Part shown: positions 1-64,000 of the stretch, piece after piece
Position numbering within the stretch: position 1 is the first letter of the stretch
Layout of the letters: every line of letters begins with the position of its first letter
Assembly: GCA_012033255.1 (NCBI GenBank)
Contig: JAAUSF010000007.1
Span: 1 to 64,000, forward strand
Origin: Cyanobacteria bacterium RU_5_0
Lineage (GTDB): Bacteria; Cyanobacteriota; Cyanobacteriia; Elainellales; Elainellaceae
DNA length: 64,000 nucleotides
Reading direction: 5' to 3'
Translations under genes and position numbers: made by a program
The notes under the pieces: generated by a model
Database searches by the model: none
The model's input: only the letters and a program-made list of their open reading frames with translations
What the model was told of the DNA's origin: nothing

Positions 1-2
1 GC

Positions 3-107
3 AAAAGTTTGGTGAAGAACTTTGAGCGCACCTTATCCCATGCCAAGACCCAAATCGATCTTTGCTTCGTCAGGCTAATGCTGAAGCGACTTTCAGCCGT
101 TTCCTGA
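3..107 (+). mobile_element. C-terminal end of an IS5-type DDE transposase (partial, start outside window)
   Basis: An open frame enters from the left edge and stops with TGA at 105-107. Its last residues include NFERTL, then LCFVRLMLKRL, which resembles the conserved C-terminal end of IS5-family transposases common in cyanobacteria. The catalytic DDE core lies outside the window, so intactness cannot be judged. The following 120 bases up to the next gene hold no recognisable gene and may contain the right end of the element; I could not define a terminal inverted repeat without the left end. Confidence 0.55.
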
Positions 108-229
108 GATCTCAAATGGGTTCTATAGTGCGGCGGCTTGCTGCACTGAAAACCGGCTTCCGGTAATACGAGGGCGACCACCGCAAGTACTGGGTTTTGA
201 CGATGCAATGTGCCTCATAGGAGACCTTC

Positions 230-739
230 ATGGGAAACTTTGAGAAGGGGACCGGAAAATCAAAGCCGAGCTATGGGTTCTCCATACTATGGTTGATCCT
301 TTTAGGGGGATTCTGTATTGCTTGGGGCGGCATGTTTTTGTTTAAACCTCAATTGGCATCATTGGAATGCGATCGTTCTCAACCGGATTCAGGAGAATGC
401 AAATTAGTGATGTCTGGGTTGTTCGGAGAAGAAGTGACCACTTTCCCGGTTGAGCAATTAAAGGGAGCGGAGGTTCGCGGAGGCAGACGATCGCGTCAGC
501 TTGTCTTGCTGACCTCGGATGAGCGATTTTATTTTCCGGGTGGTTCTGGCTCTTTGCAAAACGCTAATCAAATCAATGATTTTGTGCGAGATCCAGGAAG
601 CCAATCTCTCAACTTAAAACAGGATAGCCGTTGGTCTGCTTACCCGATCGGCGGAGCTTTGCTATTGGTTAGCGGCGTATCTCTACGGTTACTTGCGTCG
701 GGTTTTCTCGATCGGTCTGCAAAGCCGTCCAATTCCTAA
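230..739 (+). CDS. Small membrane protein, function unknown
   Basis: 169 residues with a short charged N-terminus, a first membrane segment at about residues 18-38 (ILWLILLGGFCIAWGGMFLF) and a second at about 140-158 (PIGGALLLVSGVSLRLL). The loop between them has two cysteines spaced in a CDRS...GECK pattern and is rich in beta-type sequence. The ATG follows a weak GGAGA about 10 bases upstream. I do not recognise the family; the layout resembles small cyanobacterial membrane proteins with a PH-like middle region, but that is a guess. It follows an IS end and precedes the convergent XRE regulator gene. Confidence 0.7.
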   Translation: MGNFEKGTGKSKPSYGFSILWLILLGGFCIAWGGMFLFKPQLASLECDRSQPDSGECKLVMSGLFGEEVTTFPVEQLKGAEVRGGRRSRQLVLLTSDERFYFPGGSGSLQNANQINDFVRDPGSQSLNLKQDSRWSAYPIGGALLLVSGVSLRLLASGFLDRSAKPSNS

Positions 740-782
740 ATGAATGATTTTTCGGACATGGCATACCATACCCCTACTTACG

Positions 783-1025
783 TTACTCGGTTTTCACAGG
801 ACCAAAGTGATCCGGCAACTCATCCAACGTCACGCCCAACGCTTGGCATAATGCCTTGATTTGAGGAACAGTCATCGTTGCAGGGCTGATGCCTCGTTCC
901 CAATTGCTGACTGTCTTAGAAGTCACTCCAATGAGTCTAGCAAGTGCCTCTTGTGACAATCCTGCTTGCTCCCTGAGTTTCTTTAATTCAGACTCGAACT
1001 CTTTATTTGTCTCACTTCGTTTCAT
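783..1025 (-). CDS. XRE-family helix-turn-helix regulator
   Basis: 80 residues from the chosen ATG at 1025. A lambda-Cro/C1-type HTH spans most of the protein: LRKL/REQAGLSQEALARLIGV forms the first helices and TSKTVSNWERG the recognition helix, followed by LCQALGVTLDEL. An upstream ATG at 1058 in the same frame would add 11 residues, but that extension covers operator-like repeats (1043-1089), so the inner start is preferred. A single-domain XRE protein of this size usually represses its own promoter or acts as an antitoxin or phage-type repressor; no toxin partner is visible next to it. Confidence 0.8.
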   Translation of the reverse strand: MKRSETNKEFESELKKLREQAGLSQEALARLIGVTSKTVSNWERGISPATMTVPQIKALCQALGVTLDELPDHFGPVKTE

Positions 1026-1042
1026 ATTGGAATTTAATTTCC

Positions 1043-1089
1043 AGAAATCTATTGACATAGAAACTAGATTTCTAGAAAATGATTTCTAG
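1043..1089. promoter_or_regulatory. Putative XRE operator repeats
   Basis: A perfect 9-base inverted repeat, AGAAATCTA at 1043-1051 and TAGATTTCT at 1065-1073, lies just upstream of the XRE start, and the half-site ATTTCTAG recurs at 1068-1075 and 1082-1089 (14 bases apart). The position immediately upstream of a small HTH gene fits autoregulation; binding itself is inferred. Confidence 0.45.
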
Positions 1090-1191
1090 TGATATATCAC
1101 GCGGATGGGCAGACCTCATAAAAACCCTTAGCCGGTGCGGTCTGCCTTTACTGAATATTTCGTCAGCGTTTATTTACTTCAACTCACTATT

Positions 1192-1404
1192 ATGAACTAC
1201 CAGGAGCAATTGAGTCCTTGGGTGGTCTACCGCCTTTTGTCTAATTTGCAACGACAAGCCCTCGATCGCTTTCGTCGTCGCAATGATGCGGAAGCCTATC
1301 TCAAAACTATTCAACGATTACAGCCAAACGATCGGTTTGCGATCGTTTATGAGGGGATGTCGAATACGCAGGAGTCGCACATTTTTCCCTGCTTAACTGA
1401 TTGA
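1192..1404 (+). CDS. Small conserved cyanobacterial-type protein (PW...RxDAxA family)
   Basis: 70 residues from ATG 1192; a GTG at 1135 in frame would add 19 residues, but the inner ATG begins the conserved-looking part. The core reads SPWVVYRLL, then RRRNDAEAY, then RFAIVYE. The same spacing (RPWAIV, RADADAH, EFYVVFE) is found in the small protein encoded at 55644-55844 on the other strand, so I treat the two as distant paralogues. The pattern beta-beta-alpha-beta suggests a compact ferredoxin- or SPOR-like fold, which is inference. No enzymatic motif is visible. Confidence 0.6.
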   Translation: MNYQEQLSPWVVYRLLSNLQRQALDRFRRRNDAEAYLKTIQRLQPNDRFAIVYEGMSNTQESHIFPCLTD

Positions 1405-1982
1405 TAAATCTTTTCCCCCTCATCCCTAACCCCTTCTCTCACATCTACTGTGTGTACACAAGTTATCAACATTAGCGCCAACGGTTTGCCCTCACCCCCT
1501 AGCCCCCTCTCCCAGCAGCGGGAGAGGGGGAACCTAGCCCCAAAAATCGGCTTCTGGCTCCCCTTCTCCCTTCTTGGGCTACGGTGTACACACCAGTCGA
1601 TCGGGTTGAGATTGAACGGTGTTTAGCCCCCTAAATCTCCCAATTCTGGGGGACTTTGAGTGGTTCGGTTCCCCCAGAATTGGGGGCTAGGGGGCGGTTC
1701 GGCAGGAGTTGGGTTAGATTCAACCACTTGTGTGTACACGGTAGTCTCTCACATGGGGAGAAGGAAAGTCAGAGCCGGAGTCGAGATTCAAAGCCCCTCT
1801 CCCAGAGCGAGAGAGAGGGGTTTGGGGTGAGGGCCGATCGAGTTTTGTCAGTCAACCAGTACTATGCCCTCTCCCTAAACACTGGAGACTGTTCAATCCT
1901 TGTTCCTAAGCTTCACCTTCAGCGGTAGCTTCCGATGGCGATCCCAGGTTATGTGGCAGCAGCCAACTCAACAGAATTGCGG
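1405..1982. other. Gene-free repeat-rich region
   Basis: About 580 bases with no convincing gene. It contains C/T-rich blocks (CCCCTCTCCC types), three GTGTACAC palindromes (1452-1459, 1584-1591, 1732-1739), and a copy of a GCCCCCTAAATC...CCAATTCTGGG repeat at 1622-1660 that also occurs at 7648-7711 and 19520-19596. Open frames here are repeat-derived. Confidence 0.75.
1579..1744. repeat. MITE-like palindromic element with GTGTACAC ends
   Basis: A 166-base unit bounded by inverted ends of the form CTACSGTGTACACACNAGT (left end read forward from 1579, right end read on the other strand from 1744; 17 of 19 bases agree). Its interior is itself a long imperfect palindrome built from TAGCCCCC...CAATTCTGGGGGA and its complement, so the whole unit could fold into one long hairpin. 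A single end-like motif recurs at 1452 and the outer 14 bases recur at 43798. No target-site duplication is obvious. Confidence 0.55.
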
Positions 1983-3377
1983 TCAAACCACCCGTTGATG
2001 TACTGGAGGCAAAATATTTTTGATGATGGCAGGTTTGTCATTAAACAGTTCAGGAACAAACACGACACCCAGACCCATTGCCAGAGAAACGGCGACGATG
2101 ATCGTGCTACGGCGATCGAGGTGTTCAGAGGCAACAATCTTTAGCCCTGCCACAGCAATAGAGCCAAACATGATTGATGTTGCAGCACCTAGAACAGGTT
2201 GAGGGATCGCCTGAAAAAAGCCGCCCACGATCGGCAGTAAGCCCAGTAGCACCAGGATACCTGAGACGAAGAAGCCCACATAGCGACTGCCAACCCCCGT
2301 CATCTGAATCACGCCCGTATTCTGGCTGAAAGTCGTCACAGGAAACGTGTTCAACAATGCGGCTAGCGACGAATTAAGTCCATCTGCCAACACTCCCGCT
2401 TTAATGCGACGGAAGTAAACTGGCCCCTGAATTGGCTCTTTTGTGACCGCAGAAGTGGCAGTCAAATCGCCCACCGATTCAATTGCCGTGAGCGGAAAAA
2501 GGATCAAGAACGGCAACAGCGCACTCAATTCAAAGCTCATGCCATATCGGAACGGAACCGGAAGACTGACAACAGGCAATGTGCTTAACGTACTGAAGTT
2601 GACCAATCCCATGACACTGGCGGCAACGTAGCCCACGAACAAGCCAATCGCGATCGCACCCATGCGGATATACTGGTTTTTCGAGAGCGTGAGAAGAATG
2701 ACAATCAGAAATACCACGCCTGCCAACGCCAAATTTTGCGTATTCGCAAAGGTTCCATTCGCTTTAGCCGCCGGCCCTCCCGCCATACTCTCGACTCCAG
2801 TTTTAATCAAACTGAGACCAATCAGCATCACCAGCGTACCCGTCACAATGGGCGTGACAATCTTGTTCAACAGATGCAAGAAACGGCTCAGGATGACGTT
2901 AACAAATGCCCCGAAGAAACAAACCCCAAAAATCAGGGCAAGGGCTTGTTCAGGCGATCGTCCCGCTTGCAGGGCTGTAGCTCCTACCCCCAAAATGGAA
3001 CCCAAGAAGGCAAAGCTTGTTCCTTGCAGACTCAACAAACCTGAACCAACTGGACCGAATGTTTTACATTGAATAAACGTACAAACACCAGACGCAAACA
3101 GCGACATACTGATGATGTAGCTAGTGTTTGCCGCATCCAATCCTAAATTTGTGCAAATAAGCAGGGGCGGCGTAATGATGCCAACAAAAGCCGCTAAAAC
3201 ATGCTGAAATGCAACAAAAATTGATTCAAAGAGAGGGGGCTTATCCATCAAGCCATAAATCAGTTCTCCAGTTTGAATCTGCAAGTCAGTCGCTTCTTGC
3301 ACTTCTTCTAGTATTGCCTCTGAATCAAGCTCATTTCCCTGATCAGACTGGGTAACACCCCGCTCTTTCTGTACCAT
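1983..3377 (-). CDS. NCS2-family nucleobase (xanthine/uracil-type) permease
   Basis: 464 residues, the usual length of nucleobase:cation symporter-2 proteins. About 12-14 hydrophobic segments follow a polar N-terminal tail of some 55 residues. The family signature region is visible as SQNTGVIQMTGVGSRYVG in the last third, preceded by the conserved acidic AIESVGDLTATSAV segment that carries substrate- and proton-coupling residues in this family. Substrate cannot be fixed from sequence: xanthine, uric acid, guanine or uracil are all possible. An NtcA-type promoter lies about 135-175 bases upstream, which suggests the gene scavenges purines or pyrimidines as a nitrogen source during nitrogen shortage. 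Confidence 0.92.
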   Translation of the reverse strand: MVQKERGVTQSDQGNELDSEAILEEVQEATDLQIQTGELIYGLMDKPPLFESIFVAFQHVLAAFVGIITPPLLICTNLGLDAANTSYIISMSLFASGVCTFIQCKTFGPVGSGLLSLQGTSFAFLGSILGVGATALQAGRSPEQALALIFGVCFFGAFVNVILSRFLHLLNKIVTPIVTGTLVMLIGLSLIKTGVESMAGGPAAKANGTFANTQNLALAGVVFLIVILLTLSKNQYIRMGAIAIGLFVGYVAASVMGLVNFSTLSTLPVVSLPVPFRYGMSFELSALLPFLILFPLTAIESVGDLTATSAVTKEPIQGPVYFRRIKAGVLADGLNSSLAALLNTFPVTTFSQNTGVIQMTGVGSRYVGFFVSGILVLLGLLPIVGGFFQAIPQPVLGAATSIMFGSIAVAGLKIVASEHLDRRSTIIVAVSLAMGLGVVFVPELFNDKPAIIKNILPPVHQRVV

Positions 3378-3501
3378 ACGGCTCTACATCCTCCATCTCG
3401 ATCTTCAACCCAGAATTACTCATCTGAATTCGCCGAGTACCAAATTCATGTCTTTCAAATGAGAAAACTGTGATTAGAAATTTTTTGTACAAAAGATTAT
3501 G

Positions 3502-3520
3502 CGTTTACATAAACGTAAAC
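3502..3520. promoter_or_regulatory. CGTTT-N4-AAACG palindrome upstream of the permease
   Basis: CGTTTACATAAACG at 3502-3515 is a perfect inverted repeat (5-base arms, 4-base spacer), overlapping a second pair GTTTAC/GTAAAC at 3503-3520. It overlaps the inferred -10 of the NtcA promoter, the right place for a repressor. No regulator can be assigned. Confidence 0.35.
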
Positions 3521-3553
3521 CTGAAACGTCTCAGCTTTTGTATTTGAAAGTAC
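3512..3553 (-). promoter_or_regulatory. NtcA-activated promoter of the NCS2 permease gene
   Basis: A full NtcA box GTA-N8-TAC lies at 3540-3553, extended by TTTT and AAAA on either side. Reading the minus strand, 22 bases separate the box from TACGTT (3517-3512), which fits the TAN3T -10 hexamer. This matches the known architecture of class II NtcA promoters (box, about 22 bases, -10). The permease start codon lies 135 bases further on. Confidence 0.65.
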
Positions 3554-3685
3554 AAAAATGCGAGTTAAGGAGAAGCAATGGTGTTAAACTGAGCAACGAT
3601 GTGCCCATCAGCAATCTATATATCTATTCTTTAGATTGCTAAGAACCTTTTCAAACAAGTTCTAAATACAAATTGGATATCATTT

Positions 3686-3940
3686 TTAATCCATTAGCAT
3701 CCAGAGCTTTTGTAATGTATTTGTATGATCAGTGTTAGATTCAGATAATTCTGAATTATCCAGTGCCCAACACCGCTCCAGATAATCAATTCGTTTCTCA
3801 TAAAAATGTTCCCATGCCAATGCACTCAGCAGAGTTCGCCAAGCCATAGCAAGGGGAAAAGCAAGCCAATGGGCTTTTGGTACAGAAGTTGAGTCAGGGA
3901 GCAATTCTAACTCTTTATACCGTTGCCATCGAATATTCAT
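3686..3940 (-). CDS. Small hypothetical protein
   Basis: 84 residues starting at the ATG at 3940, which has a strong ribosome site (GGAGGAGG about 6 bases upstream on the minus strand); the longer frame to 3976 is rejected for that reason. The protein begins MNIRWQRYKELELLP and contains an aromatic, alanine-rich middle (WLAFPLAMAWRTLLSALAWEHF) followed by a Tyr/Glu-rich tail. The middle could be an amphipathic helix rather than a membrane span. I do not recognise the family. Confidence 0.6.
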   Translation of the reverse strand: MNIRWQRYKELELLPDSTSVPKAHWLAFPLAMAWRTLLSALAWEHFYEKRIDYLERCWALDNSELSESNTDHTNTLQKLWMLMD

Positions 3941-4337
3941 CAGTATCCTCCTCCACAAGGTTAAGGGCGTTCTCACCGCACCTCGGTTGACCCGCTTCAG
4001 AAGACTTCAGCTAGATAGTGTGTTGATGGTTTATCTTAGCTCTGATGTGATCTAGAAGTTTGAACCCCCTACTGTTACGTAGCGGAGAAGGGGTCACGAG
4101 CGATGCAGTTGCCGATCGCAAAGTATTTTTTTGATAACATTTTCAGTGTATGACCGATGCTAAACAGATACTTCATCCAACTGGGCGATAATCATGCTTT
4201 TGCACCTAACGAGACTCATATAAAAAAGGCGCTTGGCTGACAAATAGCTGCGAATACACCAGGTTGTTGCATTTTCGCGTCTCCAGGGAACTCTACAGTT
4301 GGAATCCTCTCGCGACTTGTTCAGCAAGCAACTCTGC
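3941..4337. other. Intergenic region upstream of the ABC exporter
   Basis: About 400 bases separating divergent genes. It should contain the promoters of the small gene at 3686-3940 and of the exporter. I see no RNA gene and no clear operator; the open frame on the minus strand at 4160-4444 overlaps the exporter start and is judged spurious. Confidence 0.5.
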
Positions 4338-6356
4338 ATGTCTTCCAACAAGCTACTTCTAAACCTGGCCCTCCGGTATCCATTTCGGATTCTGCTAAAT
4401 ATTCTATTAGGCTTTTCAGGAGCATTGTTCAATGGTGTCAGCACAACTCTAATTGTTCCAGTAGTGATGAGCCTTTTGGGACAACAGGCAATCCTAAAGT
4501 CGGGTCCACCAATTATTCAAAAATTGCTGTCTCCCTTTGATGGGCTGCCAGACCATCACAAACTGTTTGCAATGGCAGGAGTCATTATTTGCGTCATCAC
4601 CTTAAAAAGTCTTGCCGTTTATGCCAGTAACATAGCCTCAAATGCTTTGAGTCGAGCTTTAACCTGCGATCTCCAGGAAGAAGGATTACAGTTATTACTT
4701 GATGTAGATCTCGATTTTTTCACAAGAGCCAAGGCTGGGGATTTAATGAACCGCTTAGGCGGAGAAATGAATCGAGCTACCGTAGCCATTAGTACAGTAA
4801 TTAATCTAATAATCACTGCCATCACTATTCTAGTGTTCGTTGGCTTACTCCTTTCTATCTCCTGGCAATTAACCGTAGTTACAACCGTTTTATTACCTGT
4901 TGCTCCACTAGTTAGCCAACATTTAGTTGCTCAAGCTAAACGATTTGGCAAGTTAATCACCAATATCAACCAAGAATATTCAGGTCGCTTGATCGAAATT
5001 TTTGCTGGAATTCGCCTGGTCAAAGCAACTAGCAACGAACAGAAAGAGTATATTCATCTCAAGGGCTTAATTCGCGATCGCGAACGTATTGAATTTCGTT
5101 CCCGCGTAGCATCTTTAGCAATTCAACCGATCAGCGAAATCATTAGCATCATCGTTCTATTTCTTTTGGTTATACTTGGTCGGCTTCTGTTTGCAAACGA
5201 AATTGAGTCCCTTTCAGCCGTATTACTCACCTACCTCGTTTTACTGTTTCGATTACTGCCATTCGTTTCTCAATTAAATGGATTGCGAGAAAATTTAGCA
5301 CGCTCAGCCGCTTCCGTAGAAATCGTAGAAGATCTGCTGCGCCGAGATAACAAATCGTTCACTGTTACGGGTACGACTCCTTACGTTCATCTACAGCAAA
5401 AAGTTTCTTTTGAAAATCTATCTTTCGCTTACCCTGAAAGTTCCAATTTAGTATTAAAAAATATTAATTTGTCTATTCCTAAAGGGGCAACATTAGCACT
5501 CGTTGGCTCATCAGGTGCAGGTAAAACTACATTGGTCGATTTACTGCCGCGATTTTATGAACCAACAACAGGCTGCATCAAAATTGATGGAATTGATTTA
5601 CGCGATTTCGATCTGAAGTCTCTTCGACGAGCAATGGGAATCGTCAGTCAAGACACATTTTTATTTAACACCTCTATCCGAAATAACATTGCCTATGGTT
5701 GTCCTAATATTACCGAAGCAGAAATCATTGACGCCATTAAACGAGCAAACGCTTATGAGTTTATCGATCGCCTACCAGAAGGATTAAACACCATGATTGG
5801 CGATCGGGGTGTCATGTTATCGGGTGGACAACGCCAGCGAATTGCGATTGCGCGTGCTTTACTACGCGATCCAGAAATCTTGATTTTGGATGAAGCAACT
5901 AGTGCATTAGACACTGTTTCAGAAAGATTAGTGCAGCAGGCATTGGATGAATTGAGCCAAGAACGAACAACCCTAGTGATTGCTCACCGTTTATCAACGG
6001 TGCAAAAAGCCGATCAAATTGCTGTACTCGATCGAGGGCAAGTTGTTGAACTGGGTACACACGGAGAACTCTTGAAAAAGAATGGTCACTACAGTCGCCT
6101 GTACGAAATGCAATTTGCCGAATCCTTTCAAAAGGAAAACATCATTACCAAAGATCAGAAACAATTGCTAACACAAGCCTCTTATGAATTTCGCTCTCAT
6201 CTCAACTCAATGCTAGGTTCTCTCGGTTTATTAACCGATCGAATCAACACAACATCGGAGGAGCAAAATGAATTAGCTGAAGAAGCCTATCGCTCAGCGA
6301 TCGAGTTGTTCAAAACTGTAAAACAGCTTGAGGACACCTATCGAATGATTAGGTAA
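4338..6356 (+). CDS. ABC exporter (fused membrane and ATPase domains) with a degenerate DHp-like C-terminal tail
   Basis: 672 residues from ATG 4338; a TTG at 4299 would add 13. The first ~320 residues hold six membrane segments of an exporter-type transmembrane domain. The ATPase domain follows: Walker A GSSGAGKTT, Q-loop SQDTFLF, signature LSGGQRQRIAIARALL, Walker B ILILDEATSALD and H-loop IAHRLS. This is the MsbA/HepA-like family that exports lipids, peptides or polysaccharide precursors. After the usual end (about residue 590) there are some 80 extra residues. They contain SYEFRSHLNSMLGSLGLL, which looks like the H-box helix of a HisKA domain (normally S-H-E-x-R-T-P-L-N), with the phospho-accepting His replaced by Tyr, then a second helix. 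A glycosyltransferase gene follows 124 bases downstream, suggesting a role in polysaccharide or glycolipid export. Confidence 0.9.
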   Translation: MSSNKLLLNLALRYPFRILLNILLGFSGALFNGVSTTLIVPVVMSLLGQQAILKSGPPIIQKLLSPFDGLPDHHKLFAMAGVIICVITLKSLAVYASNIASNALSRALTCDLQEEGLQLLLDVDLDFFTRAKAGDLMNRLGGEMNRATVAISTVINLIITAITILVFVGLLLSISWQLTVVTTVLLPVAPLVSQHLVAQAKRFGKLITNINQEYSGRLIEIFAGIRLVKATSNEQKEYIHLKGLIRDRERIEFRSRVASLAIQPISEIISIIVLFLLVILGRLLFANEIESLSAVLLTYLVLLFRLLPFVSQLNGLRENLARSAASVEIVEDLLRRDNKSFTVTGTTPYVHLQQKVSFENLSFAYPESSNLVLKNINLSIPKGATLALVGSSGAGKTTLVDLLPRFYEPTTGCIKIDGIDLRDFDLKSLRRAMGIVSQDTFLFNTSIRNNIAYGCPNITEAEIIDAIKRANAYEFIDRLPEGLNTMIGDRGVMLSGGQRQRIAIARALLRDPEILILDEATSALDTVSERLVQQALDELSQERTTLVIAHRLSTVQKADQIAVLDRGQVVELGTHGELLKKNGHYSRLYEMQFAESFQKENIITKDQKQLLTQASYEFRSHLNSMLGSLGLLTDRINTTSEEQNELAEEAYRSAIELFKTVKQLEDTYRMIR

Positions 6357-6480
6357 TCTAAACTATTTTGTGGGGTATATGAGTGGATGAGTAGATGAGT
6401 AAATAGGTGGATTTGAGACTTGGTAGATAGAACCAGTTTTGGGGCACTTTATAACTAGCATTACAGAAGGCATAGAACGT

Positions 6481-7617
6481 ATGAAAACTTCAGAAAAGCA
6501 GAAAATTGCAGTATATTATCCTGCCTTTTTAGGAGGAGGTGCTGAAGCAGTTGGATTGTGGATGATGGAAGCATTAAAACAAAAATATGATTTAACTCTA
6601 TTTACGATTTCAGCCGTTGATTTCGAGAAACTGAATTTAATGTATGGAACATCGTTATCTAGCAATGTAGTTCAAGTCAAGTCATTTTTTTCACAGTATT
6701 TTAGTCCTTTGGCTAATAGCTTGGTGGCAAATAGTAAACCAATTAGAATGTTCTTTTTTCATCTCCTGCTCCGCTATCTTAAATCAAAAAGTCATCACTA
6801 TGATCTCCTAATCTCTGCTTATAACGCAGTTGATTTTGGCAAACAGGGAATGCAGTATATTCACTGGATCAAAGTTCTTGAAGGAAATCCTTTTTACGAA
6901 AGGATTTCTGATTTTTCAGTAGAGCGGCTGAAAGATAACATTTCAATCACAAATTCTTACACCGTTGCAGAGTATGTCAGCAAAGCCTATGGGAGTGATT
7001 CCACTCTTCTTTATCCGCCAGTTGTGCTAGATGTTAAAGAAATTCCTTGGAATGACAAGGAAGATGCTTTCATTTGCAGTGGCAGATTAACAGAAGCCAA
7101 ACAGCCTCACAAAGTGATTCAAATCTTGAAGCAAGTGCGTGAAAGAGGGTTTGATATTAAGCTATATATGACAGGTGGTGGCGGTGGTGCTTATGCCTGG
7201 AAGTATCAGAACTTTCTCAAAAAATTAGCGCGAGAAAATGCTGCATGGGTTCGGCTATATGAGAATTTGACGTATGAAGACTATGTGAAAGTAGTTTTGA
7301 AGTGTAAGTATGGAATTCACTTTAAGCAAGAACCCTTTGGTATTTCAATTGCAGAAATGGTGAAAGCAGGAGTCATTCCATTTGTGAGAAGCCAAGGTGG
7401 ACAAGTTGAAATTGTTGGAGTTCATAATCAAGATTTATTTTTTGATAATGAAAAGGATGCGATCGAAAAGATTGTCAATGTTTTGAGTCATTCTGACAGA
7501 CAAGCAAAACTGATGAACTCACTCGCAGAACAAAGACACTTGTTTTCGACTCAGCGATTCATGACAGAAATGAATAAGATTGTTGAAAACTACTTTGCAA
7601 AGTCTGTTGAGTTGTAG
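6481..7617 (+). CDS. Glycosyltransferase, GT4-like (GT-B fold)
   Basis: 378 residues from ATG 6481; a TTG at 6439 in frame is less likely. The N-terminus IAVYYPAFLGGGAEAVG is the nucleotide-fold start with the Gly-rich loop typical of retaining GT4 enzymes. Around residues 282-297 KQEPFGISIAEMVKAG matches the family's E-x7-E donor-binding element (E..FGI.. AEM..AG). Strand-loop elements GGRLTEAK-like (CSGRLTEAKQ) and TGGG are in the expected order. Acceptor and donor are unknown. It is A+T-richer than the genes on either side and sits next to an ABC exporter, as in surface-polysaccharide loci. Confidence 0.85.
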   Translation: MKTSEKQKIAVYYPAFLGGGAEAVGLWMMEALKQKYDLTLFTISAVDFEKLNLMYGTSLSSNVVQVKSFFSQYFSPLANSLVANSKPIRMFFFHLLLRYLKSKSHHYDLLISAYNAVDFGKQGMQYIHWIKVLEGNPFYERISDFSVERLKDNISITNSYTVAEYVSKAYGSDSTLLYPPVVLDVKEIPWNDKEDAFICSGRLTEAKQPHKVIQILKQVRERGFDIKLYMTGGGGGAYAWKYQNFLKKLARENAAWVRLYENLTYEDYVKVVLKCKYGIHFKQEPFGISIAEMVKAGVIPFVRSQGGQVEIVGVHNQDLFFDNEKDAIEKIVNVLSHSDRQAKLMNSLAEQRHLFSTQRFMTEMNKIVENYFAKSVEL

Positions 7618-7647
7618 AGACATCTGATTAATTCTCCCGACTCCTCT

Positions 7648-7711
7648 CAGCCTCCTAAATTTTGGGAAATCCAGCCTCAAAGTCTCCCAGAATTGGGGAT
7701 TTAGGGGGCAA
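7648..7711. repeat. Copy of the GCCCCCTAAATC...CAATTCTGGG repeat
   Basis: Read on the minus strand this stretch begins TTGCCCCCTAAATCCCCAAT and continues into TTCTGGGAGACTTTGAG, the same consensus as 1622-1660 and 19520-19596. It lies between the glycosyltransferase stop and the glutamate synthase stop and may act as a bidirectional end structure. Confidence 0.6.
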
Positions 7712-7741
7712 TGCAAGAACTTCCCCCTTTCCCCTTTCCCT

Positions 7742-10700
7742 TTACTGAGCCGGAGTCAACACCTTTTCTTCAACCGCATTGGGATTCGCTTCTGGGCTAT
7801 CTGCCTCCGATGGCGGGACGACTTGCCAGAACTTGGGCAGATAATCAGACCAGCGATCGAGAATCTGCTTGGCTTTCGGGCTGTGAGTACGATCGAAGTG
7901 TGCCTCAATCAACTCTTTCAATTGCTGTTCACCTGTTGGGGCAACAACACGCTGGACGTTGACGATTTCAGGGTTGACTTTGGTGGGGAAGCTGCCGTCT
8001 TCGTCGAGGAAGTAGGCTAAACCGCCGGTCATGCCTGCACCGACGTTGCGACCCGATCGACCCAGAATGACGACAATCCCACCGGTCATATACTCGCAGC
8101 AGTGATCGCCCGTCCCCTCAATGACGGCTTCGGCTTTGGAGTTGCGAACGGCGAACCGCTCTCCAGCTTGACCATTGGCAAAGAGGATACCGCCTGTGGC
8201 TCCATAGAGGCAGGTGTTGCCGACGATCACATTTTCTGAGGGGTCGTAGTTTGCACTAGAGAGGGGCTTGATAATAATCTCACCGCCATGCATTCCTTTG
8301 CCGACATAATCATTGGCTTCCCCTTCCAGATTCAGGATCATGCCGGGAAGGTTAAATGCGCCGAAGCTTTGCCCAACTGCACCGTAAAAGTTGAGGGTGA
8401 CTTGTCCACTGAAGCCCGTGTCGCCATATTGTTTGGCGATCGCTCCCGATACTCTTGCCCCAACTGAGCGATCGGTGTTAACCACACTATAAGTTTTGCG
8501 AACCATACCCTGATCTCGAATAGTCGCTTGAATCTCTGCGTCCGCTAAGATTTCATCATCCAAGACATAGCCGTTGCTGTGAACGTCTTCATGTTCCAAC
8601 CAGCTCCGATCTTCGCGGGTGTCAGGCAAGTTAATCAAGCAATCCAGGTTCAGCGATCGGGTTTTGGGAATTTGGATGCCTTCTTGGACTTTCAGCAAGT
8701 CAGAGCGACCGATGATATCTTTGAGCGATCGATAGCCGAGACGTGCTAAGAGCGATCGAACTTCCTCCGCCACAAAGTAGAAAAAGTTGACGACGTGTTC
8801 TGGCGTTCCAGTGAAGCGTCGGCGCAGGCGTTCTTGCTGAGTTGTGACACCCACCGGACAGTTATTCGTGTGACAGATCCGCGCCATGATGCAACCTTCC
8901 GCAATCATCGAAACAGAACCAAACCCATACTCTTCGGCTCCCATCAGGGCTGCCATGATCACATCCCATCCGGTCTTCATGCCGCCATCAGCACGCAGGA
9001 GAACTCGATCGCGCAATTTGTTCTGCATCAACACCCGATGCACTTCCGTTACGCCCAATTCCCAAGGAACCCCCGCATGTTTGATCGAACTGAGCGGCGA
9101 TGCCCCTGTTCCGCCATCGTGACCGGAGATTTGGATGATGTCTGCATTCGCTTTCGCGACACCAGCAGCGATCGTGCCAATTCCCACTTCTGCGACCAGC
9201 TTCACAGATACTTTTGCCGTTGGGTTGATCTGGTGTAAATCAAAAATCAACTGAGACAGGTCTTCGATCGAGTAGATGTCATGGTGCGGTGGCGGTGAGA
9301 TCAGCGTGACACCAGGCTTTGAGCGACGCAGCATCGCGATGTAAGGGCTGACTTTTTTGCCAGGAAGTTGTCCGCCTTCACCGGGCTTCGCCCCTTGAGC
9401 AATCTTGATCTCAAGCTGCCTGCCGCTCATCAAGTACTCTGGCGTGACGCCAAACCGACCCGATGCGACCTGTTTAATTGCCGAACTTGCTGTATCTCCG
9501 TTGTGGAGTCCTTTTAGGTGCGGGAAGAGAGCCGATCGCCCGCCTTCATCTACGTCATTGAGGATCTTGAAGCGCATCGGATCTTCGCCACCTTCACCGG
9601 AGTTCGATTTGCCGCCGATCCGGTTCATGGCGATCGCCAACGTTTCATGGGCCTCTCGTGATAACGATCCGAGAGACATCGCCCCCGTGCAGAAGCGTTT
9701 GACAATCTCTTCAATAGATTCAACTTCCTCAATCGGGATAGAAGGACGATCGCTCTTGAAGTCGAGCAGGTCACGCAATGCTGTGAGCTTCCGCTCCTGC
9801 ATATACTTTTTGTAGAGTTCGTAGTGGTCGTAGCTCTTATCGGCAACCGCTTTATGAAGATATTTCGCCATTTCGGGGCTGTTCATGTGATATTCGCCCC
9901 CTGGCTTGTAATTGAAGAAGCCAACGTTTTCCAGCTTCTTGCCTGCCAGTTCAGGGAAAGCGCGGCTATGGAATGCCATCACTTCATGTGCCAAATCGTT
10001 CACACTGATGCCGCCCACGCGAGATGCCGTTCCTGTAAAACCCAAATTCAGCAAATCGGCTCCAATGCCGATCGCCTCAAAAATTTGTGCCGCCTGATAG
10101 CTAGACAGCAGCGAAATGCCCATTTTGGACAAAATCTTCAATAAGCCGGATTCGATCGCCTTCCGCAAGTTATGCTGCGCTCCAGACAGGCTGATCGGGT
10201 TGATTTTGCTAGATTCCATCAATTTTTGAGTCTTGGAGTCAGACCACCACTGGCGGACGGTTTCCCATGCCAGGTAAGGACAAACGGCACTGGCTCCATA
10301 CCCGATCAGACAAGCAAAATGATGCGTATTCCAGCATTGTGCCGTATCAATGACGATCGACGCTTTCATCCGTAAGCCTTGACGAATCAAGTGATGATGG
10401 ACGGCTCCAACCGCCAGCATCGGCGGAATGTAACTGTAATCCTGGCTGAGCGGCGTGGGTTCTCCGGTTCGGCTGAGGCGATCACTCAGAATTAGAATTT
10501 TCTTACCTTCTCGCACGGCGGCTGTTGCCTGTTGACACAGCGTATTTACTGCATACTGCAAGCCGTCAGGTCCATCTGCGATTTTGAATAGCGTAGACAA
10601 GCTAGCCGTCTCGAAGCCGGATTGCCGAATGTGATCTAGCTCGACATCATTCAGCACAGGAGATTCTAGCTTTAATAGATGAGCATAGTCTGGCTTCACA

Positions 10701-12490
10701 TCCAGCAGGTTGCCCCGTTCGCCGAGTTGGGTGGAAAGAGACATGACCAGGCTTTCCCTCAGGGGATCGATCGGCGGATTCGTGACTTGGGCGAAACGCT
10801 GCTTGAAATAGTCATACAGCAACCGTGGCTTGTCCGACAGGACGGCGAGTGGAACATCATCGCCCATGCAGAAGGTGGGTTCCTTCCCTTGAGATGCCAT
10901 CTCCTCAATGATCATTTCCACGTCTTCCAAGGTGTAGCCGAACGCCGTCTGATACTTGAGCAATGACACGGTATCCATCTGGGGCGTATCCAGGAAGGGT
11001 TGAGGCTGAAGCATTTTGCGGTGTTCCTGGAGCCACTGACGATAGGGATGCAGGCTGGCGATGCGCTGCTTAATTTGCCAGTTCTTCTGGATCTCGTGCT
11101 TCTCCAAGTCAACGGCGATCGCCTGCCCCGGACCCAACCGCCCCTTTTCAATAATGTCTTCCTCCGGAATCTCAACGACTCCTGCCTCCGAACCGACCAC
11201 CACCAAACCATCGCGGGTGAGACAGTATCGAGCCGGACGTAGACCATTGCGATCGAGCGTTGCCCCGACTTTCTTGCCATCGCTGAATGCCAGCAGAGCC
11301 GGTCCATCCCACGGCTCCTGTATCCCGCTGTAGTATTCATAGAAGTCTACGATTTCGGGATAGTTCGCCAAATCAGGTTGATTCTGATAGGCTTCCGGTA
11401 CCATAATCATCATGGTTTCCAATGGACGACGACCCGAACGCACCAGCAATTCCATCAGACTGTCGAGATTGGCAGAATCACTTTTTTCGGGATCGACAAT
11501 GGGCTTCAAATCAGAGAGCCGATCGCCCCAACAAGAATGCTCTAGATCGGCTTCCCGTGCCATCATCCAGTTGATGTTGCCCAACAGCGTGTTGATTTCG
11601 CCGTTATGTCCCAAAATCCGCATCGGTTGGGCGAGGGGCCATTTGGGCATGGTATTGGTGCTGAAACGACGGTGATACACCGCAAAAGCACTTTGGTAGC
11701 TCGGATTGGCTAAGTCTTCGTAGAACAGCCCCAAAACTTCCGATCGCACCATGCCTTTGTAGACGATCGTGCGGCTAGAGAACGAGCAAATATAGAATTC
11801 CTGAAGCTCCGGATTCTGTTGTGCTGAAGCGATCATCGCTTTCTCAATTCGCTTCCGAGCCAGATAAAGTCGCTGCTCTAAGGCATCGCCTTCTAGATCA
11901 GCCGATCGCACCACAATTTGTTCAATCTGAGGCTGGTTTTCCCGTGCCTGCGTTCCCAACACCTCTGGCTTTACAGGAACAACTCGCCAACCCAAGCCAG
12001 TGAGTTCTTCTTCTGCCAGGACTTGCGCCACAATGTCACGGGCGATCGTTGCTGCCGACTCAGCTTGAGGCAGAAACACCATCCCGACTCCCAGTTGGGC
12101 TGTGCCCATTTGCATTGTGGATATCGCCCCAACACCTTGAGCCGTTAGCCACTCGCCCAACAACTCCCACGGTACAGCCGTCATCAGTCCGGCTCCGTCG
12201 CCAGAATCTTGATCCGCACTGCATCCTCCACGATGCTCCATACAGGTTGCCGCGACCAACGCTTTAGCAATGATGGCATGGCTTGCCCGTCCATACTGAT
12301 CGGCAATGAAGCCAACCCCACAGGCATCCCGCTCTTCCACGAGCCACGGTTGACCTGCATATCCAACGATCGATCCCTGATTGTGTCGCATATTTTGATT
12401 CACGCCTTTACTACCCCCATGCGGTAATTCAATTCGCTTTTTGAATGGCTGAAGCCAAACCGTCCTAAAAAAGTTGAGCAACGGATTCAT
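7742..12490 (-). CDS. gltS: Ferredoxin-dependent glutamate synthase (Fd-GOGAT)
   Basis: 1582 residues. The enzyme makes two glutamates from glutamine and 2-oxoglutarate, closing the GS-GOGAT cycle of ammonium assimilation. The N-terminal class II amidotransferase starts at Cys57 (ERDA-CGVGF) after a propeptide; M34 is an alternative start. The central and FMN-binding synthase domains follow, with [13 protein letters not shown] and ADGGMKTG, and the 3Fe-4S cysteines in [15 protein letters not shown] (spacing C-x5-C-x4-C). The C-terminal GXGXG-type beta-helix domain is complete. A loop after [17 protein letters not shown] is the insertion that separates ferredoxin-dependent enzymes from the NAD(P)H large subunit, and no gltD is adjacent. 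Synechocystis names this gene gltS; others use glsF. Confidence 0.96.
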
Positions 12491-13015
12491 TGTTCTCCGT
12501 TTCCGAAGAACCCTGTGCTTACACCGAATGCCTGCACATTAACTGGACATCGGTTGAAATTCGCGAAAGCAAATTCCCGGAAATGGCTCTGCTACTACTA
12601 CCAGAGAAAGCTCCCTTTGAAAGGGACAGAATAAAAATCTTATAGAAAGTGCCTCACCTTGGCAATGCCTTGCTAACTCAGGTTCTCTAATTAATTTAAG
12701 GTGTCTACTTTTGGGTTAGCCCAAGAAACTGCACTAGAACAGTGCCCCTTGTCCGTGATATTTGATTAAAACTTTGTTAATTCAAGCTCATTCGATCGCT
12801 ATCCATTGCTCCATTGCATCACGTTGAATGATTCAACAATTTCCCTCACATTATGAAACTAAACCCCAAGACGATAAGGTAATTAGAGTGACCGTTTCGG
12901 AATAGCCACTAGCCAAACCGTTGCTTAAAATACAAAGATATGTAACCTACAAAGTAGAACAGATTACCTAATTGACAGATTAGCAACAAATTGTAAAGGG
13001 TGGGCAACAATTTCA
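12491..13015. other. Divergent promoter region between gltS and the AMIN/glycosidase gene
   Basis: 525 bases with no open gene. It contains A+T-rich stretches suitable for two divergent promoters. I looked for GTA-N8-TAC and found no convincing NtcA box. The segment GTAACCTACAAAGTAG near 12951 is only superficially similar. Confidence 0.5.
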
Positions 13016-14992
13016 TTGAGGTTGGTGAATTCTGGAAACGGAGTAGTTGCACATCGCTTTGCTAAGTTTCATAACACCGTGGTCAGAACTCGAATTCGTC
13101 GCCGTCGATCGCATTACCGCCGACTGCAAAGACAGTACCTACCCGGAGTAGCCTCAACGCAAGGGTGCTTACGAGTCCTGTTGAGGTTTCCCCTATTGGT
13201 AGTTGCGCTGTTTCCCGCCATCAAAACGATCGAAATCGCAGAAGCTTCTCAGTTTCTCGCCCTAAAATCAGCTTCCTTGAATTCATCTCTCGCATCTGGT
13301 TTGGGTCAATTTTTATTAACTCAGATTTCGGCTCCAGTGCCTATCACCCAACGAGGTGAACAAATCACGCTCAACGGTCGCGCTTTTTCCATACCTTGGA
13401 GCCAACGACAGGAACGTTTTGGGATTACAGATGCAGGTTTCATTCAAACGATCGGTGTCGATCTTCTGAATACAGATGAGGTTAGCCAACAGCCAATTGC
13501 ATGGTTCTCCGATCAGCAAGTCAGCCCGATCATCCTCTCCACCTGGCTCTCAGAACAGTATCGTTATCTCGATATCACTGAATTGGCGCAACGATTTGGC
13601 TGGCAAGTGCAGGTGAATGGATCATCGCTCCAGATTTCGACGCCAGCCGCCAAAGTGACAGGAGTGCGGCAAGGGCGGCAGAGTTGGGGCGATCGGATTG
13701 TTGTCGATCTCGATCAAGCGACTCCCTGGCAGTTGAACGAGCAACCCGGGGAAACCATTATCACGATCGAGGCTCAAATCGATCCCGCCTTGATTCAAAG
13801 CTTCAAAGGAAACGCCGGAAATCGCATCACTTCTTTAACCGTAGAAACAAGCGACAACCGAACCGTGATTCGCGTCGGCATTCCCGCAGGCATTCGTCCT
13901 CGTGTCTGGGCAATCCCTGAACCTAATCGCCTGCTGATCGATGTCCGTCCTGATTCGCTAGCAGAACGAGAGATTCAATGGGCACCTGGAATTCGCTGGC
14001 GGCAACAGTTCGTCAGTTTAGGAGCAGACAAATTCCCTGTTGTATCACTGGAAATCAACCCTCGCCAACCTGGAGTGACCGTAAAGCCGATCGTCAGCAA
14101 CGCTTCTACCCTGATTGGCACAGCACCACTCAGCAGCACGGCTCAACAGATTCAAGTTGTCGCCGCTATCAATGGAGGCTTTTTCAATCGCAACACCCAA
14201 ATGCCTCTAGGGGCTATTCGCAGAGAAAACCGTTGGGTATCAGGTCCCATTCTGGATCGAGGAGCGATCGCCTGGAATGATTCTGGCGAAGTCAGCGTTG
14301 GGCGGCTCAGCCTTCAGGAAACGATCGTTACTAGCAACGGACAGCAATTTCCGGTCTTGTTTCTTAACAGTGGGTTTATTGCCTCTGGGATTTGTCGGCA
14401 TACGAGCGAATGGGGATCGTCCTACACGAACATTCTGGATCACGAAATTCTTGTCACCGTCCAAGACAATAAAGTTATAAATCAACAGCGAACCAATGCC
14501 GCAGGACAAACCACTGTTCCGATTCCGTCTGACGGCTATTTATTGGTGATTCGAGATGATACGGCGACGGCGAACGCATTAACCCCCGGCACACCTATTC
14601 AACTCGAAACCGCCACCCAACCTGCTGAATTTGCCAACTTTGCTCAAATTCTGGGAGCTGGACCATTATTGATTCAAAACGGACAAATTGTTCTAAATGC
14701 CCAAGCTGAACAATTCAACGAAGGGTTTCGGCAACAAGCGGCTCCTCGCAGCGTTATTCTGACTACGGCTGAGGGCAACCTAATGCTAGTGACCGTCCAC
14801 AACCGCGTCAATGGTCTAGGTCCAACCTTAACTGAAGTCGCGCAACTGATGCAAAAACTGGGAGCCATTCATGCTCTCAATCTGGATGGCGGTAGCTCCA
14901 CTACCCTCTACCTCGGAGGGCAATTAATCGATCGATCGTCCAGTAGTGCTGCTCGTGTCCACAACGGAATTGGCGTGTTTATCCAACCCTGA
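13016..14992 (+). CDS. AMIN-like domain plus phosphodiester glycosidase (NAGPA/DUF2233) protein
   Basis: 658 residues if TTG 13016 is the start (a GTG lies at 13025); no ATG is available near the N-terminus. A basic stretch (RRRRSHYRRLQRQ) precedes a membrane segment at about residues 58-75 (RVLLRFPLLVVALFPAI), so the protein is probably anchored or exported. Residues ~213-312 resemble an AMIN domain, a peptidoglycan-associated module. The catalytic-type domain follows, with VVAAINGGFFN at about 380 and ALNLDGGSSTTLYLGG at about 620, the two signatures of the NAGPA family that cleaves sugar phosphodiesters. A periplasmic envelope-modifying role is inferred. Confidence 0.85.
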   Translation: MRLVNSGNGVVAHRFAKFHNTVVRTRIRRRRSHYRRLQRQYLPGVASTQGCLRVLLRFPLLVVALFPAIKTIEIAEASQFLALKSASLNSSLASGLGQFLLTQISAPVPITQRGEQITLNGRAFSIPWSQRQERFGITDAGFIQTIGVDLLNTDEVSQQPIAWFSDQQVSPIILSTWLSEQYRYLDITELAQRFGWQVQVNGSSLQISTPAAKVTGVRQGRQSWGDRIVVDLDQATPWQLNEQPGETIITIEAQIDPALIQSFKGNAGNRITSLTVETSDNRTVIRVGIPAGIRPRVWAIPEPNRLLIDVRPDSLAEREIQWAPGIRWRQQFVSLGADKFPVVSLEINPRQPGVTVKPIVSNASTLIGTAPLSSTAQQIQVVAAINGGFFNRNTQMPLGAIRRENRWVSGPILDRGAIAWNDSGEVSVGRLSLQETIVTSNGQQFPVLFLNSGFIASGICRHTSEWGSSYTNILDHEILVTVQDNKVINQQRTNAAGQTTVPIPSDGYLLVIRDDTATANALTPGTPIQLETATQPAEFANFAQILGAGPLLIQNGQIVLNAQAEQFNEGFRQQAAPRSVILTTAEGNLMLVTVHNRVNGLGPTLTEVAQLMQKLGAIHALNLDGGSSTTLYLGGQLIDRSSSSAARVHNGIGVFIQP

Positions 14993-15002
14993 TAGTTGGA
15001 GT

Positions 15003-15121
15003 GATATAGTGACAGCTACTTGGGTTAGGACGGGGTGTAGAGGTGGAACCCCTGGCTGAGGGCTTCGCCCCCACACCCCCTTTAATCCCGATGTCCTAAC
15101 CTTGATAGCGACAGCTATACC
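15003..15121. repeat. MITE-like element with GGTTAGGAC inverted ends
   Basis: About 119 bases bounded by inverted ends. The left end reads ATAGTGACAGCTAC then TTGGGTTAGGAC; the right end on the other strand reads GGTATAGCTGTCGC then TATCAAGGTTAGGAC. The interior holds GGGGTG...CACCCC-type complementary blocks. Related ends occur at 53792-53890 and 61308-61375, and a half-site near 51230. Confidence 0.55.
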
Positions 15122-15489
15122 AATTTCACATTCCTTAAGTACTTCTGCTTAGTCTGCAACGCTAACAGTTAAGCTAGTTTGAACGACAGCTTCGTCTTGT
15201 GAAGAGTGGGTGTAGATGGGCTAGATTTAACCATCTCCGGATTACGAGAACTGGGAGAGTTTTGTTATGTTGGCTTCGGTCTACTCATTCGCCTCAGTAC
15301 CCCCCAAATTCGTTCTTAATCGAGGGTTGGTTCAGTGTAGTTCTTAAATATCGTCACAGGGGTGATATTTTGCCCCCAACAGAAACCCTGATCAAGGTTT
15401 TAAAGTCAGTACTCGATTGGACTAATCACTCAATACGCCTGTTTAGTCACAATTCAATCTTGCCAACGTCTTAATAAGGAGAAAATGCC
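15122..15489. other. Intergenic region upstream of the cupin gene
   Basis: Nearly 370 bases with no supported gene; an open frame at 15199-15474 has no ribosome site or recognisable content. The last bases contain AAGGAG at 15476-15481, the ribosome site for the downstream GTG start. Confidence 0.5.
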
Positions 15490-15900
15490 GTGGCTCAAGC
15501 TAAAGAAATGACCCAATCTGCCGCTCTTGCCCCTGTTGCCCCAAAATCAGTTGCTGCAACGGAACTGCGTCCTTGGGGTTCGTTTACAATCCTGGAGGAA
15601 GGGCAAGGATATAAGATTAAGCGCATTGAGGTAAAGCCCGGACATCGCCTCAGCTTGCAAATGCACCATCATCGCAGCGAACACTGGATCGTAGTATCCG
15701 GTACAGCTAAAGTGGTTTGTGGCGAACAAGAAAAGCTGCTGTTCTGCAACCAATCCACTTACGTCCCGGCTTGCACAAAGCACCGTTTAGAAAACCCTGG
15801 TGTTATTCCTCTCGTTTTAATCGAAGTGCAGAATGGAGAGTATTTGGGCGAGGATGACATCATTCGTTATCAAGATGACTATGCCCGCACAGGCGCGTAG
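15490..15900 (+). CDS. Cupin protein of the type II mannose-6-phosphate isomerase family
   Basis: 136 residues from GTG 15490, with AAGGAG eight bases upstream. The fold is a single cupin barrel: RPWGSFTILEEG at the start, then KRIEVKPGHRLSLQMHHHRSEHWIVVSG, which carries the metal-binding His/Glu set (H-x-H...E), then VPACTKHRLENPG with the final His and EVQNGEYLGEDDIIR. This is the same module that forms the C-terminal isomerase half of bifunctional ManC-type enzymes, here standing alone as is common in cyanobacteria. It probably interconverts mannose-6-P and fructose-6-P and so would feed GDP-mannose, the substrate of Gmd encoded at 33011. Confidence 0.88.
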   Translation: MAQAKEMTQSAALAPVAPKSVAATELRPWGSFTILEEGQGYKIKRIEVKPGHRLSLQMHHHRSEHWIVVSGTAKVVCGEQEKLLFCNQSTYVPACTKHRLENPGVIPLVLIEVQNGEYLGEDDIIRYQDDYARTGA

Positions 15901-16198
15901 ATTGAAATAACAGTTCCAGATGTTAGAAAGGGGTGCTGCTAGACAGTGCCCCTCAACAATTCTAAATTCAAATTTTGACTACCGAAGCAGATTAGTCTGT
16001 CGATGCGATCGGGCAATCCGGGCGAGGTTCTGTCGGAGTGGTCAAGCCGCCGCAACAAGATCAGGGGTCGTTCCGCGAGAGCATGGTATGAGCAATCTGG
16101 GCAACGATCGAGTTTCCCATATGTGGCTCATTGACTCTGGGTGTGTCCTGTGCTAGCGATCAATACGGCATCAGTTGAATGGGATTATCAAAAAATCC
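15901..16198. other. Intergenic region with a stem-loop
   Basis: Contains a stem-loop at 15929-15953 (AGGGG...CCCCT with CTG/CAG inside) just after the cupin stop; it lacks a T-run, so terminator function is uncertain. No gene is supported. Confidence 0.4.
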
Positions 16199-16810
16199 TT
16201 AGAAACGTTGAGTTTCTGGAGGCGCATTGCCCAGTCCGGGTGCTGTCAAGAAGAGATTGCCAGCCGCATCATTTTGATAAACGCAATTAATCTTCGGTTT
16301 ATCCGTCTGATTTTCGATGCTTCCGGTATAGCCGAACGTATTCATTCGGTTCCGGCATTCATTAACATCTTGAGAATTAATCAGATTGCGACTCTGCAAG
16401 ATTGACCAGTTGCTACTGCGAATCACACAGCCCGGTTGCATCGTCGGCTGCGACAGGTAAGCATTAAAGGGGTTAAGGGTTAGGAAAGCACGAAGATCGA
16501 CAACGATCGCACTGGCTCCATACTGGACGCAGAGTTCTGGATCAGGAGCGCTCCGTTCGATATCGTAGCGAGTGGCGACACTCCCCAAATCCGATGAGTT
16601 GGTTGAAGTCCCCAAAAACATTCCAACCCCGATTCCTACGACTAGCGCCGCCGCCAAAACTGCCAGCGTCGTCACGTTCAGAATATTGGTAACGGGCGAT
16701 CGATCGGAGCGATCGGCAGGTCGCTCAAACCGATCCGATCGATCGGAGTAATCATAATTTTCCGGCGATCGAGAAGAAGATCTAGGAGGTGCTTTGGGTT
16801 TACGTCTCAT
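16199..16810 (-). CDS. DUF3172 protein (membrane-anchored, cyanobacterial)
   Basis: 203 residues. A disordered N-terminus rich in Arg, Ser and Asp (repeated SDRSDR) is followed by one membrane segment at about residues 50-68 (TTLAVLAAALVVGIGVGMFLG) and a C-terminal domain of about 130 residues with four cysteines (ELCVQYG, QPGCVIR, VNECRNR, INCVYQ). Length and layout match the DUF3172 family found in cyanobacteria and plastids, whose function is unknown. The cysteine domain probably lies outside the cytoplasm. The gene is convergent with the upstream cupin gene and divergent from the ABC-2 permease. Confidence 0.85.
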   Translation of the reverse strand: MRRKPKAPPRSSSRSPENYDYSDRSDRFERPADRSDRSPVTNILNVTTLAVLAAALVVGIGVGMFLGTSTNSSDLGSVATRYDIERSAPDPELCVQYGASAIVVDLRAFLTLNPFNAYLSQPTMQPGCVIRSSNWSILQSRNLINSQDVNECRNRMNTFGYTGSIENQTDKPKINCVYQNDAAGNLFLTAPGLGNAPPETQRF

Positions 16811-17040
16811 GGAGGTCTACACCTTGCGGTTACTCAAAACGGGTACTCAAAATCAGCTTGACCGATTCTAGCGAATCAGCCGCTATACCTCTAGTGTATG
16901 CCACGGATCAGGCAATGAGCCGGAAGAGTTGTTGATCGCGGCTCTTCCCAAACATCCAAGAAGTGCCAAAATAATGAGAAGGCAACGTTTCTTAACGTCT
17001 TACCTAACTTGTCACTTATCGTTTTAATGGTGTAACTCCT

Positions 17041-17859
17041 GTGGCTTCTCAGTCATCCCTTCAATTGAGTCAGGTATTCAACGCTTCCCCAGTTCGTAGG
17101 ATTCTCACCGACAGTTTGACTGTTTTTTGGGGAGATTGGCTAGATTTGAGAGTGCGTCTTCCCCAGGTTATTGCTTCAGGGTTAGTGTCCCCGCTCATCT
17201 ACATCCTCGGCTTTGGATTGGGGCTAGGAAGTGCTATGAAAGTTGAGCCTCCGGTTGGCGATAGCTATCTCCAGTTCATTCTGCCAGGAATGATTGCGCT
17301 ATCGTCAATGACAATCAGTTTCGGTGGTACAACCTTCTCCATCTGCGGCGAACGCCTCTACTCCAAGACCTTTGAAGAAGTCTTGCTGCTACCCGTCCAT
17401 CCTCTCTCGCTTTTTTTAGGCAAGATGTTAGCAGGAGTGGTGCGAGGATTGATGACCTCCGGCGCAGTGCTAGTTGTCGCCATTCTGTTTACGCAAAACC
17501 TCAACTTTGTCAACCCGCTATTCTTGCTTCTGCTCGTGCTAAATTGTGCCGTTTTTTCCGGTTTAGGTGTAATAGCTGGATTAAACGTCAGGTCGCTCGA
17601 AGGCGTCGGACTTCTGAACAACTTTTTGATCGTCCCGATGTCTTTTTTAGGGGCGACCTTCTTCGATCCCAACGCATTACCGTTCATGCTGAAAGCGATC
17701 GTCTACCTCCTGCCCCTCACCTACACCAGCATCGGACTCCGATCAGCCGTGTATCTCCCACTGTCCCACTTTCCCTGGTACAGTATTCCAGTTCTGCTGA
17801 TAATCGCGATCGTTCTATCTGCGATCGGTGCATACCAATTTGCCCACCAACAAGACTAG
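17041..17859 (+). CDS. ABC-2 type transporter permease
   Basis: 272 residues from GTG 17041. Six hydrophobic segments follow an N-terminal cytoplasmic helix. The first part (WLDLRVRLPQVIASGLVSPLIYILGFGLGLG) is the family's typical entry, and the signature around residues 175-205 is recognisable (LNVRSLEGVGLLNNFLIVPMSFLGATFF, with the P-x-x-F-L-x-G-x-x-F pattern). Such permeases (DrrB/NodJ type) pair with a separate ATPase to export lipids, drugs or polysaccharides. No ATP-binding gene is adjacent, so the partner must be elsewhere. Confidence 0.88.
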   Translation: MASQSSLQLSQVFNASPVRRILTDSLTVFWGDWLDLRVRLPQVIASGLVSPLIYILGFGLGLGSAMKVEPPVGDSYLQFILPGMIALSSMTISFGGTTFSICGERLYSKTFEEVLLLPVHPLSLFLGKMLAGVVRGLMTSGAVLVVAILFTQNLNFVNPLFLLLLVLNCAVFSGLGVIAGLNVRSLEGVGLLNNFLIVPMSFLGATFFDPNALPFMLKAIVYLLPLTYTSIGLRSAVYLPLSHFPWYSIPVLLIIAIVLSAIGAYQFAHQQD

Positions 17860-17867
17860 GGAAAAGG

Positions 17868-17955
17868 ATGAAGGATGAAGAATGGATCTCCTAATCTAAT
17901 TCCTGCTCCCTATTCCCTAACCCCATTCATCCTTTACATCCTTCATCCTTCTAAC
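17868..17955. repeat. Heptamer-repeat palindrome (GGATGAA / TTCATCC)
   Basis: AAGGATGAAGGATGAAGAATGG on the left and CATTCATCC...CATCCTTCATCCTTC on the right form an imperfect inverted repeat between the permease stop and lysS. It belongs to the heptamer family also seen at 21092, 44991, 47251, 47816 and 57660. Confidence 0.6.
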
Positions 17956-17956
17956 C

Positions 17957-19465
17957 ATGTCCTCTGACGATCTCCGTGCTACTCGACTCGCCAAAGTTGC
18001 TCAACTGAGAGAATTGGGCTTCAATCCTTATGCTTACCGTTGGGAACAGACTGATCATGCGGTAGATCTCCAGAAAAAATACGCTGACCTGCCCAATGGT
18101 GAAGAAGTTGAGGTTGAAGTATCCGTTGCGGGTCGCGTGATGCTTCAGCGCATTCTGGGCAAGCTAGCCTTCTTCACCCTGGAAGATGAGACGGGCACGA
18201 TCCAGCTTTATCTGGATAAGAAGAAGCTAGACATAGAGATGGCGGAGGTTGATGCGAATGCTTTCAAGCACCTGAAGCTAATCGATCGCGGTGATATCGT
18301 TGGCGCGAAGGGCAGTATCAAACGCACAGAGAAGGGCGAACTGTCGGTTAATGTGCAGCAGTATACGATTTTGACTAAATCGCTACAGCCATTACCGGAT
18401 AAGTGGCACGGACTGACCGATATAGAAAAACGCTATCGCCAGCGATATGTGGATTTGATCGTCAATCCAGAGGTGCGAGAAACCTTCCGGCGTCGTGCCC
18501 TGATCACAGCCGCGATTCGACGACATCTCGATCGCCAAGGTTTCATTGAGATCGAAACGCCTGTGCTGCAAACGGAGGTAGGCGGAGCGGATGCCCGTCC
18601 GTTCATTACTTACCACAACACACTAGAGATGGATCTATATCTTCGGATTGCTACAGAACTGCATCTGAAGCGGCTGATTGTCGGTGGGTTTGAGAAAGTG
18701 TTTGAACTAGGGCGGCTTTTTCGTAATGAAGGTGTTTCGACTCGCCACAACCCAGAGTTTACGACGATCGAGATTTATCAGGCGTATGGCGATTACAACG
18801 ACATGATGACCCTCACCGAAGGGATTGTCGTTGCGGCGGCGCAAGCGGTGTCGGATACGTTACAGATTACTTACCAGGGACAGGCGATCGACTTGACTCC
18901 TCCGTGGCGTAGGGTGACGATGCATGACCTCGTTCTGGAACATACCGATTTGGATTTCAACCAATTCCAAACCCTGGAGCAGGCAAAAGCGGCAGTCAAG
19001 GCAATGGGTCTTGCTGATATTCAGGGTTGTGGTTCAATCGGAGAACTGCTCAACGAAGTGTTTGAACAAAAAGTTGAGGAAACGCTGATTCAGCCGACCC
19101 TCCTGACCGATTATCCGATCGAAATTTCTCCCCTAGCAAAGCCACACCGCAGTAAACCAGGCTTAGTAGAACGATTTGAGTTATTTATTGTTGGGCGTGA
19201 ACACGCCAATGGTTACTCAGAGTTGACCGATCCGGTTGACCAACGGGAACGCCTCGAAGCTCAGGCAGCCCGAAAAGCGGCAGGCGATCTAGAGGCGCAA
19301 GGCGTTGATGAAGATTTTGTCCTGGCTCTAGAGTATGGAATGCCGCCAACAATGGGGATGGGCATGGGCATCGATCGCCTCGTCATGCTCCTTTGCGACT
19401 GTGCCAGCATTAGAGATGCGATCGCCTTTCCCCTCCTCAAACCCGAAGCTCACAGCCAAGACTGA
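17957..19465 (+). CDS. lysS: Lysyl-tRNA synthetase, class II
   Basis: 502 residues, normal for bacterial LysS. The N-terminal OB-fold anticodon-binding domain covers about residues 50-150 ([24 protein letters not shown]). The class II catalytic core follows with motif 1 around [10 protein letters not shown] (~158), motif 2 around [14 protein letters not shown] (~256) and motif 3 [12 protein letters not shown] (~467), plus the active-site segment ARPFITYHN. It charges tRNA-Lys and is essential. ATG is the first codon after a heptamer-repeat block. Confidence 0.97.
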
Positions 19466-19519
19466 GGGAGTTTTGAGTTTTAGAGAATGGTTTAAAGGTG
19501 TTACTCCTCACTAAACTTG

Positions 19520-19596
19520 CCCTCCTAGCCTCCTAAAGTTGGAGGGAATCGAATTTCAAAGTTTCCCAGCATTGGGGGATTCAGGGGCGAATGTAG
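19520..19596. repeat. Copy of the CCTCCTAAA...CCCAGCATTGGGGGAT repeat
   Basis: This diverged copy of the family seen at 1622-1660 and 7648-7711 follows lysS. It is followed at about 19640-19665 by a short run of the heptamer CAAAACT. Confidence 0.5.
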
Positions 19597-19714
19597 AATG
19601 TTTAATACGTTTCAAACATTCTTTCAGTCATCTACTCGAAACTCAAAACTCAAAACTCAGTCCTAAACTAGGGATGTGTCCTGCGAAGAGTTCTAAAAGA
19701 GTCGATCGATCCCA

Positions 19715-20326
19715 ATGAACTATGCATTGCGTTTCGTTTTCTTTTTGCTGGTTTCAGCCGTCGCTCTTGCCGCCTGTGGCAGACTAACCTCGGTTTCCAG
19801 CAATGTTCAACCATCCTCGCCCAGTCCATCTGTTACCCCAACATCACCCTCGCCAAGCGCCTCTGCGCCTAGTCCAACTCCGCCGACTCAGCCTCAAACC
19901 TATAAAGAACCGGGTGGTGCGTTTGAGATCACGCTTCCAAGTGGCTACCAATACCAGCCCACTGAGACAGGAGTGATTTTTCAATCGGTAGATCACGCTT
20001 TCAGGGGTGAAGTGGTGTTTGGGTCGGCGCAAGGGGGCAAATACAACAATGAGCAGCTAGAGGCTTTCCTGAAGCAGTCTTATAAGACAAATTTGAATTT
20101 AGCCGAGCTTGAATCGAAGGGATCGCAAGAGCAACCGGATGGAAGCTTACGGGTAGACTGGGCAGGTCAAGATCCACAGGGCAATCGTTTAGAAGCCGAA
20201 AGCTTTATTGAGCAGCGTGGCAATACGATTTATATCTTGACACTTTCAGGGGTGAATAGATCCTATTCTGACTATCTCAAGGATGCTCAGGCGATCGTCA
20301 GCAGCTATAAAGTTCGTCAGCAGTAA
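19715..20326 (+). CDS. Lipoprotein with a PsbP-like-looking domain
   Basis: 203 residues. A lipoprotein signal peptide ends with lipobox LAAC at about residues 18-21. A Ser/Pro/Thr-rich linker of about 40 residues follows, then a globular domain beginning GGAFEITLPSGYQ and ending ILTLSGVNRSYSDYLKDAQAIVSSYKV. The closing pattern (expression of a beta-sheet ending in a helix with S-Y) resembles PsbP/PsbP-like or Mog1-type folds, but the assignment is tentative. The protein is likely tethered to the thylakoid lumen side or periplasmic face. Confidence 0.75.
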   Translation: MNYALRFVFFLLVSAVALAACGRLTSVSSNVQPSSPSPSVTPTSPSPSASAPSPTPPTQPQTYKEPGGAFEITLPSGYQYQPTETGVIFQSVDHAFRGEVVFGSAQGGKYNNEQLEAFLKQSYKTNLNLAELESKGSQEQPDGSLRVDWAGQDPQGNRLEAESFIEQRGNTIYILTLSGVNRSYSDYLKDAQAIVSSYKVRQQ

Positions 20327-20356
20327 AACGTCCCTGGTGCAACGCAGAAGCGGCAA

Positions 20357-20950
20357 CTAATTAGATACTTCTGCCATCTCAATCACGCGACCTTCAATAT
20401 CTTTAACCAGAAAATTGAGGGGCTTATCGCGACGAATTTTGTATTGCAACCTATAGGATTGCACCCGCATCAATAGTTGCTCTAGACAATCATGATCGAA
20501 GCAAACATGGCGCTGACGATTTTTTGCCCCCAGGCTAGCCCCTGAAATAACGTGCAACTGCGTATTTTTCTTCAGTTGATACCACAGCCCATCTGAAGTC
20601 TTGTAGCCCTGCGTTGTAGGACGACTGAGGCTAGCGGTTGAGGCATAGAGAGGATCGACACCTGCCGTTCCGAGCGTTTGCTCATAGTTGTAGTAATAGT
20701 GCAGAGGCACGTCTGCCACGGGTAGATCGAGCAGACCTTCATAGAACTCTCGTGCTAGATCCAAATCTGACACCATCACGGTATGAACTTTGGGCGCACT
20801 GGTAAGAAACATCCACATCGCCCCAGCATAGGCGATCAGAAGCGCCACCATAATTCCCTGCGTCGAAAGCAGGCTATCTAGCGGGAGGGACGGTAAGAAG
20901 GAAGCTAGAGTCTGAGACACAAGTGGAATGATGTAGACTGCTGTTGCCAT
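20357..20950 (-). CDS. Membrane-anchored VOC (glyoxalase/bleomycin-resistance fold) protein
   Basis: 197 residues. A hydrophobic N-terminal region (about residues 1-50, with MVALLIAYAGAMWMF) precedes a VOC-type domain starting at VHTVMVSDLDLAREFYEGLLDLPV, the classic opening beta-alpha unit of this superfamily. The end KDIEGRVIEMAEV gives the terminal Glu of the metal site. The middle contains ARQRHVCFDHD-like sequence (RQRHVCFDHDCLEQ) where a metal His is expected. The substrate is unknown. The membrane anchor is an uncommon addition to this fold. Confidence 0.8.
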   Translation of the reverse strand: MATAVYIIPLVSQTLASFLPSLPLDSLLSTQGIMVALLIAYAGAMWMFLTSAPKVHTVMVSDLDLAREFYEGLLDLPVADVPLHYYYNYEQTLGTAGVDPLYASTASLSRPTTQGYKTSDGLWYQLKKNTQLHVISGASLGAKNRQRHVCFDHDCLEQLLMRVQSYRLQYKIRRDKPLNFLVKDIEGRVIEMAEVSN

Positions 20951-21221
20951 GAATCAATAACGGTAATGATAACTACAACAAACGGACGATCGCGTTAAAC
21001 TAAGAGACCTAGGAAGTTTATCAAAAGTTGTCTATTCCTAGATATACTTCTCAGTCTACCAATGTCCTCTTGATCTCGTCCAAAGCTTGAAGGAAGGATG
21101 AAGGATAAACGGGGTAGAGGATAAGGGATGAATGGGATGCGGTGGATGATTAGGATTTGAAGGAGAGCCATAAATGGGCTGAAGTTCGCTAGATTGTGGA
21201 TAGGCGTGATGAGGACAAGTG

Positions 21222-21914
21222 ATGGCAGGGCAGCTTTTGTTGGTCGATGATGAGCCAGGTCTGCGAGAGGCAGTGAAGGCTTATTTGGAAGACGATGGGT
21301 TTACCGTTCACGTTGCCAGTAATGCACGAGAAGGATGGGATCTGCTTCAGCAAACTTCTCCAGATTTGGTGATTTCTGACATCATGATGCCGCATGTGGA
21401 TGGCTATCAGTTTCTCAAACAATTGCGGGATGATCCTCGTTATCAGGCACTCCCTGTCGTATTTTTAACTGCGCGAGGGATGACCTCCGATCGCATCCAG
21501 GGCTACAACGCAGGCTGTGATGCTTACTTGTCAAAACCCTTTGACCCTGATGAGTTAGTGGCGATCGTGTCTAATCTGCTCAACCGTCGAACCGCAACCA
21601 CGAAAGCCGCCGGAGACAGTGAAACGCCTGACATTGCAGAAATGGCACGACAGATCGCTGAAATTAAAGCCATTATTTCTCAACGGGGAGCGATCGCCCA
21701 AACGCCCGCCCCAATCAAACTTGACTTTACCCCGCGTGAACAAAGCGTCTTGGAACTCGTAGCGGAAGGGCTAATGAACAAGGAGATCGCTCGTCGATTG
21801 GAGACTAGCGTTCGGAATGTCGAAAAATATGTCAGTCGCTTGTTCAGTAAAACCGGAACAAATAGCCGCACGGAGTTAGTTCGCTATGCCCTAGAGCATG
21901 GGTTAACCAGGTAA
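21222..21914 (+). CDS. NarL-type response regulator, Rre1/Ycf29-like
   Basis: 230 residues from ATG 21222 (a GTG directly precedes it). The receiver domain covers residues 1-120, with acidic pair DDE near residue 9, phospho-accepting Asp in DLVISDIMMP and the conserved Lys in LSKPFDPDEL. A linker leads to a LuxR/NarL HTH: FTPREQSVLELVAEGLMNKEIARRL, then VEKYVSRLFSKTGTNSRTELVRYA. The receiver text closely resembles the Rre1/Ycf29 group, which in Synechocystis works with Hik34 in heat and stress responses; that link rests on memory of the family. No sensor kinase is adjacent. Confidence 0.88.
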   Translation: MAGQLLLVDDEPGLREAVKAYLEDDGFTVHVASNAREGWDLLQQTSPDLVISDIMMPHVDGYQFLKQLRDDPRYQALPVVFLTARGMTSDRIQGYNAGCDAYLSKPFDPDELVAIVSNLLNRRTATTKAAGDSETPDIAEMARQIAEIKAIISQRGAIAQTPAPIKLDFTPREQSVLELVAEGLMNKEIARRLETSVRNVEKYVSRLFSKTGTNSRTELVRYALEHGLTR

Positions 21915-21979
21915 AGTTATTTTCACTCAGGCACTCTTTTTGGTCGGGAGTCAGTTCGGGAGGAGTTTCCATTGGTGCA

Positions 21980-22093
21980 TTACTCCCCAATCTCATGAAT
22001 AAACTCATCGATCGAAGTAGCGCTTAGTGCTATGTCCATAAGGTCTTCCAATTGTTCATAGCGGGTTTCAATTGCGCCCAATCCACCAAACTT
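21980..22093 (-). pseudogene. C-terminal gene fragment (unknown family)
   Basis: The minus strand reads in frame to a TAA at 21982-21980 through RYEQLEDLMDIALSATSIDEF and ends IHEIGE. The composition is that of a real helical protein tail, but the frame is closed by TAA at 22096-22094 and the sequence beyond is a repeat (GGGCACGGCACGCTATGCCCC type). There is at most a TTG start at 22081. I interpret it as the remnant of a small protein gene cut by repeat-associated rearrangement; it could instead be a very short intact gene. Confidence 0.4.
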
Positions 22094-22255
22094 TTACGGG
22101 CACGGCACGCTATGCCCCTTTGTGTGTCGCATTCAACTGAAGACCGCTGTAAATCCTCTTGGTATAAATTTGCATAACATTGATGCTTGACTAGCAAATT
22201 CATCTAGTATTTATCAGATGTCTATGTAAGATGGGTTGACCCTCTAAGAGTGGCT

Positions 22256-23923
22256 ATGGCAGGACTCAGCGCCGATCAGCGCAACTATCATTATTTGAGC
22301 GAAGCAGAACGAACAGGAATTCATAAACCAATCCTGGCAGCCCTCTACGCCGCCCATCATCGTCCGACTCTCAATGATGGCGAAGTGGGACTGGGAATTG
22401 CACCCGCTAACCGGATTCCGTTGGATCAAGTCAATACTTTTCCAGAGCAAGCACAGTTCGCCGCTAACACCATTCGCAGCATTACCGATAAGCTGACGGC
22501 TCAAGGCTGGAAGGGAAATGATTTCTGGGATGAGGATCAAGGACGGTACACCGATCGCTTCGTCCAAATGATCGCCAAAGGTTACACGCCGCCCGCCAGC
22601 GATCTTGCCGCCGCTCGTTTAGAACCTAGTGATTTCCAAAAGTTGCTCAAAGCCTATTTGGATGATCTGACGCTCGACTATAAAGCCGATGGTTTGCCGC
22701 AAAACCTGTCTTTTCTCGACTCATCGTTGCTGCGGTTCATTGAACGGACCCCCCGTTACTACATCGGTTTATCCTATCAGCGAGATGCTCTCCTAGAAGC
22801 CGTGCGAATCTGGCGGAAATTGAATACTCGACGAGCCGCGATCGCTTCTCTGCTAAGAGTTAGCGAAACCGATCCCAGCCTCGTCAAGTTGGATGACGAC
22901 ACGTTAGATAAGCCTCTGATGCAATTCATTCAGCAAATCTCGCCCTTTTATGCAGGCTATCCGCATCAGCGAGAAGCATTGCTGCGATTTGTGCAACTTT
23001 GGCGACAATTGGATTCACGCGGAGAGACGATCGGTTCCTTAGAAGAAGACACTTCCCCCGAAACAAATATCCGCATTATCGATCCAGCGTTGATTATGTT
23101 TGTGCAACGTGTCCCACAATCTTTCCAAGGGAAAGGAGATCAGCGAAACGCTTTAACTGAAGCATTCCGGCTCTGGCGAGGCTTGGATTCCAGAACAACC
23201 GCCTTGAAAGAATTGGGTGTTGATGCTCAAATTCTCACAGCCAGCAATCCTAATCGCAGTGCCTTGATCAATGCGGCAACGCAACTCGATCGCGCCCTTC
23301 TAGATTTCGTCAAGCGCACTCCTGCCAATTTCAACGAAACAGAGTTTGAGCGAGAAGCCTTGATCCGCTTGGTGCAACTGTGGCGCAGTATCGACGGACG
23401 AGAGAAAACCGTTCAATCGCTCTTAGATGATGTGCGTCGAATGGAACGTGCCCGTCGCGATTCTCCGGATGCGCCACCTAAACCTGAACCGCTGCCGCTG
23501 CCTCCCCGTCCCGCTCGTTGGACGCCCAACAATTTGCAGATGCACACCTCGATTATCCTCAACGGCAATTTTACATGGGCAGAAGCCACTCATGGAGGTT
23601 CCCGCATACCGCCCAATCAGGAGACAGTAGATGCGATCGTCCGGATTGCTGAGTTGGCACAGCAAGCCCGCGATCGGATTGGGCGTCCATTTCGAGTCAC
23701 CAGTTGGTATCGTCCATCAGATATTAATCGGCAAGTTGGAGGGGTGTCTCTGAGTCGGCATATTGTCGGGGATGCGATCGATTTTTACTGCGATGGACTG
23801 AGCGGCGATCAAATTTATCGTGCCCTCGATCCCTGGTGGACAGGAGGGTTAGGGCGTTACACCAAATACCCTGAACTCTGCCATATTGATGCACGGGGCT
23901 ATCGAGCAAGATGGACACATTAG
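22256..23923 (+). CDS. M15A-type zinc peptidase with four tandem N-terminal repeats
   Basis: About 555 residues from ATG 22256 (a GTG lies two codons earlier). The C-terminal 130 residues form a peptidase_M15A-like domain: NGNFTWAEATHGG, FRVTSWYRP, SRHIVGDAIDF (zinc His and Asp, about residue 500) and LCHIDARG (final zinc His, about 543). Such enzymes cleave cell-wall peptides. Upstream are four copies of a helical unit starting near residues 157, 218, 277 and 345. Each reads [PSR]-x-LhxFhxxxPxxa...-x-ReAL-x-x-hxLWRxhxxR (for example LLRFIERTPRYY, LMQFIQQISPFY, LIMFVQRVPQSF, LLDFVKRTPANF). No signal peptide is visible. The N-terminal ~150 residues, with QGWKGNDFWDEDQGRYTDRF, are unassigned. 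Confidence 0.85.
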   Translation: MAGLSADQRNYHYLSEAERTGIHKPILAALYAAHHRPTLNDGEVGLGIAPANRIPLDQVNTFPEQAQFAANTIRSITDKLTAQGWKGNDFWDEDQGRYTDRFVQMIAKGYTPPASDLAAARLEPSDFQKLLKAYLDDLTLDYKADGLPQNLSFLDSSLLRFIERTPRYYIGLSYQRDALLEAVRIWRKLNTRRAAIASLLRVSETDPSLVKLDDDTLDKPLMQFIQQISPFYAGYPHQREALLRFVQLWRQLDSRGETIGSLEEDTSPETNIRIIDPALIMFVQRVPQSFQGKGDQRNALTEAFRLWRGLDSRTTALKELGVDAQILTASNPNRSALINAATQLDRALLDFVKRTPANFNETEFEREALIRLVQLWRSIDGREKTVQSLLDDVRRMERARRDSPDAPPKPEPLPLPPRPARWTPNNLQMHTSIILNGNFTWAEATHGGSRIPPNQETVDAIVRIAELAQQARDRIGRPFRVTSWYRPSDINRQVGGVSLSRHIVGDAIDFYCDGLSGDQIYRALDPWWTGGLGRYTKYPELCHIDARGYRARWTH

Positions 23924-24138
23924 TGTAGGAGTTTTGAATTTTGAGTTTTGAATTTTGAGTTTTGAGTTAAAAGTTAAGAGGCTCAACTCAGAACCCAACA
24001 TTGAGAACTTAAAACTTTTTTGTTCTCCCTCCGGAATGATGCAGATCAATCTGGGAGGATGGTATTGGATGGCAATCTGCGGGCACTCTTAAGATTAGAT
24101 ACCTTGAAATTCTCTTCATTTCTCTGCACTCATCAGCT

Positions 24139-24897
24139 ATGTCAACCCCCATCATCCTCATCGACCCCAGGTTGGCTCAAGCCGCAAAACCTGCCGAACC
24201 GGGAGATTCTTCATTTCAACCCGTATGGATGATCACATCAGGTCTTTTCCTAGTGCTTCTAGTTGGTTTGGCAGCATATACCAAGCTCAAAACGGACAAA
24301 TTAGAAAAGCAAAAGCGGTTTGAAGAGTTCAAGAATCGGGAACTCCAGAAGAAGCTGAAGTTGGCGCTGAACACCATCAGCAAAATGGAGAAAAATCCTG
24401 ACCTGATTCACTCACGGGAATTTAACCTGGATTACTTGAGGATGCGGATGGAAGAGGAGCAATTCCACTTCATCATCCTGAATCAGATTAAGATTAAGGT
24501 AAAAGAAAAAATCTCTATTGCCTTACGTCCAAGTCAAGCAGAACAAGGGTTAGTTGGCATTGCCAGCAGCGCCGGGCGGCAGGTCGATGAGGTTTTTGAT
24601 GTGGAATATGATCCGTCTAATTCGCCTAGAGGAAGTAAGCGAGTCTTGTTCCGGATTCAAATCAAATTGACGAAACTGCCCACTCAACCCACTTCAGTCA
24701 CGATTAACCAGATTATTGAGTGTATGCAGAGGTTTATGAGTCCGGATGCGGATGATAACTGGCAACCTACGGTTCAAGGGCGTATTGCTTCAATGCATTG
24801 GGATCAGAAGGCAAAACCGACTCCGCTGCTGGTGTTAGAACAGTCTAATGAAGGGGTAAATGTGACATTTCGCACCACTCGGATCACGGAAACCTGA
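24139..24897 (+). CDS. Single-pass membrane protein, conserved cyanobacterial type, function unknown
   Basis: 252 residues. A short soluble N-terminus is followed by one membrane segment at about residues 31-50 (WMITSGLFLVLLVGLAAYTKL), then a highly charged helix (KLEKQKRFEEFKNRELQKKLKLAL) that is probably a coiled coil, and a globular C-terminal domain of about 150 residues with DLIHSREFNLDYLRMRMEEE and IIECMQRFMSP. No catalytic motif is visible. The alternative overlapping frame starting at 24020 is a shadow. Confidence 0.75.
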   Translation: MSTPIILIDPRLAQAAKPAEPGDSSFQPVWMITSGLFLVLLVGLAAYTKLKTDKLEKQKRFEEFKNRELQKKLKLALNTISKMEKNPDLIHSREFNLDYLRMRMEEEQFHFIILNQIKIKVKEKISIALRPSQAEQGLVGIASSAGRQVDEVFDVEYDPSNSPRGSKRVLFRIQIKLTKLPTQPTSVTINQIIECMQRFMSPDADDNWQPTVQGRIASMHWDQKAKPTPLLVLEQSNEGVNVTFRTTRITET

Positions 24898-25375
24898 TGG
24901 GTATGATGGATAGGGCAGCTTTGTAAACCTGCCCGGAGGCTCAGAGAGGCTTAGCTGTTCGCTCAGCTATGACTCTTTAGGGCTGCTGAAAGCTCCTCGA
25001 CGACTCGTAAGCGGCGAGGAGTAGTTTACATGTCCACTCATTCACTTATCTATTCTGTTTTTAAGCTAATCGGCATTCATTTTTGCATTGGAAATTTTTG
25101 AAATTCCTGGGGGGTGGGCATCTTGCCCGCCCAGATCAGGCAACTTACAGCGGTTTTCAGATGAGTGAGCCACAGTTGTGTGTGGGTGGGTAGATGAGTG
25201 GATGAGTATGCGTGTGGCTTATGCAAGGGGAAACGGCTGTAAATGCTCGTTAGCTTAAGTACTGTTCCTTACAATTCGCACAAGTTTACATGAAGTCTGG
25301 CAAATAAATCAGCGATCGTTCCCGCAAATCAGGCACTCTGGAAAAACAGCTTGCAATGGAAGGGGAGTTCTGACG
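24898..25375. other. Intergenic region with MITE-like repeat
   Basis: About 480 bases without a gene. It contains the 98-base repeat at 25145-25242 and scattered ATGAGTG heptamer derivatives; the stretch GGGGTGGGCATC...CCCGCCC around 25110-25130 is another short palindrome. The promoter of the following gene must lie near the right end. Confidence 0.6.
25145..25242 (+). repeat. 98-base element with TTACAGC ends (copy 1)
   Basis: Begins TTACAGCGGTTTTCAGATGA and ends AAACGGCTGTAA; the ends are inverted repeats with one or two mismatches. The interior contains ATGAGTGG heptamers and GCGTGTGGCTTATGCAA. A near-identical copy lies inverted at 42049-42162, longer by 16 bases because of extra GATGAGT-type units. 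It has the size and structure of a small non-autonomous element. Confidence 0.75.
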
Positions 25376-27181
25376 ATGGGACGCGATCGTGCCGGAAATA
25401 CGCTAAGAACGATCAGCAATTTGGGTAATGTGCTGTCTAGTCCAACGACGCGCAAAGAAACAGTTGGGCTTCTGGATAAGGATGATCTGTACAGGTTTGG
25501 AGTTGCCGATCGTCGCAGTCTTAATCTCCAACTGTCTAGTACAGGGAGAAGGGCAGGAGTTGGGCTACAACTCTTCACGCTTAAGGGGGCAAAGGCCGCA
25601 GTGTTACGGGCGATCGGGCGGCGCAACTTTAGCGATCTCAAACCCAAAGATATCCGTAAGTTCTTTAACCCTGTTGCAATAACGACGGTCAACAGTGGAC
25701 AAACGCGATCTCTCAATGTCACGGTCGATTCAGGGGAGCTTTATCTGCGAGTCTTTCGACGTCGGGGTAACAGTAGTAATTACACAATCACGCTGACGGC
25801 AGAACCGATCGCAGTTCCCTCACCGAATCCTTCGCCGAATCCTTCACCGAATCCTTCACCGAATCCCTCACCGAATCCCTCACCGAATCCTTCACCGAAT
25901 CCTAATCCCAACCCATCTCCGACTTTGTCATTGACGCAGAAGTGGATTCGGCAATTTGGGACATCCGGCAATGACTATACCTATGGCACAACAACGGACA
26001 GTGCAGGAAATGTCTATGTTGCTGGTGTCACCAATGCAACAGTGGGTCCGGCAGGGGATGGATTTGTCGCTAAGTATGACAGCAACGGGGTGGAGGTGTG
26101 GAAGCGATCGATCGATACATCCAGACCCAGCACGCCTCGGTTAGATGTTGTCTTTGATGTGGAAGTAGATAACGCTGGAAATTATTACATTACTGGAGCA
26201 ACTGTAGCTGGTTCAAGTTCCAGTACCAATAGCGATGTGTTTGTCGCCAAGTATGACAGCGCAGGCAATCGGCAGTGGTTAGAGACGATCGAGAGTGATG
26301 CAATTGTTTTACCTATTGTCGGCACGATTAATCCTCAGGATTCAGCATCTGACCTTGTGTTGGATGGCAATAATGTCTATGTCACCGGATTGTTAGATGC
26401 TTTACCTCCTCCGCTCAGTCGAGGAAAAGCTTTTATCGCCAAGTATGATGCCACCACGGGAAATCGAGTAACGGGGTTTGGTACAGACGGGATAATCGAA
26501 TACGGAACCGATGGAGTCACCGCATCCGCAGGTTTGGCAATCAGTAATGGCAATCTTTACATTGCTGGCGTGACCGATGCCGTGATTTCGGTGAATAGTT
26601 CTAGAGATGTGGAGTTGAACGGTGGAGATGCGTTTGTTGCGAGTTTCAACGGCAACACAGGGACACTAATCTGGGATGAGATATTGAAGAGTGGTGGCAA
26701 TGCTCAAGACTATGCGCGTGGGATTGCGGTGATCGGTTCAGATGTTTACATTACTGGGCAAACGGCAGGGAGTTTACCAGGCAACTCTAATGCTGGAGAT
26801 GTAGACGGATTCGTTGCTAAATATAGCGTTACAGGAGATGACGGCGTTCTTCAGTGGACGAAGCAATTTGGGACATCAGGCTTGGATGAATCGCAGGCGA
26901 TCGCCATCGACAGCACAAACAAAATCTACCTGACGGGCGAGACGACTCGATCCCTTTTTGGCAATGCTGTAGGTGGCTCCGATCCCTGGATTGCTCAGTA
27001 TGACGGCAACGGCGATCGGTTGCAGAGTATCCAATTTGGCACGGCTCAAGATGATGAAGCCTATCGGATTACGACTGATAATTCTGGGAATATCTATGTA
27101 GTAGGACAAACGCTAGGAGCCTTCCCGAATTTCTCCAATTTAGGCAGTTACGATGCTTGGATCGCCAAATATGGCATCTAG
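25376..27181 (+). CDS. SBBP-repeat beta-propeller protein with Pro-Asn linker
   Basis: 601 residues. Residues 1-~140 look like a pre-peptidase-type beta domain (DDLYRFGV...LNLQLSS...GELYLRVFRRRGNSSNYTITLT). Residues ~147-182 are a PNPS tandem linker. The remainder consists of SBBP/propeller blades, seen in repeats of QFGTSGNDYTYG...DSAGNVYVAG, GFVAKYDSNG, VFVAKYDSAG and WIAKYG. No N-terminal signal is present, as is usual for cyanobacterial secreted propeller and Calx-type proteins that leave by type I secretion. A role in surface adhesion or assembly is inferred. Confidence 0.85.
   Translation: MGRDRAGNTLRTISNLGNVLSSPTTRKETVGLLDKDDLYRFGVADRRSLNLQLSSTGRRAGVGLQLFTLKGAKAAVLRAIGRRNFSDLKPKDIRKFFNPVAITTVNSGQTRSLNVTVDSGELYLRVFRRRGNSSNYTITLTAEPIAVPSPNPSPNPSPNPSPNPSPNPSPNPSPNPNPNPSPTLSLTQKWIRQFGTSGNDYTYGTTTDSAGNVYVAGVTNATVGPAGDGFVAKYDSNGVEVWKRSIDTSRPSTPRLDVVFDVEVDNAGNYYITGATVAGSSSSTNSDVFVAKYDSAGNRQWLETIESDAIVLPIVGTINPQDSASDLVLDGNNVYVTGLLDALPPPLSRGKAFIAKYDATTGNRVTGFGTDGIIEYGTDGVTASAGLAISNGNLYIAGVTDAVISVNSSRDVELNGGDAFVASFNGNTGTLIWDEILKSGGNAQDYARGIAVIGSDVYITGQTAGSLPGNSNAGDVDGFVAKYSVTGDDGVLQWTKQFGTSGLDESQAIAIDSTNKIYLTGETTRSLFGNAVGGSDPWIAQYDGNGDRLQSIQFGTAQDDEAYRITTDNSGNIYVVGQTLGAFPNFSNLGSYDAWIAKYGI
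25817..25920 (+). repeat. 12-base in-frame tandem repeat encoding PNPS
   Basis: About seven copies of CCGAATCCYTCA encode (PNPS)n and end with PNPNPNPSP. Copy number is likely to vary between strains by slippage because units are nearly identical. Confidence 0.85.
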
Positions 27182-27336
27182 AAACCTGCTTAAAAAGCCA
27201 AAATAGGGTTGAGAGACAAAGCACTATTGGTAAAGTTTACAAGTTGTTTAGATGAAAGGATTTGTCAATTAGCAAGCTGAAAAGAGATAACGTGCAAGGA
27301 TAGCATTGTCACAGTTCTTTACTCATGTAGAACCTT

Positions 27337-28797
27337 ATGGCAGTTCATCTTTCTCCTGCGTCATTCACTGCAAAACCGATTTCTTTCGGTACAGACGGTT
27401 GGCGTGGCGTGATCGCCGCCGATTTCACATTCGATCGCGTCATGCAAGTCGCTCCCGTGGCTGCAATGGCACTTGCTCAAACCTATGGCAGTAACGGTAG
27501 CCGGACAGTGGTTGTTGGATTCGATCGCCGCTTCCTCTCCGAAGAATTCGCCAAAGCCGCCGCCGAAGCCATCAGAACCGTGGGATTTGATGTACTGCTC
27601 TCAGAGTCTTACGCTCCCACTCCAGCTTTTAGCTGGGCAGCGAATCAACAGAATGCATTGGGAGCGATCGTGATTACTGCTAGCCACAACCCCGGTATCT
27701 ACTCTGGATTGAAAGTGAAAGGGGCATTCGGCGGTTCTGTGCCTCCAGAGGTGACTAAAAAAATTGAAGCAGCGTTAGCTTATCCTCCAGCCAAAGCAGA
27801 GACGGTAGGCAGCTTACAGATGTTTAATCCGTGGCAGAGCTATTGTGAAGCCCTCCGATCGCGAGTAGACATTGATGCCTTAAAAACCGCTATTACCCAA
27901 GGCAAGCTGACTGTCTTTGCGGATGTCATGCACGGAGCCGCCGCTACTGGGCTAGAGCAACTTCTAGGCGTCCCGATTCAGGAACTTAACAGCGATCGCG
28001 ATCCTCTTTTTGGGGGTGGCGCACCAGAACCGTTACCTCGTTACATTCCCACGCTACTCGAAAAACTGCACGTTCATGGTCAGCAGGCAGGCTCCAAGTT
28101 AGCGGTGGGATTGGTGTTTGATGGTGATAGCGATCGGGTTGCGGCTGTCGATGGAAACGGAAATTTCCTTAGCTCCCAAGTCTTAATCCCGATTCTGATT
28201 GAACATTTGGCAACTCGTCGAGGCTTTGAGGGTGAAGTAGTTAAAACGATTAGCGGTTCTAACCTGATTCCTAAAGTTGCGAAGTTATTCAACCTATCTG
28301 TTTATGAAACACCGATCGGCTACAAATACATTGCCGATCGAATGCTAGAAGCGAAAGTTCTGCTGGGCGGGGAGGAGTCTGGTGGAATTGGCTATGGTCA
28401 TCACATTCCAGAACGAGATGCTCTCTTATCGGCTCTGTATGTTCTAGATGCGGTGGTTCAATCTGGCAAAGACCTCAGCGACCTCTACGCTGACCTTCAG
28501 CAAAAGACAGGCTTTGTTTCGGCATATGATCGCATCGATTTACCTCTGGCAAATATGGACGTGCGATCGCGCCTTCTAAACCAACTGCAAACCCAGCCTC
28601 CTCAAAAGATTGCCGGATATGCTGTATTGGATTGTTTGGCGATCGATGGCTACAAATTCCAACTCGCTGACGAAAGCTGGCTGCTGATCCGGTTTAGCGG
28701 CACAGAACCCGTTCTGCGTCTCTACTCAGAAGCAGCAACGATCGAAGAAGTCCATCGTAATTTGGCATGGGCAAAAGAATGGGCAAGCTCGGTCTAA
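27337..28797 (+). CDS. Phosphoglucomutase/phosphomannomutase family enzyme
   Basis: 486 residues. All four motifs of the alpha-D-phosphohexomutases are present: active-site Ser in VITASHNPG (about residue 112), magnesium loop FDGDSDR, sugar-binding GGEESGG and phosphate-binding RFSGTEPVLRLYSEA near the end. FGTDGWRG opens domain 1. It interconverts hexose-1-P and hexose-6-P for glycogen or nucleotide-sugar synthesis. This short form (under 500 residues) resembles the second phosphohexomutase of cyanobacteria rather than the long glycogen-associated Pgm; which hexose it prefers is not decidable here. Confidence 0.93.
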   Translation: MAVHLSPASFTAKPISFGTDGWRGVIAADFTFDRVMQVAPVAAMALAQTYGSNGSRTVVVGFDRRFLSEEFAKAAAEAIRTVGFDVLLSESYAPTPAFSWAANQQNALGAIVITASHNPGIYSGLKVKGAFGGSVPPEVTKKIEAALAYPPAKAETVGSLQMFNPWQSYCEALRSRVDIDALKTAITQGKLTVFADVMHGAAATGLEQLLGVPIQELNSDRDPLFGGGAPEPLPRYIPTLLEKLHVHGQQAGSKLAVGLVFDGDSDRVAAVDGNGNFLSSQVLIPILIEHLATRRGFEGEVVKTISGSNLIPKVAKLFNLSVYETPIGYKYIADRMLEAKVLLGGEESGGIGYGHHIPERDALLSALYVLDAVVQSGKDLSDLYADLQQKTGFVSAYDRIDLPLANMDVRSRLLNQLQTQPPQKIAGYAVLDCLAIDGYKFQLADESWLLIRFSGTEPVLRLYSEAATIEEVHRNLAWAKEWASSV

Positions 28798-28921
28798 ATT
28801 CTGACTGAGATAATCTTTGTTCGGCTAAACTGCCTAAGCAGCAACACTAAACCATCTCTGCCTGACAAGTAGTTTGCTTACAGGAACTCTAGCATTCGAT
28901 CAATAGAAGCCTTCTCCTCGC

Positions 28922-28953
28922 AAACCGTTTGCTATTCAGGCAAGCGGTTTTTT
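28922..28953 (+). terminator. Rho-independent terminator after the phosphohexomutase gene
   Basis: Arms AAACCGTTTGC (28922-28932) and GCAAGCGGTTT (28940-28950), with one G-U pair and a 7-base loop, run into six T residues (28948-28953). Confidence 0.8.
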
Positions 28954-29060
28954 GCTGATTTACCGAAAACAATAGAGTAGGAACATCGAAGACCAGTTCA
29001 GCGTAGTAGGAACGATAGAGCCTGTTTTAAGCTAGAAACAGTCCTTTTAACGTTTCAACT

Positions 29061-29636
29061 ATGCCTGTTCTCGTCGTTGCGACTAGTAACCCCGGTAAAC
29101 TTCAGGAAATGCAAGCGTATTTGACCGATCCCGCTCTAGATTGGGAGTTGATGTTGAAGCCAGCAGAATTAGAGATTGAAGAGACAGGAGCAACGTTTGC
29201 CGAGAATGCTTGTTTGAAAGCATCGCAAGTGGCGCAGGCAATGGGAAAGTGGGCGATCGCCGATGATTCAGGGTTGTCGGTTGATGCGTTGGATGGTGCG
29301 CCCGGACTCTACTCTTCTCGATATGGGAAAAGCGATCGCGATCGGATCGAGCGACTCTTGTCTGAACTCGGTGATGAACCCAATCGACAGGCGCAATTCG
29401 TTTGTGTTGTGGCGATCGCTCGTCCGGATGGGACGATCGTGCTTCAGACGGAAGGGATTTGTCGAGGAGAAATTCTTGATGCGCCTCGTGGTAACGGCGG
29501 ATTTGGCTACGATCCAGTGTTCTACGTTCCAGCCCATCAAATGACGTTTGCGGAGATGCCACCAGAACTGAAACATGCTATTAGCCATCGAGGGTTAGCG
29601 TTTCAAGCCTTGTTACCTCAACTGAAGCAACTCTAG
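29061..29636 (+). CDS. rdgB: XTP/dITP pyrophosphatase (RdgB/HAM1)
   Basis: 191 residues. It removes non-canonical purine triphosphates from the nucleotide pool. N-terminal VVATSNPGKLQEMQ is the substrate-binding strand-loop, FAENACLKA and WAIADDSGLSVDALDGAPGLYSSRYG carry the acidic metal ligands, and the C-terminal GNGGFGYDPVFYVP plus ISHRGLAFQAL complete the family signature. Upstream lies the phosphohexomutase terminator, so rdgB is its own unit. Downstream is a GAGGACT/AGTCCTC heptamer block. Confidence 0.96.
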   Translation: MPVLVVATSNPGKLQEMQAYLTDPALDWELMLKPAELEIEETGATFAENACLKASQVAQAMGKWAIADDSGLSVDALDGAPGLYSSRYGKSDRDRIERLLSELGDEPNRQAQFVCVVAIARPDGTIVLQTEGICRGEILDAPRGNGGFGYDPVFYVPAHQMTFAEMPPELKHAISHRGLAFQALLPQLKQL

Positions 29637-29825
29637 TTAAGACTGAGGACTGAAGACTGAGGAAGTTTCTTTCTCACTTTGAATCTGTGGCCATTGGGCA
29701 CAACCTACATGAAAGGGTGTAACTGTCAAACAGATTTAAGCATTGCTCAGTTCTCTTGATACATATGGTTTGCGACTTGGAATGATTACTCTCAGTCCTC
29801 AGTCCCTAGTCCTCAGTCCTATTCC

Positions 29826-30191
<366 letters not shown>

Positions 30192-30230
30192 CTAACTTAT
30201 AGTACTTCTACAGGTTGAGTAACCTGACTG

Positions 30231-30273
30231 TTTCTATCACCGCTAATAATATAGGTTTTGTAGTATAGGCTAC
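30231..30273 (-). promoter_or_regulatory. NtcA box upstream of glnB
   Basis: GTA-N8-TAC at 30260-30273 (GTAGTATAGGCTAC) is an exact NtcA consensus. On the minus strand 23 bases separate it from TAGAAA (30236-30231), a partial match to the -10. It sits in the 190-base gap between the NIL-ferredoxin stop and glnB. glnB is a recognised NtcA target in several cyanobacteria. Confidence 0.75.
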
Positions 30274-30355
30274 TTGGCGATCAGGAAACAACTCTCAATT
30301 GTGCCACCAGATGGCTACTGGCTATCATTGTTGTCTGATAACTGGTCGCTTAATG

Positions 30356-30760
30356 CTAAAGATTTGTGGAAATTGCCTGTACTGGGCAAGTAGGGATGCA
30401 TTGTTCGCAAACGACGCAGCGCGATCGGGTAAAATTCAACCGAAAAGTTTGGGGATCGAGGCTAAGGGCTTCGGTTGGGCAAACACCAGTACATAGACCG
30501 CAATGAACGCAAGCTTCCTCATCGATCATAATTTCGCGACTGGCGATCGAGATGCCAATATCCTGCGATTGCATCCACTCCAAGGCGGCATCTAGTTGGT
30601 CAATATCGCCAGATAGCTCCACGACGAGCGTTCCAATCTGGTTGGGTGTCACCTGTGCCCGGATGATATTTGCCGCCACATTAAAATCTTTTGCCAACCG
30701 ATAGGTGACAGGCATATGGACAGCGCGTTTGGGAAAAATCAACGTGACTCGCTTTTTCAC
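30356..30760 (-). CDS. NIL-domain 4Fe-4S ferredoxin
   Basis: 134 residues. The N-terminal ~75 residues form a NIL domain (VTLIFPKRAVHMPVTYRLAKDFNVAANI), the ligand-binding-like fold also found at the end of methionine transporter ATPases. The C-terminal half is a two-cluster ferredoxin with CVHCGLCTGVCP and CVVCEQCIPTCP. The stand-alone fusion occurs widely in cyanobacteria; its partner is unknown, with a role in sulfur or homocysteine metabolism suggested for relatives. It is transcribed towards glnB but separated from it by an NtcA promoter. Confidence 0.9.
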   Translation of the reverse strand: MKKRVTLIFPKRAVHMPVTYRLAKDFNVAANIIRAQVTPNQIGTLVVELSGDIDQLDAALEWMQSQDIGISIASREIMIDEEACVHCGLCTGVCPTEALSLDPQTFRLNFTRSRCVVCEQCIPTCPVQAISTNL

Positions 30761-30795
30761 ACTGGCTTCTTTGAATCTAAAGTGACTCGTTCAAT

Positions 30796-30818
30796 GTTTA
30801 TAAACAATGTTTGTAAAC
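30796..30818. promoter_or_regulatory. Paired GTTTRTAAAC palindromes in a divergent promoter
   Basis: GTTTATAAAC (30796-30805, perfect palindrome) and GTTTGTAAAC (30809-30818) start 13 bases apart between the divergent NIL-ferredoxin and thioredoxin-like genes. They may bind a dimeric regulator affecting both redox genes. The regulator is unknown. Confidence 0.35.
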
Positions 30819-30908
30819 TTGGAATAGGAAAGTCCAAATTGCGCGATCGCCCTTCAATTGTAAGAAATTACGCTAAGAACTAGTTTTGTTTATCCTACTG
30901 TTTATCCT

Positions 30909-31523
30909 ATGACTGTTAATCCAACGGATTCCAAGCCTCAATCGACTCCGCAACCCACCCAATCGTCAACAACGACCTTTGCAACTCGACTCCGCAATTT
31001 TGTGATCGTCTTGGTTGCTGTTGCCCTTAGTGCCGCAATTTTCTTTGGACTGCGATCGGGATCAAACACGGCTTCTTTGGCAACAATGGCAGAAACTTCA
31101 ATCCCGTTAGAGGTGGCGCTGAGCAACGAAAAACCGACGCTGATGGAGTTTTATGCAGATTGGTGTACGGCGTGTCAAGCGATGGCGAAGGATATGAGCG
31201 AATTGAAGCAGCAGTATGACAGCGAAGTGAATTTTGTCATGCTGAATGTAGATAATTCCAAGTGGCTCCCAGAAATGCTGCACTATCGAGTTGATGGAAT
31301 TCCGCACTTTGTGTTTCTAAACGCCGAGGGAAAGGCGATCGCCAGCACACTCGGAGAACAACCCCGCATCATTATGGCGACTAACCTGGAAGCTCTGATC
31401 ACAGGTTCCCCATTACCCTACGCTCAAGCCAAAGGTCGCATCTCTGAGGTAGACATACCCATTGCTCCTAAAGCCAATCCCGATGATCCCCGCAGCCACG
31501 GTAGCCAGGTCGTCACTCAATAA
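30909..31523 (+). CDS. txlA: Membrane-anchored thioredoxin-like protein (TxlA/HCF164 type)
   Basis: 204 residues. A polar, Thr/Ser/Pro-rich N-terminus precedes one membrane anchor at about residues 30-50 (FVIVLVAVALSAAIFFGL). The thioredoxin domain has active site WCTAC (residues ~85-89) in the setting LMEFYADWCTACQAMA, the cis-Pro in VDGIPHFVFL, and a short Pro-rich tail. In cyanobacteria and chloroplasts this family passes reducing power to the lumen for cytochrome b6f and photosystem assembly. It is divergent from the NIL-ferredoxin and ends before a clear terminator. Confidence 0.92.
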   Translation: MTVNPTDSKPQSTPQPTQSSTTTFATRLRNFVIVLVAVALSAAIFFGLRSGSNTASLATMAETSIPLEVALSNEKPTLMEFYADWCTACQAMAKDMSELKQQYDSEVNFVMLNVDNSKWLPEMLHYRVDGIPHFVFLNAEGKAIASTLGEQPRIIMATNLEALITGSPLPYAQAKGRISEVDIPIAPKANPDDPRSHGSQVVTQ

Positions 31524-31578
31524 GGTCCGTAACGCGGGTGAACTTTATGGCGACAATCCTTTGAGAATAAGATAGAAC

Positions 31579-31627
31579 GGAAGCTAGCAAGGGAACCTCA
31601 GCCCATCAGATAGCTTCCTTGTTTTTG
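31579..31627 (+). terminator. Terminator-like hairpin after txlA
   Basis: GGAAGCTA (31579-31586) pairs with TAGCTTCC (31611-31618), followed by a T-rich run TTGTTTTTG. The 24-base loop is long, so strength is uncertain. Confidence 0.55.
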
Positions 31628-31664
31628 TTCAAGTTGGTTTGTCTGAGTTTGAGTCGATCGCCTA

Positions 31665-32669
31665 ATGTATCATTACTGTCAACCGGGCTGTCATCACCCT
31701 ATGACAAGCCATTCCCCAACGCACAAAGCTAGACCCCTTTGGATTGCGCTCATTCTGCTGATCAGTTTTGCGGTAGCCGAGTTGGGAGTTGGGCTATTTA
31801 GCCACAGTCTGGCGCTAGTCGCCGAATCTGGACATATGCTGTCTGATGGGTTGACGTTAGGCTTGTCGTTATTGGCAACCTGGATCGCCCAATTTCCAGC
31901 ATCCAATCAAGCCACTTTCGGTTATCGACGAATAGAGATCCTAGCCGCACTGGCAAACGGCAGTGGGCTGGTGATTGTTGCAACTTGGATTGGCTGGGAA
32001 GCGATCGTCCGTCTCCAGGCTCCTCCCGATGAAATTCTCAGCTTGCCAATGCTGATTACGGCGGTGATTGGACTGGGCATCAACAGCCTCAATGCGTTTC
32101 TACTTCATGATGAGAGCCATCACGATCTCAATTTACGCGGCGCATTTTTGCACATGGTCGCCGATGCGATTAGTTCAGTGGGTGTGATTGTTGCGGCGAT
32201 CGCAGTCTGGACACTGCACTGGAATAGGGCAGACGGGGCAATTAGCTTAGGAGTGGCGATTTTCATCATTTTGGGGGTCATTCCTCTGATTCGCCAAAGT
32301 CTAGATATTTTGTTGGAGAAAACGCCACATCATCTCGATCTAAGCCAAATTCAGGCTCACCTGCAAGGGTTTGCAGGGATAGAGCGAGTGGAAAATTTGC
32401 GAGCATGGACGATCGCCCTTAATCAAGACGTGCTTTTCGCTCACTTGATTGTGCAAACCAAAGATGGAGATCGCGATCAACTTTTGCGGCAAATCCAAAC
32501 TTCGCTTCAGCAAGAATTCGATATTCAAGAAACATTTTTGCAAATGACTGCCCCATTCCCACCCCCGATCGTCAATCTTTCCCAACCGCAGGCGATCGAT
32601 TTGATTTGTTTATCTATTTCAGGTTCCCCTTCAACTGTAAATTTAGATACGGAACAAAGAAATTCCTGA
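31665..32669 (+). CDS. Cation diffusion facilitator (zinc-type) transporter
   Basis: 334 residues with six membrane segments and a C-terminal cytoplasmic domain. The transport site is visible in helices II and V: ESGHMLSDG (H-x-x-x-D) and HMVADAISS (H-x-x-x-D), the pair typical of zinc-transporting CDFs. The very N-terminus MYHYCQPGCHHP has extra Cys and His residues that could bind metal before transport; M13 is an alternative start that would remove them. The C-terminal domain (HLDLSQIQAHLQGFAGIERVENLRAW) is the usual metallochaperone-like sensor. It is likely to export zinc, possibly other divalent ions. Confidence 0.93.
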   Translation: MYHYCQPGCHHPMTSHSPTHKARPLWIALILLISFAVAELGVGLFSHSLALVAESGHMLSDGLTLGLSLLATWIAQFPASNQATFGYRRIEILAALANGSGLVIVATWIGWEAIVRLQAPPDEILSLPMLITAVIGLGINSLNAFLLHDESHHDLNLRGAFLHMVADAISSVGVIVAAIAVWTLHWNRADGAISLGVAIFIILGVIPLIRQSLDILLEKTPHHLDLSQIQAHLQGFAGIERVENLRAWTIALNQDVLFAHLIVQTKDGDRDQLLRQIQTSLQQEFDIQETFLQMTAPFPPPIVNLSQPQAIDLICLSISGSPSTVNLDTEQRNS

Positions 32670-33010
32670 ATTCAAAGCTGTTACTTAATGATGTTGTACA
32701 TCTATCCCCACAGTTCACGAAACATTCATACGTTTCCACAAAGAAACTGTATTCCTGTAAAGGAGGCGAAGAAAACTGTACGTATTCTCCCTGATTCTTC
32801 TATAAAAGTACTGAATACTCTTTTCGGTAGGCTTATCAGGTAGTCGCATAATTGATCACTGGATAGTTGCATCTCATGGGCTTATGGGAACTCTACATTT
32901 GAAGTTCCACGTTTTGTGCTGTCATTAAACAGCAAGCAACTCTCCGGCAGGAGGTCTTCAGACAGAGTTTCTGCCATTCCTATCCATCCGATTCACAGGG
33001 GATATTAAGC
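32670..33010. other. Intergenic region upstream of gmd
   Basis: 340 bases with no supported gene. It must contain the gmd promoter. GGCAGGAGGTCTTCAG near 32948 resembles a ribosome site but has no start codon in useful distance, so a short leader peptide is not supported. No riboswitch was recognised. Confidence 0.45.
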
Positions 33011-34096
33011 ATGACACAAGGAAAAAGCGCACTGATTACCGGAATTACTGGTCAAGATGGCTCTTACTTGAGCGAGTTTTTGTTGGAAAAAGGGTATGAA
33101 GTTCATGGGATCATTCGTCGGACATCCACGTTCAACACCGATCGAATTGATCACATTTACGAAGACCCACATAATGAAAATGCTTCTCTCTTCCTGCACT
33201 ACGGCGATCTGACTGACGGTACGACGCTACGCCGCATCATTGAAGAAATTCAACCTACGGAGATCTACAATCTGGGCGCTCAGTCTCACGTCCGAGTCAG
33301 TTTTGACTCGCCAGAATACACTGTGGATTCGGTTGGTATGGGAACCCTCAGACTTCTGGAAGCCATTCGAGACTATCAACGCCGCACGGGCACTGAGGTT
33401 CGCTTCTATCAAGCAGGTTCCTCAGAAATGTATGGTAAGGTGCAAGAAGTTCCTCAACGCGAGACAACGCCTTTCTATCCTCGTAGCCCCTATGCTTGCG
33501 CTAAGGTTTATGCCCACTGGCAAACGGTAAACTATCGCGAGTCCTATGGGCTGTTTGCGTGCAACGGGATTTTGTTTAACCATGAGTCTCCGCGTCGAGG
33601 TGAGACATTTGTGACGCGCAAAGTGACACGGGCGATCGCTCATATCGTTGCAGGGCGGCAGAAGAAGCTCTACATGGGCAATCTTGATGCTAAGCGAGAT
33701 TGGGGCTATGCCAAAGACTATGTTCGGGCAATGTGGTTGATGCTCCAACAAGAACAGCCCGATGATTATGTTGTGTCCACTGGAGAAACCTACTCTGTCA
33801 AAGAATTTCTGAACCTTGCATTCGGCTATGTCAACTTGAACTGGGAAGACTATGTAGAGTTTGACGAACGCTATCTCCGTCCTGCCGAAGTGGAACTGTT
33901 GATTGGTGATCCGACAAAGGCGAAGCAAAAGTTGGGATGGGAACCTTCTGTCACCTTCGAGCAACTGGTGTATCTGATGGTTGAAGCGGATCTGAAAGCA
34001 CTCGGTTTGATTCCGTTGAGTCGAACAAATGGCAATGGAACAAGCTCTATTGAAAATGCCACCGTTCGTCAGGGTTTGGGCAGTTTGGCGCTCTAA
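33011..34096 (+). CDS. gmd: GDP-mannose 4,6-dehydratase
   Basis: 361 residues. It converts GDP-mannose to GDP-4-keto-6-deoxymannose. The NADP-binding start is [19 protein letters not shown]; the family markers [23 protein letters not shown] and [13 protein letters not shown] follow; the catalytic Tyr/Lys pair is in [12 protein letters not shown] (residues ~160-164), and [21 protein letters not shown] is the conserved C-terminal block. fcl lies 173 bases downstream on the same strand, so the two genes together give GDP-L-fucose. Confidence 0.97.
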
Positions 34097-34180
34097 GGTC
34101 GTTATTCATAGTCAGCAATCGACGATCGACGAGTTAGCCGCAGCCCATTGTTGCTGTTGGTTTTATCTACTATCTGCACC

Positions 34181-34218
34181 CATTTGTAGGGGCGAAGCGT
34201 CTTTCGCCCCTACAAATG
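34181..34218. repeat. Perfect 16-base-arm hairpin repeat between gmd and fcl
   Basis: CATTTGTAGGGGCGAA (34181-34196) and its exact complement TTCGCCCCTACAAATG (34203-34218) enclose GCGTCT. A degraded relative sits at 35250-35277 after fcl. The GTAGGGGCGAA core is a widespread cyanobacterial intergenic palindrome. No T-run, so it may act as an RNA stability or attenuation structure rather than a terminator. Confidence 0.85.
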
Positions 34219-34269
34219 GCTGATAAACGCTAACAACTTCCCTTCTCACCAACTTACTCAGAAGGATCT

Positions 34270-35217
34270 ATGACCCTAAAATTAGAACTCACCAATCAAC
34301 GTATTCTCGTCACGGGCGGAGCCGGATTTCTGGGTCGCCAAGTTGTGGATCAATTAGTCAAGGCTGGCGCAGATCTGGTGAAAATTACGATACCGCGATC
34401 GAAAGATTATGATCTTCGCCAGATGGAAGTTTGCCAGCGAGTTGTTGATCAGCAAGACATCGTTATTCACCTCGCGGCTCATGTTGGCGGCATCGGATTG
34501 AACCGAGAAAAACCTGCCGAATTATTTTATGACAACCTGATGATGGGAACGCAGTTGATCCATGCGGCATATCAAGCAGGTGTCAAAAAGTTTGTTTGTG
34601 TCGGTACCATCTGCGCGTATCCCAAATTCACTCCGGTTCCGTTCAAAGAAGATGATATCTGGAACGGTTACCCAGAGGAAACTAACGCGCCTTATGGAGT
34701 TGCTAAAAAAGCTCTGCTCGTGCAACTTCAAGCCTATCGGCAGCAGTATAACTTTGATGGAATTTATCTACTGCCCGTGAATCTTTATGGACCCGAAGAC
34801 AACTTTGATCCTCGCAGTTCTCACGTCATCCCTGCCCTGATTCGCAAGGTCTATGAAGCACAACAACGCGGAGATAGACAGATTCCGGTTTGGGGCGATG
34901 GTAGCCCAACTCGTGAGTTTCTCTACTCTACTGATGCAGCGAGGGGAATTGTCATGGGCACTCAATTCTACAGCAATCTTGAGCCGGTGAACTTGGGTAC
35001 AGGACAAGAAATCTCTATCCGCGATCTGATCACTCTAATTTGTGATCTGATGGAATACGATGGTGAACTTGTTTGGGAAATAGATAAACCTAACGGACAA
35101 CCTCGTCGCTGTTTGGACACCCAACGCGCAAAACAATCATTCGGTTTCGTTGCCGAAGTCGATTTTAGACAAGGGTTGAAGAATACGATCGACTGGTATC
35201 GTCAGCACGCCGTGTAA
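34270..35217 (+). CDS. fcl: GDP-L-fucose synthase
   Basis: 315 residues. It carries out the epimerase-reductase step to GDP-L-fucose after Gmd. NADP-binding TGGAGFLG lies at residues 16-23, [12 protein letters not shown] follows, and the catalytic Ser and Tyr-x3-Lys are in VGTICAYPK and [10 protein letters not shown] (about 142). [23 protein letters not shown] and [12 protein letters not shown] are family blocks. GGATCT-type ribosome site precedes ATG. The product would be used for fucosylated surface polysaccharide or O-antigen. Confidence 0.95.
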
Positions 35218-35249
35218 TACCAATTCATTTTTCACAGACACACAACTTC

Positions 35250-35277
35250 GTAGGGGCGAACCGGCGTTCGCCCGCAC
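35250..35277. repeat. Imperfect GTAGGGGCGAA hairpin
   Basis: GTAGGGGCGAAC and GTTCGCCCGCAC form an imperfect stem around CGGC just after fcl, related to 34181-34218. Confidence 0.6.
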
Positions 35278-35347
35278 AATGGGCAAATGTATCTGTAGTA
35301 GGAATTTATCGAATTAGGGATCTATTCAAGTGGATTTCATATCAGAT

Positions 35348-36139
35348 TTAGGTTGAATGATCTGGATCGGGAGTCAGGTCGCGGATGGCTCGTGCTAAAT
35401 CATCCGGAGTGCCGACATCTAAAAAGCTTCCTTCGGGAAACACTTCTGCCTCAACACGCAAACCTGCCTCGATTCCGGCTTGGATGACATCCCCGATCGG
35501 CAGTTCGCGATCGGGCGCAAATGATTGCACATACTCGTGCAGAAATTGGGTGAAGGTTGGAGTCCAGAGGGCGATCGCCCACATATATTTCAAATTCGTT
35601 TCGAGTGGTTTTTCAATGATCTGATGAACTCGTCCGGTTGCATCAAATTTTACCATGCCTGCTTTGCGATAATGTTCGGTTGGGAAAAGTCCGAGGACGA
35701 CATCGACTTGATGGGTGGCTTGATGCGCGAGCAGGTGTGTGTAGGCGTCTTCTGGTTGAAACAGAATATCGGGAAATCCGAGGGCGACGATCGATCGCTG
35801 CACGAAGGGATATGCCTGATTGAGCGTGTAAGGAACACCGTGAGGAACATGCACCGTTAGATAGCCCAAATGCATATTGAGCATTGCTCCATCGCCAAAA
35901 TAAGCAGGAATATCCCATTTGCCCGGGCGCAGGATGAAGAAAGCTTTTTTGATTCCGGCGAGTCGCATTTTTTCAAGCAGGTAATGGCTGACGACCTTCG
36001 GCTTCAATCGAGTGTCTTCCCCGATCGCCTGAAAGCCGATCGGATAAAGCTCTTTGCTTAACGGTAACGGGGACAGTCGGGTGGCTTGCCCACCTGCCGG
36101 AAGTAGCCCAATCACATCCAGTTGCTCAGGATAATCCAT
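35348..36139 (-). CDS. Sugar nucleotidyltransferase (NTP_transferase family)
   Basis: 263 residues. The N-terminal pyrophosphorylase motif LLPAGGQATRLSPLPLSKEL (G-G-x-x-x-R-L...K) binds nucleotide; LGFPDILFQPEDA carries the metal Asp region, and IIEKPLETNLKYMWAIALW matches the sugar-binding E-K-P block of RmlA/GalU-like enzymes. The end SFLDVGTPDDLARAI is the typical close. It likely activates a hexose-1-phosphate; whether with UTP, dTTP, GTP or CTP cannot be told. It is convergent with gmd-fcl, fitting a nucleotide-sugar cluster. Confidence 0.88.
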   Translation of the reverse strand: MDYPEQLDVIGLLPAGGQATRLSPLPLSKELYPIGFQAIGEDTRLKPKVVSHYLLEKMRLAGIKKAFFILRPGKWDIPAYFGDGAMLNMHLGYLTVHVPHGVPYTLNQAYPFVQRSIVALGFPDILFQPEDAYTHLLAHQATHQVDVVLGLFPTEHYRKAGMVKFDATGRVHQIIEKPLETNLKYMWAIALWTPTFTQFLHEYVQSFAPDRELPIGDVIQAGIEAGLRVEAEVFPEGSFLDVGTPDDLARAIRDLTPDPDHST

Positions 36140-36188
36140 ACACCGTTCTTTTCACTGCTCTCTTCTTGCTCACAAAATCGAATGTAAC

Positions 36189-36413
36189 ATGACCTTCGAT
36201 CGAAGCATATTAAACACTCTAGCCGACGATCGATTTGATAATGGACGAACTCCAGAACAGCTTAAAGAATCCTTTGAAAACAGTTATATATCTGTTGTGG
36301 CTTATGCAAATGATCGTATTGTCGGCACTGCCAGAGTCACGGATGATCGATTTAGAATCGACTTAGAGTTGTTGCCATGTTTCTTGAATGCGTATGATGC
36401 GTTCAGCAAGTAG
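36189..36413 (+). pseudogene. Truncated GNAT acetyltransferase
   Basis: The first ~56 residues (MTFDRSILNTLADDRF, then RTPEQLKESFENSYISVVAY, then DRIVGTARV) look like the N-terminal half of a GNAT acetyltransferase up to the strand before the acetyl-CoA loop. The frame then continues into sequence antisense to the 3' end of recD2 and stops, so the Q/R-x-x-G-x-A motif and the rest are missing. I read this as a gene truncated by a deletion that joined it to recD2. If expressed it would be non-functional. Confidence 0.6.
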
Positions 36414-38735
36414 GGTGTAGCGTTCTCGATCTTTGATTTGACGAACTGCAAGACCGATCGCTTTTTGCGGTCCCACAAGAATCACTAATTGCTTCGCACG
36501 AGTGAGTCCGGTGTAGATCAAATTGCGTGACAACATCAGGTAATGTTGCATGTAAAACGGCAGAATCACTACAGAATATTCACTGCCTTGGCTTTTATGG
36601 ATGGTAACCGCCCATGCTAGCGCAATTTCGTTTAGATCGGCATAGTCATACGTCACCGATCGCTCTGCAAATTGTACAGTCACGTCTTGTTCATCGAGAT
36701 CGATCGCCCGGATGATACCGAGATCTCCGTTAAAGACTTCGCGATTGTAATCGTTGACTTGTTGGATGATGCGATCGCCCACTCTTAAAATCATTCCACC
36801 TCTGACTAATTCAGCTTTCCCTGCACTGGGCGGATTAATCAAACTTTGCAATACTTGATTGAGATTGCGCGTTCCCACTTCTCCGCGAGTCATCGGACAA
36901 AGAACTTGGACATCTCGCGCTGGATCAAATCCCATACGAGGAATCAGAGCGGTAATCAAATCTCGAATAGCCTGGACACCATCTTGAGGTTCGGGTGCGG
37001 CTAACCATAGGCAATCTGATTGAGGACTATTAGACACCGATTCAAGCGTGGGAAACTGTCCTTTATTAATGCGATGTGCGTTGGTAACAATCTGACTGGT
37101 TTGTGCCTGTCGAAAGACCTGTGTAAGGCAAATCACAGGAACTTGCCCAGAGTTGATCAAATCAGACAGCACATTTCCAGGCCCGACGCTAGGAAGTTGA
37201 TCAATATCGCCCACCAGCAGAAGTTGAGCATCAGGAGCGATCGCTTTCACCAAGGAATTTCCCAGAAACAAATCCAACATTGAGGCTTCATCCACAATCA
37301 CCGCGTCGGCAGGAATCGGATTCTGTCCATCGCGTTTGAATTGAAAGTTTGACGGATCAAACTCTAGCAAACGGTGAATCGTTTTGGCGGGCTGTCCGGT
37401 CATCTCGCTGAGGCGTTGGGCGGCGCGTCCGGTGGGCGATGCAAGGGCGATCGTTTTCCCCATCGCTTTCCAGAGGGCGACGATCGTTTTGGTTGAAAAA
37501 GTTTTTCCTGTCCCCGGACCGCCTGTAAGAATCAGAACTCGTTGACTGGCTGCCATTTCGACGGCTTGACGCTGCTGCTCAGAAAGCTGCAATCCGGTTT
37601 TTTCAGTGAAGCGATCGATCCAGCGTTGCACCCGTGGCAAATCTACCACAAGCGGTTGACGCAAGAGGCGATGCAGTCGATCGGCTAATCCTTGTTCTGC
37701 TCCATAAAATGGCGGTGAATAGCAAATAAACTGTCCATCTGGGTTTTCAGCGCCCTGCATGACTAATTCCCCATCTAACGCCATTTGGGTCGTTAAGGCA
37801 GTAACTTCGTCGGGGTTCGGCTGATGATCTGCGATCGCCAATCGATTCACCACCCGTTCCACTAATTCCGTTTGCGGCAAAAAACAGTGTCCTTCTTCAG
37901 AGGCTTCATTCAAAACGTGTAAAATTCCACTGCGATACCGAAACTCTGAACCAGGATGGATGCCCAGATTGCGGGCGATCGCATCAGCCGTGACAAAGCC
38001 AATGCCATACACATCGACAGCTAGCTGATAGGGATTGCGGCTCACAACCTCGATCGACTCATCCCCATACTGCTTATAAATCTTGACGGCATAGGTCGTA
38101 GAAACGCCATGCCCTTGAAGAAACAGCATCACTTCTTTAATCGCCTTCTGCGTTGCCCACGCCGCCTGAATCATCTTGACGCGCTTTTTAGCGATCCCAG
38201 GGACTTCGATCAGGCGATCGATCTGGTTTTCGATAATTTCCAGTGTTTCCAGCCCAAAGTGTGCTACAATTCGCTTTGCGGTCACAGATCCCACGCCCTT
38301 GATTAGCCCACTACCCAAATATTTCTCAATGCCCGTTAACGTCGCAGGTTTAGTTTCCCGATAACGCGCCACTTGAAACTGCTGCCCATACTTGGGATGC
38401 TCTCGCCACATTCCTTCTAGATGCAGCGTTTGTCCGGCTTGGATGTTCGCAAAACTGCCGACGATCGTAATTAATTCGCTGGTTCGAGGCGCTTTTAGCC
38501 GAGCGATTGTATAGCCCGATTCCTCAGAGTGATACGTCAATCGCTCAACTATGCCCTGAAGGGCTTCAGTAGAGGGAGGTGAAGATGGACGATTTCCCTC
38601 CGGAGATGCACTATAACTGCCCGATGAGTCTGACACAGCTAAGAACAAGTGGATGTAACGGGTGCTAGTTCCAGTGTGCCAGTAACTCGGTGAGATCGTC
38701 ACATTTTTGTTGATCGGGAAATCCTGAAAAAACAA
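36363..38735 (-). CDS. recD2: RecD2-type ATP-dependent DNA helicase
   Basis: 790 residues as drawn; the first ~55 residues are low-complexity (SPEGNRPSSPPST), so the true start may lie downstream. The N-terminal OB-like region (LQGIVERLTYHSEESGYTIARLK) is followed by helix-hairpin-helix units (GSGLIKGVGSVTAKRIVAHFG; LIEVPGIAKKRV), then the superfamily 1B helicase core: Walker A ILTGGPGTGKTFST, motif II VIVDEASMLD, and the C-terminal WAVTIHKSQGSEYSVV. RecD2 proteins act without RecBC, in 5'-3' unwinding during replication-fork or mismatch repair. The 3' end overlaps a truncated GNAT gene. Confidence 0.94.
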   Translation of the reverse strand: MFFQDFPINKNVTISPSYWHTGTSTRYIHLFLAVSDSSGSYSASPEGNRPSSPPSTEALQGIVERLTYHSEESGYTIARLKAPRTSELITIVGSFANIQAGQTLHLEGMWREHPKYGQQFQVARYRETKPATLTGIEKYLGSGLIKGVGSVTAKRIVAHFGLETLEIIENQIDRLIEVPGIAKKRVKMIQAAWATQKAIKEVMLFLQGHGVSTTYAVKIYKQYGDESIEVVSRNPYQLAVDVYGIGFVTADAIARNLGIHPGSEFRYRSGILHVLNEASEEGHCFLPQTELVERVVNRLAIADHQPNPDEVTALTTQMALDGELVMQGAENPDGQFICYSPPFYGAEQGLADRLHRLLRQPLVVDLPRVQRWIDRFTEKTGLQLSEQQRQAVEMAASQRVLILTGGPGTGKTFSTKTIVALWKAMGKTIALASPTGRAAQRLSEMTGQPAKTIHRLLEFDPSNFQFKRDGQNPIPADAVIVDEASMLDLFLGNSLVKAIAPDAQLLLVGDIDQLPSVGPGNVLSDLINSGQVPVICLTQVFRQAQTSQIVTNAHRINKGQFPTLESVSNSPQSDCLWLAAPEPQDGVQAIRDLITALIPRMGFDPARDVQVLCPMTRGEVGTRNLNQVLQSLINPPSAGKAELVRGGMILRVGDRIIQQVNDYNREVFNGDLGIIRAIDLDEQDVTVQFAERSVTYDYADLNEIALAWAVTIHKSQGSEYSVVILPFYMQHYLMLSRNLIYTGLTRAKQLVILVGPQKAIGLAVRQIKDRERYTLLAERIIRIQETWQQL

Positions 38736-38857
38736 TTGGATACGGAATAACTAATACACAAGGGCGAAGCTGTCTACTCTATGGCGGCGCTCCTCCCTCC
38801 GATTTGGTTTGCATTCGTTTTACTGTCTATCCGACCCATCCATGATATTGAGGCACG

Positions 38858-41800
38858 ATGGATTTAACGCCAGCGACCGAAGTTGTTGAGCCTACTCCAC
38901 CAGAGAAAGAGAACAAACCGAATTTTGCTCATCCTCAGGCGGAACAGCAGAAAGCTCTTGCTGGAGTGATCGCACGGATTCGTGAATCCTTGGATTTGGA
39001 GACAATTTTTAAAACGACCGCCACGGAAGTTCGTCAGTTACTCAAAGCCGATCGCGTGGGTGTATTTCGTTTCTATCCAGAGATGGATTGGGAAGGCGAA
39101 TTTGTAGCAGAGGATGTAGCAGAGGGTTGGATATCAGCGATGGCAGCGCGAGTGCATGATCGTTGCTTCAGCGAGAAATATGCTTCGCTTTACATGGAGG
39201 GATGGGTGAATGCGATCGCCGATCTCCAGCAAGTTGAATATGATCAATGTTATCTAGAAATCCTGGAGAAATTTCAAGTCCGTGCTAACATCGTTGCGCC
39301 TCTAATCAAAGGCAGAACGCTTTGGGGTTTGCTCTGCATTCATCAGTGTAGTGGTCCGCGCTATTGGTCAGAATCAGAAGTGGAGTTCGCCAAGCAAATA
39401 GCCGATCAGTTGGGGGTAGCGTTGCAGCATAGTGAATTGCTGATTCAGGCACGATTACAAGCTGAGCAGCAAAAAATGCTGTTTCGGGTCATTGCCCGAA
39501 TTCGCGAGACACTTGATTTGGAGACAATTTTTCAAACAACCGCTACAGAAGTTCGCCAGTTGCTTAAAGCCGATCGAGCCGGTGTGCTTCGCCTTTGTCC
39601 AGACCGCGATTGGGAAGGAGAATTCATTTCAGAAGATGTTGCGGAAGGATGGACATCTACGCTCACTACACGGGTTCATGATCACTGTTTCAGCGAAAAG
39701 TTTGCACTGCTGTATACGCAAGGACGAGTGAATGCGATCGCAGATGTTTACCAAAATGAACTGAGTCCGTGCTACATCGAGATTCTAGAACGCTTCCAAA
39801 TCCGAGCGAACATTACGGCTCCAATTCTCAACGGCAAAAAGCTGTGGGGATTGCTCTGCATTCATCAATGTAGTCATTCCCGTCGATGGGAATCTTACGA
39901 AGTGGAATTTGTCAATCACATTGCTGAGCATTTAGGGGTTGCGGTTCAACAAGCAGAATCGATCGAGCAAGTACAGGCACAGGCAATTCAACTGGGGGAA
40001 GCCGCAGAACGTGAACGCACCGCAGAACGCGATCGAGCCTTAGCCATTACCATCGACAAGATTCGCCAATCTCTTGATTTAGAAATAATTTTTCACACCA
40101 CTACACAAGAAGTACGGCAATTATTGAATGCCGATCGAGTTGCCATTTACCAATTCAATTCTGACTGGACAGGGCAATTTGTTGTAGAGTCAGTTGCAGA
40201 AGGATGGAACTCTCTGATACAACAGCAAATTGAAGACCCAGAACTGCGCCAGAACATCAGTGAATGTAGTGTGAGGTATTTAGTAAATTCTCATACATCT
40301 GATACTCATCTGCAAGAAACGGAAGGATCTTCATTTTCTAGAGGAGAAACGTTTCGTGTCTGTGATGATATTTACAGTGCCGGATTCACAGATTGCTATA
40401 TTCAAGCCTTAGAGAGCTATCAAGCAAGAGCCTACATCGTTGTCGCTATTTTTCTCAATCAAACCCTTTGGGGGTTAATCGCAGCCTATCAAAATACAGA
40501 TGCGCGTCATTGGCAACCTGATGAAATTTGCTTGTTGACGCAAATTGCCACTCAACTCGGAATTGCATTAAAACAAGCGGAATATGTTAAGCAGGTGCAA
40601 ACTCAAGCAGCACAACTAGCAAAAGCCGCCGAACGACAACGGGCACTTGCAACAACCGTTGAGAAAATTCGTCAATCGTTAGATATCAACACTATTTTTC
40701 AAATGACGACCCAAGAGGTACGACAACTGTTGGAAGTTGAACGGGTTGCCATTTATCGTTTTTTCTCAAACTGGAGTGGAGAATTCGTTGCAGATTCGAT
40801 CGTCGATGGCTGGACACCGATCGTCAATCCACAGCCCGTAACACCCAACGTTTTCTTATCTAACACAAAGGAAGGACTATATCCCCGCAACGAGACCTTT
40901 GTACCGATTCTACAAGGAGAAAAACTGTGGGGATTGTTGGTTGCCTATCAAAGTTCGCAGCCTCGTTATTGGCAAGACGAAGAAATTAATTTACTCGCCC
41001 AAGTTGGAGTGCAGTTAGGAATTGCCATTCAACAAGCGGAACTATTAGATCAAACTCGGCGGCAGGCAGAAGAACTTACAAAAGCTCTTAAAGAATTGCA
41101 GCAATCGCAAGCCCAATTGATTCAAAAAGAAAAGATGGCAGGTTTAGGACAAATGATTGCTGGCATCGCGCATGAAATTAATAATCCTGTTAATTTCATC
41201 TTCGGGAACTTGCCCCACATTAGCAAATATACACAACGCCTGCTCAGCTTAGTGAATCTCTACGAAAAATATTACCCGGAATCTGTAGCTGAAATTCAGG
41301 AACAAGTGCAGGCGATCGATCTTGATTTCATGAACAAAGATTTGCCTAAAACACTGGCTTCAATGAAGTTAGGAACCGATCGAATCCGTGAGATTGTTCT
41401 TTCTCTGCGGATCTTTTCTCGTTTAGACGAAGCAAAGATGAAATCGGTGAACATTCATGATGGTATAGAAAGCACATTGCTCATCCTACAACACCGAATT
41501 AAAGCGAATGCCATTCGTCCAAAAATTGAAATTATTAAAGAATATAGCGAGTTGCCACTTGTAGAATGCTATCCAGCCCAATTGAACCAAGTGTTCATGA
41601 ATGTATTGACTAATGCGATCGATGCTCTAGAAAAAGGAACAGGCGTTCCTGAAATGAAAGAGCAAGATTGCAAACAAGCAGACACTTCTCACCCTCCTAC
41701 TCCCTATCCCCTAGCCTTCATTCCCTCATCTTCCTCTCCCACCATTTGGATTCGGACTGAAATTTTAGAGGGCGATCGCATGGCTATTCGGATCACAGAC

Positions 41801-42007
41801 AATGGCTGCGGGATTCCAGAACATGTTCGATCGCGCATCTTTGACCCATTTTTTACGACAAAACCGATTGGTCAAGGCACAGGATTAGGATTATCCATCA
41901 GCTACCAAATTGTGGTGGAAAAACACAAAGGACAACTGAAGTGCATTTCTCAACCCAGCCAAGGCGCAGAATTTTCAATAGAGATTCCGATTAGGCGATC
42001 GAATTAA
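38858..42007 (+). CDS. Four-GAF sensor histidine kinase with DXCF cyanobacteriochrome-type GAF domains
   Basis: 1049 residues. Four GAF domains lie at about 40-195, 215-375, 395-580 and 600-735. GAF1 has DRCF at 101-104 and a second Cys in QCYLEIL (Cys131); GAF2 has DHCF at 275-278 and PCYIEIL (Cys305). This is the cysteine pair of DXCF cyanobacteriochromes, which bind a bilin through both. GAF3 keeps only the canonical-position Cys (DCYIQAL, Cys513), and GAF4 has neither. LWGLLCIHQCSGPRYW is the cyanobacteriochrome beta-strand block. The usual His after the canonical Cys is Tyr here. The kinase follows: H-box MIAGIAHEINNPVNF (His near 772), N-box NVLTNAIDAL, DNGCGIPEH and GTGLGLSIS. About 35 low-complexity residues, encoded by C/T-rich repeat-like DNA, are inserted between N-box and G1. 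No response regulator is adjacent. Confidence 0.9.
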   Translation: MDLTPATEVVEPTPPEKENKPNFAHPQAEQQKALAGVIARIRESLDLETIFKTTATEVRQLLKADRVGVFRFYPEMDWEGEFVAEDVAEGWISAMAARVHDRCFSEKYASLYMEGWVNAIADLQQVEYDQCYLEILEKFQVRANIVAPLIKGRTLWGLLCIHQCSGPRYWSESEVEFAKQIADQLGVALQHSELLIQARLQAEQQKMLFRVIARIRETLDLETIFQTTATEVRQLLKADRAGVLRLCPDRDWEGEFISEDVAEGWTSTLTTRVHDHCFSEKFALLYTQGRVNAIADVYQNELSPCYIEILERFQIRANITAPILNGKKLWGLLCIHQCSHSRRWESYEVEFVNHIAEHLGVAVQQAESIEQVQAQAIQLGEAAERERTAERDRALAITIDKIRQSLDLEIIFHTTTQEVRQLLNADRVAIYQFNSDWTGQFVVESVAEGWNSLIQQQIEDPELRQNISECSVRYLVNSHTSDTHLQETEGSSFSRGETFRVCDDIYSAGFTDCYIQALESYQARAYIVVAIFLNQTLWGLIAAYQNTDARHWQPDEICLLTQIATQLGIALKQAEYVKQVQTQAAQLAKAAERQRALATTVEKIRQSLDINTIFQMTTQEVRQLLEVERVAIYRFFSNWSGEFVADSIVDGWTPIVNPQPVTPNVFLSNTKEGLYPRNETFVPILQGEKLWGLLVAYQSSQPRYWQDEEINLLAQVGVQLGIAIQQAELLDQTRRQAEELTKALKELQQSQAQLIQKEKMAGLGQMIAGIAHEINNPVNFIFGNLPHISKYTQRLLSLVNLYEKYYPESVAEIQEQVQAIDLDFMNKDLPKTLASMKLGTDRIREIVLSLRIFSRLDEAKMKSVNIHDGIESTLLILQHRIKANAIRPKIEIIKEYSELPLVECYPAQLNQVFMNVLTNAIDALEKGTGVPEMKEQDCKQADTSHPPTPYPLAFIPSSSSPTIWIRTEILEGDRMAIRITDNGCGIPEHVRSRIFDPFFTTKPIGQGTGLGLSISYQIVVEKHKGQLKCISQPSQGAEFSIEIPIRRSN
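41686..41742 (+). repeat. C/T-rich intergenic-type repeat inside the sensor kinase gene
   Basis: CTCACCCTCCTACTCCCTAT and the following TTCATTCCCTCATCTTCC text resemble the heptamer blocks found between genes (for example 47816-47883). Here they encode a Pro/Ser-rich insertion in the ATPase domain. Confidence 0.6.
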
Positions 42008-42048
42008 ACGGATGCGCGTTTTGCACACCCAATCATAGAAGTATGATC

Positions 42049-42162
42049 TTACAGCCAGTTTCACTTGCATAAGCCACACGCATACCCATCTACTCATCCA
42101 CTCATCCACTCATCTACCCACCCATACACAACTGTGGCTCACTCATCTGAAAACCGCTGTAA
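42049..42162 (-). repeat. 114-base element with TTACAGC ends (copy 2, inverted)
   Basis: Read on the minus strand it begins TTACAGCGGTTTTCAGATGA and ends GAAACTGGCTGTAA, matching copy 1 at 25145-25242 with extra GATGAGTG units and a few substitutions. It lies between the kinase stop and the DOPA-dioxygenase-like stop. Confidence 0.75.
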
Positions 42163-42187
42163 TTAAGGGCGGAATGTGAGTTCTAAC

Positions 42188-42559
42188 CTATCGGAGAAAT
42201 TCGATATCAAGTTCCAGCTTCTCTCCGAGCCATAGGGAACGATCGGTGTGATCTCCCACGTCATCGCCCGTCTCAGGGTGGATGAGAATATCTAGCCCTT
42301 CATGATGGAGCATCAACCACGGGACGACCTTGCCAAACTGATTTGGTGAAAATGAAACTTGATACATCGCTTTGGGATGGGGGCCGATCGGCTGCTCATG
42401 CCAACGCCCAAGCTGCACCTCAAACTTCGCATCCAACCCTTCACGCACCCGCATCGCGGCATCGCGGCTCTCCGGATCGAAGTAAACATGAGCGTGAAAA
42501 TCTATGATCTCGATCGTGTCTGCTTGCATCATATGGACATGGTAGAGGAACGGAGGCAT
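42188..42559 (-). CDS. DOPA 4,5-dioxygenase family protein
   Basis: 123 residues from ATG 42559 (42529 is a second candidate, giving MQADTIEIIDFHAHVYFDP). The longer frame to 42772 is rejected because its N-terminus is encoded by a GTAGGGGCAA-type repeat. The motifs are those of the family: FHAHVYFDP at the start, GPHPKAMYQVSF in the middle and LMLHHEGLDILIHPETGDD...H at the end, giving the conserved His set. In fungi and plants such enzymes cleave catechols to make betalains; bacterial members have unproven substrates. Confidence 0.85.
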   Translation of the reverse strand: MPPFLYHVHMMQADTIEIIDFHAHVYFDPESRDAAMRVREGLDAKFEVQLGRWHEQPIGPHPKAMYQVSFSPNQFGKVVPWLMLHHEGLDILIHPETGDDVGDHTDRSLWLGEKLELDIEFLR

Positions 42560-42824
42560 AGTCATCAAGCGATCGCGATGGCACAGCAAATGTTCCACCT
42601 GTAAATTTTCTGGTGATGGATGCGTGGGGTAGGGGCAATCCCTGCGAGGTTGCCCTGGATTAGAGGGTAGACACGTCGGTCTGCCCCGACTGGTGGCAAA
42701 ATCAACAAAAAATTGACAGGTGAAAATCGTTACAACGGACAGTTCCGATCGTTTCTGTACGTCCGTTACCATCCGTTGCTGACTATGATTTGTCTTAACT
42801 TATTTTCCTGCGGACTCTGGGATT

Positions 42825-43175
42825 TTACTGTGGTCTAGATTGTCTTGGAATCAACGGAATCTCTACTGAGTCGCGGAACTGTTGAACCGAGTCACTGAAG
42901 GCGATCGGCAATACAGCTTCAACGTTCTCATGAGGGCGCGGAATGATCACCCACGATTCCAATGTTCCACCGTAGCAGCTTTCAGCCGCTTCCACACCTG
43001 CCGCCATTGCCGTTTTGACTTCGGAAACATCGCCTCGAATCATCACACAAAACCGCGCACTGCCACATCGCTGATAGCCAACCAACGTCACTCGTCCGGC
43101 TTTCACCATCGCATCGGCAGCTGCCAATATTCCCGGAAATCCTTTCGTCTCTAATGCTCCAACCGCAACAGGCAT
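42825..43175 (-). CDS. ccmK4: Carboxysome shell hexamer protein CcmK4
   Basis: 116 residues, a single BMC domain. AVGALETKGFPGILAAADAMVKAGRVTLVGY is the shell-protein start; the pore-side sequence RCGSARFCVMIRGDVSEVK differs from CcmK2 (KIGS) and agrees with CcmK4. The tail PRPHENVEAVLPI is also typical. CcmK3 and CcmK4 form mixed hexamers and are usually encoded together away from the main ccm operon, as here, with ccmK3 203 bases upstream on the same strand. They tune shell permeability of beta-carboxysomes. Confidence 0.93.
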   Translation of the reverse strand: MPVAVGALETKGFPGILAAADAMVKAGRVTLVGYQRCGSARFCVMIRGDVSEVKTAMAAGVEAAESCYGGTLESWVIIPRPHENVEAVLPIAFSDSVQQFRDSVEIPLIPRQSRPQ

Positions 43176-43378
43176 TGCTGTTATCTCCTATGTCAGTGGT
43201 GAACGCCACCCTTTATTCTACTGAGTCTATAGCCCAAGTTCTATCGCAACTATCGGATCTATTGGGGTCAGAAGAATTAAAATTCAATATTGAAGATTAA
43301 GAAAAGCAAATAAGTTTGTCGCGATCGTTACTTGTCCTATGTTCGTTGTCTTTCGCAAATGACCCATGACCCATGACT

Positions 43379-43693
43379 TTACATCCAGCGAAACTGTTCT
43401 ACTTTCTCGGTGTAATGAATGGGCAAGACGGATTCTACATTTTCTGGAGGGTTGGGAACGATGTAGTAGGTCACTAGCTTGCCATTGGGAGGGGCGGTTC
43501 CGGCGGCTTCAATGCCAGCTTCCATTGCAGGTCTGACTTCGGAGATGGGACCTCGAATTGCGACAACCTGTTCGCCACTTTCGGCAATGTCGTAGTAGAC
43601 GATCGTCACTCGTCCTGCCTTCACCATTGCATCTGCCGCCGCCAATACTGCCGGAAATCCCAATGTTTCAATGACACCAACCGCCTCAGGCAT
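43379..43693 (-). CDS. ccmK3: Carboxysome shell protein CcmK3
   Basis: 104 residues from ATG 43693 with GAGGGA seven bases upstream; the frame to 43717 is less likely. It is a BMC domain: EAVGVIETLGFPAVLAAADAMVKAGRVTIVYYD. The pore region AESGEQVVAIRG and the tail YIVPNPPENVESVLPIHYTEKVEQFR match CcmK3 rather than CcmK1/2/4. CcmK3 is thought not to form homohexamers but to join CcmK4. The satellite arrangement indicates that the main ccmKLMNO genes lie elsewhere in the genome. Confidence 0.92.
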   Translation of the reverse strand: MPEAVGVIETLGFPAVLAAADAMVKAGRVTIVYYDIAESGEQVVAIRGPISEVRPAMEAGIEAAGTAPPNGKLVTYYIVPNPPENVESVLPIHYTEKVEQFRWM

Positions 43694-43770
43694 TCTCAAT
43701 CCCTCGCTTGTCGTCAATTCATGCTTAGAGAATTCTACCTCTACATGACCTGGAGAGTCGTGCGTAAGTT

Positions 43771-44187
43771 TTGGTCAGCATCCAGCATCCCATATCGGTG
43801 TACACGGTAGTATCGGCTCTAGGTGCGCTAGCATCGCTTACGCAAGCAACAGGAGAATCATTGGTGTTTCTATCAGATCATGAGCCGATTCTGGCTCGGC
43901 TGAATCACTTTGTCATCTGGCTTCTGCCCATTCTCGGATTTGGCTCAATCGCCTATATGCTAGATGGCTACTTTTTGGGCTTAACGCAAGGACGGATTTT
44001 GCGGCAATCTTCGCTGATGGCAGCCATCATCGGATTTATGCCAATGGCAACGATCGCCTGGTACACTCACAGCAACCATCTACTATGGCTTTCCCTCAGT
44101 TTATTGATGCTGGCAAGAGGCATGACATTGAGTGTCCAAGTGCCGAAAACGCTGGCTACTGCCGGGGCTGAGACTGAATTGCCTTAG
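43771..44187 (+). pseudogene. C-terminal fragment of a MATE (DinF-type) efflux transporter
   Basis: From about 43807 the frame encodes the last ~125 residues of a cyanobacterial DinF-like MATE protein, with FGSIAYMLDGYFLGLTQGR, LRQSSLMAAIIGFMPMATIAWY and HLLWLSLSLLMLARGMTLSV. A complete MATE has about 440 residues and twelve membrane helices; only about four remain. The break coincides with GTGTACACGGTAGT (43798-43811), the outer end of the repeat found at 1579-1744. The first codons, including TTG 43771, are repeat or junk sequence. It ends 32 bases inside the convergent coaE. Confidence 0.75.
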
Positions 44188-44827
44188 ATTGAGCTAGAGC
44201 CAGATCAACCTGTTGAAACAATGCCTCTAGCGTTGAAGCGTTGGTTAACACTACATCGGCTTGTGCAACCTTCTTGGTGATTGCCATTTGGCTATTAATT
44301 CTGGCTTGAATTTGCTCTAAATTCAAATGATCGCGTTGCCTTAGCCATTCTCTCTGCTGGTTTTCAGGCGATCGCACGACCCAAATTTCTGTCACCAAAT
44401 CGGTCATTCGCGCTTCAAACAGGAGCGGAACCACCACGACAACAGTGGAGTGAGACTGTCTCAAAACTCGTAGTTCTCCCTCCATTCGATCGCGTACATA
44501 CGGATGAATCTGCTGCTCTAGCCAAAGTTTTTCGGCTGGACAGTTGAAAATAAATTCCCCTAAGCGGCGGCGATCGAGGCTACCATCCGACAGCAGCACA
44601 CTCGAACCGTAGCGTTCAACGATTTTCGCTAGTACGCTAGAACCGGATTCTACGGCTTCACGAGCAAACCGATCTGCATCTAGAACAGGCAACTGGTGAA
44701 CGGTCGCCAAATAGTTTGAGACGGTCGTTTTGCCCATACCAATCCCGCCTGTGATGCCAATAATGCGTTCCGGAAAACCTACACCCTGACTGGAATTGCG
44801 TATCAAATCGCCCTCCCTCTCTGACAT
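44156..44827 (-). CDS. coaE: Dephospho-CoA kinase
   Basis: 223 residues. Last step of coenzyme A synthesis. P-loop IGITGGIGMGKTTVSNYLA, then LPVLDADRFARE (base for the acceptor) and LLFEARMTDLVTEIWVV are family blocks; RINSQM and ADVVLTNAST complete the lid and C-terminal motifs. A 20-residue polar N-terminus precedes the domain. The gene follows hemD by 7 bases, probably one operon cobA-hemD-coaE. Confidence 0.95.
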   Translation of the reverse strand: MSEREGDLIRNSSQGVGFPERIIGITGGIGMGKTTVSNYLATVHQLPVLDADRFAREAVESGSSVLAKIVERYGSSVLLSDGSLDRRRLGEFIFNCPAEKLWLEQQIHPYVRDRMEGELRVLRQSHSTVVVVVPLLFEARMTDLVTEIWVVRSPENQQREWLRQRDHLNLEQIQARINSQMAITKKVAQADVVLTNASTLEALFQQVDLALAQSKAIQSQPRQ

Positions 44828-44834
44828 TAGCTAG

Positions 44835-45674
44835 TTAACTTCCTCCGCTAGCGGTTGCCCAGTTCACGATCGCACGAGTCAGCCCTTCCAAAGTATAATC
44901 CTCTGCTTCGACATCAACACGCCCTAGTAATTCCGCGCAAGTTGCAGAGGTTTGAGGACCGATCGAGGCGATGCAAACGGGGTTTGGGAAGGATGAAGGA
45001 TGAAGGATGAAGGATGAAAGAAGGTGGTGGAAGCACTTGACGGTTTTGGAACTGGCGAAGGTGAGGATATCGATTTTGTTTTGCTGAAGAGCATCTAGGA
45101 CATGGGGAGCGATCGTGCTGGCGCAATCAGATTGGTAGGCAGCAACCTCTGTGACTTCTGCGCCTTTAGCGGTCAGTTCTTTTACCAGTACATCGCGTCC
45201 ACCTGTTTCGACTCTGGGAAAAAGAATTTTCATGGTTTGTAAGCGATCGCCATCTGGGAAATGTTCGACTAGCGAATCAGCGACAAAATTGGGTGGGATG
45301 AAATCGGGTTGAATTCCGCGTTGCTGAAGGCTAGCCGCCGTTTTTTTGCCGACAACCGCAATCTTAACTCTGGTGAGTGCATCAATATCTTTGCCTTGGG
45401 CGGTGAGTCGATCGAAGAAGGAATCAACGCCATTCGTGGAAGTCAAGATCAGCCAGTCAAACCTGTGGAGATGGGCGATCGCCTGATCCAACTCTTCCCA
45501 ACTGGAAGGTGGCACAATCTCCAACGTCGGCATTTCAATCACGGTTGCCCCTTCCTGCTGAAGCAGTGTCGTGAACTGACTGGATTGTCCAGCCGCACGG
45601 GTGACGAGAACGGTTTTACCTGTAAGGGGAGGAGAGGGCATGGGAAGTGTAGAGTGGGGAATAGACACGATCAA
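44835..45674 (-). CDS. hemD: Uroporphyrinogen-III synthase
   Basis: 279 residues (an inner ATG at 45641 gives MPSPPLTGKTVLVTR). It closes hydroxymethylbilane to uroporphyrinogen III for heme, chlorophyll and siroheme. VLVTRAAGQSSQFTTLLQ, DWLILTSTNGVDSFF, VAVVGKKTA-like (IAVVGKKTAASL), DILTFASSKTVKCF and IASIGPQTSATC are conserved. Between KTVKCF and the IGP block sits HHLLSSFILHPSSFPNP, encoded by four exact GGATGAA heptamers (44991-45018 on the + strand). This lengthens a loop without breaking the frame. cobA lies 36 bases upstream. Confidence 0.92.
   Translation of the reverse strand: MIVSIPHSTLPMPSPPLTGKTVLVTRAAGQSSQFTTLLQQEGATVIEMPTLEIVPPSSWEELDQAIAHLHRFDWLILTSTNGVDSFFDRLTAQGKDIDALTRVKIAVVGKKTAASLQQRGIQPDFIPPNFVADSLVEHFPDGDRLQTMKILFPRVETGGRDVLVKELTAKGAEVTEVAAYQSDCASTIAPHVLDALQQNKIDILTFASSKTVKCFHHLLSSFILHPSSFPNPVCIASIGPQTSATCAELLGRVDVEAEDYTLEGLTRAIVNWATASGGS
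44991..45018. repeat. Four perfect GGATGAA heptamers inside hemD
   Basis: GGATGAA repeated four times without interruption, within the hemD coding sequence (antisense reading gives SFILHPSSF). The same heptamer occurs in intergenic blocks of this window. Confidence 0.9.
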
Positions 45675-45710
45675 TTGTCCAGCATTGTCCAGTCAATCCG
45701 CACGCTACGC

Positions 45711-46442
45711 CTAATCTCGACTCTGAAGATATGGACGCAGCCTTACTACCTCTCCGATCGCAATTACCGCAGGCGAAAGGGCTTGACGACTGGTCTGCTG
45801 AACGATCGTCTCTAGGGTGCCTATCCAGATTTGCTGCTGCGGCTGTCCTGCCCAACGGATAATGGCGATCGGCGTTTGAGGCGATTTTCCGTGGCGCTGT
45901 AACTGTGCCACAATTTCGGGCAAGTGTTTGGCTCCCATCAAGATCACGAGTGTTTCAATGCCTGCCAGGTTTTCCCAGTCGATCGCCTCTGGTTCATGGG
46001 CACTCAATACGGCAAAGCAACGGCTCAGCACTGGATCAGTCAGAGGAATGCCTGCCAACAGAGGAGCCGCTAACGCCGAAGAGATCCCAGGAATCACTTC
46101 AAAGGCACAGTTTGCCGTAATGAGGGCTTCAATCTCGGAGGTCGATCGACCAAAAATGAATGGATCGCCACTTTTGAGCCGAACAACGTGTTTTCCTTGC
46201 TGACAATGCTCCACCAATAGTTGATTAATGGCTTGCTGAGCCGTACTCGGTTGCCCTCCCCGCTTCCCAACATCCAACTTGAGGCAATGCTCAGGCACAA
46301 GTTGCAACAGGTCTGCATCCACCAGCGCATCATAGACGAGAACATCTGCCTGGATTAGCAACTGCTGCCCTCGTACAGTGAGATAGTCGATGCTACCGGG
46401 GCCAGAACCCACGAGATAAACCTTGCCGATTTGCTCAACCAT
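45711..46442 (-). CDS. cobA: Uroporphyrinogen-III C-methyltransferase
   Basis: 243 residues, a stand-alone SUMT. It adds two methyl groups from SAM to make precorrin-2 for siroheme and cobalamin. Family marks: VYLVGSGPGSIDYLTVRG at the start, VLVYDALVDADLL, VRLKSGDPFIFGR and VIPGISSALAAPLLAGIPLT. First gene of a probable cobA-hemD-coaE unit that links tetrapyrrole branch enzymes with CoA synthesis. Confidence 0.95.
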   Translation of the reverse strand: MVEQIGKVYLVGSGPGSIDYLTVRGQQLLIQADVLVYDALVDADLLQLVPEHCLKLDVGKRGGQPSTAQQAINQLLVEHCQQGKHVVRLKSGDPFIFGRSTSEIEALITANCAFEVIPGISSALAAPLLAGIPLTDPVLSRCFAVLSAHEPEAIDWENLAGIETLVILMGAKHLPEIVAQLQRHGKSPQTPIAIIRWAGQPQQQIWIGTLETIVQQTSRQALSPAVIAIGEVVRLRPYLQSRD

Positions 46443-46467
46443 GAACTCCCAGTATCGATATTTCAGT

Positions 46468-47505
46468 TTATTTCAGGAGGCAAGCGATCGGAACAATCAG
46501 ATATTCCAGGAAAAATAATTTCCAGATGACTTGATAGAAACGAGCGATCGAGGTTTTATTGGGCAAATCAACCTTTAAGCTCATGATCCATAATGCGCCT
46601 AATGCCAGCAGATGAGTGATTACGAGAAAAGCTGAATTGATATCTGGAAGCCATAGTCCAGCCAGGATCATCCCCAAGTAACAAACCGTAAGAACCGATC
46701 GCGCCAAATTAAAGACCGCTTTTTGTCCCAGGCGAACGGTGAACGTCGTGATGTGATACAACCGATCGCCCTCTAAATCGGGAATGTCTTTGAAGATGGC
46801 AATGGCAAACGTAAATATCAGAATGAACAGAGCCAATGCCCAAACGGATGATGGGATGGGGAGGTGGAAGGTGGAGGGGAGGTGGAGGGAGGAGGGGAGG
46901 TGGAGTTGTTGATTGAAGTGGAGAAATAGTCCTAGATTAACGATCGCGCCTCGGACACTGAAAATACACAGCGATGCCCATACCGGAAACCGCCGCAAGC
47001 GAATTGGCGGCAGTGAATACGCTGTGCCAATCAGCAGACTCAGCCATACGGTTCCCATCAAGAAATAGCCTTGCATCGCAGAGAGAACGATCGCCAGGAT
47101 TCCAGTAGTAGCGACGATCGCCCATCCTTGTCGTCGCGAAAATTCACCCGACGCCAGAGGCAAGTGAGGTTTGTTGATGCGATCGATCTCAACATCCTCA
47201 ATTTGGTTCAATCCCACGATGTAGATATTGCCGCAGAGACAGGTGAGGAGGGGAAGAATGAAGAATGAAAGATGAAGAATGAAGGATGAGGGATGAGAGG
47301 TGAGAGGTGAGAGGATTTTCCAGCCTCCGTTTTCTGAAAGGGCAATGAGATAAAGCCCCAGGATACTCAGGCTAGTGCCGATGATGGTGTGAGGACGAGA
47401 GAATTTCCAGAAGGCGTGGAGCCACGAGAAGGGGGATTGAGTAAGGTTGCGTTGGGGGGAGTGGGAGGATGGGAGTGGGGGTTTGGGGGGTAAAATTTGG
47501 CTCAT
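46468..47505 (-). CDS. hpt: Homogentisate phytyltransferase (tocopherol synthesis)
   Basis: 345 residues, a UbiA-type prenyltransferase with about nine membrane helices. The first Asp-rich motif is NQIEDVEIDRINKPHLPLASG, as in HPT/VTE2 enzymes that condense homogentisate with phytyl diphosphate; FKDIPDLEGD is the second. SFSRPHTIIG-like KFSRPHTIIGTSLSILGL starts helix 1. Two loops are padded by repeat-like DNA: one at about residues 63-86 encoding SHPSSFILHLSFF, and one at about 197-216 encoding HLPSSLHLPSTFHLP. Relatives are nearer 310 residues. Confidence 0.92.
   Translation of the reverse strand: MSQILPPKPPLPSSHSPQRNLTQSPFSWLHAFWKFSRPHTIIGTSLSILGLYLIALSENGGWKILSPLTSHPSSFILHLSFFILPLLTCLCGNIYIVGLNQIEDVEIDRINKPHLPLASGEFSRRQGWAIVATTGILAIVLSAMQGYFLMGTVWLSLLIGTAYSLPPIRLRRFPVWASLCIFSVRGAIVNLGLFLHFNQQLHLPSSLHLPSTFHLPIPSSVWALALFILIFTFAIAIFKDIPDLEGDRLYHITTFTVRLGQKAVFNLARSVLTVCYLGMILAGLWLPDINSAFLVITHLLALGALWIMSLKVDLPNKTSIARFYQVIWKLFFLEYLIVPIACLLK
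47251..47314. repeat. Heptamer-like GAATGAA/GGATGAG run inside hpt
   Basis: Consecutive AAGAATG, AAGGATG and GGTGAGA units; antisense to hpt they encode the Ser/His/Phe-rich loop. A second purine-rich run (GGAGGTGG units) lies at about 46851-46912 in the same gene. Confidence 0.75.
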
Positions 47506-47608
47506 GGCTGCCTGATTGAGGGGACAGGCTTGATTTTAAGCAATGAAGGGATATCCGTGGACTGTCGGAGGTGAAGTTGTGACCCCGCGATCGCGTTCCT
47601 TGCCGAAT

Positions 47609-47637
47609 AAAAAAATCCCCGACGAAACCGCCGGGGA
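47609..47637 (-). terminator. Strong minus-strand terminator upstream of hpt
   Basis: On the minus strand TCCCCG/CGGGGA-type arms (47632-47637 and 47616-47621) are followed by seven T residues (47615-47609). It lies about 100 bases before the hpt start, with no minus-strand protein gene immediately to its right, so it ends either a small RNA or an hpt leader. Confidence 0.75.
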
Positions 47638-47770
47638 ATTAATCAGGGTGCATCTACCATCTCTTTATCCACGGCGATCGGAGCAAAATCAGGAGAATGA
47701 CGAGTGTACTCCTGTAAAGATCTAGTAAAGCTCCATAGACTTGATGAATGCTAACTTCAACAAACTTAAT
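47609..47770 (-). ncRNA. Candidate small RNA or attenuated hpt leader
   Basis: The minus strand from about 47770 to the terminator contains a CAGGAG...CTCCTG stem (six pairs, around 47676-47701) and ends in the strong terminator. There is no plausible open frame with a ribosome site. The 5' boundary is arbitrary. Identification as RNA is inference from the terminator alone; I could not match it to 6S RNA, Yfr1 or Yfr2 motifs. Confidence 0.35.
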
Positions 47771-47815
47771 TAGCCCTTATCCCGCTTCAACATAGCCTGA
47801 AGAAAAGACAAAAAT

Positions 47816-47883
47816 CCCATCCTCATTCCTCATTCCTCATCCCTTATCCCTCATTCCTCATCCCTCATTCCTCATCCTTCCCA
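47816..47883. repeat. TCCTCAT/TCCCTCAT heptamer array
   Basis: About nine 7-base units (ATTCCTC, ATCCCTC and variants) directly upstream of the ribosome site of the next gene. Possibly within its 5' leader. Confidence 0.85.
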
Positions 47884-47894
47884 GAGGTGATCCT

Positions 47895-50417
47895 ATGCAA
47901 AACGCCGATCGCATCCAGTGGTTGCAACAGCAAACCTCACTCGGATCGCTTTCAGAAGAAGTGTTGAGGGCGATCGCGTCTCAGATTCAGGAAGAACTCA
48001 TTCAAGAAAATCGTCGTTTGATTTTAGAAGATACGCTGCCAGATGCGCTCTACATTCTTAAATCGGGTCGATTGGAAGCCTATCACACAAGTCCTGATAG
48101 TGCTGCCAGAGTGATCAGTCTGTTATCGGGTTCGGTGCTGCATCTGAAAGAGTTGTTGCTGGATCAACCGGCGGAACAAACCGTGATCACCCTCAGCGAT
48201 TGTGAGATTTGGGCGATACCCCGTGAGAGGTTTCTAGAACTCGTTGAGCAATATCCAGAAATTAATCGAATTTTCTCGCGTCAACTTGCTGCCGAACTCA
48301 CTCACGTTACGTCTCAACTTGCATTTGAGCAGGAGCGACAAACGGCATTACGTCCGTATTGGGTGCCCAAGGCGAAACAGGGTGTTGTTGGGACGAGTCG
48401 ATATGCTGTGCGGTTGCGGCAAGCGATTAAGAAAGCGTCTGCCGATCGCCTGCCTGTTTTGATTTTTGGTGAACCAGGGCTAGGCAAAGACACGATTGCT
48501 GCATTAATTCACTTCGGATCAGACGATCGCAAACAGCCGTTGATCAAAATCAATTGTGATACGCTTCAAGCGAACGGCGCAGAACTTTTTGGTCGGGCAG
48601 GCGGTAAACCTGGACTACTGGAATGGTTGGGCAACGGAACATTGATGTTGAATAATGTTCAGGATTTACCGAAAGACATCGAAAAAAAATTACTGACGTT
48701 GTTGGCAACCGGAGAGTATACCCCTGTCAATCGGGAAGGCGCACCAGAGTCGCAGAAGCGTCGATCGGACGCACGGATCATTCTGACATCTGAGCGTTCT
48801 CTGCCAACGATTCAAAAACGAGTTGCCCATCCGATCAAAGTGCCACCTTTGCGCGTCACAAAGGCAGATATTCAGGCGCAGGTAAAGTATTACATCAGCC
48901 TTTACTGTCGCTCTCGTGGGCTATCGCAGCCGAAAGTGTCACCCGAAGCGATTCGTCGCCTTCAAAGTTATGACTTTCCGGGTAATTTATCGGAACTCGA
49001 AAGTTTGGTGGAGCGGGCGATCGTCCAATCAAACGGTGCCCCTGTGCTAATGGAAGAAGTCTTTTGGTCTGTTAGTCCCAAAACCAAACGCTTCCGAGTC
49101 AATTTGCTCAATGCCTATCCCAAGCTACGACAGTTTCTCCGGAGTCGTTGGTATCCCGATCGCATCAACTATGGGTTCACCTTAACCGTCTTTGCTCTGG
49201 TTGTGGCAATCTTGTTCCTCGGACCGCAAACCCGCGATGCCAACATGGGGCTGAATCTGTTTTGGGCATGGTGGTGGCCTGTTATGTTGATTGCGTTTCC
49301 CTTCGTCGGGCGGATCTGGTGTGCCTTTTGCCCTTTTATGATCTATGGCGAACTGGTTCAAACCATTTCTCTCAAGTTGGTTCCGCGTCAGTTGCGATCG
49401 TGGCCCCGTCAATCGGCGGAAAAATGGGGCGGTTGGGTGTTGTTCAGCTTATTTGTCCTCATTTTGCTGTGGGAAGAACTCTGGGATTTACCCAATACTG
49501 CTTATCTCTCAAGCTGGCTCTTGCTGCTGATTACTGGAGGAGCCATCGTTTGTTCGGTCATCTTCGAGCGCCGATTTTGGTGTCGTTATTTATGTCCGAT
49601 CGGCGGCATGAATGGCTTATACGCCAAGCTTTCCATGACGGAACTCCGGGCACAACAAGGAATATGCGCCGCCACTTGCACAACCTATCAATGCTACAAG
49701 GGCGGTCCTCAAAAGGGCGAAGGTATGGAAACAGGAGGCTGTCCGCTTTATTCTCATCCAGCACAACTTCAAGATAATCGCGATTGTGTCTTGTGTATGA
49801 CCTGTTTGAAAGCTTGTCCACATCGATCGGTTGAGTTTAATCTCCGTCCACCTGGAATCGAATTATGGACTTCTCACACCCCAAGTCATCATGAAGTTGC
49901 ACTGTTATTCTTGCTATTCGGAGCCATATTTCTGCATCGATTACCAGAAATGGTGATGCACTGGAACTGGACGATCGACCTAGACGACTTCTCTCTCCAT
50001 GCAGGTGTGTCTGCACTGGTATTAGCAATACCTGGAGCGATCGCGCTGTTCAGTTACGGTTTAATTTATCTACTCAATCGCACACTCAAGCCGCGCAAAT
50101 TCATCGAATTAGCCTATGGCTATTTGCCCCTCATTCTCGGTGGAACATTAGCTCACTATTTGCGATTAGGTTTAACAGAAGCAGGACAAATTATCCCTGT
50201 CACTCTAGCTACATTTGGACTTAGCGGCATCGGGACCCCTATTGTAGTAGCTGATCCAGCAGTCATCGCATTTTTGCAAGGAACCACACTCACTGTAGCC
50301 ACCTTTCTTAGCATTATCTTGACCCAGAAAATCGCTCGTCAACCCCTACTTCACCAACTACCCCAACACCTAACCACTCTGGGATTCACGATTCTACTCT
50401 GGCAACTAATCGTCTAA
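47895..50417 (+). CDS. cNMP-binding domain + degenerate sigma-54-activator AAA+ domain + membrane polyferredoxin fusion
   Basis: 840 residues behind an unusually complete ribosome site (AGAGGTGATCC, 3 bases before ATG). Residues ~10-150 form a CAP_ED cyclic-nucleotide-type domain (YILKSGRLEAYH...EIWAIPRERFLEL). Residues ~165-395 match the AAA+ domain of NtrC-type activators: Walker A GEPGLGKDT, ELFG, and the C-terminal FPGNLSELESLVERAIV. The GAFTGA loop that contacts sigma-54 is absent and Walker B reads GTLMLNNVQDL, lacking the acidic pair. There is no DNA-binding domain. Residues ~410-840 are membrane-embedded, with CAFCPF, RYLCPIGG, CAATC...GCPLY and the 4Fe-4S motif CVLCMTCLKACP, resembling NapH/NosR/CcoG proteins. 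Cyanobacteria lack sigma-54, so the protein is probably a redox/ligand-sensing membrane electron carrier rather than a transcription activator. Confidence 0.88.
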   Translation: MQNADRIQWLQQQTSLGSLSEEVLRAIASQIQEELIQENRRLILEDTLPDALYILKSGRLEAYHTSPDSAARVISLLSGSVLHLKELLLDQPAEQTVITLSDCEIWAIPRERFLELVEQYPEINRIFSRQLAAELTHVTSQLAFEQERQTALRPYWVPKAKQGVVGTSRYAVRLRQAIKKASADRLPVLIFGEPGLGKDTIAALIHFGSDDRKQPLIKINCDTLQANGAELFGRAGGKPGLLEWLGNGTLMLNNVQDLPKDIEKKLLTLLATGEYTPVNREGAPESQKRRSDARIILTSERSLPTIQKRVAHPIKVPPLRVTKADIQAQVKYYISLYCRSRGLSQPKVSPEAIRRLQSYDFPGNLSELESLVERAIVQSNGAPVLMEEVFWSVSPKTKRFRVNLLNAYPKLRQFLRSRWYPDRINYGFTLTVFALVVAILFLGPQTRDANMGLNLFWAWWWPVMLIAFPFVGRIWCAFCPFMIYGELVQTISLKLVPRQLRSWPRQSAEKWGGWVLFSLFVLILLWEELWDLPNTAYLSSWLLLLITGGAIVCSVIFERRFWCRYLCPIGGMNGLYAKLSMTELRAQQGICAATCTTYQCYKGGPQKGEGMETGGCPLYSHPAQLQDNRDCVLCMTCLKACPHRSVEFNLRPPGIELWTSHTPSHHEVALLFLLFGAIFLHRLPEMVMHWNWTIDLDDFSLHAGVSALVLAIPGAIALFSYGLIYLLNRTLKPRKFIELAYGYLPLILGGTLAHYLRLGLTEAGQIIPVTLATFGLSGIGTPIVVADPAVIAFLQGTTLTVATFLSIILTQKIARQPLLHQLPQHLTTLGFTILLWQLIV

Positions 50418-50440
50418 CCCTTCCCTCATTTCCTCCTTCC

Positions 50441-50653
50441 TCAGTCCACCACTTTCAACAAGCCCATCCGCAGACGATCGGAGACTTGTCTCACTTGGGT
50501 CAACTCATGTTGGTTGAGAATTGTTTCATCAATGGCGGCTTTCATAAACCAAGCCCGATCGGCAGCCGTGATTTTGCCAGAGGCGAGAATCCGGTTGACA
50601 ATTTGCTCTGGACTAGCTTGCGTGTAAGGATTGATAGCAGCGTTTGTGTTCAT
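50441..50653 (-). CDS. Small conserved-looking hypothetical protein
   Basis: 70 residues from ATG 50653; nine upstream codons in frame are discarded because MNTNAAINPYTQASPEQIVNRILASG is a more natural start. It is mostly helical: RILASGKITAADRAWFMKAAIDETILNQHELTQVRQVSDRLRMGLLKVVD. No motif of known function. It resembles small proteins seen repeatedly in cyanobacteria, a memory-based impression. It is convergent with the 840-residue fusion gene. Confidence 0.65.
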   Translation of the reverse strand: MNTNAAINPYTQASPEQIVNRILASGKITAADRAWFMKAAIDETILNQHELTQVRQVSDRLRMGLLKVVD

Positions 50654-50818
50654 TGGATACTTCTCCAGTAGGGGCAACACTGAATAAATAACTCCATTAG
50701 ATACAGGTTCCCTAATTTATCAATTTTTGACTTCCCTCTCTCGATTTAGGTCGATCGGGTGAGATTACTGAAACGCTGTACCTTAGCAGAATCCGTAAGA
50801 TTCCGCAGCATTTGGCGA

Positions 50819-51156
50819 TTATTCATAAACCTTGCCATAAGTACTGTCAGTGTTCCCAGATTTCTTAAGCAAATTTCCTAATCTTCTTAAACTACTGAGA
50901 CAAACAATAAATTTCTGATAAATCGTCCTGATTTCTATAACTCTTAAATAAAGTCTACCTTGAAGATTTGCCCACAGTTTTGTACTGTCTTGCTGAACAA
51001 CGTCACCTTGAATTGCCGCTTGGCGAACTAAGTCCTGTAAGAAGTCGTCTGGTAGGTCGCGATCGACTACTGCCACATCACGCCGTAGGAAAGCATCAAG
51101 AAAGCACTGTCTAATTCAAGAATAATGCATTCCTCGGTTGCTCTGTCAATTGTCAT
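50819..51156 (-). pseudogene. Frameshifted small gene (unknown family)
   Basis: The minus strand has an ATG at 51156 starting MTIDRATEECIILELD, which runs into TAG after 29 codons. A second frame that overlaps it reads QCFLDAFLRRDVAVVDRDLPDDFLQDLVRQAA and continues to 50819. The two join naturally near 51100 (ELD...FLDAFL), suggesting a single gene broken by a one-base indel. Otherwise a short gene with GTG at 51076 (85 residues) is all that remains. The family is not recognised. Confidence 0.4.
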
Positions 51157-51295
51157 TTGTTTACTGCTTTTTGAAGGTCACTTCATTATCACCTAATCAA
51201 TCATAGAAGCTGACGAAAAGGGATTTTTTGGTTAGGACATTCAGCATCTGTAGGAGCAGGTTTATCTGTTTTCAAGAATCCGCGCATTTGACTAA

Positions 51296-51730
51296 TTAAA
51301 GTGGTTCGTTCTGCACGTAAACGCTTTTATTTTTGACACCAATTTTCTGCAACACTGGAAGGGTAACAAACACTCCTAGCCACGTCACCAGTGCCATTTT
51401 GTAGCGTGGTGGGGGAGCCTTGAGGAGTTGGTTGGGCAAGCTAAACCAGGTTTCCAATCCAGTCAGGGTTTGAATCGTTTCCGGCTTTTCAATTAGCGGC
51501 TGCAATCGCTCAATCCAGTCTCGCCGCACATCGGATTCTAGCCAGGTTTTGAGATGGTCGTAGCGATCGAACTTGAGAATCACCACATATTCGGGATGGG
51601 CATGATCTCGCGGGCGAATGGTGCGGTTCTGATGCCTGAAGGATCGTCTAACATCCCATTCGAAAACATCATAATAAAGACTGATACTCTGAGCTTGCAT
51701 GGCTCGTTGTACGCCCTCATCCTCTGCCAT
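51296..51730 (-). pseudogene. Antibiotic-biosynthesis-monooxygenase (ABM) gene fragment
   Basis: 144 residues as drawn. From about residue 36 the sequence is that of the cyanobacterial ABM-plus-membrane proteins: TIRPRDHAHPEYVVILKFDRYDHLKTWLES, IEKPETIQTLTGLETWFSLP and PPRYKMALVTWLGVF. The expected N-terminal half of the ABM barrel is missing; the first 35 residues do not resemble it, and the membrane tail stops after one helix. In the same frame upstream an amber codon (51736-51734) separates a further 73 open codons (51955-51737). I interpret the locus as a decaying gene. Confidence 0.55.
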
Positions 51731-52002
51731 TTGCTATGCCGCCATGTCAAACAGCAATACTTCTGCATCACTGGCAGCCCCTTGTAGCGTAATCATCGAT
51801 TCATGTTCAATTTCAATACACCTGACTTGTGTGGGGCGTTGGGTTGTCTCTATGTTGGAATGTGGTTGCACGACAATCAGCCTGCGGTTCCAACTTGCCC
51901 TTGATTCGTAAATCCATGTGATTGCTCCTTTAGCTGGGATGAGTAATTGAGTCATGCAGAATCAGATAGTCAATACATTCAGCGCTATATGACATAGAAA
52001 AT

Positions 52003-52701
52003 TTACACAGTAGTCGTTGCAGCAGGAGCAAAAGTGTTCTGCAACAATTTCACCATCTGTTCAGCAACCCCTGTAGCAGATGCCGGATTTTGTCCAGTTA
52101 CAAGCCGATTGCTCACAACCACCTTCTCCTGAAAGTTCGGGGCTTTCTCCACCGTTGCACCTCGCTCAGTCAGCTTTGCTTCTAGAAAGAAAGGAACAAC
52201 TTTATCCAGTTCCACAGCGACTTCTTCCTCTTTGGTGAAACAGGAAACCGTTTTACCCGCCACTAGATACACTTGATTGGAAAGCTTCAGGTTCACTAGT
52301 CCCGCTGGCCCGTGACAGACCGCACCGACTACACCACCTTGCTCATAGATGGCAGCCGCAATTTGGGCGATCGCTTCGTTATCCGGGAAATCCCACATGG
52401 TTCCGTGTCCACCTGCATAAAAGACGGCAGCATACTGAGTGGGATCAACCTGTGCGGGAGTCAGCGTATTTTCCACTTGCGCCATCTTTGTCGGATCACT
52501 CAAAAAGGCTTGGTTAATCGGGTCGTTGAGATCAGCACCAATCATCGGAGCTTTTCCGCCTTTGGGACTGACATACTCAACCGTGAATCCTGCTTGGTCA
52601 AATACTGCAACTGGATGAGAGACTTCTGGCAAATAAAACCCAGTTTCTTTACCCGTTTCGCCCAGTGTGTTGTGGCTGGTCAGAACAATCAGTACCTTCA
52701 T
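52003..52701 (-). CDS. DJ-1/PfpI family protein, Hsp31-like
   Basis: 232 residues. The nucleophile elbow is AVCHGPAGL (Cys near residue 130), with the acidic residue in the strand before (YAAVFYAGGHGTMWDF) and a conserved N-terminus VLIVLTSHNTLGETGKETGFYLPEVSHP as in the HchA/Hsp31-like branch. Members act as glyoxalase III or protein deglycases/chaperones against methylglyoxal; which applies here is not known. It lies 100 bases downstream of the tetR gene on the same strand and has an operator-like TAGATCAGTCTA 41-52 bases before its start codon. Confidence 0.92.
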   Translation of the reverse strand: MKVLIVLTSHNTLGETGKETGFYLPEVSHPVAVFDQAGFTVEYVSPKGGKAPMIGADLNDPINQAFLSDPTKMAQVENTLTPAQVDPTQYAAVFYAGGHGTMWDFPDNEAIAQIAAAIYEQGGVVGAVCHGPAGLVNLKLSNQVYLVAGKTVSCFTKEEEVAVELDKVVPFFLEAKLTERGATVEKAPNFQEKVVVSNRLVTGQNPASATGVAEQMVKLLQNTFAPAATTTV

Positions 52702-52741
52702 TGCATGTCTCCGTTGTTGTAGGAATAATCGACACTAAAAA

Positions 52742-52753
52742 TAGATCAGTCTA
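52742..52753. promoter_or_regulatory. TetR-type operator before the DJ-1 gene
   Basis: TAGATCAGTCTA is a palindrome (TAGA-N4-TCTA) sharing TAGAYCAGTC with two sites in front of tetR (53404 and 53437) and continuing on both into CTC or related bases. It suggests that the TetR protein also represses the DJ-1 gene. Confidence 0.5.
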
Positions 52754-52801
52754 CTCAAACTGCGAACACCAAAGCCAACGACAGTAGAACTTTGCAATTG
52801 G

Positions 52802-53395
52802 CTAAGGCTTCAAGACGGTTTCAAACGTAACTTTGATGAAGGCTTTGAGGGATTTGTCGCTTTTGGTGACTTTCATCTGAAGCAACGCACCTTCCCAACT
52901 GTTGAGGCAATATTCCGCTAGTTCTTGAGCGTTCCATTGAGAGGAAATCTCACCTGCGGCTTGTGCTTCTTGCAAACAGTGAGCAAAGCGATCGCGCCAC
53001 TGCGCCAAGACTTCTTGCAGACGAGCGCGAAACCGCTCGTTTTGATCCGCCATTTCCTGACTTAAGTTGCCAAACAAGCAACCCTCTCGATAGCGCAACG
53101 ATTTAAACTCTTTGAGTTTGTCATCAAAGTAACGCCGGATACGACTGAGAGGACTCAGCGTCGTATCACCGAGATACTGCTCCACCACACGAGCATGAAT
53201 GTCGGCATCGTAGTTGATGATGGCTAAGCCAAAGTCCTCCTTGCTGCTGAAGAAATGGTAAAACGATCCTTTCGGAACTCCAACATCTTGCAACACCTCT
53301 TGAATGCCCGTGTGGTTGTAGCCCTTCTCGACAATGATGCGTCGCCCAGATTTGAGCAGTGCCGCTTTCGTTGTCTCCTTTGATTCAGCCTTCAT
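52802..53395 (-). CDS. TetR/AcrR-family repressor
   Basis: 197 residues from ATG 53395; the frame to 53461 would include the operator repeats and is rejected. The N-terminal HTH reads AALLKSGRRIIVEKGYNHTGIQEVLQDVGVPKGSFYHFFSSKEDF, the canonical TetR recognition region. The C-terminal part, with YREGCLFGNLSQEMAD and SWEGALLQMKVTKS, is the ligand-binding type seen in LmrA/YxaF-like regulators that respond to aromatic or electrophilic compounds. It probably controls itself and the downstream DJ-1 gene. Confidence 0.92.
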   Translation of the reverse strand: MKAESKETTKAALLKSGRRIIVEKGYNHTGIQEVLQDVGVPKGSFYHFFSSKEDFGLAIINYDADIHARVVEQYLGDTTLSPLSRIRRYFDDKLKEFKSLRYREGCLFGNLSQEMADQNERFRARLQEVLAQWRDRFAHCLQEAQAAGEISSQWNAQELAEYCLNSWEGALLQMKVTKSDKSLKAFIKVTFETVLKP

Positions 53396-53403
53396 AACTT
53401 GAG

Positions 53404-53451
53404 TAGACCAGTCGTCTCCAGCGCATGAACATAGATTAGACCAGTCGTCTC
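53404..53451. promoter_or_regulatory. Two direct operator repeats upstream of tetR
   Basis: TAGACCAGTCGTCTC occurs at 53404-53418 and again at 53437-53451, exactly 33 bases apart, about three helical turns. Each contains AGAC-N5-GTCT as an inverted pair. Placement 9-56 bases upstream of the tetR start fits autorepression. Confidence 0.6.
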
Positions 53452-53494
53452 TAGATGTCAAGCCTTTTGTTTTTTACCAGCGACTTTCACTTGA

Positions 53495-53612
53495 CATGTA
53501 GCCGTTGGACAGACGGTGATACTGCCTGTGGAGGCAGGTTGCGGTGTGCGTACCCTGATGAAGCAGGAAAGCCCACGCTCTACCCGCTAGGGTGAGCGCC
53601 GGGAGGATGTCA
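53495..53612 (+). mobile_element. Remnant 3' end of an IS200/IS605-type element (TnpB tail and hairpin)
   Basis: The + strand reads VAVGQTVILPVEAGCG, then VRTLMKQESPRSTR and TAG at 53588-53590. The ending MKQESPR and the following structured, G+C-rich segment resemble the C-terminus and right end of cyanobacterial tnpB genes, where the guide RNA also ends. A stem GCTCTACCC/GGGTGAGC lies at 53576-53597. A TGA at 53492 closes the frame upstream and no other TnpB sequence is present, so this is a relic. Recognition rests on memory of the tail. Confidence 0.4.
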
Positions 53613-53955
53613 CGCTGAACAGTAGCTGCGATCGCAGTTCTAAAAAAGGTGTAAGTTTCGCGTTAGGTTTGTTGCTTTGTGCCGCTTTGATAATGCAGAG
53701 CAAGCAAAAGGTGATCGGTTGCCATGTGGCGATCGTCTCGTTGCAGAGTTCGTCAAAGCGATCCTGTGCATCGCTGTAGGAGATTTGCTGTGGTATAGCT
53801 GTAGTCAGTTAGGTTAGGACATGGACATTTTTGTGGGGCGGCGGAGCCGCCCCACAAAAATGTCCTAACCAATATGACTATGGCCATATCTCAGACATCC
53901 TGAAATCGATAAATTAGCATAGAGACAAGAGAGCCACTGACTTGAAACCTTCACC
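53613..53955. other. Intergenic region with a MITE-like hairpin
   Basis: No gene is supported. It contains the repeat 53792-53890 and presumably the promoter of the Uma2 gene that starts at 53956. Confidence 0.5.
53792..53890. repeat. MITE-like element with a perfect 20-base-arm hairpin
   Basis: Ends GGTATAGCTGTAG...GGTTAGGACAT (left) and GATATGGCCATAG...GGTTAGGACAT (right, other strand) resemble the element at 15003-15121. Its centre is a perfect hairpin: arms at 53823-53842 and 53846-53865, loop GGA. Confidence 0.65.
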
Positions 53956-54549
53956 ATGACTATTGCAACAGCCACTCCAACCACAGATCAGTGTATTGTG
54001 CTTCCAGGACGCACCTGGAAACAGTTCAAGCTGATTCAAGAAGGATTGGATGACTCTCCAGGGGTTCGTCTGTTCTATTTCAATGGCACGATCGAGATTC
54101 TGATGCCGGGACGTGATCATGAAGTCTTCAAAAGTATCATTGCTTTACTGTTGGGTATTTATTTTGAAGAAAATGGCATTGAGTTTGAGCCAACTGGCTC
54201 TATGACGCAAGAACGAGAAGGGACAGCGTCCGCTCAGGCAGACGAATCCTATTGCATTGGTATATCTAAGCCTGTACCAGACCTGTCGATTGAGGTCGTT
54301 TTCACCAGCGGCGGATCGAATAAATTGCAACGATATCAAGCCTTGGGAGTGCCGGAGGTCTGGTTTTGGCAGGATGGTGTGTTTACGCTGTACCGATTGC
54401 GTGAAACCGGCTACGAGCAAATTAACCATAGTGAAATTCCCGAATTGGCAGCGATCGACTTTCAGCAGTTGACCCGGTGTGTGTTGATGGGTGAGACTTC
54501 TAGACTGGAGGCAATGCGCGAATTTCGTCGGGGTATTCAGGGGAGATAG
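53956..54549 (+). CDS. Uma2-family (DUF820) PD-(D/E)XK nuclease-like protein
   Basis: 197 residues. FYFNGTIEILMPGRDHEVFKSIIALLL is the typical Uma2 start, and the nuclease core has PDLSIEVVFTSGG (D...E) followed by KLQRYQALGVPEVWFW, with the usual D-(x)n-E-x-K-like order. Such proteins are very numerous in cyanobacteria, have no established function and may come from mobile elements. The gene precedes a short oxidoreductase gene on the other strand. Confidence 0.88.
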   Translation: MTIATATPTTDQCIVLPGRTWKQFKLIQEGLDDSPGVRLFYFNGTIEILMPGRDHEVFKSIIALLLGIYFEENGIEFEPTGSMTQEREGTASAQADESYCIGISKPVPDLSIEVVFTSGGSNKLQRYQALGVPEVWFWQDGVFTLYRLRETGYEQINHSEIPELAAIDFQQLTRCVLMGETSRLEAMREFRRGIQGR

Positions 54550-54642
54550 AGAGTAAGCGACCACCTTTCCCCTCTGGGTTTTAGATTCATTTTTGTCCGC
54601 TTCATCGACTTGTTATGTTGCGATTGAAGCACCTCCGATCTG

Positions 54643-55272
54643 TCAGTAGGCGATCGCCGGAACTTTGTACAGATAGTCATCGCTAGTTGCCTGTCGCATC
54701 ATGAAATCCGCGACATCCGCCCGTGCAATATGCATACCCTTGGCTGGAAGGTCATCAACGGCTATGCGGTAGCGCCCGGTCCATGACCCATCGGTCAGTG
54801 GCAGGGGGCGCACGACGATCCACTCCGGGGCATGTCCCCGAATCTCCTCCAGCGCCCGCCGGTGATCAGCCAGCGTATGGGGAATGAAGCGTTTGATCAA
54901 AAATAGGAGCGCGGCTCCCCGCACATCCCGCGCCTTCTCGTCGAGTACGCCAAAATTCGATAGAAAAATGAGTCGGCGTACCTGATGCGCTTGCATCCCT
55001 TGCAGGATATTATGGGCACCTGCTGAATACAAGGTTATGGGACCTTTGGAATTTGTTCCTAACGTGCAGAACACCACATCCTGTCCTGTAAGTGCTTGGT
55101 TGACCGAAGCTGCGTTGAGTACATCGCAGGGCAGAACGCGCAATCGTTCGTGAGTGATATGTACTGTTGCAGGATTCCGGACGGCTGCTGTGACGTGATG
55201 GTCTTGCACGAGAGCCTGCTCGGCGAGGCAACGGCCCACGCCTCTACTCGCCCCAAAAATGACGATGTTCAT
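54643..55272 (-). CDS. NAD(P)-binding short-chain-type oxidoreductase (NmrA/BVR-B-like)
   Basis: 209 residues, Rossmann start VIFGASRGVGRCLAEQAL (G-A-S-x-G-x-G), then LPCDVLNAASVNQAL, and LIFLSNFGVLDEKA, WIVVRPLPLTDG as in atypical SDRs that bind NAD(P)H without the Tyr-Lys pair. Substrate unknown. The coding sequence is visibly richer in G+C at third positions (for example CCCGGTCCATGACC, GGCGCACGACG) than neighbouring genes, suggesting recent acquisition. Confidence 0.85.
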   Translation of the reverse strand: MNIVIFGASRGVGRCLAEQALVQDHHVTAAVRNPATVHITHERLRVLPCDVLNAASVNQALTGQDVVFCTLGTNSKGPITLYSAGAHNILQGMQAHQVRRLIFLSNFGVLDEKARDVRGAALLFLIKRFIPHTLADHRRALEEIRGHAPEWIVVRPLPLTDGSWTGRYRIAVDDLPAKGMHIARADVADFMMRQATSDDYLYKVPAIAY

Positions 55273-55643
55273 CTATTGATTTCCTTTGTTGCACTATTAC
55301 AGTCCCGAAATGGCACTATTCCTAACAAACCCCATTTGATTGCCTCTAGTTGATTCAAAGGAGCCATTAAGGTCTGGAGTAAAACCGCTTGTAACTGATT
55401 CCTACTCATTCAGCATAAGGAATGCGGTTAGGTTCGTCAGTCGGAAATAGTCAGATCAACTGTCAGAAAAGATCGGATGCTTCTCCGCAGATGTCAAACA
55501 AGATTGAAAAATGGTTTGAAGAAGATTGCTTGTTTTTGGAACGCTTAAAGCGATTACTAGCAGAGCTTGCAGGCTTCATACCAGGTACCAATAGTGCTGC
55601 GCATAGTGCTGTCTCTGAAGTGAACCCAAAAGGCTAGACAATT
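55273..55643. other. Intergenic region, nothing recognised
   Basis: About 370 bases. A + strand frame at 55422-55637 ends in a helix-like MSNKIEKWFEEDCLFLERLKRLLAEL tail that may be a relic of a larger gene, but it has no recognisable family or ribosome site. Confidence 0.35.
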
Positions 55644-55844
55644 TTAGTGTGGCACACTGTTGACTTCTGAGGATTGATCCGCTTCTGGTTCAAAGACGAC
55701 GTAGAACTCGCCCTGGGGTATGTGCTGTTGAAGAAACCGTACATGGGCATCAGCATCGGCTCGATTCTGAATACGGGCGATAATCTTGGGTTTATGTCCG
55801 GGGAAAGCCGCCACGATCGCCCAAGGTCGGTAAGTGTTACACAT
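55644..55844 (-). CDS. Small protein, distant paralogue of the one at 1192-1404
   Basis: 66 residues: MCNTYRPWAIVAAFPGHKP, ARIQNRADADAH and FYVVFEP. It aligns over about 47 residues with the protein at 1192-1404 (PW at the start, R-x-D-A-x-A in the middle, F-x-V-E/F at the end). The overlapping frame 55634-55855 on the same strand lacks this pattern and is rejected. No strong ribosome site is visible. Function unknown; an alpha/beta binding module is possible. Confidence 0.55.
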   Translation of the reverse strand: MCNTYRPWAIVAAFPGHKPKIIARIQNRADADAHVRFLQQHIPQGEFYVVFEPEADQSSEVNSVPH

Positions 55845-55879
55845 ATCAGCATCACAAAATTGGGGGATATGTGAACAAT

Positions 55880-55902
55880 AAAAAGACCCCTAACTTGGGG
55901 TC
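55880..55902 (-). terminator. Terminator downstream of the 55961-56242 gene
   Basis: GACCCC (55885-55890) pairs with GGGGTC (55897-55902); on the minus strand the stem is followed by TTTTT (55884-55880). Confidence 0.75.
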
Positions 55903-55960
55903 AATACAAAAGGGGTAAACTTTCCGGTAAAAAAGCGATTAGATTTTTGAGTAATAATTT

Positions 55961-56242
55961 TTATGAATCTTCTAGCTGTTTTAGAACCTCCTGAAAGATC
56001 TCTCGCTGATTTCTCCCTCCTTCTTCCAGCATTCGTTTAATCGTCATGGCATAGCTAAGCGTGTTTTCATACTGGCTTGGCATACCCAGAAAATCAATCC
56101 CTGAACCCCATCGGTCTACTGTGTCTTCCTCTAAACCAATTACACGGGCTAGAAGTTTTACACATTGTTTACGATAGCCTCTGGTGCTTTCATCTGCTTC
56201 AGTAGCATTGAACCATAGGCGGCAGAATTGTCTTGGCTTCAT
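55961..56242 (-). CDS. Hypothetical protein (RLWFNATEADESTRGYRK family)
   Basis: 93 residues from ATG 56242; the longer frame to 56323 has an unconvincing Ser/Arg-rich extension. The text MKPRQFCRLWFNATEADESTRGYRKQCVKLLARVIGLEEDTVDRWG followed by MPSQYENTLSYAMTIKRMLEEG looks like an all-helical protein that may include an HTH (KLLARVIGLEEDTVDRWG). It ends before a good terminator. CTTTCCGGTAAA-like motifs lie on both sides (55921 and 56370). I do not recognise the function. Confidence 0.7.
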   Translation of the reverse strand: MKPRQFCRLWFNATEADESTRGYRKQCVKLLARVIGLEEDTVDRWGSGIDFLGMPSQYENTLSYAMTIKRMLEEGGRNQREIFQEVLKQLEDS

Positions 56243-56357
56243 GTTCCTGGGTAGGTCATCTGGTCTGAATGATGATCTACCTTTACTCCTTAGCCCCACA
56301 CTTTCACACCTGGTAACAGACAATGTTGAGGTTAATTTAGCACTGATTCAACCCAGA

Positions 56358-56380
56358 TTTACCGTATATCTTCCGGTAAA
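56358..56380. promoter_or_regulatory. TTTACCG-N9-CGGTAAA inverted repeat
   Basis: Perfect 7-base arms at 56358-56364 and 56374-56380, 116 bases upstream of the 56242 start. The right arm context (CTTCCGGTAAATAA) recurs at 55919-55933 as CTTTCCGGTAAAAAA, downstream of the same gene. Could be an operator or a flanking repeat. Confidence 0.4.
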
Positions 56381-56454
56381 TAACCTTTACAATTCCAGGG
56401 GAAGGGCGAAAGTGATCCTAAATTAGGTAAAGATCAGGAAGTTGGGGATGGAGT

Positions 56455-56787
56455 GTGAAGCTACCAAACTGGGAATATGCGATTATCGAATCAGGAAAGC
56501 TGACAGACTATTTGTTAAACATCAACCATCATCGGGGTGGAGCTAAAGCTCATTTGCTCATTCGCTGTGGTTACACTCCAGAGAATTGGCAGCAACTAGA
56601 ATCTGATATTCGCCAATCCCATTTGAGTGCGGATGTCGATCGCGTTCGAGAAACCCCCTATGGCAGACGATATGAAATCAGAGCAGCACTGCCAACTCCA
56701 ATTGGTGAACCACTCATGGTCAGAACCGTATGGCAAATTGACATTGGACAAGAGTACCCGCGATTAATCACGATCGTCCCAGATTAG
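56455..56787 (+). CDS. DUF6883-type protein
   Basis: 110 residues from GTG 56455. It begins KLPNWEYAIIESGKLTDYLLN and contains HHRGGAKAHLLIRCGYTPENW, RETPYGRRYEI and TVWQIDIGQEYPRLITIVP, the marks I associate with DUF6883. Family members resemble polymorphic-toxin or toxin-antitoxin domains (small, Lys/His-containing). The DUF4926-type gene follows after 19 bases with its own AGGAGG, so the two form an operon. Confidence 0.75.
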   Translation: MKLPNWEYAIIESGKLTDYLLNINHHRGGAKAHLLIRCGYTPENWQQLESDIRQSHLSADVDRVRETPYGRRYEIRAALPTPIGEPLMVRTVWQIDIGQEYPRLITIVPD

Positions 56788-56806
56788 CTCAAATTAGGAG
56801 GTCAGT

Positions 56807-57052
56807 ATGGATTTCCCACGTTATACAGACGTAGTTTTAACGGTTAATCTCCCCGATGAACATCTGCAAGTTGGAGATATTGGTACTGTTGTTGAACGTC
56901 ACGATGTTCCTGGATTAGAGCCTGGATACAGCGTGGAATTTTTCGATATGCTCGGCAAACCGATCGCCATTGTCACAGTACCTGCCAGGATGCTCCGACA
57001 GCCCACCCATGCCGATCGCCCTACAACCCGCTCAGAAGCAATCTCCGCCTGA
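56807..57052 (+). CDS. DUF4926-type protein
   Basis: 81 residues. A compact beta protein: YTDVVLTVNLPDEHLQVGDIGTVVERHDV, then GYSVEFFDMLGKPIAIVTVPARMLRQP, which is the DUF4926 pattern. It is usually encoded directly after DUF6883 in cyanobacteria, as here. A regulator/antitoxin-like role for the pair is a guess from size and pairing. Confidence 0.8.
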   Translation: MDFPRYTDVVLTVNLPDEHLQVGDIGTVVERHDVPGLEPGYSVEFFDMLGKPIAIVTVPARMLRQPTHADRPTTRSEAISA

Positions 57053-57098
57053 TCTAGAACCTTAGCCAATTGTTTGAGTGAAGGTCAGGAGAGAACGG

Positions 57099-57638
57099 AT
57101 GGTGATTGCCGCACCAGAACCAAAGGCTGAATTGCAGCCGATCGGAGAGCAACGAGTGGTCTTGCGCGGCTTATCGTGGAAAGCATACCTGCAAATTCTG
57201 GATGCCCTTCCTCAATCCCGTGGCTCTCGCCTGACGTATGACAATGGAACATTAGAAATTACAGTGCCTTTAGAAGCGCATGAGTTTTTAGGTCGGTTAA
57301 TTGAACGCTTCATCTTAACGCTAGTGGAACTGATGGGGATGCGGATCAAGACGATGGGTTCCACCACAATGAACTATCCCCAGTTGCAGAAAGGGGCAGA
57401 GCCAGACAATGCGTATTCCATTCAAAATCAACCCTTGCCAAATCTAATTGAGGAGATTGAATCGTTGGGTCAGCAGCAACGTCAAGAACTGCGTAGTCGC
57501 TTAAGTGTATTAATTGGACATTTGCTGAAATGGCATTATCAACCTCAACAGCGTAGTCGTAGCTGGTTAGCGACCCTTCGCATTCAATGCCTAGATATCG
57601 CTGAACTCCTTGAAGACAATCCCAGCCTAAAATCCTAA
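57099..57638 (+). CDS. Chimeric protein: Uma2 N-terminal half fused to DUF29 C-terminal half
   Basis: 179 residues from ATG 57099 with GGAG eleven bases upstream; a GTG at 57078 is less likely. Residues 1-~112 are Uma2-type (RVVLRGLSWKAYLQIL, RLTYDNGTLEITVP, PDNAYSIQNQ). From about residue 115 the text becomes LPNLIEEIESLGQQQRQELRSRLSVLIGHLLKW, then RSRSWLATLRIQ and LLEDNPSLK, which is DUF29. The nuclease active-site half (P-D-L...E-x-K) is therefore missing and DUF29 lacks its start. A deletion between neighbouring genes is the simplest origin. Product probably inactive as nuclease. Confidence 0.7.
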   Translation: MVIAAPEPKAELQPIGEQRVVLRGLSWKAYLQILDALPQSRGSRLTYDNGTLEITVPLEAHEFLGRLIERFILTLVELMGMRIKTMGSTTMNYPQLQKGAEPDNAYSIQNQPLPNLIEEIESLGQQQRQELRSRLSVLIGHLLKWHYQPQQRSRSWLATLRIQCLDIAELLEDNPSLKS

Positions 57639-57659
57639 AACCACCCCTCCATCTCCTCC

Positions 57660-57711
57660 CTCCTCTCACCCTTCATCCCTCATCCCTCATCCCTCATCCC
57701 TCATCCTTGCT
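57660..57711. repeat. CATCCCT heptamer array upstream of the Uma2 gene
   Basis: CCCTCAT repeated four times in perfect register, followed directly by CATCCTTGCT and the ATG at 57712. It occupies the place of the ribosome site. Confidence 0.85.
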
Positions 57712-58287
57712 ATGGTTGCCGTCACTGTAAACCTCTCCCCCCTCCTTGAACTCACCGATGATGCCTTCTACCAACTCTGTCGAAATAATCCTGAGATCCA
57801 ATTTGAACGTACTGCCACTGGAGAATTAGTCATCATGTCACCTGTGGGCGGAGAAGGCGGCAAGCGCGAAGCAGATTTAATCGTGGATTTGGGATTGTGG
57901 AATCGCCAAGCTAATTTGGGCGTTGTCTTCAGTTCTTCTACCTGTTTCAAACTGCCCAATGGAGCCGATCGCTCTCCCGATGCCGCCTGGATTAAACAAG
58001 CCCGATGGGATGCCTTAACGCCAGCCCAACAGCGCAAATTTCCGCCGATCGTCCCTGATTTTGTGATTGAACTCCGCTCTGAAACCGATGATCTGGGGAC
58101 GCTCCGTGCCAAGATGCGGGAATATATGGACAATGGCGTAGTGTTGGGTTGGCTGATCAATCCCCAAGATCGGCAGGTAGAAATTTATCGTCAAGGACAC
58201 CCCGTTGAAGTGTTTGATGCGCCAATTAGCCTATCTGGAGAGGATCTTTTGCCCGGATTTGTGTTGGATCTCAACCGAATTGTTTGA
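57712..58287 (+). CDS. Uma2-family (DUF820) nuclease-like protein
   Basis: 191 residues, complete. LTDDAFYQLCRNNPEIQFERTATGELVIMSPVGG, then SPDAAWIKQARWDALTPAQQ, PDFVIELRSETDD (D...E) and LRAKMREYMDNGVVLGWLINP carry the PD-(D/E)XK elements in order. The CATCCCT repeat lies where a ribosome site is expected. The last codons (LNRIV and TGA) overlap a duplicated sequence that also occurs at 57068-57185. Confidence 0.9.
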   Translation: MVAVTVNLSPLLELTDDAFYQLCRNNPEIQFERTATGELVIMSPVGGEGGKREADLIVDLGLWNRQANLGVVFSSSTCFKLPNGADRSPDAAWIKQARWDALTPAQQRKFPPIVPDFVIELRSETDDLGTLRAKMREYMDNGVVLGWLINPQDRQVEIYRQGHPVEVFDAPISLSGEDLLPGFVLDLNRIV

Positions 58288-58425
58288 GTGAAGGTCAGGA
58301 GAGAACAGATGGTGATTGTCGCACCAGAACCAAAGGCTGAATTGCAGCCGATCGGAGAGCAGCGAGTGGTCTTGCGCGGCTTATCGTGGGAAGCACTGGC
58401 AGACAGGCTTTCTGCTACGTCCTAA
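58278..58425 (+). pseudogene. Duplicated 5' end of an Uma2 gene (fragment)
   Basis: 58278-58395 repeats 57068-57185 with about five differences, including the ribosome site and start. The frame from ATG 58309 encodes MVIVAPEPKAELQPIGEQR and then VVLRGLSWEA before switching to unrelated sequence and stopping at 58423-58425. Homology ends exactly at AAGCA. It records a third Uma2 gene lost from a tandem array. Confidence 0.75.
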
Positions 58426-58485
58426 TCAGGAACCGAGCGTCATAACTAGTAAACTTTGTGCCAGATTTAGTCCAAATTGCCTAAA

Positions 58486-59187
58486 TCATGCTTCCTGCAA
58501 CAGTTGATCGAATTCTCCCATCACCAAGTGCAGTCCAAATATATCTGCAAATGAGGCAGTGACTTGCTCTCGGATGCGATCGAAGCAAATATCAGGAATA
58601 AATTGGGCAAGACTGCCAACAGGTTTATCTTCAATGCCGCAAGGCACAATTTGTTCAAAGCCCGTTAAATCTGGACAAACATTCAGCGCAAAGCCATGCA
58701 TTGTGATCCAACGGCTGACTTTAATGCCGATCGCGGCTACCTTTCGTCCTTCTAGCCAAACCCCGGTCAAACCAGGGAGACGTTTACCGTTCAGTCCATT
58801 GAGGGCTAACACGCGAATCAGCACTTCTTCCAGTTGACGTAAATACCAGTGTAAATCTGGGCGATGCTGACGGAGATTGAGAATGGGATAACCAATGAGT
58901 TGTCCGGGACAGTGATAGGTGATTTCGCCGCCTCGCTCGACTCGATGCAACGGACAAGGGGCGTTCGCTGGATCGAATTTAAGGAAGTCTAATGTTGCTC
59001 CTTGACCGAGAGTGTAAACAGGTGGATGCTCTAGCAGAAGCAAAATATCCTCTCGATCGGGGAGGTCGCGTCGGGACGCAACGAGCGATCGCTGCCACTG
59101 CCAAGCCATCTCATACGGAACTAATCCGCAGTCATAAACGTGACAACGTCGAATCAAGGCAAGGGAATTTGAATTAGAAAATAACAC
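58486..59187 (-). CDS. lipB: Octanoyltransferase (lipoate synthesis)
   Basis: 233 residues. It transfers octanoyl from ACP to lipoyl domains. Family blocks are clear: [52 protein letters not shown] with the catalytic Lys, and [14 protein letters not shown] with the nucleophilic Cys. Start ATG 59187 gives a short N-terminal extension. Confidence 0.95.
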
Positions 59188-59377
59188 CCAACTTATAAGG
59201 ATACCTGTATGTCTTCTTGGGAATCAAGCGTAAAAGGACGTAAATTTTGACCTCTACTTCATTGTTCTAATCAAGAATTATCAACGGATGCAAAACATTT
59301 TAAACGGTTTTGTCGTGCAGAATACAAGGTGCTAGGGTGGGAATATGACCCAAATATCTAGGGGAGGAAGCTTAAAT

Positions 59378-60025
59378 ATGAAGCTTGTTATCCAGGGCAA
59401 AAACATTGAGATTACCGACGCGATTCGTGAGTATGTGCATCAAAAAATTGAAAAGGCAGTTAATCATTTCCAAACGTTCACTACCGAAGTTGATGTACAT
59501 CTATCCGTCGCCCGCAATCCCCGGATAAACCCCAAGCAGACGGCTGAAGTAACGATCTATGCGAGTGGTGCTGTCGTGCGGGCGGAAGAGAGCAGTGAAA
59601 ACCTCTACGCCAGCATTGATTTAGTTGCGGACAAGATTGCTCGTCAACTTCGGAAATATAAGGAGAAACGCCATGAGAAATTCCATACGCCTGTCAAGAC
59701 GATGGACGTTCTTGAACAAGAGCCTGTCGCTTCGACGTTGATTGACAACGATCGCACCCCCGAACTACCCAGCGAAGTCGTTCGCATGAAATACTTTGCC
59801 ATGCCACCCATGACGATTCAGGAGGCGCTAGAACAGCTAGATTTAGTTGATCACGATTTCTATATGTTCCGCAACATTGACACTGGTGAAATCAATGTTA
59901 TTTATGAGCGGAATCATGGTGGTTACGGCGTGATTCAACCTCGTAACGGCAATGGTCACACCAATGGCAAATTTGCTGAGATTGCCCACAACCGCCGAAC
60001 CGTTGAATCCTCCAACAAGTCTTAA
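59378..60025 (+). CDS. hpf: Long-form ribosome hibernation promoting factor (LrtA-type)
   Basis: 215 residues from ATG 59378, preceded by GGGGAGGAAG; the frame from 59345 is longer but that start lacks a ribosome site. The N-terminal ~100 residues are the S30AE domain ([31 protein letters not shown]). After a variable linker, the C-terminal dimerisation domain reads [33 protein letters not shown] and [15 protein letters not shown]. Long HPFs make 100S dimers of idle ribosomes; in cyanobacteria the gene is called lrtA, a transcript that accumulates in the dark. A terminator follows. Confidence 0.95.
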
Positions 60026-60084
60026 TTCGTCCACAACAGCGCAGAACTTCATGTCTCTGCCAATTGCCTAACCTGTTTTACGTG

Positions 60085-60117
60085 CCGCCCAGTTCATCAA
60101 GCTGGGCGGTTCTTTTG
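60085..60117 (+). terminator. Terminator after hpf
   Basis: CCGCCCAG (60085-60092) and CTGGGCGG (60102-60109) form an 8-pair G+C-rich stem followed by TTCTTTTGC. Confidence 0.85.
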
Positions 60118-60374
60118 CAAAAATAGGGATTTAGGGTGAGGGCAAATGGCGCATACAATGTCAGTGAGGGCAGTTAGCAGGAGGTATTATCCGATGGCTG
60201 TAGAGCAATATCGGCAATACATTCGGCATCTCCTATCAGGACATGCCCGACGTGCTTCCAGACAAAGGAATGCACCAGAGTGTGACGTGCAGACTATTTT
60301 TGATTCTGAGCATGATCACCACTAACAGACATTGGCTTCTAAGGACAATCTCACTCTCAATCTCTCATCACCCA

Positions 60375-61037
60375 ATGTACACCTACGCCTTCCTCAATTC
60401 CATAGCTACTCTAGACTTACCAGAGGGAATCATTGGTTCACTGCAACTGATCGTAGCGAATCAACTGGCAGCCGTGGTGGAGTTGAATTTAGAACTCGAA
60501 CCCTTTCAATCGAGCGATATACGGTTGATGCAAGCCGTCCTGTCTCACGATCGCGTCATTCGAGAGATCTTTGAGCAAGTCACCGTGTTGCCGCTTCGGT
60601 TTGGCACTTGTTTTGTGTCTCGGCAAGCCTTGTTAGAGCATTTAGAGTCTTATCAGACGGAGTATCTGAGTAAGCTGAATCGTCTGCAAGGACAAGCCGA
60701 ATATTTGCTCAAACTGACGCCTGTGATGCTCCCTGAACCGTCGATCGCGGCTGATGTCAAAGGCAAAGAATATTTTCTTGCTAAGAAGAAACAATTTCAG
60801 GCACAGGCAGAATGGCAGCAGCAGCAGCAGGAAGAGCTAGACGAGTTGGTGCAAACGATCGCACAGGCTTATCCCAATCTGATCCGCACTGAATCGAGTG
60901 ATGGTGTTGAACGGGTTTATCTATTGGGCGATCGTCAACAAGCCCCTGCTTTTCAGGAGTATCTCAACCGATTGCCGCCGCATCCGCACTGGGAACTGAG
61001 TATTGGGGAAGCTCTGCCGCCATATCACTTCGTTTAA
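60375..61037 (+). CDS. GvpF/GvpL-family protein (orphan)
   Basis: 220 residues from ATG 60375; upstream in-frame codons lack protein character. YTYAFLNSIATLDLPEGI at the start and RLMQAVLSHDRVIREIFEQVTVLPLRFGTCF, the family's key block, identify GvpF/L; a Gln/Glu-rich coiled coil and a C-terminal ferredoxin-like region (VERVYLLGDRQQAPAFQEYLNRLP) follow. These proteins assist gas-vesicle assembly. No gvpA, gvpC or other gas-vesicle gene is in the window, so the gene is an orphan here; it may serve another cluster or have diverged. Confidence 0.9.
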   Translation: MYTYAFLNSIATLDLPEGIIGSLQLIVANQLAAVVELNLELEPFQSSDIRLMQAVLSHDRVIREIFEQVTVLPLRFGTCFVSRQALLEHLESYQTEYLSKLNRLQGQAEYLLKLTPVMLPEPSIAADVKGKEYFLAKKKQFQAQAEWQQQQQEELDELVQTIAQAYPNLIRTESSDGVERVYLLGDRQQAPAFQEYLNRLPPHPHWELSIGEALPPYHFV

Positions 61038-61741
61038 AAGTCTTTGCCCACCTTATTCGCTCTAAGGTTTTTGATTTTAGAGATAGTGAAGTGAGAATGG
61101 GAGGATGAATGAATCAAGGAATAACGTGAAGAATCTAGATTGAGAAGTTTAGGAATGTCTTGGTGAACGTCTAAAGATTGATGTGGGTCGTGTCCACCCT
61201 ACTCAGCTTTACTGCTCAACTGATGGGCGATCGCAGTCACCTCCCCCTCCATCGATCGAATGAGTCCCTACCTGGCTCCTTTGGGAAGGTGGCACGTCGT
61301 CTATGGCGGGCTTCGCCCCCAGCCAGGGATGGCACCCCTGCACCTCGTCCTAACCCAAGTGGCTGTCGCTATACCTTGAAACCCTTACTATGAATACATC
61401 TGAGTTAACGGTCATTGATGAAGACAGTGTGTCGATTTTCGGGGTATCGTTCGCGCAGCGTGTGCGAAGCACATACCCCTCCTATGCCCTCATATGCCTT
61501 CGGCGGAGCGAAGCTCTACGATGCAGGGTGTCCCTATATCCCGATGAGGCATCTACACATATCGCGCGGGACTTATAGCCCCCCTGAAACCCCTATTGGT
61601 TAAGAAACTTGATCCTTCAACGCCATTTGGCTCGATTTAGAGGAATATTGATAGTTCGATTGGGCAAGCTAACGTTAGTATTAGGCAGCGATCGCCCATC
61701 CTCTTTCGTAAACCCCTGCAATGTCTAGTCAGGATTGAATT
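61038..61741. other. Gene-free repeat region
   Basis: About 700 bases. It contains a partial GGTTAGGAC-family element (61308-61375), a hairpin GGGGTAT...ATACCCC at 61441-61479 with inner TTCGC/GCGAA, and a second small hairpin CTTCG...CGAAG near 61500. Small open frames here are built on these repeats and are not accepted. Confidence 0.7.
61308..61375. repeat. Partial copy of the GGTTAGGAC element
   Basis: GGGCTTCGCCCCCAGCCAGG, then CCTCGTCCTAACCCAAGTGG and CTGTCGCTATACC match one half of the element at 15003-15121 read on the opposite strand. The other end is not present. Confidence 0.55.
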
Positions 61742-64000
61742 GTGGCTCCCGAAAACTCTCAAATTCAAGCACTGATCACCGAAATCGATGAGGTTCTCAA
61801 CAGAACCACTCCTCGCCTACCGTGGGTCATGTCTAACGAAGCGTTACGGCAACGTCAGGTGTTAGAACAGTCCCGCAATTACCTTGTTTCTCTACAGCAG
61901 AGCAGTGGGAGTGACAGCCCAACCCTGAGAGAATCGTCTCAATCTGTGGCGGCGGCGGAGGCTTCAGCCCAACAGATTTTGCAGGCAGTCGTGCAAGAGA
62001 TGAACTACCTGCGACTGAATATGCTGCAACCGTTGCGATCGGACATAGAAACGCTGCGGCTCCAGCGAGATGCGCTCACTCAGGAAATTCGCCAACTGGA
62101 GATGCAACAACAGCAGTATGTCTTGCCTCCGCAACAGAATCCGCAATACCTGACCGAGTTTCTGCAAGCGGCGATGCTGCAAATGCAGGAAAATCTGATG
62201 GGGCAGGTTGCTCAGATGATGGCAAGTCTGACGGTTGCATCGGGCGATCGCTCCCTCAACGAAGCCGAGCTAAACCTGGCATCCCTCAGTCCGGTGCAGC
62301 GACTAGAGCGATTGCGAATGTTTCAGGCGCAATCCGATCAGCTGATGATGAAGCTAGATACGACCTTGCGCGTCATCTTTGAGTCGCTTCAAACCAACAT
62401 CCACAGCTATCAGGAGTCTCTGGAGCAAGGATTAAGCCGGATGTATAGTACAGGACAGCAAGGGGAAGCGGTGATCGCGGCATTTGTAGCACGGCTGGCG
62501 CGATTGCTTGGAGGCGAAGCTTCCTCCTTCCTGCAAGCGTCCATGCAGTCTTCTGGCTGGATGTCTGCTGAGCGATCGATCCTTCCGGCGAAGGAACCTC
62601 CGTTTGCGGAAGACCCGGACAGCCAGATCACTCGTCTGTTACAAGAACTCAATGCCCTGGATCAATCCGCCTTAAAGCAAGCTGCTTCGGGGGAACCCAT
62701 TCCCTTTGATACATCAGATACCCCTCGATCGTCTGTTGAACCCTCGCCCCTGGACGAGGAAGCAGACTATCTAAAACAACTGAATTTAGAACTGAGTCAG
62801 TTAGATTTGACTGCCATCCCACCTGAATCAGACGCATTATCAGTGGATGCAGAGGTGTCCCTGTTTCAAGGAGATGAGAGTTTTCCCTTTCCACCTTTAG
62901 AAGATGAGGAAATCACTCGCCTTCCAGAGGATGAACTTAATCGGGAATCAAGGTTTATTACTCCTACTCCCACACCGCCAGAGTTGGATGATTTGGAGTC
63001 TGCGCTTGACTTGCTCAACCAACTGACGGCTGAAATAGATGCCGATTCGTCCAGGGATATGAATTGGGCAGAACCCACTGATGCCTCATTTGAAGCGACA
63101 ATTTCTGCTGACGAAATGCCACTCGTTGCTTCGCCAGATAGCCTTTACGAAGATGAGTTCTATCAAACTCTATTTGGAGAACCAACGGATACTGATGAGC
63201 CGACGATCGGTGAGGCAACGAATCCGCCTGATCGATCAATGGAAACAGAATCCTCGACGGAATCCATTGAGGTTTCAGGATCTCAACTCGAAGACCCCTC
63301 TGAGATGACTGACTTCAACCAAGATTGGTTTGCTGGGCTGACCGATCCGGCAACCGTGGAAGCCTCGCTGCCAACTAACCCTCCGCCGGTAGAATTTCCG
63401 TCTGCTGATTTGCCTCAAACCGTCGAATCTTTCTTGTTAAGCGAACCAGAGCCGCCGCCTAGTGAAGAGGTGTCACTGGAGATGTTGATGGACGAAGAAG
63501 TCGAGGATTTGACTAGCCCCACGGAGGCAATTCCCGGTGAGCTAATCGATGAGGTTGAGACGATCGCCTCTCTGATGGATCTGATCCCGCCATCGGAGAC
63601 TGAACCTGCATCAGTGCTAACGGCCCCTATTCCGATCGATCGACCCATTGAAGAAGACTACGAACCTGCCCGACCAGATGAAGATCTGCTAGTGACTGAT
63701 ATACCGGTCGCTGAGCCAGCTGTCACCAATCTTCGCCTTCCGGCAAATACGCTTCACCAGTTAACAACTGATCTCTCTAGCCTGGAAGGAGCCGATGCAG
63801 ATGCGATGTCGCTATCGGTGACAGATGATGGGGATTGGGCGCTAGCCGATTGGGAAGAATCTCAGCCGATCGAATCCTCTCCTGTAGATCAGTTGCAAGT
63901 CGCTGGTCAGGAAATAGCATCCGATTCGGGAGTCACGTCGTCTGTTGATGCCGCCACAATTAATTCTGTTGATGCCACCACGATCGAAGCGCTGTTATTT
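61742..64000 (+). CDS. Large acidic coiled-coil protein (partial, runs out of window)
   Basis: Open from GTG 61742 to the window end without a stop: 753 codons. Residues ~1-250 are helical and Gln/Leu-rich (LQAVVQEMNYLRLNML, LRLQRDALTQEIRQLEMQQQQ), surely coiled coil, with an amphipathic membrane-free character. From about residue 270 it becomes very acidic and Pro/Ser/Thr-rich (for example LEDEEITRLPEDEL, SEPEPPPSEEVSLEMLMDEEVEDL) with repeated L-x-x-L-N/D-x-L motifs (LLQELNALDQSAL, YLKQLNLELSQLDL, LDLLNQLTAEIDA). It has no cysteines in this part. I do not recognise the family; the missing C-terminus probably holds the functional domain. Confidence 0.8.
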   Translation, partial: MAPENSQIQALITEIDEVLNRTTPRLPWVMSNEALRQRQVLEQSRNYLVSLQQSSGSDSPTLRESSQSVAAAEASAQQILQAVVQEMNYLRLNMLQPLRSDIETLRLQRDALTQEIRQLEMQQQQYVLPPQQNPQYLTEFLQAAMLQMQENLMGQVAQMMASLTVASGDRSLNEAELNLASLSPVQRLERLRMFQAQSDQLMMKLDTTLRVIFESLQTNIHSYQESLEQGLSRMYSTGQQGEAVIAAFVARLARLLGGEASSFLQASMQSSGWMSAERSILPAKEPPFAEDPDSQITRLLQELNALDQSALKQAASGEPIPFDTSDTPRSSVEPSPLDEEADYLKQLNLELSQLDLTAIPPESDALSVDAEVSLFQGDESFPFPPLEDEEITRLPEDELNRESRFITPTPTPPELDDLESALDLLNQLTAEIDADSSRDMNWAEPTDASFEATISADEMPLVASPDSLYEDEFYQTLFGEPTDTDEPTIGEATNPPDRSMETESSTESIEVSGSQLEDPSEMTDFNQDWFAGLTDPATVEASLPTNPPPVEFPSADLPQTVESFLLSEPEPPPSEEVSLEMLMDEEVEDLTSPTEAIPGELIDEVETIASLMDLIPPSETEPASVLTAPIPIDRPIEEDYEPARPDEDLLVTDIPVAEPAVTNLRLPANTLHQLTTDLSSLEGADADAMSLSVTDDGDWALADWEESQPIESSPVDQLQVAGQEIASDSGVTSSVDAATINSVDATTIEALLF

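Follow-up and report, generated by a model that had tools for sequence, protein, structure and literature searches.

A cyanobacterial histidine kinase with two DXCF GAF domains, a candidate insert-Cys GAF domain and a conserved "dwarf" GAF domain

In insert-Cys cyanobacteriochromes (CBCRs), the second cysteine is situated in an insertion loop, within a poorly conserved CXXR/K motif, and DTYL or DTHL occupies the place of the DXCF motif (PMC5240096). In NpF2164g5 and in engineered variants, a Tyr following the attachment Cys is accompanied by weak or absent photoconversion (PMC9378818): NpF2164g5 is a natural red/green CBCR with Cys-Tyr (CY) and undetected photoconversion, the His-to-Tyr exchange in SPI1085g3 C448S increased both biliverdin binding and fluorescence, and His-to-Tyr was also a key step for miRFP670nano (PMC9378818, PMC6336887). 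The transmission of a light change from tandem bilin-binding GAF domains to the kinase is poorly understood.

The window analyzed here (64,000 nucleotides of contig JAAUSF010000007.1 from Cyanobacteria bacterium RU_5_0) encodes a protein in which Pfam recognizes four GAF stretches, an HATPase_c domain (80.8 bits) and a weak HisKA match (18.3 bits, below its cut-off of 26.9). Despite this sub-cut-off score, HATPase_c together with a plain H-box (AHEINNPVNFIFGN) identifies the product as a sensor histidine kinase, whose cysteines include those at positions 103, 131, 277, 305, 470, 502 and 513 (Table 1). GAGG is found shortly upstream of the ATG; the reverse complement of the gene, read in a single frame, contains many stops, and, for the minus strand, the open reading frame list of the window holds no frame inside 38858-42007 that reaches 80 aa. 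Reading this kinase as a photoreceptor is sound and conventional; what is new is the different assignment of GAF3 and the existence of a conserved dwarf GAF.

Table 1. Coordinates of the kinase gene and of its domains and motifs in the window.
Feature	Position	Strand	Basis
Four-GAF sensor histidine kinase, 1049 aa	38858..42007	+	open reading frame, translation, Pfam
GAF1, aa 29-198, DXCF-type CBCR GAF	38942..39451	+	PDB matches, tree
GAF1 D-R-C103-F (101-104), second Cys	39158..39169	+	translation, motif scan
GAF1 canonical C131-Y132 (QCY)	39248..39253	+	translation
GAF2, aa 203-372, DXCF-type CBCR GAF	39464..39973	+	PDB matches, tree
GAF2 D-H-C277-F (275-278), second Cys	39680..39691	+	translation, motif scan
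GAF2 canonical C305-Y306 (PCY)	39770..39775	+	translation
GAF3, aa 394-590, candidate insert-Cys CBCR GAF inside XRG clade	40037..40627	+	PDB matches, alignment, model, tree
GAF3 long loop, aa 450-481, 32 residues	40205..40300	+	alignment
GAF3 Cys470, candidate insert-Cys in C-S-V-R (CXXR)	40265..40267	+	alignment, published motif
GAF3 D482-T-H-L, at DXCF position	40301..40312	+	alignment
GAF3 Cys502, extra Cys in R-V-C-D-D-I-Y	40361..40363	+	alignment
GAF3 canonical C513-Y514	40394..40399	+	translation, alignment
GAF4, aa 593-735, dwarf GAF without bilin-binding block	40634..41062	+	alignment, genome search, model, dN/dS
HisKA region with H-box (AHEINNPVNF), phospho-acceptor His772	41147..41227	+	Pfam, Cys/residue listing
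HATPase_c domain, aa 906-1046	41573..41995	+	Pfam

GAF1 and GAF2 share 65% identity and look like duplicates. The second Cys of the Asp-Xaa-Cys-Phe motif is present in both (D101-R-C-F and D275-H-C-F), the canonical Cys (C131 and C305) follows 28 residues later, and the usual but non-obligatory His after it is replaced by Tyr. The first-pass annotation had read DRCF at 101-104, QC131Y, DHCF at 275-278, PC305Y and, in GAF3, DC513Y, and each of them was found exactly there. The highest-ranking PDB entries for GAF1 and GAF2 are CBCR GAFs without exception (E about 1e-41 to 1e-31; top matches at 5e-41 and 9e-40, respectively), and a reversed motif pattern scanned against the DNA of 116 genomes gave 0 matches; together, these results argue that the motif is not due to chance.

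In a tree of 62 GAF domains including references of known structure (supports given as number pairs; phytochrome GAFs taken as outgroup by our own choice, the root not being inferred by the program), GAF1 and GAF2 belong to a 26-row DXCF clade (98/96) which contains no reference of known structure. This clade is sister to the XRG (red/green) clade (join 99/92), within which GAF3 and GAF4 are located (100/100); TePixJ branches off outside the two (97/93), and beyond it come the GAFs belonging to the PHY-bearing (phytochrome) proteins of the genome. The earlier suggestion that GAF1 and GAF2 are photosensory is thus sustained at the sequence level, and a position of both outside the CBCR clade, which had been named as the outcome speaking against it, did not occur.

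The Tyr in place of His had also been pointed out beforehand as a variation. It is real in GAF1 and GAF2, but it is natural and not rare: DXCF-to-C[H/Y] sites of exact spacing amount to approximately 358 with Cys-His (CH) and 106 with CY in 116 genomes of the class (hand sums of per-genome columns from a DNA pattern scan), so that Tyr occupies about 23% of them (~106/464). The idea that CY is an oddity of the window protein was discarded. At least 11 His/Tyr changes are required by the 63 DXCF rows of a 96-row tree, these rows being partly picked for CY. A TePixJ-like chemotaxis transducer of the same genome (L020, G000:C160) has DPCF with CY. In the window kinase, the sites of GAF1, GAF2 and GAF3 are all CY, and by analogy with the published proteins the Tyr may weaken their switching. 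The concurrence of two DXCF domains and a candidate insert-Cys domain in one protein, all with CY, would make it possible to measure what Tyr does to dual-Cys photocycles.

GAF3 had been described as possibly single-Cys, a description that the alignment does not support: its loop before D482-T-H-L comprises 32 residues vs. 14 in AnPixJg2 and NpR6012g4, and the 18 extra residues bring with them Cys470 in a CXXR motif. None of C470, D482, C513 and Y514 varies among 12 aligned relatives, and a plain single-Cys domain was rejected in view of this conserved insert-Cys signature. Among the 44 long-loop GAFs collected, a set biased because it was mostly drawn with GAF3 as query, the loop Cys occurs in 43 and CY in all 44. 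The conserved Trp of WXDXXL is missing from GAF3, and its predicted model (pLDDT 78 overall, below 50 in the loop) matches CBCR structures. The loop Cys with CXXR/K, DT(Y/H)L in the place of DXCF, the canonical Cys and the XRG kinship make GAF3 a candidate insert-Cys CBCR of the UV/violet type. The additional Cys502 is kept in 11 of the 12 rows of alignment A2 and, among the long-loop GAFs, occurs in one subclade only. A 920-aa paralogue in the same genome (L002/L172, G000:C112) carries a DHCF/CH GAF, an insert-Cys GAF (ECSAK, CY) and another DHCF/CH GAF, followed by a kinase of a different type.

The helix with the canonical Cys is missing from GAF4: compared with GAF3, this domain lacks 29 consecutive residues (RVCDDIY to RAYIV), among them the bilin-binding helix. 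In 17 kinases the deletion has identical boundaries and brings R[N/H]E.F next to V.I.[Q/E]G. When 194 genomes of the class were searched at E 1e-60, dwarf-GAF kinases turned up in 16 of them, which belong to 12 genera and five families and include the genome studied here; the same search found no dwarf GAF in the other sampled genomes of the window's family, a distribution suggestive of horizontal transfer or repeated loss. Throughout the 17 proteins, identity to the window protein is 59-77% for the dwarf GAF (median 68%) and 40-63% for the kinase (median 56%). The dN/dS of the dwarf GAF in four close pairs (0.013-0.082, lower than that of the kinase in three of the four, with dS near saturation in several) indicates that it is under strong purifying selection; random decay was discarded in view of the shared boundaries in 17 proteins and dN/dS values of 0.01-0.08. 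The predicted dwarf GAF retains a sheet of four strands along with three long helices (pLDDT 81) and still matches CBCR structures. In the first-pass annotation GAF4 was termed structural; the absence of a canonical Cys stands, but the term was incomplete, since GAF4 is a conserved form with a 29-residue deletion. A search of an open-access library found no paper on truncated or degenerate GAFs in CBCRs.

According to a motif search, the GAFs upstream of the dwarf GAF differ among these kinases (DXCF with CH or CY, insert-Cys, DTHL/CH), and in four of them (L194-L197) the upstream GAFs lack the usual canonical Cys; these four are possibly former light sensors. With the bilin Cys missing from every GAF in some members, bilin is not obligatory for the dwarf-GAF kinase family. 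We infer a signal-coupling role for GAF4 and, more tentatively and at somewhat less than even odds, we propose that the dwarf GAF could be a dedicated coupling module, that is, a CBCR GAF minus its bilin pocket that acts as the constant adaptor within a kinase family, the sensors ahead of it being swapped (blue, UV, red/green) or pigment-less. Being kept more strictly than the kinase while the sensors change type, it offers a deletable element for testing signal transmission.

The window kinase probably senses short-wavelength light through three pigment-binding domains of known types. To the full model, in which GAF1-GAF3 would be bilin-carrying dual-Cys sensors and the bilin-less GAF4 the coupler of a light-regulated kinase, we give a probability of roughly two thirds. 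An unlikely departure from it is that the three domains hold bilin and are left locked or poorly switching by CY (fluorescent, "red-inactive"-like), the kinase being no true photoswitch. The natural CY of NpF2164g5 and the engineered H87Y and C448S_CY do favor fluorescence and weak photoconversion, and three CY sites coincide in this kinase, but those precedents are of the red/green type or biliverdin-bound, and the frequency of CY in DXCF GAFs, together with its presence in every member of the biased long-loop set, argues for a working site. It is likewise improbable that GAF3 is a single-Cys sensor of the red/green type with an incidental C470, as its position in the XRG clade and the low-confidence loop of the model might suggest; C470 is invariant in the aligned relatives, the loop Cys is nearly constant in the biased set of long-loop GAFs, and GAF3 lacks the conserved Trp of WXDXXL.

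Loss of bilin from CBCR-derived GAFs, resulting in a kinase that is constitutive or senses something else, has precedent in the four dwarf-GAF kinases without the usual canonical Cys upstream, and the sequence of GAF1 is diverged around its Cys (GWVNAI..QVEYDQCY). We deem it quite improbable for this kinase, which retains both Cys of GAF1 and of GAF2, plus C470 and C513 of GAF3. Moreover, bilin should be available to it, since the genome encodes one ferredoxin-dependent bilin reductase along with a heme oxygenase.

On the basis of homology, motifs, clade membership, conservation and the deletion in GAF4, the following scheme of bilin binding, colors, signal direction and coupling is proposed for the dual-Cys model. 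The product would be a soluble light-regulated histidine kinase, in which GAF1 and GAF2 would each attach a bilin at C131 and C305 (phycocyanobilin, perhaps isomerized to phycoviolobilin). In the dark state the DXCF Cys (C103 or C277) would add to C10 of the bilin, giving violet/blue absorption; light would isomerize the 15,16 bond, the second bond would be broken and absorption would move toward teal-orange. GAF3 may follow the same scheme with C470 as the insert-Cys, its dark state absorbing in the near-UV/violet. GAF4 would contain no bilin, its sheet and flanking helices receiving the conformational change of the sensors upstream and relaying it to HisKA/HATPase.

A RecD2-type helicase gene adjoins the kinase gene on the opposite strand. 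A DOPA 4,5-dioxygenase-family gene lies downstream (42188-42772, minus strand), and two adjoining BMC-domain genes of the carboxysome shell type (42825-43717, minus strand) are also among the neighbors. No response regulator gene was found in the neighboring frames, and none was seen beside the inspected relatives, as judged by reading the start of every frame; the regulator would be encoded elsewhere in the genome. A search of plasmids gave 13 records, all of them below 60% identity at their best places and none a close named homologue; a scan of named genomes gave two relatives only.

Regarding the known systems, GAF3 resembles the insert-Cys CBCRs NpF2164g3, NpR1597g2, Mbr3854g4 and Mbl3738g2 (PMC5240096) in its loop Cys in CXXR/K before DT(Y/H)L and in its canonical Cys, and differs from them, in a comparison by motif description only, in having CY instead of CH and the extra Cys502. 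The two-GAF DHCF kinases of related cyanobacteria (L034-L041), which are about 55% identical, likewise place tandem DXCF GAFs before the same kinase type, whereas they have CH in both GAFs and neither GAF3 nor the dwarf GAF. GAF1 and GAF2 share with TePixJ (PDB 4GLQ/3VV4) the GAF fold, the spacing from DXCF to the canonical Cys and the clade at large; on the other hand, they belong to a distinct DHCF-type clade closer to XRG, carry CY for CH, and feed a kinase, whereas TePixJ feeds a chemotaxis transducer. Finally, Tyr after the attachment Cys is common to GAF1-GAF3 and to NpF2164g5, miRFP670nano (H87Y) and SPI1085g3 C448S_CY; the latter three are red-absorbing, single-Cys and fluorescent, whereas GAF1-GAF3 are candidate dual-Cys domains.

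Follow-up and report, generated by a model that had tools for sequence, protein, structure and literature searches.

What a cyanobacterium does with a protein that carries a cNMP-binding-like domain, a sigma-54-activator AAA+ domain and a membrane iron-sulfur domain is the question raised by a gene in contig JAAUSF010000007.1 of Cyanobacteria bacterium RU_5_0, of which we analyzed 64,000 nucleotides (this whole stretch is called the window). Our reading, to which we assign a probability of roughly 0.75, is that the product is a FesM-type membrane iron-sulfur protein with a head composed of a decayed AAA+ domain and a cNMP-like domain.

One intact gene with full-length relatives

The gene forms one open frame from an ATG at position 47895 to a stop codon ending at 50417 on the forward strand, with zero internal stops or N (Table 1). 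Pfam searches of the 840-aa chain found, in this order, cNMP_binding (PF00027, 2.3e-14, residues 37-120), Sigma54_activat (PF00158, 6.6e-20, residues 165-305), AAA_lid_14 (PF25601, 1.3e-11, residues 323-389) and Fer4_5 motifs (1.9e-7, two stretches). These matches and the intact frame agree with the preliminary description, made from the letters alone, of a cNMP domain, a degenerate AAA+ domain and a 4Fe-4S membrane domain in a single chain; no HTH or Fis domain was found in the chain by Pfam, and that description had likewise stated the lack of an HTH.

Relatives with 58-74% identity were found at 25 genome-contig loci, nearly all at full length and a few cut by contig ends; across cyanobacteria, the identity of full-length relatives ranges over 55-74%. 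Overall, 90 of 291 Cyanobacteriota genomes gave matches, and about 73 of these, in the same class, look like true family members. An assembly fusion or a sequencing error joining two genes, which had been named as a case against the preliminary reading, was excluded by the full-length relatives in many independent assemblies, and we take the cNMP/AAA+/iron-sulfur fusion to be real and old. The distribution of the gene among cyanobacteria is patchy, so cyclic electron flow cannot include it in all of them. The relatives form a main, a sister and a marine clade, whose branching order was not settled by our tree, in which the outgroup branches are saturated. At three loci (L072, L079 and L188) the gene is split over two ORFs, by frameshift, decay or sequencing error.

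The window-type gene has no conserved neighbours, and no neighbour family was common to more than six main-clade loci. Upstream on the minus strand (44835-47505) lie genes resembling, by eye, hemD, cobA and a prenyltransferase gene, the last of which is shared with only two other loci (L015 and L020). Short CCTCATTCCTCAT-type direct repeats occupy positions 47818-47877, just upstream of the gene. The very strong ribosome site noted earlier is real, but the substantial expression deduced from it does not follow: because only 2 of 92 relatives have a Shine-Dalgarno match of at least 6 nt, the match is no family trait and says little on expression.

Table 1. Position of the gene, its domains and its altered or invariant motifs in the window
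Feature	Coordinates	Strand	Basis
Shine-Dalgarno match GAGGTGATC, 2 nt before ATG	47884..47892	+	read from sequence
fesM-type gene, 840 aa	47895..50417	+	ORF reading; full-length relatives
cNMP-binding-like (CAP_ED) domain, residues 37-120, signature Arg absent	48003..48254	+	PF00027; column counts
Long helix 122-155, joins cNMP domain to AAA+	48258..48359	+	AF2 model; tblastn
Degenerate sigma-54-activator AAA+, residues 165-310	48387..48824	+	PF00158; Foldseek
Altered Walker A GEPGLGKD, residues 192-199	48468..48491	+	alignment
Site of deleted GAFTGA loop, residues 230-244	48582..48626	+	alignment; missing in 96/96 aligned rows
Walker B remnant GTLMLNNVQDL, residues 248-258	48636..48668	+	alignment
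Site of deleted arginine-finger segment, about residues 301-312	48795..48830	+	alignment with L082
AAA lid, residues 323-389	48861..49061	+	PF25601
First four transmembrane helices, residues 419-556	49149..49562	+	AF2 models; hydropathy
Cys motif 1, C476-x2-C479-P, end of TM2	49320..49334	+	invariant
Cys motif 2, C563-x3-C567-P, after TM4	49581..49598	+	invariant
Iron-sulfur loop C591-x3-C595-x4-C600-x15-C616-P and C631-x2-C634-x2-C637-x3-C641-P	49665..49820	+	invariant; kept in standalone Deinococcus relative
C-terminal membrane helices, residues 665-839, invariant E667 and E762	49887..50411	+	alignment; AF2 models

The AAA+ head has lost its catalytic and sigma-54-contact motifs

The AAA+ and lid fold of the window protein is that of the NtrC/PspF-class sigma-54 activators (bEBPs). 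AF2 modelled the head with good confidence, and Foldseek matched it to domains of NtrX, NtrC1, FlrC and PspF, with a target TM-score of up to 0.81 for the last three. Unlike bEBPs, however, the window protein has no GAFTGA loop (ELFGRAGGKPGLLEW), Walker B acids, arginine-finger segment or HTH, and RpoN was not found in its genome. The alignment thereby upholds the earlier observation that the GAFTGA loop and both acidic Walker B residues are gone. Homologues with an intact GAFTGA and Walker B, the other case named against the preliminary reading, were sought as surviving ancestral forms and none was found, a GAFTGA-like motif being present in 0 of 96 aligned rows and 0 of 48 sister-clade rows.

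The decay, as read from the alignment, goes further than the preliminary description saw: the arginine-finger stretch (FRxDLxxRL) is deleted in comparison with two canonical activator domains of L082, Walker A is altered, and the phosphate-binding arginine of the cNMP domain is missing. Nearly all main-clade rows have N-N in the Walker B position, and their Walker A keeps its lysine, with E before it in 56/74 rows and D after it in 74/74. The marine clade partly keeps the Walker B D, with the catalytic E replaced. The sister clade has a normal Walker A (GxxGxGKT), and none of its listed Walker B variants has both acids. ATP hydrolysis by the window protein is predicted to be very probably absent; the sister clade might still bind ATP, because its Walker A is normal. 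The L082 protein (5249-7210), whose genome belongs to a different class within the phylum, has two tandem sigma-54-activator domains.

The preliminary description held that cyanobacteria have no sigma-54 and that the classical role is therefore impossible. Our searches concur: with working controls, the RpoN DNA-binding domain was not found in the window genome, and among 244 Cyanobacteriota genomes there was no full RpoN match and two partial matches above the cut-off. The phylum-wide result carries the weight here because the window assembly is only 89% complete. One cyanobacterial genome (G122) has a 202-aa ORF (L119, 1459-2067) that matches the sigma-54 DNA-binding domain with 62 bits and has no other Pfam domain.

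The cNMP-like domain lacks its signature arginine and is missing in several lineages

The Pfam cNMP match is above the cut-off, which is what would be expected of a cyclic-nucleotide-gated electron valve, in which cAMP or cGMP bound to CAP_ED would turn the passage of electrons through the core on or off. We consider such a valve improbable, since the phosphate-binding cassette lacks its arginine (column 93 has Arg in none of 76 rows), most main-clade rows have another residue in place of a nearby Glu, and the whole domain is missing in L081, L090/L098, L099, L076 and the tested marine rows, where tblastn found no cNMP remnant in the flanks. With the signature arginine absent family-wide and the domain missing in several lineages, the gating by a small ligand proposed at the outset is not supported for a cyclic nucleotide. 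The helix that follows the domain is kept in L081, L090 and L098, which lack the domain itself. Several separate losses are likely, because the rows without the domain sit in different parts of the tree.

Twelve invariant cysteines mark the membrane core

The core contains 12 cysteines (476, 479, 563, 567, 591, 595, 600, 616, 631, 634, 637 and 641), which are invariant in intact relatives: 76/76 in the main clade, 8/8 in the sister clade and 9/9 or 9/10 in the marine clade, where the miss is a fragment. A larger set of sister-clade rows kept all 12 in 46 of 48, and the two misses look like fragments. Mean majority identity in the main clade was highest in the core (0.87, against 0.70 for the AAA and 0.55 for the cNMP domain). 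We regard the iron-sulfur membrane core as the working part of the protein and the N-terminal half as a non-catalytic head, because no intact relative lacks any of the 12 cysteines, while several lineages have lost the cNMP domain. From the helix order, with the head in the cytosol, all twelve cysteines are predicted to lie on the cytosolic face. The AF2 models of the iron-sulfur loop are poor (pLDDT under 50), and no solved structure in the PDB resembled the membrane core at E<=0.001.

The core had been called NapH/CcoG-like, which stands as a resemblance only. Its best NCBIfam match, NapH/MauN (TIGR02163), reached 48.5 bits against a cut-off of 213 bits, and no CcoG model matched. Like NapH/MauN, it carries CxxCP/CxxxCP-type motifs in pairs as well as a C-terminal 4Fe-4S motif, but it has more membrane helices and an extra set of conserved cysteines. 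Deinococcus ficus has a standalone 4Fe-4S membrane protein (WP_027463891) that is 31% identical to the core, with all 12 cysteines aligned. Neither this protein nor a haloarchaeal relative (L109), in which part of the cysteine pattern is missing, has the AAA+ or cNMP head of the window protein.

In another reading, the protein would be a membrane-bound regulator of transcription that responds to redox state as NosR does: its core would sense redox and its AAA+/cNMP head would signal to gene expression without sigma-54. The head does descend from a transcription activator, the core of one sister-clade member has a weak similarity to NosR (21.3 bits), and one record names a relative "nitrogen assimilation regulatory protein". 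We nevertheless find such a regulator unlikely: the chain has no HTH or other DNA-binding domain, the sigma-54-contact loop and sigma-54 itself were not found, the cNMP domain and head motifs get lost while the cysteines stay invariant, and a headless core exists in Deinococcus.

Likely orthology with FesM

FesM of Synechococcus sp. PCC 7002 reportedly has cAMP-binding, NtrC-like and iron-sulfur parts and membrane helices, and the window chain has the same make-up, with a cNMP-like domain, an NtrC-like AAA, iron-sulfur motifs and membrane helices. We compared FesM by this description and through a near relative of PCC 7002, the Picosynechococcus genome G055, which matches PCC 7002 plasmid pAQ7 DNA at 95% over 9 kb. 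The window gene is likely to be orthologous to PCC 7002 fesM, because the only gene of this kind in G055 is 59% identical across almost the entire length and encodes the same domains. The two proteins differ in the Walker B remnant, which is NK in Picosynechococcus and NN in the window protein.

According to PMC9003380, FesM takes part in PSI cyclic electron transfer, and its loss prevents mixotrophic growth on glycerol. The paper cited there, Xu, Liu & Zhao 2005 (Plant Physiol 138:1586), speaks in its title of a membrane iron-sulfur protein that is needed for cyclic electron flow.

A FesM-type core would presumably deliver electrons to the quinone pool of photosynthesis; we infer the donor, the acceptor and the cluster number. 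The head cannot act on sigma-54; its most likely job, by our inference, is oligomerisation or docking, through which it would tune the core. The preliminary idea of an old activator ATPase repurposed as a regulatory or scaffold module of an electron-transfer protein in the membrane survives in this form, given the lost catalytic motifs and sigma-54-contact loop, but gating by a cyclic nucleotide is not supported.

A sister clade beside sulfur and electron-transport genes

A sister clade (loci L063-L068, L072, L076, L107, L110, L151 and L153-L191) is 39-43% identical to the window protein, and a plasmid-borne relative used as query gave matches in 45 of 390 genomes. When neighbours were compared between 50 sister-clade loci (mean 15.0 kb; L110 and L164 among them look like the same plasmid) and 46 main-clade loci (mean 14.6 kb), with p-values that overstate the evidence because 20 families were picked after viewing the sister neighbourhoods, without correction and ignoring the kinship of the genomes, cysK was present at 34/50 sister and 2/46 main loci (Fisher 2.3e-11), rhodanese at 16 versus 0 (8.9e-6) and Rieske petC at 11 versus 0 (5.7e-4), and psbA (9 versus 2), SQR-like, cytochrome bd, TauE, HemN, AcsF and other genes were commoner in the sister clade but individually weak (p 0.027 to 0.24). 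The cysK gene usually lies directly downstream in the same direction, and its link is strong enough to stand. At two sister loci, HdrA/B/C-like genes adjoin the gene.

These neighbours speak against a further reading, in which the core, much like CcoG, would serve in iron-sulfur assembly or in handling metals and would cause the electron-flow phenotype only indirectly. Its CxxCP motifs at helix ends do resemble those of membrane ferredoxins generally (Fer4_5), but the core matches no CcoG model and the sister-clade neighbours are electron-transport and sulfur genes rather than genes of cofactor assembly; we judge this role very improbable.

Returning to a FesM-type electron carrier, the gene neighbourhood suggests that the sister clade is a sulfide/low-oxygen electron relay. 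The iron or low-oxygen role of the preliminary description fits this clade by neighbourhood; the window gene, lacking conserved neighbours, shows no such fit. More tentatively, and at somewhat less than even odds, the family would be a membrane electron relay under a pseudo-AAA+ head that split in two: a general form (FesM, including the window gene), and one for sulfide/low-oxygen conditions, which would supply the quinone pool with electrons drawn from sulfide or Hdr-like chemistry, alongside alternative Rieske, D1 and cytochrome bd proteins.

Some sister loci have further genes nearby. At L064 (9513-13627) and L066 the sister gene has as neighbours HdrA/B/C-like genes together with genes for a DUF4405 membrane protein and a rhodanese and one that is NifX-like, and at L065 a nifH-family gene (10436-11329; PF00142, 451 bits) lies about 1.8 kb from the sister-clade gene.

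Proteins of the FesM kind are already known; what looks new is how far the head has decayed and that a sister family occurs in sulfide/low-oxygen gene islands. We found no mention of the gene family, by the terms searched, in three papers on cyanobacteria from sulfidic habitats. The routes other than the NDH complex by which electrons get back to plastoquinone are still a matter of debate, and to our knowledge little work on FesM has appeared after 2005. Taken together, the family-wide loss of catalytic motifs, the dispensable cNMP domain and the protected 12-cysteine core make FesM a testable electron-transfer module, and the sister clade is a specific candidate for sulfide-linked photosynthetic electron flow at low oxygen.
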